Source of the DNA: a virus
IMG/VR virus record: IMGVR_UViG_3300044733_003359
Location: 1-20,299 of that record
Length of the DNA stretch: 20,299 bases
Reading direction: 5' to 3' (one strand)
Shown: piece by piece, positions 1 to 20,299 of the stretch
Layout of the letters: the number at the start of each line of letters is the position of its first letter
Numbering within the stretch: position 1 is the first letter of the stretch
Program-made: the position numbers and the translations under genes
Notes under the pieces: generated by a model
What the model saw: only the letters and a program-made list of their open reading frames with translations
What the model was told of the DNA's origin: nothing
Databases searched by the model: none

Positions 1-69
1 ATACTCCTGCTCCAGGCTGTCGGCGCCGGTGCCGTTCAGGTGGATCGTGGGCAGGGTGGGGGTGGTCAT
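1..69 (-). CDS. Phage hypothetical protein, N-terminal fragment (runs off the window)
   Basis: Only the first 23 residues lie in the window. The reading frame begins at ATG (complement of 67-69) and continues past position 1. The N-terminus MTTPTLPTIHLNGTGA resembles the opening of a common small phage protein family that starts with a short 'P-TIHLNGT' stretch followed by a helical region. That resemblance is from memory of the family; its function is unknown. It is the most downstream gene of the minus-strand cluster in this window, separated from its upstream neighbour by a hairpin-forming spacer. Confidence 0.6.
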   Translation of the reverse strand, partial: MTTPTLPTIHLNGTGADSLEQEY

Positions 70-126
70 GGCGGAATGACGGGTGGAGTGGTTGCCGGGG
101 TGAGCCCCCGGCGGGCGTTGGTGGGG
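70..126 (-). other. GC-rich intercistronic hairpin element, copy 1
   Basis: This spacer follows directly after the stop codon of the gene at 127-354. It contains a perfect 7-bp stem, GCCGGGG (94-100) and CCCCGGC (106-112), with a 5-base loop. There is no T-run after it, so it is not a classical terminator. Its layout resembles the spacers at 1145-1201 and 1795-1856. It may act as an RNA-processing, mRNA-stability or attenuation element. Confidence 0.45.
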
Positions 127-354
127 TCAGTTGGCCAGCATCATTAGATCGGTGCCGACTGGTAGATCGGCCTGAAAGTCGGGGTTGCGCCCAACCTTCA
201 TCCAGTTGGCCACGTTGGCGTAAAGGTGCATTTCATCGCAAGCGGACTGAGCAGCCTTGCGTGTGGTGTGCAGCTCAACGACTTCGTTGGTCTGGACGTT
301 CAACACGGCATAACGGGCGTGCTTAGCGAGCTGGCTGGTGGTGCGGATGCGCAT
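127..354 (-). CDS. Hypothetical protein, 75 aa
   Basis: I do not recognise a named family. The protein begins MRIRTTSQLAKHARYAVLNV and appears to be a small soluble alpha/beta protein with no Cys motif, signal peptide or membrane segment. The start at 354 is chosen because the protein-like composition begins there; in-frame ATGs at 396 and 408 would add 14-18 residues of unconvincing sequence. No Shine-Dalgarno sequence is visible before any of the starts. It is followed by the hairpin spacer at 70-126 and preceded by a 91-base gap. Function unknown. Confidence 0.5.
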   Translation of the reverse strand: MRIRTTSQLAKHARYAVLNVQTNEVVELHTTRKAAQSACDEMHLYANVANWMKVGRNPDFQADLPVGTDLMMLAN

Positions 355-445
355 GGCTGGCAGTGAGTGGCGGAGCGCCTCGGCTCCTGTCCCCATACTG
401 TACCCCATCTGTTACGGCATCAACTGCCAGGCCGTGGCCAGTTCA

Positions 446-652
446 TCAACTGTTACGTCTGCTGGCCCGTAGCCTGGCGATCCGTAGCCGGTTCCACTCT
501 CGGCCTGCGTCGGTGGCCAGCCAGCACTTACGGCACAGCGGGGCGTGCTCGCCGTACGCCACCCGACCGCAGCTGCAGACCAGGGCAGCCTGGCCAGCCT
601 TGTGGCGGTCCCGCCATCGCTGCTGCCGCTCGGCGTTGGTGGGGTCAGGCAT
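446..652 (-). CDS. Small zinc-ribbon-like protein, 68 aa
   Basis: The protein starts MPDPTNAERQQRWRDRHKAG, a basic helical N-terminus typical of small DNA-associated phage proteins. It then has a CSC...CRKC arrangement (Cys spacing C-x-C-x11-C-x2-C) able to bind one zinc ion. The start is supported by one of the best Shine-Dalgarno sequences in the window, GGAGGAGGGG just upstream (complement of about 657-666). Its first 8 bases overlap the end of the upstream gene at 645-884. A nucleic-acid-binding role is plausible but not shown. Confidence 0.65.
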   Translation of the reverse strand: MPDPTNAERQQRWRDRHKAGQAALVCSCGRVAYGEHAPLCRKCWLATDAGREWNRLRIARLRASRRNS

Positions 653-884
653 GTGTCCCCTCCTCCGGTAGAAGCTGCACCATGGCCCACCAGAGGCAGG
701 ACGACTGAGCCTCCCAGCACACCTGACAGACGGTGCCGCTGCCGTTGCCGCGCTGGACGCGGCCTTCATTCATGACCAGCGGATCCCGCCCCAGGTTGCC
801 GCCGCGCAATCGCTTCTCAAGCTGCGATCGTGCAACCCAGCCCGCGAGGAATCCGCCAGCGATGCAGGACAGAATGTAGATCAT
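645..884 (-). CDS. Small membrane-anchored protein with CxxC motif, 79 aa
   Basis: The N-terminus MIYILSCIAGGFLAGWVA is a single hydrophobic helix of about 17 residues, followed by a basic stretch (RSQLEKRLRGG). That pattern fits a type I/III membrane anchor with the C-terminal part in the cytoplasm. The C-terminal half contains CQVCW and then a Trp-rich segment, SSCLWWAMVQLLP, which I recall from a phage family of unknown function. The start codon overlaps the stop of the upstream gene as ATGA (881-884), so translation is probably coupled. Confidence 0.6.
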   Translation of the reverse strand: MIYILSCIAGGFLAGWVARSQLEKRLRGGNLGRDPLVMNEGRVQRGNGSGTVCQVCWEAQSSCLWWAMVQLLPEEGTHA

Positions 885-1144
885 GGCTGCGGGTACAGTT
901 CGTTGGCGATGGCCAGGAATTCGTGGCGGATCTGCTCTGATCTGTCGTAAGCGTCTGGGCCCATGCCAGCGTCTCGCATGTATGCAGGTTCTTCCGGCAC
1001 TACCTGATCCACAGCAGCGCGAAGAGCGGCAGCTAGGCCGGCTTGGCGCGGATCCACAAGGTATGGATCGCACTCGGCCATTTCAAACGCTTTCCAGACG
1101 GCCTGAGCAGTAGGCGACAGTGGCGGCGCAGTGGGGTCAGGCAT
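881..1144 (-). CDS. Modular phage hypothetical protein ('LSPxAQAV' family), 87 aa
   Basis: The sequence begins MPDPTAPPLSPTAQAVWKAF, passes through LAAALRAAVDQVVP and ends in an IANEL motif. This is the same module that forms the gene at 2453-2716 (PPLSPAAQAVLEAW, LAAALRAVANQI, IAAEL) and the C-terminal half of the gene at 4339-4785. All three are therefore paralogues within the window. The protein is predicted to be mostly helical and soluble. Its function is unknown, but the family is frequent in GC-rich phage early regions. Its stop is fused to the start of the 645-884 gene (ATGA). Confidence 0.65.
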   Translation of the reverse strand: MPDPTAPPLSPTAQAVWKAFEMAECDPYLVDPRQAGLAAALRAAVDQVVPEEPAYMRDAGMGPDAYDRSEQIRHEFLAIANELYPQP

Positions 1145-1201
1145 AGTTGGGTGGTGGGGCAGTGGGGTGAGTGCCGGGCAGGCCCCGGCTGGCCGTGGTG
1201 A
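1145..1201 (-). other. GC-rich intercistronic hairpin element, copy 2
   Basis: This spacer begins right after the stop codon of the repeat gene at 1202-1486. It holds a perfect 6-bp stem, GCCGGG (1173-1178) and CCCGGC (1184-1189), around a 5-base loop. Read along the minus strand, its first bases (TCACCACGGCCAGCCG) closely match the corresponding spot in the 1795-1856 spacer (TCACCGCGGCCCGCCG). No T-tract follows, so an RNA-processing or mRNA-stability role is more likely than termination. Confidence 0.45.
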
Positions 1202-1486
1202 TCAGGCTGTCCTCCGCAGTCGATTAGGCGATGGCGTGCCGTTGCCGTAGCCGTCGCCGTTGCCGTTGCCGTAGCCGTCGCCGTAGCCGTAGCCGTAGCC
1301 GTCGCCGTTGCCGTTGCCGTAGCCGTCGCCGTAGCCGTCGCCGTAGCCGTAGCCGTTGCCGTAGCCGTAGCCGTCGCCGTAGCCGTAGCCGTTGCCGTAG
1401 CCGTAGCCGTAGCCGTCGCCGTTGCCGTTGCCGTTGCCGTAGCCGTAGCCGTTGCCGTTGCCGACTGGCATCAGTGCGGTAGCCAT
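1202..1486 (-). CDS. Gly-Tyr/Asn/Asp dipeptide-repeat protein, 94 aa
   Basis: After a short leader (MATALMPVGNG) the protein is almost purely alternating glycine with Tyr, Asn or Asp (residues about 8-84), ending in a basic tail (NRLRRTA). Such low-complexity Gly/Tyr/Asn sequences are disordered and can be sticky or phase-separating, but no function can be assigned. The start at 1484-1486 is chosen because it forms a TGATG junction with the stop of the upstream gene; an in-frame upstream ATG at 1498 would only add four residues. The coding DNA is a hexanucleotide array prone to slippage, so the protein length may vary between relatives. It could also be a non-coding repeat that happens to be open. 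Confidence 0.55.
   Translation of the reverse strand: MATALMPVGNGNGYGYGNGNGNGDGYGYGYGNGYGYGDGYGYGNGYGYGDGYGDGYGNGNGDGYGYGYGDGYGNGNGDGYGNGTPSPNRLRRTA
1238..1463 (-). repeat. Hexanucleotide array GGC-NAC (about 37 units)
   Basis: On the plus strand the array reads gccgtX repeatedly, where X is a, t or c and never g. In coding sense this is GGC followed by TAC, AAC or GAC. Variation is confined to this one base per unit. The array lies wholly within the dipeptide-repeat gene. Confidence 0.9.
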
Positions 1487-1794
1487 CACAGCCCCCATTG
1501 GTCATGCACGGGGACGCTGAAGATTTCAGCACCTTCCGGCAGTTCAATCGCAGCGTGCTTGCGAATGTCAGCTTGGCTGGGATCGTCAATCACGGCAGCA
1601 AAGCCGCATGATTCCCAGCGAAACACCCATACACAACGATCAAGGCGGATGCGCCCGTTTTCGCGGGTGACATCTCCGGCATAGATAAATCCGCGGTCAA
1701 TGACCACAACTGCGCGGTTGCCAGTAGGCCTAGTCTCAGGTACGGAATCGGCGCGAACGTAATTGACGCCATTGATTGAAATTGTTTCAGACAT
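1486..1794 (-). CDS. Phage hypothetical protein with 'NRAVVVIDRG' core (DUF6948-like), 102 aa
   Basis: The protein reads MSETISINGVNYVRADSV, then GNRAVVVIDRGFIYAGDV, then RIRLDRCVWVFRWESCGF and ends near VPVHDQWGL. I recognise this as a widespread small phage protein, which I believe corresponds to DUF6948. It appears to be a compact beta-rich domain of unknown function. The start ATG at 1794 is preceded by a hairpin spacer rather than an overlapping gene. Its stop joins the start of the dipeptide-repeat gene (TGATG). The family call is from memory. Confidence 0.7.
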   Translation of the reverse strand: MSETISINGVNYVRADSVPETRPTGNRAVVVIDRGFIYAGDVTRENGRIRLDRCVWVFRWESCGFAAVIDDPSQADIRKHAAIELPEGAEIFSVPVHDQWGL

Positions 1795-1856
1795 AAGACT
1801 GATGCAGAAGTAAAGTGGTACCGAGATTGGGTGCGGCTCTCGGCGGGCCGCGGTGA
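1795..1856 (-). other. GC-rich intercistronic hairpin element, copy 3
   Basis: This spacer follows the stop of the membrane-HTH gene (1857-2045). It starts with the same TCACCRCGGCC core as the 1145-1201 spacer and contains a 5-bp stem, GCGGC (1833-1837) and GCCGC (1847-1851). The part nearest the next gene is AT-richer and unlike the other copies. Confidence 0.4.
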
Positions 1857-2045
1857 TCAGGCCGCCAGCAGGCGGCGGACGGTGGTGCGGCTGCAGCCCA
1901 GCCGATCAGCGATCCGCTGCTGCGTCCATCCATCGCGGCGCCAGCGGCGGGCGCGTTGCTGGCGGCTCTCGGTGGCCCAGAGCAGGACCAGCAGGGGGAG
2001 CAGCAGGATCGCCAGCAGGGTGGCAGCAATACAGGTGATGGACAT
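1857..2045 (-). CDS. Membrane-anchored helix-turn-helix miniprotein, 62 aa
   Basis: Residues 2-23 (SITCIAATLLAILLLPLLVL) form one strongly hydrophobic helix. A short basic linker follows (ESRQQRARRWRRDG). Residues 40-61 read WTQQRIADRLGCSRTTVRRL, a textbook resolvase/Hin-type helix-turn-helix (helix, G turn, recognition helix). The protein thus looks like a DNA-binding domain tethered to the membrane. In-frame starts at 2081 or 2144 are possible, but the hydrophobic segment begins at the chosen ATG. It is the first gene after a promoter-like site at 2113-2141 and a leader hairpin at 2077-2108, so it may head its own transcript. Function unknown; it could be a regulator. Confidence 0.65.
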   Translation of the reverse strand: MSITCIAATLLAILLLPLLVLLWATESRQQRARRWRRDGWTQQRIADRLGCSRTTVRRLLAA

Positions 2046-2076
2046 TTCAGATACCGGCGAGTGCCGGGCGAGGATT

Positions 2077-2108
2077 GGCATCGGCGCCGCGCTCGGGCTG
2101 CCGATGCC
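2077..2108 (-). promoter_or_regulatory. Leader hairpin, 9-bp perfect stem
   Basis: GGCATCGGC (2077-2085) and GCCGATGCC (2100-2108) form a perfect 9-bp inverted repeat with a 14-base loop. It lies just downstream of the predicted start of transcription from the 2113-2141 promoter and about 30 bases before the ATG of the 62-aa gene. It could therefore form the 5' end of that mRNA. Confidence 0.5.
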
Positions 2109-2112
2109 CGCA

Positions 2113-2141
2113 ATCCTAGCGCAGCAATTCCGAATCTGCAA
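2113..2141 (-). promoter_or_regulatory. Promoter-like motif A (TTGCAG-17-TAGGAT)
   Basis: On the minus strand TTGCAG (complement of 2136-2141) is followed after exactly 17 bases by TAGGAT (complement of 2113-2118), a TAnnnT-type -10 box. The spacer contains the conserved motif GGAATTGCTGCGC seen at three other sites (11591-11609, 11660-11678, 16159-16177). It overlaps the 3' end of the gene at 2116-2286 and points at the 62-aa membrane-HTH gene. Confidence 0.6.
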
Positions 2142-2286
2142 CACCTTCGCCCCTGACCACCGTCACCAGCTCAGCCACCACGTTCACCGCCGTTCGCTGG
2201 CACGTCTCACACGGCTGTCCACAGCGCCTGTCTGGTGGGAATGGACACGCTGCTAACGCCAGGCGTTGCACTGGGCTGGTAGTCAT
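2116..2286 (-). CDS. Small Cys-rich protein, 56 aa
   Basis: The protein begins MTTSPVQRLALAACPFPPD and carries C-x7-C-x3-C-x2-C (ACPFPPDRRCGQPCETCQ), which could bind a metal ion. It ends in GVADSELLR. The DNA coding for that last segment is repeated exactly at 11593-11623 and overlaps promoter-like motif A. The start overlaps the upstream gene's stop as ATGA (2283-2286). It is the last member of the long overlapping gene train. Function unknown. Confidence 0.6.
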   Translation of the reverse strand: MTTSPVQRLALAACPFPPDRRCGQPCETCQRTAVNVVAELVTVVRGEGVADSELLR

Positions 2287-2456
2287 CGGGTCAGATAGCG
2301 AACAAAAGGAGTAGACCCGGCCCATGCCCCACGGGTGGTAATTGGAAACAGTCCGCAGGATCCCCATTTCAAGGCGGCACCTATGGAACCGGTATTGCAC
2401 CAGACCCAACGGCCGATGTAGCCGCCGTTGCTGGTGATCGAGATGAAGTGATTCAT
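2283..2456 (-). CDS. Hypothetical protein, 57 aa
   Basis: A short aromatic and glycine-rich protein beginning MNHFISITSNGGYIGRWVWC. I do not recognise the family. No zinc motif or clear membrane helix is present. The main support for it being real is that it fills the space between two genes exactly, with ATGA overlaps at both ends (2453-2456 and 2283-2286), as throughout this cluster. Function unknown. Confidence 0.55.
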   Translation of the reverse strand: MNHFISITSNGGYIGRWVWCNTGSIGAALKWGSCGLFPITTRGAWAGSTPFVRYLTR

Positions 2457-2716
2457 GGTTGTGAGTCCAGTTCGGCGGCGATGGCGAGGATTTCGTGTGT
2501 GGCGTAAACCATGCCGTTTAAGAAAATGTGCGCATGGAAAGGTGATTGGCCATAGTCTTCTGGGGTTGGCTTTATCTGATTCGCAACAGCACGCAGAGCG
2601 GCGGCAAGTGGCGCATTGCGACCAGCGGTGCGAGTCTGAGTGCGCTGTGCTGCAACCCATGCCTCCAATACAGCCTGAGCAGCAGGCGACAGCGGCGGGC
2701 GGTTGGGGGTGGTCAT
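2453..2716 (-). CDS. Modular phage hypothetical protein ('LSPxAQAV' family), 87 aa
   Basis: This is a paralogue of the 881-1144 protein and has the same length. It starts MTTPNRPPLSPAAQAVLEAW, has LAAALRAVANQIKP in the middle and ends with ILAIAAELDSQP. The most variable part between paralogues is the central loop. It is probably a small helical domain. It overlaps both neighbours by ATGA and so is translated as part of the train. Function unknown. Confidence 0.65.
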   Translation of the reverse strand: MTTPNRPPLSPAAQAVLEAWVAAQRTQTRTAGRNAPLAAALRAVANQIKPTPEDYGQSPFHAHIFLNGMVYATHEILAIAAELDSQP

Positions 2717-3384
2717 GTCTGCACCTCCCCCGCAGGCAGCGGCAGGGCGCGGGCGGGGAGGCTGACGGTTTGATGCGACAGCCGCTCCGAGGGCTTGCGC
2801 AGAATCCAGCCGGCATCAGCGGCGCCATCCTGCGGCGCCCCAAACCAGCAACGTCCGGCTTCATCACACCACCCATCCCGCTCCCAGGGCCGCTCACTCA
2901 CCGGCACGGGCGCGGGGCGGCGCTGCTCCAGCAGGTCGGCGGCGCGGGTGAGCATTCCTGCGTCCGGGTGGTCGCTGCTAGGGCCAAACTCCCCACTGGC
3001 ATAGGTGCGCAACCACGCCACCGACTCCGTCACCTCCCCCTCGGCGGGCGGGGTGGGCTGGCGGCCCCAGCGGGCGAGGGCCTGGCGCTGTGCCCAGACA
3101 ATGATTTCATCGAGGCCCAACTCGTCCCAGCCGTTGGCCGCGTCGGCTTGGGCGTTCCACGCTGCCGCCAGCTGATCCAGCCCCAGTAGTTCCGCATCGC
3201 CAGGCTCCCCAGCGACGGAGGCCGGTTCCCTGCTCTCGGGCACAGCCGGTCCATCGATTTTCCATGGCAGCCCCGATTGCGGCGCTGGGATCGGTCGCCA
3301 GGGGCCGTCCTGGTGGTCGGCGCCCTGCCATTCATCACCGCGCTGGCGGACGTAGCGGGGGAGGTCGGGGAGGCATTCAGTCAT
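2713..3384 (-). CDS. Modular phage hypothetical protein, 223 aa
   Basis: Three pieces can be told apart. The N-terminus (MTECLPDLPRYVRQRGDEWQ) is followed by a Pro-rich linker with DGPAVPESREPASVAGEP at about residues 41-58; its DNA nearly duplicates 4619-4662. The centre contains a helical region with LTRAADLLEQ. The C-terminal part has PVPVSERPWERDGWCDEAGRCW and ends ARALPLPAGEVQT, the same module as in the 3593-4342 protein. That C-terminal module is common in phage early proteins of unknown role. The start at 3384 is set by the ATGA overlap with the upstream gene; in-frame sequence further upstream lies in that gene. Confidence 0.65.
   Translation of the reverse strand: MTECLPDLPRYVRQRGDEWQGADHQDGPWRPIPAPQSGLPWKIDGPAVPESREPASVAGEPGDAELLGLDQLAAAWNAQADAANGWDELGLDEIIVWAQRQALARWGRQPTPPAEGEVTESVAWLRTYASGEFGPSSDHPDAGMLTRAADLLEQRRPAPVPVSERPWERDGWCDEAGRCWFGAPQDGAADAGWILRKPSERLSHQTVSLPARALPLPAGEVQT
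3212..3255. repeat. 44-bp near-perfect direct repeat, copy 1 (second copy at 4619-4662)
   Basis: The two copies differ at two positions only (3219 and 3233). Both encode the linker DGPAVPE-x-REPA-x-VA in otherwise different proteins. This is good evidence for recent exchange or duplication of a protein module between the genes at 2713-3384 and 4339-4785. Confidence 0.85.
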
Positions 3385-3596
3385 TGTTTTTGTTGCCAGT
3401 AAGGACAGTGATCTTTTAGTTCTTTGTGGCGATTGATGTAACCACCGCAAATGAAAGGCTTTGTAGACCAGTACAATGCCTCTGGTAATTGTGGTAATTC
3501 AATCTTTTTGCCGCATGTACCTTCGCCGCTTGGATGAAGGCTGCCGGACTTCGTGCGTCGCCAGTTGGCATGGGCGCATTCGGTACAGTTTTTCAT
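3381..3596 (-). CDS. Small Cys-rich protein, 71 aa
   Basis: The protein begins MKNCTECAHANWRRTKSG and has Cys at residues 4, 7, 27, 50 and 64, within CTEC, GTCGKK, FICGGY and DHCPYW. The spacing fits a small zinc-binding domain, although the fifth Cys may be structural. The type (CxxC-A-x-W near the start, CPY/W near the end) is common among phage proteins of unknown function. It is joined by ATGA overlaps to both neighbours. Confidence 0.65.
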   Translation of the reverse strand: MKNCTECAHANWRRTKSGSLHPSGEGTCGKKIELPQLPEALYWSTKPFICGGYINRHKELKDHCPYWQQKQ

Positions 3597-4342
3597 ACCT
3601 CCCCCTCCCCGGCCTGGGGCAACGGGATGGCGTGGGCAGGAAGCCAGTGGGAGAAGCAGTATTTGAGGTGCGGCACACCGGAGTTGGCGGAATTGATCAA
3701 CCTCCAGTCACCTTCAACTTTCCCGCAAAGCCAACACCTCCCCTCCGCATCGCAATCCTCCGGCCCTGGCAGCCGCTCAGCGATAGGCACCGGCTCGATG
3801 GCGGGGCGGCCAAAATGAGCGATGGCTCGTAGTAGAAGGTTCAAGAGCTTGTCATCTTGGGCTCCCCAGCTTTTCGGCGCGACAATCGTTCCCCAGGCTT
3901 CATCGTTACGCAGCCAGTTCAGGATTGCTTCTTGCCTCAGCTCCTGCGGCTGGGGCTGGGCCAGGGCGGCATCAGCCAGCACGGCACGAATGCCCCGCAG
4001 GTGGATCTCGTCGGCGGTGCCGCCCTCAGACTGGCAGGCCCGATAGAAGACCTGCAACATGTGGCGATCCGCGCCAGTGTGCTCGGGGTCGATGTAGCCA
4101 GGGGGCAGCCCTGTTGGCTCGGGCTGGGCCAGGGTGGCAGCGTGTGAACAGCCAGCAAGGAAGGCTTCGCGTAGCGCCCAGCCATGCCAGGCGGGCGCAC
4201 CATTAAATGCCGAGCGACCATCGGCTGTATGCAGAACTCGATCTACATACGCATAGGCAGCGCCGACCTCTGGATGGAGGTTGTTGTTCGTGGCCCTTGC
4301 TGTGTGTTCGGGGCTGATGTCGCCAGTGGTAAAGGTGGTCAT
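3593..4342 (-). CDS. Modular phage hypothetical protein, 249 aa
   Basis: The N-terminal half contains VGAAYAYVDRVLHTADG and helical stretches. Two copies of an LAQPxP linker (LAQPEP and LAQPQP) flank a central segment with LRGIRAVLADAA. The C-terminus carries PVPIAERLPGPEDCDAEGRC followed by an aromatic-rich stretch ending LPAHAIPLP. This is the same phage module as the C-terminus of the 2713-3384 protein. No enzyme motif is visible. ATGA overlaps on both sides. Confidence 0.65.
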   Translation of the reverse strand: MTTFTTGDISPEHTARATNNNLHPEVGAAYAYVDRVLHTADGRSAFNGAPAWHGWALREAFLAGCSHAATLAQPEPTGLPPGYIDPEHTGADRHMLQVFYRACQSEGGTADEIHLRGIRAVLADAALAQPQPQELRQEAILNWLRNDEAWGTIVAPKSWGAQDDKLLNLLLRAIAHFGRPAIEPVPIAERLPGPEDCDAEGRCWLCGKVEGDWRLINSANSGVPHLKYCFSHWLPAHAIPLPQAGEGEV

Positions 4343-4785
4343 AATTCAGTGGGCGTAGTTGTGCCGCCCTCCAGCTCGGCGGCGATGTTTTGCATGTAGG
4401 CAACTGCGGCATTCCACCCCAGTTCATAGTCGTTGGGCGTTGAACCTTCGTAATGTTCGGAGGTAAGCAAGGTTCGCATTGCAGAAGCTCGCAGGGCGGC
4501 AGCTAGCTTTTTGCACTCGTATGGAAGGAAGTCAGGCGAAATCCATTCGCCCTCCATTTGCGCAGCTACCGCATGCAACACGGCCTGCGCGGCGGGGCCT
4601 AGGGGGGTAGGATCCGCCGCGACGGCGGCCGGTTCCCTGCCCTCGGGCACAGCCGGTCCATCCGCCGACAATGCAGCGCAGGCGGCATAGAACGAATCGC
4701 TCCACGCAGGCACAGGTCCGTTCGGGTCGGATGCAGGCAGTCGGGCAATCAGCCGCTTCAGTGCGGCGTGGATCGGGTCAGTCAT
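4339..4785 (-). CDS. Modular phage hypothetical protein, 148 aa
   Basis: The N-terminal third (MTDPIHAALKRLIARLPASD) is its own. Then comes the DGPAVPEGREPAAVAADP linker, duplicated from or to the 2713-3384 gene. The C-terminal half is the 'xLxPAAQAVL...LAAALRA...IAAELE' module that makes up the whole of the 881-1144 and 2453-2716 proteins. It is therefore a fusion of modules found separately elsewhere in the window. No catalytic motif is visible. Translation is coupled to both neighbours by ATGA. Confidence 0.65.
   Translation of the reverse strand: MTDPIHAALKRLIARLPASDPNGPVPAWSDSFYAACAALSADGPAVPEGREPAAVAADPTPLGPAAQAVLHAVAAQMEGEWISPDFLPYECKKLAAALRASAMRTLLTSEHYEGSTPNDYELGWNAAVAYMQNIAAELEGGTTTPTEL
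4619..4662. repeat. 44-bp near-perfect direct repeat, copy 2 (first copy at 3212-3255)
   Basis: This copy differs from the first at two positions and encodes the linker between the N-terminal segment and the 'PAAQAVL' module of the 148-aa protein. Confidence 0.85.
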
Positions 4786-4958
4786 GATTCATCTCCAGGA
4801 ATAAAGAACTCACAAAAAAACGTGATAATCAACGGCGGCTCCAGGAACACCTCACCACCAGCAGCAGTGCGCCGCTGGCAGGTCTGGCACTCCTCCAGCC
4901 AATCCTCAGGGCCATCGCCGAACCCTCGGCAGCGCTCGATGTTGGCAGGGAGGGTCAT
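4782..4958 (-). CDS. Small Cys-containing phage protein ('MTLPANIERC' family), 58 aa
   Basis: The protein begins MTLPANIERCRGFGDGPEDW, continues EECQTCQRRT and then VFLEPPLIITFFCEFFIP. I recognise this layout (MTLPANIERCxG..., CxxCxRRT, a hydrophobic EPP-I-xFFCE end) as a very common small phage protein. Four Cys residues (10, 24, 27, 49) could bind one metal ion. Its function is unknown. It is linked by ATGA overlaps at both ends. Confidence 0.75.
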   Translation of the reverse strand: MTLPANIERCRGFGDGPEDWLEECQTCQRRTAAGGEVFLEPPLIITFFCEFFIPGDES

Positions 4959-5413
4959 GTTTCTGACTCCGGTGAAGTGGTGGGGGTAACGAGATTGCGC
5001 ACAGCCCAGTCACGAACAGATCGCCAGCGGCGGCGGCGTGACTGCTCATCGTTGCGCTCGTCGTGGTACTCGTTTTCGGAAACAACGGCATGAGCAAGGG
5101 TTTCGCTGATGTCAAACGGTTCAGCCAGATCGCGCCAATCCACGTCTGGATCAGTCGGATCAAACCGCAGCGGCACAGCATCGGCACCTCGTTGAATCCT
5201 TACGGCACCCAGGGCGCAGACGCAGCCGGTTTCGGGATCCTCCAACGATCCGGCTGCCAGCTCTGGCACCGGCAGAGCATCCAAGCCGGCGATCAGATCA
5301 CGCAGCAGTCGTTGACCACGGCGGCCACGGATGGCGCTTCGCATCGCTCCAGCGGCCTGGCCCTCCATCCACGGCTCATAGTCGTAGTCGTCGGAATCGT
5401 AGTAGCGGCTCAC
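4955..5413 (-). CDS. Phage hypothetical protein ('MSRYYDSDDYD' family), 152 aa
   Basis: The acidic-aromatic N-terminus MSRYYDSDDYDYEPW is followed by AMRSAIRGRRGQRLLRDLIA, then LDALPVPELAAGSLED and GCVCALGAVRIQRG. I recognise this order from a widespread phage early-protein family of unknown function. The C-terminus is acidic then Arg-rich (ERNDEQSRRRRWRSVRDWAV). The start is GTG (complement of 5411-5413), fixed by a GTGA overlap with the upstream gene. It is probably soluble and mostly helical. Confidence 0.75.
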   Translation of the reverse strand: MSRYYDSDDYDYEPWMEGQAAGAMRSAIRGRRGQRLLRDLIAGLDALPVPELAAGSLEDPETGCVCALGAVRIQRGADAVPLRFDPTDPDVDWRDLAEPFDISETLAHAVVSENEYHDERNDEQSRRRRWRSVRDWAVRNLVTPTTSPESET

Positions 5414-6210
5414 AGCCCCACCTCCACACCAGCCGCATCAATCACGCTTTGCAGGTATTTCGTAGCATCCTTGTTGGTGTCATAGAAATGCCCAGCCGCC
5501 TCCACTCCCAGCAGATACAAACCAGCCATGTGAACGCCAACTGCTGTTTCAAGCACGCAGCCAACTTCACCGGCCAGATGAACAGCCCAGCCGCTTATGC
5601 AGTGGGTCGTTTCGCAGGTGTGCCAGTCGTTCATGTACAGTGCACCCGGCTGCAGCGCAGCTCGGGCTACGGCGAGCAATCGAGCGGGAGCGTCTGCGGC
5701 AATTTTGAGTCCAATGACGCCGCTGAGGTTGGCGCCGCTGAGGTCGGCGCCCGTGAGGTTGGCGCCCGTGAGGTAGGCGCCCGTGAGGTCGGCGCCCGTG
5801 AGGTCGGCGCCCGTGAGGTAGGCGCGCGTGAGGTTGGCGCGCGTGAGGTTGGCGCCCGTGAGGTAGGCGCGCGTGAGGTAGGCGCCCGTGAGGTCGGCGC
5901 CCGTGAGGTTGGCGCCCGTGAGGTTGGCGCCCGTGAGGTAGGCGCCCGTGAGGTCGGCGCCCGTGAGGTTGGCGCCCGTGAGGTAGGCGCGCGTGAGGTT
6001 GGCGCGCGTGAGGTAGGCGCTAGGTCTTTGCAGTCGCTTACCCGTGCTCGAATCACTCAGCCACTGCGCGTGCAGTGCCAGGTCATCGGCTGTGATTGTG
6101 TCGGTGCTCATGGTGCGAAAGGGTGGGTTGATGAACAGTTGGCCTTCATGCAGGAATCCGCCGGTGCCCAGGCTGGGCGGATACCAGGTGCCGGCGGTGG
6201 TGATGGTCAT
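5410..6210 (-). CDS. Pentapeptide-repeat protein 1, 266 aa
   Basis: Residues 65-164 are 20 uninterrupted pentapeptide repeats of type A-(Y/N/D)-L-T-(G/R), which fold into a right-handed quadrilateral beta-helix. Residues 165-266 form a separate domain with WHTCETTHCISGWAVHLAG, shared with the second pentapeptide protein (8573-9139). Some pentapeptide proteins (MfpA, Qnr) mimic DNA and bind gyrase; that role is only a hypothesis here. The start at 6210 is chosen for its ATGA overlap with the upstream gene and an AAGGGGG sequence about 10 bases before it. An internal ATG at 6111 matches the start of the paralogue and remains a real alternative. Confidence 0.8.
   Translation of the reverse strand: MTITTAGTWYPPSLGTGGFLHEGQLFINPPFRTMSTDTITADDLALHAQWLSDSSTGKRLQRPSAYLTRANLTRAYLTGANLTGADLTGAYLTGANLTGANLTGADLTGAYLTRAYLTGANLTRANLTRAYLTGADLTGADLTGAYLTGANLTGADLSGANLSGVIGLKIAADAPARLLAVARAALQPGALYMNDWHTCETTHCISGWAVHLAGEVGCVLETAVGVHMAGLYLLGVEAAGHFYDTNKDATKYLQSVIDAAGVEVGL
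5719..6018 (-). repeat. 15-bp tandem array encoding 20 pentapeptides
   Basis: Twenty units of 15 bp with very little drift. The units differ almost only at the first base of the second codon (TAC/AAC/GAC) and the first base of the fifth codon (GGC/CGC). Such DNA-level identity points to recent expansion by slippage or recombination. Confidence 0.9.
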
Positions 6211-6389
6211 GCCGCCACCCCCTTGAAGCGGCTCAGGATGTGCTCTCGGTAGTTGAAGAACTGCGCCTCTGCTGGTGGTGCACCAGATGGCAGCCAATCG
6301 GCATGGAGATGAGACCATTCCCGCCAACAGCCCGATGCCCAACACCAGTGGCGGCCATTCATCTGGGCATGGTCAAGGTGGGGGGTCAT
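6207..6389 (-). CDS. Hypothetical protein, 60 aa
   Basis: A short Trp- and His-rich protein starting MTPHLDHAQMNGRHWCWASG and ending SRFKGVAA. I do not recognise it. It has only two Cys residues and no clear metal-binding motif. It fits exactly between the methyltransferase and the pentapeptide gene with ATGA overlaps at both ends, which is the main reason to accept it. Confidence 0.6.
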   Translation of the reverse strand: MTPHLDHAQMNGRHWCWASGCWREWSHLHADWLPSGAPPAEAQFFNYREHILSRFKGVAA

Positions 6390-7819
6390 GCCGCCACCTC
6401 ATGCCGCCTGCGCTGCTTCGGCCGGCGGTGCTGCTCCGGCAGCACCTGGCCCTTGATTCGCGCATACCTCGCGTTCACCGCCGCCCAGACTTCCTCGTCC
6501 TTGAACTCGAAGTGCACCGTGCCCTTCTTGTATGCACGGAACCGGAAGAAGCCCCACTCATACCACTTACCAGGCCAGAACACACCATCAGCAGGCTTGA
6601 CGGGTTGGCCCACCTCGTCGTACTTCCGGCCGGTGATGAAACACAGCGCCTTGATCAGGTCCTGGATCTCATCCGCCTGGCTGCCGTAGGTCAGCACCCG
6701 TACGTACTCGCCGCACCATGCTGGTTCAGCCATGTAGGACCGGATGAAGCGCCGGTTGAGCATGTAACCCGAGTTGGTCACCCAGCCCTCCACACCGAAC
6801 CGGTTCCCCTTGGTGTGCTTCGTCAGGCTGTCGATCGCCTGCTCTACCGCACGATCCACCCTGGCCTCTTGCGTGCCGGCGACGATCTGCAGCATCCGGT
6901 AGATGTTCCGCTCGGTGAACGGGATCCGGCTCTGTTTCTCCACGAACTGGTTGATGTCCTTGGCCAGCTGCGACGTGGCCAGCTGCGTCGGCAGGAACTC
7001 AGCGAAGACGTGTTTCCATGCCGCCTTCTGCAGATCCTTCCTGAACCGGTTGCGCGTTACCGGTGCACCTTCGACGGTGACCTGTAAGCCCAGCTCCTGG
7101 CCGAAGAACCCATCCAGCACGCTGCGCAGCCTGGTGCCGGCCTCCACCTGCTCATCGAAAATCCGGCACGCCTCCACATACCGCTGCACGATGTCACTGC
7201 TGCGGCGGTACTGGATCAACCCCTCGCCTTGGGCCTCGATGTCGTCGGGGCCTAGGTAGAAGCCGTCGAACTCATCAGCGCCGCTTACACGTTGGCCAGG
7301 CTTGGTGAGCCGCACCAGCCCGACGCTCACCTTGGTGGGACGCTCGGCGGTGGTGAAGCACTCGCCCAGATCGTCCAGGCTGCCGTATGCCTCGATCAGC
7401 TTGGCCAGCTGTAGCTGCAGCCCACGGAACACGCCTGAGACGGTGTTCCAGTTGCACAGCGCCACGATCTCGCACCCAGGCGGGGCGATCTCCCAAGCGT
7501 GCAAAATGTGGGCCTCGTCCGCCGAGAACGGCGGGTTCATCACGATCAGCTCGATGTGGCTGACCTGATGGGCCTCCACCAGCAGGAAGTCATGCCCCAG
7601 GTAGTAACCGCCCCGCAGGCTGGTCAGCATGTCCCGCAGCTGCGGTTCCTTCTCGCACCACAGCACCTCCGCCGCGCCACGCTCCAGGCACTCCCGCACC
7701 AGGTTCCCTGAGCCGGCGCTGGGCTCCAGCACCGTCTTGCCCCGCAGGTCGAGCGGGTCGAGCATCTCGGCCGCTACCTCGGGTGGGGTGGGGTAGAAGT
7801 CGGGGTTCAGGAAACTCAT
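6386..7819 (-). CDS. DNA adenine methyltransferase with DUF4942-type C-terminus, 477 aa
   Basis: The N-terminal domain has FYPTPPEVAAEML, the S-adenosylmethionine-binding motif I EPSAGSG (residues 32-38) and the catalytic NPPF motif (95-98). These mark an N6-adenine (class gamma-like) DNA methyltransferase. The C-terminal half, with PFTERNIYRMLQ, YMLNRRFIRSY, and a final FFRFRAYKKGTVHFEFKD segment, matches what I know of DUF4942 proteins in phages. No restriction enzyme partner is next to it, so it probably works alone, protecting phage DNA or regulating. Motif order I then IV is intact. ATGA overlaps at both ends place it in the early train. Confidence 0.88.
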   Translation of the reverse strand: MSFLNPDFYPTPPEVAAEMLDPLDLRGKTVLEPSAGSGNLVRECLERGAAEVLWCEKEPQLRDMLTSLRGGYYLGHDFLLVEAHQVSHIELIVMNPPFSADEAHILHAWEIAPPGCEIVALCNWNTVSGVFRGLQLQLAKLIEAYGSLDDLGECFTTAERPTKVSVGLVRLTKPGQRVSGADEFDGFYLGPDDIEAQGEGLIQYRRSSDIVQRYVEACRIFDEQVEAGTRLRSVLDGFFGQELGLQVTVEGAPVTRNRFRKDLQKAAWKHVFAEFLPTQLATSQLAKDINQFVEKQSRIPFTERNIYRMLQIVAGTQEARVDRAVEQAIDSLTKHTKGNRFGVEGWVTNSGYMLNRRFIRSYMAEPAWCGEYVRVLTYGSQADEIQDLIKALCFITGRKYDEVGQPVKPADGVFWPGKWYEWGFFRFRAYKKGTVHFEFKDEEVWAAVNARYARIKGQVLPEQHRRPKQRRRHEVAA

Positions 7820-8196
7820 CCCACCCCCCGCAGATGCAGCGCCTTGCCAGTGCCGCTACACGCACCGCACTCCCGGTAGGTGGTGCCATTGATGCCGGTT
7901 GACTTGACCTGCTGGCCGCTGCCGCCGCAGTGACTGCACAGCCCGGTCTCGTTCTCCCAGCAGATGCGGGCCTGTTTCACCTCGTCGGCGGTGATCACAA
8001 CCCGTTCCAGCTGGCCCAGCGGTGGCCACTTCGGCCGGCCTTTCCGTGGTCCGCGTGAGTAGGTGCCGATCGGCACAGCGCCACGCAGGTAGAACCCCAG
8101 GTCGCGGTCAAGGCAGCCATAGATCCGTGGCTGCCAGTCAGCAGGCAGGCCATGTACACGCCGCGCTGCAATGGCGTGGATGTCGGGTGCACTCAC
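7816..8196 (-). CDS. DnaJ-type zinc-finger phage protein, 126 aa
   Basis: The N-terminal half reads IYGCLDRDLGFYLRGAVPIG followed by TYSRGPRKGRPKWPP, a conserved phage sequence. The C-terminal half has two CxxCxGxG half-sites, CSHCGGSG (Cys87, Cys90) and CGACSGTG (Cys110, Cys113), which together bind one zinc ion as in the DnaJ Cys-rich region. There is no J domain, so it is not a chaperone partner by itself. Nucleic-acid or protein binding is likely. The start is GTG (complement of 8194-8196) in a GTGA overlap. Confidence 0.75.
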   Translation of the reverse strand: MSAPDIHAIAARRVHGLPADWQPRIYGCLDRDLGFYLRGAVPIGTYSRGPRKGRPKWPPLGQLERVVITADEVKQARICWENETGLCSHCGGSGQQVKSTGINGTTYRECGACSGTGKALHLRGVG

Positions 8197-8396
8197 CTCC
8201 CCACCTCCTGCAGCACACGCCGCAGCAGCTCAGCCATGCTCTCACCAGGCATCAAAAACGCCCTGAGCCGTTCCACTTCCGTAAGCGGAAGCACCACCGT
8301 TAAACGGCGGGTTTCTCCTTTTGTCATTGCTTGATCACTCGTTGGTGGTTGTGTAGCCAGCCGCTCCATCGCGGCGATCGTGGAGGGGTCAATCAT
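8193..8396 (-). CDS. Ribbon-helix-helix-like protein, 67 aa
   Basis: Residues about 30-38 (RRLTVVLPL) form a beta strand, followed by helices VERLRAFL and SMAELLRRVLQEV. That strand-helix-helix order is the ribbon-helix-helix (CopG/Arc) fold, which dimerises to bind DNA. A start at the internal Met24 would give a minimal domain. The upstream start at 8396 is preferred because it overlaps the preceding gene by 8 bases, a spacing used elsewhere in this cluster. It could be a repressor or a small accessory DNA-binding protein. Confidence 0.6.
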   Translation of the reverse strand: MIDPSTIAAMERLATQPPTSDQAMTKGETRRLTVVLPLTEVERLRAFLMPGESMAELLRRVLQEVGR

Positions 8397-8580
8397 CAAT
8401 CGCGCTCCATTCACCGCACCACCGCACCGCAGGGCACCGTGCTGGGTACTGCGGGCTGGTGCTCGGCCTCGGCGCATGACGGCAACACAGATTCACCGTC
8501 AAGTTGTCATCACTGGCGCGTCGCCAATAGCGACAGTTGAAACAACTCTGCTGTTCCATTGGCGGGTAACGATCAGCCAT
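8389..8580 (-). CDS. Small zinc-binding-type protein (CxxCRxW family), 63 aa
   Basis: The protein has SCFNCRYWRRA, then CCRHAPRPS and ends WCGEWSAIDD. This Cys/His pattern (FxCRyW, C-RHAP, WCGEW) is a small phage and bacterial family thought to bind a metal; the function is unknown. The start at 8580 overlaps the pentapeptide gene's stop by 8 bases; Met8 is an alternative start. It overlaps the downstream ribbon-helix-helix gene by 8 bases too. Confidence 0.7.
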   Translation of the reverse strand: MADRYPPMEQQSCFNCRYWRRASDDNLTVNLCCRHAPRPSTSPQYPARCPAVRWCGEWSAIDD

Positions 8581-9139
8581 CAGCCACCACCCCGCGCAAA
8601 TACTCCAGCGCCTTCTCATTCCTGTCATAGAAATGCTGATGCGCTTCTGTCCCTAGCAACAACAACCCAGCAAGTTCTGGACCCATCATTGACTCCATCA
8701 GCCGGCCAGGTTCGCCCGCCAAGTGAATAGCCCAGCCCGCAATGCAATGCGTGGTGCCGCATGTATGCCAATTGGACATCTGCAGCGCATCAGGTTGTAA
8801 TGCTGCAGCGGCTACAGCTTTCAGGCGATCAGCTGCATCGGCTGCTATTGGTAGGCCGACGGCATCGCGCAGGTCGGCACCCCGCAGGAAGGCACCCCGC
8901 AGGACGGCACCCCGCAGGTCGGCACCCCGCAGGAAGGCACCCCGCAGGACGGCACCCCGCAGGTCGGCACCCCGCAGGAAGGCATCGCGCAGGTCGGAAT
9001 CGCGCAGGTCGGCATCGCGCAGGAAGGCATCGCGCAGGTCGGAATCGCGCAGGTCGGCCCCGACTTTCACCAGTCGCACACCATCAGGTTCGCCGCGCAG
9101 CGATTTGGCGTGCAGCTCTAGTTCCTGTGCTGTAATCAT
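8573..9139 (-). CDS. Pentapeptide-repeat protein 2, 188 aa
   Basis: After an N-terminal helix (MITAQELELHAKSLRG) there are 13 pentapeptide repeats (residues 28-92) of type (A/S)-(D/F/V)-L-R-(D/G), predicted to form a short beta-helix. The C-terminal domain contains WHTCGTTHCIAGWAIHLAG, LAGLLLLGTEAHQHFYDRN and LEYLRGVV, and matches the end of the 5410-6210 protein. The two are paralogues with diverged repeat sequences. The paired Cys residues and conserved Trp/His of the tail suggest a small structural or metal-binding domain. A gyrase- or DNA-mimic role is possible but untested. Confidence 0.82.
   Translation of the reverse strand: MITAQELELHAKSLRGEPDGVRLVKVGADLRDSDLRDAFLRDADLRDSDLRDAFLRGADLRGAVLRGAFLRGADLRGAVLRGAFLRGADLRDAVGLPIAADAADRLKAVAAAALQPDALQMSNWHTCGTTHCIAGWAIHLAGEPGRLMESMMGPELAGLLLLGTEAHQHFYDRNEKALEYLRGVVADG
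8864..9058 (-). repeat. 15-bp tandem array encoding 13 pentapeptides
   Basis: Units of 15 bp (plus strand: ggcaccccgcaggtc and close variants). A 45-bp higher-order unit (ADLRG-AVLRG-AFLRG) is also repeated, which indicates amplification in blocks of three. Confidence 0.88.
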
Positions 9140-9411
9140 TGGTTGTCTCCGTTGTTGGTCTCTGTTGCCACCACCCCGCGCAACGAGCGCAACAGGATCG
9201 TGTTCATCCCCGCGCCGTTCAACTGGCCAATCTGTGCATCGATCAGCGCCAGCACCCTGAACCGTTCAGCCATCGTCGCCTCTACCCAAGCAGCCCTCAC
9301 ACGGTCGTCCACAGTGAGGGTCTCCATCGCATGGGCTGTTGCGGTCTCCCGTTGCTCTAGCTCCAGCAGCAACGTGTCGAGCTGCTGCTTTACCTGTGTG
9401 ATGTTGTCCAT
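9136..9411 (-). CDS. Helical phage hypothetical protein, 91 aa
   Basis: The N-terminus MDNITQVKQQLDTLLLELEQ is a predicted coiled coil. The rest, with DRVRAAWVEATMAERFRVLA and GQLNGAGMNTILLRSLRGVV, is helical too. I recall similar small coiled-coil proteins beside phage recombination genes, but no function is known. It sits 2 bases downstream of the SSB gene and overlaps the second pentapeptide gene by ATGA, so it links the recombination block to the long gene train. Confidence 0.65.
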   Translation of the reverse strand: MDNITQVKQQLDTLLLELEQRETATAHAMETLTVDDRVRAAWVEATMAERFRVLALIDAQIGQLNGAGMNTILLRSLRGVVATETNNGDNQ

Positions 9412-9413
9412 GA

Positions 9414-9800
9414 TCAGAACGGCGGATCTTCGTCAGGCACATACCCGCCGCCACCGTTGCTGGCTGGTGCGGCCGGATGGCTCTCGTTGTCACCCTTGCT
9501 GCCAAGCAGGCTCAGGCGCTCCACGTTCACCACGAACTTCTGCCGTTTTTCACCGGTCGTCTTGTCCACCCACCGCTCGGTAGACAGCCGACCGGTCACA
9601 GCAATCTGGCTGCCCTTCTTCACATAATCAGCCGCGATCTGTGCAGTCTTGCCCCAGATCTTCAACTCAAACCAGTCCGGCTCATCACCTTTCTTGGCAG
9701 CATTCACCGCCAAGCTCAGATTGGCAACCATGCTGCCGCTCTCGAAATACTTAAGCTCCGGGTCGTGGCCGGCCCGGCCGACCAAAGTGATCACATTCAT
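9414..9800 (-). CDS. ssb: Single-stranded DNA-binding protein (SSB), 128 aa
   Basis: The OB-fold domain covers about residues 1-102 (MNVITLVGRAGHDPELKYF, WFELKIWGKTAQIAADYVKK, GSQIAVTGRLSTERWVD, VERLSLLGSK). A short Gly-rich linker leads to the acidic tip DEDPPF, the site through which SSB recruits partner proteins. It coats single-stranded DNA during replication and recombination. The 'LVGRAGxDPExxYFESG...EPDWFxLxIWGK...LLGSK' pattern is like cyanobacterial SSBs, which supports a cyanobacterial host. It lies in a recombination block with the YqaJ exonuclease and the 220-aa unknown. Confidence 0.95.
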   Translation of the reverse strand: MNVITLVGRAGHDPELKYFESGSMVANLSLAVNAAKKGDEPDWFELKIWGKTAQIAADYVKKGSQIAVTGRLSTERWVDKTTGEKRQKFVVNVERLSLLGSKGDNESHPAAPASNGGGGYVPDEDPPF

Positions 9801-9829
9801 GGGATTTCAGTTCTGGAAGTGGATGGTAA

Positions 9830-10492
9830 TCAGTCAGCCCAACCGGCAGGTGCCGGGGCTGTCTCTGCTGGTGCTGGTTCGGCGGTCGCATTGAATGCCG
9901 CCACCTTCTCTGCGTCGATGCCGTTGCGCACGATGTAAACCAACGTGTTCTCAGACAGATCCGCCAGGCTGGTATGGGCACCGTCGCTGGCCTTGAGGCA
10001 TAGCGCCTCGATGCCAGCATTGGTCAGGCCAGCCTTCCTGCACTCCGCCAACGCAGCTGCAGCAGGTGTTGGCGCAGCAGTGTCCGGTGCTGGTGCCGGT
10101 GCCGGTGCCTTCAGTGGCTGCACCTTGTACGGCGATCGCTTCTGGCGCGTCACGGTGAGCGCAATCGACAGCGGACTATCCAGATCAGACAAGTGACTAA
10201 TCCGTATCCCGCCAACCTTGATTCCGCCGTAACTCACCTCAGGGTCACGGAACAACGTCATGCTCCGGCCGATGTAGCCCTTTGCATCAGCACCCCAGGC
10301 CGCTACCAGCACCCTGCGCATGCTCTTGCACGGATACCACGGCTTGCCTTGGTCGCCGTCGTAGCTGATCGCTACCGGCTGCTCATTGTTGCCGGCCGCC
10401 ACCTTCGTAACCACAATCGTCTTCGGCCCAGCAATCAAATCATCACTGGTCAGCTGGTTACTCTTAGCCTCCAGCGTTGGGGTCATGTCCAT
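9830..10492 (-). CDS. Unknown phage recombination-cassette protein, 220 aa
   Basis: Residues about 15-125 form a conserved domain with KPWYPCKSMRRVLVAAWGAD, YIGRSMTLFRDPEVSYGG and VGGIRISHLSD. An Ala/Pro linker follows, then a helical C-terminal domain (LAECRKAGLTNAGIEALC) and a second Ala/Pro tail. I recognise the first domain from phages where it also sits next to a YqaJ exonuclease, but it has no established function. It occupies the place where a RecT/Erf/Red-beta annealase would be expected, between exonuclease and SSB. A single-strand annealing or DNA-binding role is my inference. It is 2 bases from the upstream YqaJ gene. Confidence 0.75.
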   Translation of the reverse strand: MDMTPTLEAKSNQLTSDDLIAGPKTIVVTKVAAGNNEQPVAISYDGDQGKPWYPCKSMRRVLVAAWGADAKGYIGRSMTLFRDPEVSYGGIKVGGIRISHLSDLDSPLSIALTVTRQKRSPYKVQPLKAPAPAPAPDTAAPTPAAAALAECRKAGLTNAGIEALCLKASDGAHTSLADLSENTLVYIVRNGIDAEKVAAFNATAEPAPAETAPAPAGWAD

Positions 10493-10494
10493 AA

Positions 10495-11172
10495 TCAGAT
10501 CACAATCTCCTGTTCAGGTTGGATAACTTCAGTTGGTGGATACTCTTTCGCGATCTGCTGGTACACAACCAACATCCCCGCTAGCTGTTCCTCAGCCGCC
10601 TGCGCAGCCAATATCAGCTGCGCAATCGTGATCTCATCACGCTTGCACCGCTTCCGGAATAGGGGCAGTCCAGGTACATACGAAATGAAATCGCACCATG
10701 CGCGACCGCTTACCGCTAACCCCGTCATCACCTGCGGCATGTACTCCGCAGGCACCTCATTGGTCAGCAATGACTTGAGGTGCGTCTTAGCCCGTGGTGA
10801 CTTGATCTCAATGATCCCGTCATCACCCACCAGCCCATCCGGTGAATACCCCAGCGTGATGCCGTTCATCTCGCACGTGATGAATCCGCATTCACGCACG
10901 AATCCGTAATGCTCCTGGTACAGGTCGCGGGCATACGGTTCCAGCAGATGGCCCCTTGCCATGTCGTCGTTGTAGAAAGACGACTCGGTGGTGCCGGTGA
11001 TCCGTTCCGCCAGCAACTGGTACAGCTGCCCACGGCTGGTGTCATTTGATGCAGGCTTGCCTGTTGCCGTGATCAGCCTTGAAATGGCACTGGCGGTGAT
11101 CATCCCCCGCCGCAGATCATGCCATTCGTCCGTGCCTTGCTCGATGTCGTAGTGGTAGACCGGCTCAGGCAT
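10495..11172 (-). CDS. YqaJ-type viral recombinase exonuclease, 225 aa
   Basis: The protein begins with EQGTDEWHDLRRGMITAS, the hallmark of the YqaJ/lambda-exonuclease family (PD-(D/E)xK fold). The active site can be seen as Glu78 (GHLLEPYA), Asp112 (GYSPDG) and Glu122-x-Lys124 (IIEIKSP), followed by Gln147. Such enzymes digest one strand of double-stranded DNA to give 3' single-stranded tails for annealing. The start at 11172 overlaps the upstream gene by 8 bases; in-frame sequence upstream of it belongs to that gene. It works with SSB (9414-9800) and perhaps the 220-aa protein. Confidence 0.92.
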   Translation of the reverse strand: MPEPVYHYDIEQGTDEWHDLRRGMITASAISRLITATGKPASNDTSRGQLYQLLAERITGTTESSFYNDDMARGHLLEPYARDLYQEHYGFVRECGFITCEMNGITLGYSPDGLVGDDGIIEIKSPRAKTHLKSLLTNEVPAEYMPQVMTGLAVSGRAWCDFISYVPGLPLFRKRCKRDEITIAQLILAAQAAEEQLAGMLVVYQQIAKEYPPTEVIQPEQEIVI

Positions 11173-11566
11173 TGGGCACCTCGCGGTCGGGAAGATCCCC
11201 CACCTCATTCCAGTCGGGGAGGTCTTCGGATGACGTCCATGCAGTGCCGTCATCGGCTACCGCATAGATCGCCGTGCCATTTGGGTGCCAGACCAGCTGG
11301 ACAAACTTCCGCTTACCGGCTGCAGCCTGCTCTGGCACGGGCGCGGCTGGCAGGGTGATGGGGCGGGGGTCCGCAGCAACAGCCGGCGCCCAGTATTCAT
11401 AGCCGCTGGCTTGGCTCAGCTGAATCACTCTGCAGTATACGTCTGTCTTCCGCACCACAAGCTCTTCATCCTCGTCTAGGTCCGCAATGGTCGGCGGACA
11501 CTCCGAGTACAGGATCCACTGCCCATTAACGCCAGGCAGTTGGCGGGCTTCAGTCGGGTGGGGCAT
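11165..11566 (-). CDS. Phage hypothetical protein, 133 aa
   Basis: The N-terminal part contains GVNGQWILYSECPPTIADLD and VVRKTDVYCRVIQLS; the C-terminal part contains KFVQLVWHPNGTAIYAVADD and ends in acidic sequence. It is likely a beta-rich soluble protein. I do not recognise a named family. The start is well supported: TAGGAGGCTC lies directly upstream of the ATG, and the promoter-like motif at 11591-11619 ends about 25 bases before it. It is therefore the first gene of the recombination transcript. Function unknown. Confidence 0.65.
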   Translation of the reverse strand: MPHPTEARQLPGVNGQWILYSECPPTIADLDEDEELVVRKTDVYCRVIQLSQASGYEYWAPAVAADPRPITLPAAPVPEQAAAGKRKFVQLVWHPNGTAIYAVADDGTAWTSSEDLPDWNEVGDLPDREVPNA

Positions 11567-11590
11567 GAGCCTCCTAGGTGGGACCCCGCT

Positions 11591-11619
11591 AGCCTAGCGC
11601 AGCAATTCCGAATCTGCAA
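11591..11619 (-). promoter_or_regulatory. Promoter-like motif B (TTGCAG-17-TAGGCT)
   Basis: On the minus strand TTGCAG (complement of 11614-11619) stands 17 bases before TAGGCT (complement of 11591-11596). It lies within a 31-bp segment (11593-11623) identical to 2115-2145. It would start transcription about 18 bases before the ATG at 11566, just upstream of a good ribosome-binding site. This makes it the likely promoter of the YqaJ-SSB block. Confidence 0.7.
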
Positions 11620-11623
11620 CACC
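11593..11623. repeat. 31-bp perfect direct repeat (other copy 2115-2145)
   Basis: The two copies are identical over 31 bases and weakly similar beyond. Both hold the promoter-like motif and the codons for GVADSELLR plus a TAG stop. Confidence 0.9.
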
Positions 11624-11653
11624 CTTGGCCTGACGGTCGTCTTGGGTTTCCAT
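11597..11653 (-). pseudogene. 19-codon remnant reading METQDDRQAKGVADSELLR
   Basis: This tiny frame from ATG at 11653 ends with the same GVADSELLR and TAG as the 56-aa protein at 2116-2286. It may be a decayed duplicate of that gene's 3' end carried along with the promoter, or a leader peptide. There is no independent evidence that it is translated. A motif C copy lies immediately upstream. Confidence 0.35.
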
Positions 11654-11659
11654 GCCCGG

Positions 11660-11678
11660 ACACTACCGCAGCAATTCC
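11660..11678 (-). promoter_or_regulatory. Promoter-like motif C (no clear -35)
   Basis: The 19-bp motif GGAATTGCTGCGGTAGTGT is present on the minus strand just beyond the stop of the VRR-NUC gene. The position 17 bases upstream of its TAGTGT box is GGGCTA, a poor -35. It lies about 50 bases upstream of motif B, giving a tandem pair. Confidence 0.45.
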
Positions 11679-11681
11679 GGC

Positions 11682-12074
11682 CTAGCCCCTGAGCAGCTCC
11701 TCTGCCTCACCAACGCTGCGTGCAATGCCGGCACATGCACCAGCCTTGCGTGCTGCCTCCAAAAACCGTTCCTGTTCCGGAGATGGTCTGCCCCTCTGCG
11801 ACTTCACCTCCACCGCCACGAACTGCGCAATTCCAGATTCGGTAGTGCGCCATCCAACTAGGTCGCTGCTGCCCACGCACAACCCGGCATGCAACGGCCG
11901 CCCCTGCCGGATCACCACGTCACCCGGCTGCAGCTGGGCAGCCACGGCTCGCAGGTTCCCCGGGGTGATGCGTGTGGACTGCCCTGCCCATCCCGTGCCC
12001 ACGTTGTTCCTGAACAGCCGTACAGGGCCTCTCGCGCAGGCCAAGAGGATGCGTTGCTGGATTTGCAGTTCCAC
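11682..12074 (-). CDS. VRR-NUC domain nuclease, 130 aa
   Basis: The conserved order is VRLFRNNVGTGWAG, then SSDLVGW (Asp71), FVAVEVKSQRG (Glu89-x-Lys91) and PEQERFLEAARKAGACAGIA. This is the VRR-NUC subfamily of PD-(D/E)xK nucleases, associated with Holliday junction or flap cleavage and common in phages. No ATG start exists. The GTG at 12074 gives a family-like N-terminus (VELQIQQRILLACARG). A TTG at 12155 would add 27 residues and collide with the HNH gene start. The HNH gene immediately upstream may have removed the original start. Confidence 0.85.
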   Translation of the reverse strand: MELQIQQRILLACARGPVRLFRNNVGTGWAGQSTRITPGNLRAVAAQLQPGDVVIRQGRPLHAGLCVGSSDLVGWRTTESGIAQFVAVEVKSQRGRPSPEQERFLEAARKAGACAGIARSVGEAEELLRG

Positions 12075-12091
12075 AACGAGATCGTTATAAT
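12063..12091 (+). promoter_or_regulatory. Strong sigma-70 type promoter (TTGCAG-17-TATAAT)
   Basis: TTGCAG (12063-12068) is followed by exactly 17 bases and then a perfect TATAAT (12086-12091). It lies inside and just outside the start of the VRR-NUC gene and points at the HNH gene, whose ATG is about 57 bases past the expected start of transcription. The same TTGCAG -35 hexamer occurs in motifs A and B. Confidence 0.7.
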
Positions 12092-12154
12092 TAATAAGTG
12101 AGGCCCGCGCTGCGTCAACAGCCGAGCCGGTGGCACCAATCGAGTGAGCGACCA

Positions 12155-12997
12155 ATGCAAAGCAAGCCTACCGGCCCCAGCGACAAGGGCTTAATTGCCG
12201 TGCACAAAAGGCAAGCAGAGGTCATGGCTGCTTGTTACTGCACAATTGCCGAAATAGGAAGGGTACTGAAAAGGCCGCCTATAACGATTCGATGTTGGCT
12301 GATTGCCGCCAGCGCCGATAAGCAGCGCAGTCGCCGAAGGCAATGGCAAGCAGAAAATAAAGATAAATGCAGCAAATGGTTCCGCCAGTGGGCAGAAAAA
12401 AACAAGGAATACGCAAAGCAGCGGTGGGCCAGCTATTACGCTAAAAACTGTGAGAGACTGCGTGGCAAGCAAAGGCAGCGACGGCTGGAGGATCCCGAAA
12501 AATGCAAAAGATATTGCAGAGATTGGCATCGTAGAAATAAAGCAAAAGCCTCCGCTGCATATAAAGCATGGAGGGATAGCAACATTGAGAAAGCGAGGCA
12601 AAGGACGAGAGAGTGGAGAGCACTTAACCCAGAGACCAGCAAGCTGTCATCCATAGCAAGTCAAGCTAAACGCAGAACGGCAAATCGACGGGCACTTATG
12701 GGGGCAACTCCATCTCAGATTAGGCAGCGAAAAAAGCTATTTGGTGAATGCTGCGCTTATTGTGGAGCATCGACACAGATTACAATCGACCATGTTTTGC
12801 CAATTAAGATTGGCGGACTAGACGAGTCGAGCAACTTGGTTCCGGCGTGCCGGAGATGCAATTCATCAAAAAGCGCGAAACTGGTTGAAGATTGGTACAA
12901 GTCTCAGCCCTTCTTTTCAGCCAGTAGATGGCTCAAGATTTGTAAATACTGCCCAGGAGCTGCATCTTCTCAGCTATCAATTGCTGTATCAAGGTAG
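12155..12997 (+). CDS. HNH endonuclease (likely free-standing homing type), 280 aa
   Basis: The C-terminal domain has CCAYCGAS (Cys200, Cys203), IDHVLPIKIGG (Asp212-His213), NLVPACRRCNSSKS (Asn227, Cys232, Cys235). This is a complete zinc-containing HNH nuclease motif. The middle (about residues 55-160) is a long basic helical region with recurring W/R-x-x-N-K patterns, likely DNA binding. The N-terminal part contains a helix-turn-helix-like EIGRVLKRPPITIRCWL. It is on the opposite strand to its neighbours, has AT-richer codons and its own promoter, all signs of an inserted mobile gene. The start at 12155 is preferred over a GTG at 12098, which would lie at the predicted transcription start. 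Confidence 0.88.
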   Translation: MQSKPTGPSDKGLIAVHKRQAEVMAACYCTIAEIGRVLKRPPITIRCWLIAASADKQRSRRRQWQAENKDKCSKWFRQWAEKNKEYAKQRWASYYAKNCERLRGKQRQRRLEDPEKCKRYCRDWHRRNKAKASAAYKAWRDSNIEKARQRTREWRALNPETSKLSSIASQAKRRTANRRALMGATPSQIRQRKKLFGECCAYCGASTQITIDHVLPIKIGGLDESSNLVPACRRCNSSKSAKLVEDWYKSQPFFSASRWLKICKYCPGAASSQLSIAVSR

Positions 12998-13015
12998 TTC
13001 GCTTCCGGTACTGGA

Positions 13016-13741
13016 TCAGGCTGCAGACTTCATGCAAAGCTCCACAAACCTTGCTCGGTTCATCCTGCGAAACTCGACTTGCGTGTAGTCGCCAAACCAG
13101 TCAATCTGTTCGCTGCTGGTCACAAAAAGCTCATCGCCACCCCTATCGAAAACCAAAGTCTTCATGGAGTTCATCCAAGATTTTCTGGGCCATAACCAAC
13201 GGACGTGTGGGTTTTGCAGTAGCCATTTGTCAACCCATTGTCTTTGGCGTTCGAAGTCCATGGACGGGCCTGCAAGCAGGTCCAGCAGGTTCCCTTGGTC
13301 TTTTTTCTTGTATTCCGGCTTCCAGCCTTCCTGTTCCTCCCAAATTTCATAGGCGTAGTCATAATCAGGCGGCATTGTAAAGTTTTGAGCATCAATAACC
13401 CACACCATCTGTTTGTAAAATTGCTCGCGCTTTCGTATCTCGGCCGCCGAAATGCTTGAGTGTTGAAATTCAATGACTCCTCGCGGAGAAAGTACATCGG
13501 CGCGATGTGGGCCTATGACCACCTCCTGCATTTTCCTTGGAAACAAAGATTTCCACTCCCGGTGCCATTCGGATTCGGGCTCCGACCACGGATCGCAATC
13601 CCTGGATTTATGCGCCCAGTGCCAAGTGACTACCTCGCCGCACTTGGCAAGCACTTCACCACCACAACAAGGGCAGCTTGCTTTTTGATTTGGCGTTGCT
13701 TCGACTCGATTTCCTTGTGATTCAGCCCAACGCACCTTCAC
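13016..13741 (-). CDS. CoiA-like nuclease family protein, 241 aa
   Basis: The N-terminal zinc region has ASCPCCGGEVLAKCGEVVTW followed by HWAHKS. The nuclease core then reads GPHRADVLSPRGVIEFQHSS (Asp82, Glu91-x-Gln93), ISAAEIRKREQFYKQMVWV. This matches competence protein CoiA and related PD-(D/E)xK enzymes; competence itself is not implied. In a phage it is likely to process DNA during replication or recombination. The start is GTG (complement of 13739-13741), in a GTGA overlap with the helicase gene. It converges with the HNH gene, whose stop is only 18 bases away. Confidence 0.8.
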   Translation of the reverse strand: MKVRWAESQGNRVEATPNQKASCPCCGGEVLAKCGEVVTWHWAHKSRDCDPWSEPESEWHREWKSLFPRKMQEVVIGPHRADVLSPRGVIEFQHSSISAAEIRKREQFYKQMVWVIDAQNFTMPPDYDYAYEIWEEQEGWKPEYKKKDQGNLLDLLAGPSMDFERQRQWVDKWLLQNPHVRWLWPRKSWMNSMKTLVFDRGGDELFVTSSEQIDWFGDYTQVEFRRMNRARFVELCMKSAA

Positions 13742-15108
13742 ACCCTCCCCTTCAACTGCCGCGCTGCCAGCACGTTCCGCGCCCAGCCCCTCGGGTTCTT
13801 GTGCCCTCGCTGCTGCCCCAACCTGATCAGATCCTCCATCGTCTTCGCCGCACCCTGCTCACGAAACCTGGCACGCGGCACTCCCTTCGTTACCTCCACC
13901 AGCTGCCCCGGCACGTGCTGCAGCTCCCGACGCTCGGGCGCGAACTCATGCCCACACTCAGCACACACCCTGGCCTGGCTGCTCATCGCCGCGAAACACT
14001 TGGGGCAGATCTTCACGCTCAACCTAGCCTCGCGTTTCCGCTTCGCCCTACCCTCCAAGCTCCACTCATGCACGTCCAGCGGATGACCTAACCTGCTGCA
14101 GTTCCCGACGTGATCCAAAATCAGCAGATCATGCTTGCCCGGCGCAATCCGCAGCCCCCGACCATTCCCCTGCAGCCATGACGTCAAACTCTGTGTAGGC
14201 CTCAGCCAGATCACCGCATCAATCTCTGGTACATCCACACCAGCGATCCACAGCTGCGCACACGCCACCAGATCCAACCGGCCAGCACGTAGCCCAGCAA
14301 TTGCCTCCCGGCGCTCTGCATCATCACTGCCGCCATGCACCGCCAACGCACGTAACCCCGCCTGCCGCCACTGCTCTGCCACTGCCTGCGCATGCGCGAC
14401 CGTTGTGCAGAACGCCACACCACGCCTCCCCTGGCCCAGCTTCTGCCAATGGCTCAGCGCATCACCAACCACCTGCGGCCTGCTCAGAATCTCACTCGCC
14501 TGCCCCTGGTCATACTCACCCATCCTTGACCTGAGTCCCGATAGATCAGCGCCAGGTGGCGCATACACCCTCACCGGTGCCAGCAGCTGCTCTGCAATCA
14601 ATTCAGCTGTCGAGCAGGTCAATACCAGCCGGTCAAACACCTCGCCCAACCCACGGCCATCAAGCCTCTGAGGCGTGCCGGTGAGTCCCAGCAGTCGTGG
14701 CCGGCCTACCGCGTCGATCACCAGCCGATACGTGTTCGCTACAGCCAGGTGGCACTCATCCACAATGATCAGATCAGGCCATGGCAACGCCTGACGCCTT
14801 GCCGCCGTCTGCACCGCCACCACCTGCACCGCTGCGGAATAGTCCGCAGACCGTCCCGCCCTGATCTGCCCGTGGCTGATACCAGCAGCAGTCAGCCGCC
14901 CGCTGGTGTCGTCAAGGATCTCCCGCAGGTGCGCTAAAAACCACACCTTCCGGCCCTTTGCTACCGCTTGCCGCACAATCTCAGCCGCCGTCGCAGTCTT
15001 ACCGAAACCCGTAGGGGCAACCAGGATCGGCGCACGTGCACCACTTCCGTATGCGGTGCGCAAATCAGCAAGCGCCTGCACTTGCCTGGGGCGGAGGGTT
15101 GGGGTCAT
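13738..15108 (-). CDS. DEAD/DEAH-box superfamily 2 helicase, 456 aa
   Basis: The N-terminal RecA-like domain has the Q-like LRPRQVQAL, Walker A APTGFGKT (31-38), motif II DECH (117-120) and motif III TGTP (143-146). The second domain contains VAFCTTVAHAQAVAEQW, GVDVPEIDAVIWLRPT and the motif VI-like QGNGRGLRI. A C-terminal zinc ribbon (CPKC...CAEC) follows, then a basic tail. Such phage helicases unwind or remodel DNA using ATP during replication or recombination. The ATG at 15108 shares one base with the stop of the upstream gene (TGATG). Length is normal for the family. Confidence 0.93.
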   Translation of the reverse strand: MTPTLRPRQVQALADLRTAYGSGARAPILVAPTGFGKTATAAEIVRQAVAKGRKVWFLAHLREILDDTSGRLTAAGISHGQIRAGRSADYSAAVQVVAVQTAARRQALPWPDLIIVDECHLAVANTYRLVIDAVGRPRLLGLTGTPQRLDGRGLGEVFDRLVLTCSTAELIAEQLLAPVRVYAPPGADLSGLRSRMGEYDQGQASEILSRPQVVGDALSHWQKLGQGRRGVAFCTTVAHAQAVAEQWRQAGLRALAVHGGSDDAERREAIAGLRAGRLDLVACAQLWIAGVDVPEIDAVIWLRPTQSLTSWLQGNGRGLRIAPGKHDLLILDHVGNCSRLGHPLDVHEWSLEGRAKRKREARLSVKICPKCFAAMSSQARVCAECGHEFAPERRELQHVPGQLVEVTKGVPRARFREQGAAKTMEDLIRLGQQRGHKNPRGWARNVLAARQLKGRV

Positions 15109-15500
15109 CAGTATTTAACAAGCAAAGGGTCTGCCCACTTCACAAATGCAAGGTAGTCGCCATGAACCGTAATTGACTTAATTTGCTCTACAAACTCTAA
15201 TTTGTTACGTCTAAAATCTGCAAATGCAGGATACCAGTGATCCCAATTGTCCTCAACCTGAACTACTATCCAAGTTCCATCAGGCAAGACAATGGAGAAT
15301 CCTGAAAAACATCTAGCACCAGTAGAAGGGCGACAGCCAGAATATTTCGCACCACCCGGCAAGTCGTGATTCTGCTCTGCATAGAAATCTTGTTCGCGCT
15401 CGTTCCAACCTTGCACAAATTGACGCTGTAGGTCAAAAATCAATCTGACAAGGTGATGGTTTAAACGGTCAAGCGGAATCCTGGTTTTTGTAGTTTTCAT
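15108..15500 (-). CDS. Hypothetical protein, 130 aa, AT-rich
   Basis: The protein begins MKTTKTRIPLDRLNHHLVRL, has a central GARCFSGFSIVLPDGTWIVV and ends DYLAFVKWADPLLVKY. It is probably a soluble alpha/beta protein. I do not recognise it. Its codons are richer in A and T than those of the helicase next to it, which suggests a separate origin. Its TGA overlaps the helicase ATG by one base, so it is probably translated from the same mRNA. Confidence 0.6.
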   Translation of the reverse strand: MKTTKTRIPLDRLNHHLVRLIFDLQRQFVQGWNEREQDFYAEQNHDLPGGAKYSGCRPSTGARCFSGFSIVLPDGTWIVVQVEDNWDHWYPAFADFRRNKLEFVEQIKSITVHGDYLAFVKWADPLLVKY

Positions 15501-15554
15501 TTTGGCACTGTTTTATTAGACAACTGTGTAACTATTGTTGCCGGTGCCGCCTTG

Positions 15555-15899
15555 TCAAGCAAAGCCTTTGCGGGACCAGCAATCCACGAAGCCATGATTG
15601 TTGATCGCTTCTTGAACTTGCTGTTGTGTCATGGGAATGCGTGCATTGGTGTCACCAACGACAATTGGACAAACCCCAACAGCAACGATCAGGTCAGCTG
15701 GTGGCGAAGCAGGATTAAGGGCAATAATCTCAGCTTCGTTCAGGTCGCTGTAGGGGCGACGGACAAAGCCCTTTCCTTTTGTGCGTCGCAACTGCTTAAG
15801 ATCGCGCTTGAGGCATCCAATGGAAGCTTCGGCAAGTTCTGGGTGATAAGTGCCTGTTGATTGAGATCCGTCAGGATTAATTTTAGTAAAGTAAGTCAT
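15555..15899 (-). CDS. Hypothetical protein, 114 aa
   Basis: The protein begins MTYFTKINPDGSQSTGTYHP, contains a basic helical part (GCLKRDLKQLRRTKGKG) and ends WSRKGFA. It has no recognised motif, signal or membrane segment. It is the first minus-strand gene left of the direction switch and is followed by a 54-base AT-rich gap. Function unknown. Confidence 0.6.
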   Translation of the reverse strand: MTYFTKINPDGSQSTGTYHPELAEASIGCLKRDLKQLRRTKGKGFVRRPYSDLNEAEIIALNPASPPADLIVAVGVCPIVVGDTNARIPMTQQQVQEAINNHGFVDCWSRKGFA

Positions 15900-16197
15900 A
15901 AAGCATTAAGTGATTTAGCGATAAGCGGTGTGTAAATAAAAACCACCCCACAACCCTCGCCCCTTGCAGCTGCCCCAATGATTCCCACGCCGGGAGTGGT
16001 GCCAGCAGCTGACCTCAATGGGTCCGTAACCGATGAGAGGCGCGTCCCCCTTGGTGCGCCAACACCGCAGGGCACCCACCGCCTGGCCCGGGCAGTGGTC
16101 AGCATCATCACAGAGAGGCTCGGGAGGGATGGCTCCCAAACCCTAGCACACCAGTTCCGGAACTGCTGCGGTAGGCTGCCTCAGAACGCTCCACCCC
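15900..16197. other. Direction-switch intergenic region
   Basis: About 298 bases separate the leftward and rightward genes. The left edge is AT-rich; the rest is GC-rich. A promoter-like motif D lies at 16159-16177 with a 14-bp perfect palindrome, CAGTTCCGGAACTG (16152-16165), overlapping it. Open frames in the region look like chance. This is the natural place for phage early control, but no repressor gene of the cI type is next to it. Confidence 0.55.
16159..16177 (+). promoter_or_regulatory. Promoter-like motif D with overlapping palindrome
   Basis: GGAACTGCTGCGGTAGGCT on the plus strand matches the motif seen in A, B and C. TAGGCT (16172-16177) would serve as the -10 box; no good -35 is visible (CACCAG at 16149-16154). 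The start codon of the ribbon-helix-helix gene is 20 bases further on. A perfect 14-bp palindrome (16152-16165) overlaps the left half and could be an operator. Confidence 0.55.
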
Positions 16198-16395
16198 ATG
16201 AACGGTCCCTTCTCCCAGAACCCCAACCACCAGCTACGTGCTTCCTCCACAGCCATACGCCTATCCCCTGAACTCATGGCGCACGTAGACCGCGAACGCG
16301 ATCTCGTTGGCCTCTCACGTGCTGCCTTCATCCGCCAGCTCATCGCTGATCACATGCGCCGCGCTGCTCGTTCCGCACGCCGCGGCATCGCCTAA
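16198..16395 (+). CDS. Ribbon-helix-helix (CopG-type) DNA-binding protein, 65 aa
   Basis: Residues 18-22 (TAIRL) form a beta strand, followed by SPELMAHVDRERDL (helix 1) and SRAAFIRQLIADHMRR (helix 2). This is a clear ribbon-helix-helix fold, which dimerises to bind DNA. The N-terminal 16 residues are probably disordered and the C-terminus is Arg-rich. It is the first rightward gene, sits directly behind motif D and is 8 bases upstream of the primase gene. It may therefore regulate that operon or itself. Confidence 0.75.
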   Translation: MNGPFSQNPNHQLRASSTAIRLSPELMAHVDRERDLVGLSRAAFIRQLIADHMRRAARSARRGIA

Positions 16396-16403
16396 CACCT
16401 CGC

Positions 16404-19043
16404 ATGCGCTCCATCAACGACCTCACAGCCGGTCGCTGGCCGGAGCTGCTGCAATCCCTTGGCGGCATTTCGCCTGATCAGCTAACCAATAAACACCAGC
16501 CATGCCCATCCTGCGGCGGCACCGACCGCTTCCGCTGGGATAACGACGATGGCCCCGGTGGCTGCTACTGCAATCAATGCGGCGGCAAGAACCAGCAGGG
16601 CGGCGGCATGACCGGTATGGACCTGCTCCTGCGCGTCACCGGATGGGACTTCAAACAGGCTGTCTCACGCATCGAACAACACCTCGGCCTGCCATCACCC
16701 GCCGTGTCCGCACCCAAGAAATCCAAGCGGCCACATCGCACACCAGCCGCACCACCAGTAGGTACACCGCCGCCTTCGCTCGGGCGTGCCGTCGCCCAGT
16801 GGTGTTACACCGACGCTGACGGCAACCAGCTGTTCTGGGTGCAGCGCATCCCTAAGCCACCCAAGAACGGCGAACCGCAAAAACTCTTTGTCCAGCGCAC
16901 CTGGCTTGATAACCAGTGGCATTTCCCCAGCAATGAAGATCCCTTCGACTCCCACTGGCCCGCACCTCGCCCCCTCTACAACCTCCACAAACTCACCGCC
17001 AACCCAAACGCTCCGGTCCTAATCACCGAAGGCGAAAAATCAGCCGACGCTGCAGCACCCCTATTCCCTAATCACGTCTGCATCGCCTGGTGTGGTGGTG
17101 TCGCAGGCGTACAACACACCGACTGGTCACCCCTCTCAGCTCGCACCGTTACCATCTGGCCCGATAACGACGATCCCGGCCGTCAGTGCATGGCCAAACT
17201 CGCGCCACGCCTTCAACGCATCGGCTGCACCGTTTCCATCGTTAACCCCCCACCCAATACCCCACACAAATGGGACCTCGCTGATGCGCCCACCTCATGG
17301 ACGCCTCAACGCGCCGCTACCGAACTCGCAGCACACGCACGCCTAATCGATACCCTCCCTGATCCTCAGCCCACACCAGATCCAGAACCGGAACACCAAA
17401 ACCAACCACCCACACCACCGCCAGATATTCCAGACAACGCACCATTCACATGCCTCGGGTTCGATGGTGACTCCTACTACTACCAACCCGGCAACACCGG
17501 CCAGGTCATACGCCTCACCGCACCCGGTCACTCCACAAACAACCTCCTGCGCCTAGCCGAACTCCCCTACTGGCAAACCATCTACCCCTCCAAATCCGGC
17601 GTTGACTGGCAATCAGCCGTATCCTCGCTCCTCGCTCGCCAAGCACGCACCGGTGTCTACTCCCCCGATCGCATCCGCGGTCGTGGTGCATGGATCGATG
17701 ACAACCGCTCCATCCTGCACCTCGGTGATCGCCTCATCGTTGACGGCATCTCCCATTCCGTCATGGCCCCACCGCCATCACGCTTCAACTACCAGCGCCT
17801 CACATCCATCGAGATCCCCCTAGACATCACCCCACTCACCGATCACGAAGGCGCCGAACTCCTAGACATCGCCTCTCGCTTCCACTGGGAAGTCCCCGCA
17901 TCCGGCATCCTCCTGGCCGGCTGGCTCGCACTCGCGCCCATCTGTGGTGCACTCTCCTGGCGCCCACACATCTGGCTCACAGCATCCGCAGGCTCCGGCA
18001 AATCCGCCATCCTTAACCGCTTCCTTGGCCCCATCCTCGAATCCCTCGCCCTATGGCCTGAAGGCAACACCACTGAAGCATTCATCCGCCAAGAACTGCG
18101 CTCCGACGCTCTCCCCGTCATCTTCGACGAAGCCGAATCCAACGAACAGTCCGACCGCAAACGCATTCAAGACATCCTCGCCCTAGCTCGCGTCGCATCA
18201 TCCAGTGGCCGTGGGGTGATCGGTAAAGGTGGCGCTGACGGTGCCGCACAGCGCTTCACCGTTCGCTCCATGTTCCTCATGTGCTCCATTTCCACCGCCC
18301 TTAAGCAAGGCGCCGATCGCTCACGCTTCGCTCAGCTCACACTTCGTAACCCCTCCTACCTCCCTAAATCAGACCGCATCGCTCACTGGTCTGCCCTAGA
18401 CGCTGACCTCACACGCATCATCACCACCACCGCAGGCCATCGCCTCCTTCACCGCTCCGTACGCTCCATATCAATCATCCGCGATTCAGTCGCTGCCTTT
18501 CGCCGTGCTGCCGCTGATCGCTTCGACTCCCAACGTGAAGGTGACCAGTACGGCACCCTACTCGCCGGTGCATGGTCCCTGATGAACCAGCACGTCGCCA
18601 CCGAAGCCGACGCCTACACACTCATTGATCAGAACGATTGGCAGCCATACAAAGAAGCCAACGCCGAACCCGACGAACACCGCTGCCTCCAAACCATCCT
18701 TCAACATCAGCTCAGGGTTGAGACGGATCGTCAAGCCTTCACACGCACCATCGGCGAGCTTGTGGAAATCGCCAACCACACAGCCTCATCCATCGACATC
18801 ACCCCAGATACCGCAGAGGCGCACCTCGGACGAATCGGCATCAAAACCGAAGATGGCAACCTCTTCATCTCCAACACCGCCAAGGGCATCGAGCGCATCC
18901 TGTCCGATACGCCATGGGCTCATAGCTGGGCAACCGTCCTCTCCCGCATCCCTGGAGCAGTTCGAGCAGGCGTGATCCGATTCAAAGGCATCGGTTCGGT
19001 CAGTCGAGCGGTTTCTGTGCCCATACGAACTATTCAAGGCTGA
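16404..19043 (+). CDS. Phage primase-helicase (zinc finger, TOPRIM, Walker ATPase), 879 aa
   Basis: Residues 34-59 form a primase zinc finger (CPSCGGTDRFRW...CYCNQCG). A TOPRIM domain follows (VLITEGEKSADAAAPL, about 205-220, with IWPDNDDPG at about 251-259), the catalytic core of DNA primases. A Pro-rich linker (about 320-345) leads to an ATPase domain with ASAGSGKS (527-534) and Walker B VIFDEAE (572-578), expected to drive unwinding. It primes and opens DNA at the phage fork. It starts 8 bases after the ribbon-helix-helix gene. Its coding strand is unusually C-rich. Confidence 0.93.
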   Translation: MRSINDLTAGRWPELLQSLGGISPDQLTNKHQPCPSCGGTDRFRWDNDDGPGGCYCNQCGGKNQQGGGMTGMDLLLRVTGWDFKQAVSRIEQHLGLPSPAVSAPKKSKRPHRTPAAPPVGTPPPSLGRAVAQWCYTDADGNQLFWVQRIPKPPKNGEPQKLFVQRTWLDNQWHFPSNEDPFDSHWPAPRPLYNLHKLTANPNAPVLITEGEKSADAAAPLFPNHVCIAWCGGVAGVQHTDWSPLSARTVTIWPDNDDPGRQCMAKLAPRLQRIGCTVSIVNPPPNTPHKWDLADAPTSWTPQRAATELAAHARLIDTLPDPQPTPDPEPEHQNQPPTPPPDIPDNAPFTCLGFDGDSYYYQPGNTGQVIRLTAPGHSTNNLLRLAELPYWQTIYPSKSGVDWQSAVSSLLARQARTGVYSPDRIRGRGAWIDDNRSILHLGDRLIVDGISHSVMAPPPSRFNYQRLTSIEIPLDITPLTDHEGAELLDIASRFHWEVPASGILLAGWLALAPICGALSWRPHIWLTASAGSGKSAILNRFLGPILESLALWPEGNTTEAFIRQELRSDALPVIFDEAESNEQSDRKRIQDILALARVASSSGRGVIGKGGADGAAQRFTVRSMFLMCSISTALKQGADRSRFAQLTLRNPSYLPKSDRIAHWSALDADLTRIITTTAGHRLLHRSVRSISIIRDSVAAFRRAAADRFDSQREGDQYGTLLAGAWSLMNQHVATEADAYTLIDQNDWQPYKEANAEPDEHRCLQTILQHQLRVETDRQAFTRTIGELVEIANHTASSIDITPDTAEAHLGRIGIKTEDGNLFISNTAKGIERILSDTPWAHSWATVLSRIPGAVRAGVIRFKGIGSVSRAVSVPIRTIQG

Positions 19044-19058
19044 ACTGTTCACGCTGCT

Positions 19059-19076
19059 ACCGAAAACCGTTTCGGT
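19059..19076 (+). other. Hairpin after the primase-helicase gene
   Basis: ACCGAAA (19059-19065) and TTTCGGT (19070-19076) form a perfect 7-bp stem with a 4-base loop, 15 bases after the stop codon. A T-run does not follow, so it is not a classical terminator. It may protect the 3' end of the mRNA. Confidence 0.45.
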
Positions 19077-19077
19077 G

Positions 19078-19344
19078 GTTACGTTGGGTGTTTCGCCTGT
19101 TTTTGAGTGGTGGGCTGCGATCTGGGGGAATTGTTACGCGTTACGCCGGCCAAGGGATACAGCCCCCCATAAAGGCACATACATCCACACCCACACCCCT
19201 CCACAGTGATACGTCCCCAACTCTCTCTTTACTTATACCTTTTCTTGAATAGGTGTAACAGTGTAACAGGAGGGCCTGTATTTGAGTGGGGGGCTTGGGT
19301 TTGGGGTGTTACGAATCTTGTAACGCCCTGTTTCGGGTGTAACG
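19078..19344. repeat. GTTACG/GTAAC iteron-like cluster with a repeated block
   Basis: Eight GTTAC/GTAAC motifs lie in this gene-free stretch: 19078, 19133, 19140, 19255, 19263, 19308, 19320 and 19339. Two copies of GTGTAACA stand in tandem (19253-19268). GTTAC and GTAAC form a dyad with a 7-base spacer at 19308-19324. A longer block, CCTGTxTTTGAGTGGxGGGCT, occurs at 19096-19116 and 19275-19295 with two mismatches. The layout is like a binding-site array at a replication origin or operator. Confidence 0.6.
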
Positions 19345-19402
19345 GCTTGCCTGGCCCTGCTGACACCTACCCAGACTGACCCTGGCGCCAATGGGACGCA
19401 CG

Positions 19403-19423
19403 CCCCGCCTGCAGCGGGGTTTT
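19403..19423 (+). terminator. Rho-independent terminator
   Basis: CCCCGC (19403-19408) and GCGGGG (19414-19419) form a perfect 6-bp GC stem with loop CTGCA, followed directly by TTTT. It ends 4 bases before the ATG of the virion-assembly gene, so it should stop rightward transcripts coming from the primase region. Confidence 0.7.
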
Positions 19424-19427
19424 ACTC

Positions 19428-20165
19428 ATGCTCGACATCCGCCTCGATACAACTGGTCTCGACCGCTCAATACGAGGGCTGGAGCTGCTCACCGAGAAGA
19501 ACCTGCGCTATGCCAGTGGCCGTGCATTGCGCGACACCGTGATCAAGACCCAGGCTTGGCTCAAGGATGATCTGAAGACCAACCGCAGTAACCGCATTGA
19601 AGGCGGTGCCACAGCCTGGACCTACAACGCCACCTATCACGAACGACCCACACCTCAGAACCTAGTGGCTGAGGTTGGCCTGCGCACTGATCGGCCACGT
19701 GCTGCTGGTCGCTACATCTCTGTGCTCACGCAAGGCACAGAGCCACGCACCAAGGGCGCAGACCTGGCAGCTTCTGAACTTGTGGGCAGCAGGGTCACGA
19801 TGGTCCCCACTCGTTCGCAGCGCAAGGACAGCAAAGGCAACGTCACACGTGCTGCCTACACCAAGGCGCTCACGGGCTGGTCATCAGTCAGGAAGACGGG
19901 AACGATGGTGAACCGCGCCAATCGGATGTTCATCACGCCGATCAAGGGTGGGGAGGGCCGCTTCGGTATCTGGCAGCGGACCGGCCGTGGCAGCTACGAG
20001 TCATTCCGCGGAGCGCAGATGAAGTGGACGCTTGAGCCCCAGCCCAAGCGCCGAGCCAGCACGTACGACCTGAAGGGCGACCTACAGAAGCAGGTGCAGG
20101 TGTATTGGCCTGGGGAGATTGAGCAACAGCTGAGGGAGGAGCTGGCGCGGGCAGGCTTCCGCTGA
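19428..20165 (+). CDS. Virion-assembly protein (minor tail Z / HK97-gp10-like), 245 aa
   Basis: The N-terminus (MLDIRLDTTGLDRSIRGLEL, then NLRYASGRALRDTVIKTQAW) resembles the start of phage tail-completion/minor-tail Z proteins, which have an amphipathic helical segment with 'A-x-ALxxT'. The centre is beta-rich with RSNRIEGGATAW and AEVGLRTDRPRA, and the end is helical (EIEQQLREELARAGF). The assignment is based on general pattern and could be wrong. The codon composition differs from the primase (less C-rich). It follows a terminator, so it must have its own promoter or rely on readthrough. It is the only likely structural gene here. Confidence 0.55.
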   Translation: MLDIRLDTTGLDRSIRGLELLTEKNLRYASGRALRDTVIKTQAWLKDDLKTNRSNRIEGGATAWTYNATYHERPTPQNLVAEVGLRTDRPRAAGRYISVLTQGTEPRTKGADLAASELVGSRVTMVPTRSQRKDSKGNVTRAAYTKALTGWSSVRKTGTMVNRANRMFITPIKGGEGRFGIWQRTGRGSYESFRGAQMKWTLEPQPKRRASTYDLKGDLQKQVQVYWPGEIEQQLREELARAGFR

Positions 20166-20168
20166 GAT

Positions 20169-20279
20169 GGCAGGCCAGCACTGGGATTCTCAATAAGGCA
20201 GGCCAGCTATTGATTCTCAACACTGCTAATTATTGAGAACCCTTGCACTGCAGTGGATCTGGGTCCTTCCTGTTGAGAA
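20169..20279. repeat. Four-copy GRTTCTCAAYA motif cluster and 28-bp tandem unit
   Basis: TTCTCAA occurs at 20187-20193 and 20214-20220; its reverse complement TTGAGAA at 20233-20239 and 20273-20279. The middle two form a dyad. GGCAGGCCAGC is repeated at 20169-20179 and 20197-20207, giving a 28-bp tandem unit with the first two motifs. The stretch from 20166 to the end of the window has no gene. It looks like an operator or iteron array. Confidence 0.6.
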
Positions 20280-20299
20280 CAGAGCGGTTAGTTCCGACG

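Follow-up and report, generated by a model that had tools for sequence, protein, structure and literature searches.

The right edge of the window, the whole IMG/VR record of 20,299 b that we analyzed and itself a fragment, is the physical right end of a phage chromosome, and the cluster of short repeats at this edge surrounds a packaging signal. Taken alone, this end is almost certainly a lambda-type cos with a cosQ and a cosN. To the fuller reading, in which a picocyanobacterial phage has its lambda-type cos flanked by sites for the host ferric-uptake regulator Fur and the array makes up the left arm of that cos, we give about an even chance. The cos end is the ordinary part of this arrangement; the repeated host-regulator-like sites that flank it are the unusual part.

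A four-site array beyond the last gene

The features to which we refer below are as follows:

16198-16395, + strand: RHH protein gene, considered as reader of the array and disfavored
19428-20165, + strand: minor tail / neck gene (phrog_1924, phrog_27), the last before the end
20169-20179, + strand: direct repeat copy 1, GGCAGGCCAGC, not conserved
20185-20195, + strand: site 1, GATTCTCAATA (CTTATTGAGAATC on the opposite strand), with the exact FurA core ATTCTCAATAA at 20186
20197-20207, + strand: direct repeat copy 2, 28 b on from copy 1
20212-20222, + strand: site 2, GATTCTCAACA
20231-20241, - strand: site 3, GGTTCTCAATA (TATTGAGAACC)
20261-20267, + strand: cosQ-like packaging-termination signal GGGTCCT; the same heptamer lies at the lambda right end and is annotated as cosQ in phage 434
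20271-20281, - strand: site 4, TGTTGAGAACA, between cosQ and cosN
20287-20299, + strand: cosN, the cohesive-end sequence GTTAGTTCCGAC(G) and physical right end of the chromosome, where contigs from other samples end or begin

The sequence-only reading had described two forward and two reverse copies of a GRTTCTCAAYA-like motif, together with an 11-b direct repeat of period 28, directly downstream of a virion-assembly gene. The positions bore this out, since the heptamer TTCTCAA starts at 20187 and 20214 and its reverse complement TTGAGAA at 20233 and 20273, the repeat lies at 20169 and 20197, and the minor tail / neck gene ends at 20165. The full motif is exact in three of the four sites, the remaining one being TGTTCTCAACA. 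Simulations exclude chance as the source of the cluster: the array holds 4 sites in 93 b, a density reached in 0/1500 first-order simulations, where the maximum was 2 per 93 b. Across the whole window TTCTCAA occurs 6 times against a mean of 1.55 in shuffles, and six or more copies were found in 0/100 shuffles. The search for further copies that the same reading had proposed gave just two more in the window, at 814 and 12585, both inside ORFs. Other 7-mers with 4 close copies were found in the window only around 1249-1399, 5731-5805 and 8875-9036, regions with listed ORFs of low-complexity and pentapeptide type. The TTGAGAA sites were conserved in the relatives L006-L009; the 28-b direct repeat was not, and it is not essential to the site pattern.

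The right end of the chromosome

A scan with the last gene identified 16 relatives; L013 ends within the gene, and the other 15 extend past it. The motif was present past the last gene in all 15 relatives holding DNA there. On the right, the window, L008, L011 and L015 all terminated 0-2 b past one 12-13-mer, GTTAGTTCCGAC(G). Among 28 terS-bearing loci, 13 began in or at this 12-13-mer, 11 read through it and 4 began inside terS. Four contigs thus end and 13 others begin within the same sequence, and because one end is common to these 17 contigs, window base 20299 is most readily interpreted as the right end of the virion chromosome. A truncated promoter or replication origin at the window edge was ruled out, the edge being the chromosome end. 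In addition, contig G001 (48,419 b) carries an identical 12 nt, GATCCACGCAGC, at both ends and for this reason looks like a complete linear genome. The occurrence of the 12-mer at both ends fits filled-in 5' overhangs; cutting by terminase and the 5' polarity of the overhang are what these sequences suggest.

The lambda cosQ heptamer GGGTCCT lies 19 b left of the 12-13-mer, which marks the window end as a lambda-type cos. The spacing from cosQ to cosN was 19 b in the window and 19-20 b in relatives, and it is 23 b to the lambda end. According to the accessible part of a published account, cosQ ends packaging (PMC4669245). The signal appears to be widespread, since Serratia phage BZS1 and Acetobacter phage phiAP1 also have GGGTCCTTCC; GGGTCC was not found in the stretch examined of KLER1-1, R19R and Pioen. 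Right of cosN we found genes for TerS (phrog_57), a GpA-type TerL (phrog_15), portal and protease-capsid proteins, a packaging module that is lambda-like, with Nu1/GpA-type terminase genes adjoining cos. A separate TerL search in the genome contigs gave 0/19 candidates.

The end resembles lambda cos in having GGGTCCT close to the left of the cohesive end at a constant spacing, chromosome ends that share about 12 nt, TerS-specific iterons between cosN and terS (in L005, outside the window), and GpA-type TerL, portal and capsid genes next. It is unlike lambda in the sequence of cosN itself, in its 4-5 TTGAGAA sites on both sides, in the cyanophage minor tail gene directly left of cos, and in the HNH gene that stands between cos and terS in some cyanophage relatives. 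These observations supply a large group of uncultured cyanophages with a cos site, its cosQ and 12-nt cohesive end included, and they illustrate that the ends of metagenome contigs can mark phage termini.

In L111 and L112, cosN is the junction between a left arm of the L014 type and a right arm of the window type. The two appear to be natural recombinants with an exchange at the packaging site.

The sites keep their places around cos

We compared the positions of the sites relative to cosQ. They were about -74, -47, -28, +12 and +52 in the window's lineage, -76, -30 and +85 in L014/L016, and -102, -71, -48 and +53 in L053, so that across lineages sites recur near -74/-76/-71, -47/-48, -28/-30, and +52 to +54 or +85. 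When a gene that we take by eye to be HNH-like intervenes between cos and terS, as in L067, L075 and L082, the sites remain around GGGTCC. The array was absent in S-CBS1, S-CBS3 and S-LBS1, the last being the nearest isolate.

Directly before terS, at 10850-11020 of L005 and outside the window, lie GTCACA/TGTGAC repeats; in relatives whose TerS N-termini differ, GCAAGA, GCAACC or GTTGCA stands in their place. Such iterons look cosB-like and would change with their reader, TerS. The TTGAGAA sites co-occurred with all four iteron types (GTCACA, GCAAGA, GCAACC and GTTGCA) and with dissimilar RHH proteins. Their fixed places at cosQ and cosN, and their persistence across TerS types and divergent RHH proteins, point to a shared and probably host-encoded reader, a host factor being the simplest common one.

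What escaped the earlier reading is that the right edge is the virion chromosome end, cosN, and that cosQ lies within the array. Its advice to look further right for a late operon proved sound, as terS, terL, portal and capsid genes were found there. Its suggestion that the array controls the next unit holds in part, in that a late unit does follow, but the array tracks cos and not the next gene. Likewise, its view of the array as a target for a repressor or replication protein survives as sites of a protein-binding type, for which host Fur is the best candidate, while nothing supported a replication protein.

Resemblance to the cyanobacterial Fur box

The Fur box is commonly described by a 7-1-7 model. 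The consensus drawn from 44 distinct sites was YTRTTGAGAAY with little beyond it, the core being fixed by how sites were selected. This motif is identical to the core of the Anabaena FurA consensus, AAATAAATTCTCAATAAAT, as given in the accessible part of its published description (PMC4005646). The core of the Anabaena PCC 7120 FurA box in that text (TTATTGAGAAT / ATTCTCAATAA) is identical at window position 20186. It recurs with 1 mismatch at 20230 and 2 at 20213, a level (at most 2 mismatches) at which chance gives 1.8 matches in the window. Unlike the Anabaena box as described there, the phage sites lack a conserved AT-rich second half, and they are repeated around a packaging signal and not at an iron-gene promoter. 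A second half-site, in 7-1-7 form or as overlapping repeats, was not found in the 44 distinct sites. The cyanophage motif therefore reads as a strong half-site that does not have the conserved second half of a 7-1-7 Fur box.

No Fur gene was found in the phage's own genome. We searched nine picocyanobacterial genomes, reached via psbA, as candidate hosts of this phage. A best fur gene was available at eight loci, and the ninth genome, G020, has only lower-scoring Fur-family genes. At 8/8 loci TTGAGAA was located upstream of the best fur, 84-150 b from the Fur domain, although the genomes are related and the loci not independent, against a background of 0.013 TTGAGAA per 150 b at 22 other Fur-family loci. 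In eight Cyanobium-type genomes YTRTTGAGAAY occurred 41 times as compared to 8 for the reversed pattern; in four other cyanobacterial genomes the counts were 27 and 21, that is, little or no enrichment. The motif was within 300 b of fur in 5/8 genomes, mostly on the 3' side of fur before the next gene, and in G022 the nearest copy was 2.1 kb from fur. Outside the fur locus most host sites fell within ORFs, and the motif was absent at the feoB (0/7) and flavodoxin (0/2) promoters of the likely hosts. A search of the host genomes for full palindromes gave sites near genes that we take, by eye, to be znuA-like, and because of this proximity we suggest that these are Zur sites. The comparison with host genomes appears favorable to Fur but is not decisive.

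Fur binding and its effect are predicted from these sequences as follows. Terminase would recognize cosQ (20261-20267) and cut cosN (20287-20299), producing cohesive ends of 12 nt. Host Fur would bind the TTGAGAA sites, which lie left of cosQ, between cosQ and cosN and, in relatives, also just right of cosN. Bound in this way, Fur would sit across the packaging signal and ahead of the first late gene. It could then (a) repress transcription into terS/terL, or (b) occupy cos or alter its shape until Fur itself changes with iron status or infection. Replicating phage DNA can titrate a regulator, and with ~5 sites per genome it might also titrate Fur. If Fur does bind, there would be a direct link in major aquatic primary producers between the iron status of the host and the packaging or late expression of the phage.

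A recurrent CTATTGAGAATCGCTTGCAAAAGG-like stretch was also noted in the host loci L322, L326, L328, L342 and L316, where it precedes an ORF of ~197 aa that looks like a regulator, either beside fur or elsewhere; the phage sequence at 20231-20246, TATTGAGAACCCTTGC, is similar. Some ORFs look Crp-like by eye.

Alternative readers of the sites

Since in all arrangements found the array precedes the first late gene, a phage-encoded regulator might bind it and control the terS late operon. Candidates are the RHH protein, whose gene directly precedes that of the primase, and some late regulator not yet recognised. RHH genes were present in 9/12 records examined, including array-bearing ones, and the array-less S-CBS1 and S-CBS3 were without RHH. 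However, L011 has an array near-identical to that of the window while its RHH protein is just 33% identical, with a different recognition strand, and S-LBS1 has an RHH gene and no array. These two cases disfavor the RHH protein, and the array stays by cosQ and not by terS; a phage regulator of either kind is unlikely. We consider it equally doubtful that the reader is some unidentified host DNA-bending or nucleoid protein, with a role like that of IHF at lambda cosB and the likeness to a Fur box coincidental. The sites do hold their places relative to cosQ and cosN on both sides, the motif lacks the full Fur palindrome, and IHF acts at lambda cosB in the account available to us in part (PMC4669245). 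Against this, the motif is specific, matches a known regulator box and is present at fur promoters, and in the lambdoid phages a Fur box has a like position, their IHF site being elsewhere as far as the accessible text goes.

The TTGAGAA sites could also be recognition repeats of TerS, as repeats by cosN and near terS have the position of lambda cosB in the accessible part of the same source (PMC4669245). Yet the window's lineage has separate GTCACA iterons (x5) right before terS, which change with the TerS N-terminus while TTGAGAA stays constant; moreover, the arrays lie mostly left of cosN and stay at cos when terS is ~1 kb away. We rejected TerS as their reader on these grounds, and its probability is very small. 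Smaller still, to the point of being negligible, is the probability that the array is a hairpin, a terminator or a cluster due to chance. Sites 2 and 3, being inverted, have 7 b that could pair, but neither the simulations nor the presence of the motif in every relative with DNA past the last gene fits such an origin, and no hairpin is conserved, because the exact copies in L014-L017 all point one way. Host Fur remains our preferred reader.

A parallel in lambdoid phages

At the lambda right end TGATAATCATTATCA is followed by 6 b and then GGGTCCT. A Fur-type palindrome was present in 7/9 lambdoid ends examined, 4A7 and 2B8 being those without it. We then scanned lambdoid cosQ stretches, for which 80 matches were listed of at least 120 loci; 78 had 60 b to the left and gave 34 distinct sequences. 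With the consensus letters of E. coli Fur, a palindrome was counted at ≥11/14 positions. Among the matches listed, 23 of the 34 distinct coses had a Fur palindrome 5-8 b left of GGGTCCT and the other 11 scored 6-9 of 14, while random 60-mers from the lambdoid loci listed reached ≥11/14 in 1.15% of 1560. The GGGTCC of Serratia BZS1 and that of Acetobacter phiAP1 had no Fur box beside them. In E. coli K-12, the prophages Qin (nohA) and DLP12 (nohD) each carry a 14/14 Fur box 6 b from cosQ, and in Qin this is the sole full box near nohA. In the accessible part of a published table, nohA appears as Fur-repressed and an FNR peak at nohA is given as well, in U00096.2 coordinates (PMC3688515). We found no report of a Fur box at cos in the openly accessible literature.

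The boxes at Qin nohA and DLP12 nohD are like those of the cyanophages in that a Fur-type site lies just left of cosQ, upstream of a Nu1/TerS gene. They differ in being one full palindrome 5-8 b from cosQ, as against several half-site-like copies. We tentatively propose, at somewhat less than an even chance, that the cos phages of E. coli and its kin and those of picocyanobacteria, two groups unrelated to each other, have each set the Fur box of their respective host next to cosQ. The host iron sensor would in that case gate entry into the late genes or packaging at the end of the chromosome, or be titrated by replicating phage DNA. If Fur binds, the Fur regulation listed for E. coli nohA, so far without an explanation, would be a remnant of the same thing.

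Other features of the window

The 384-b gap after the primase gene (19044-19427) holds 8 of the window's 30 GTTAC/GTAAC copies, which are candidate origin iterons. In S-LBS1 (L136, 34241-34611) a different dense repeat, GGTTAGGCAG-like, occupies the same place after the primase. Two long ORFs on the minus strand (5410-6345 and 8573-9139) have pentapeptide-type repeats, and a low-complexity ORF at 1202-1498, also on the minus strand, has GYGNGDG repeats.
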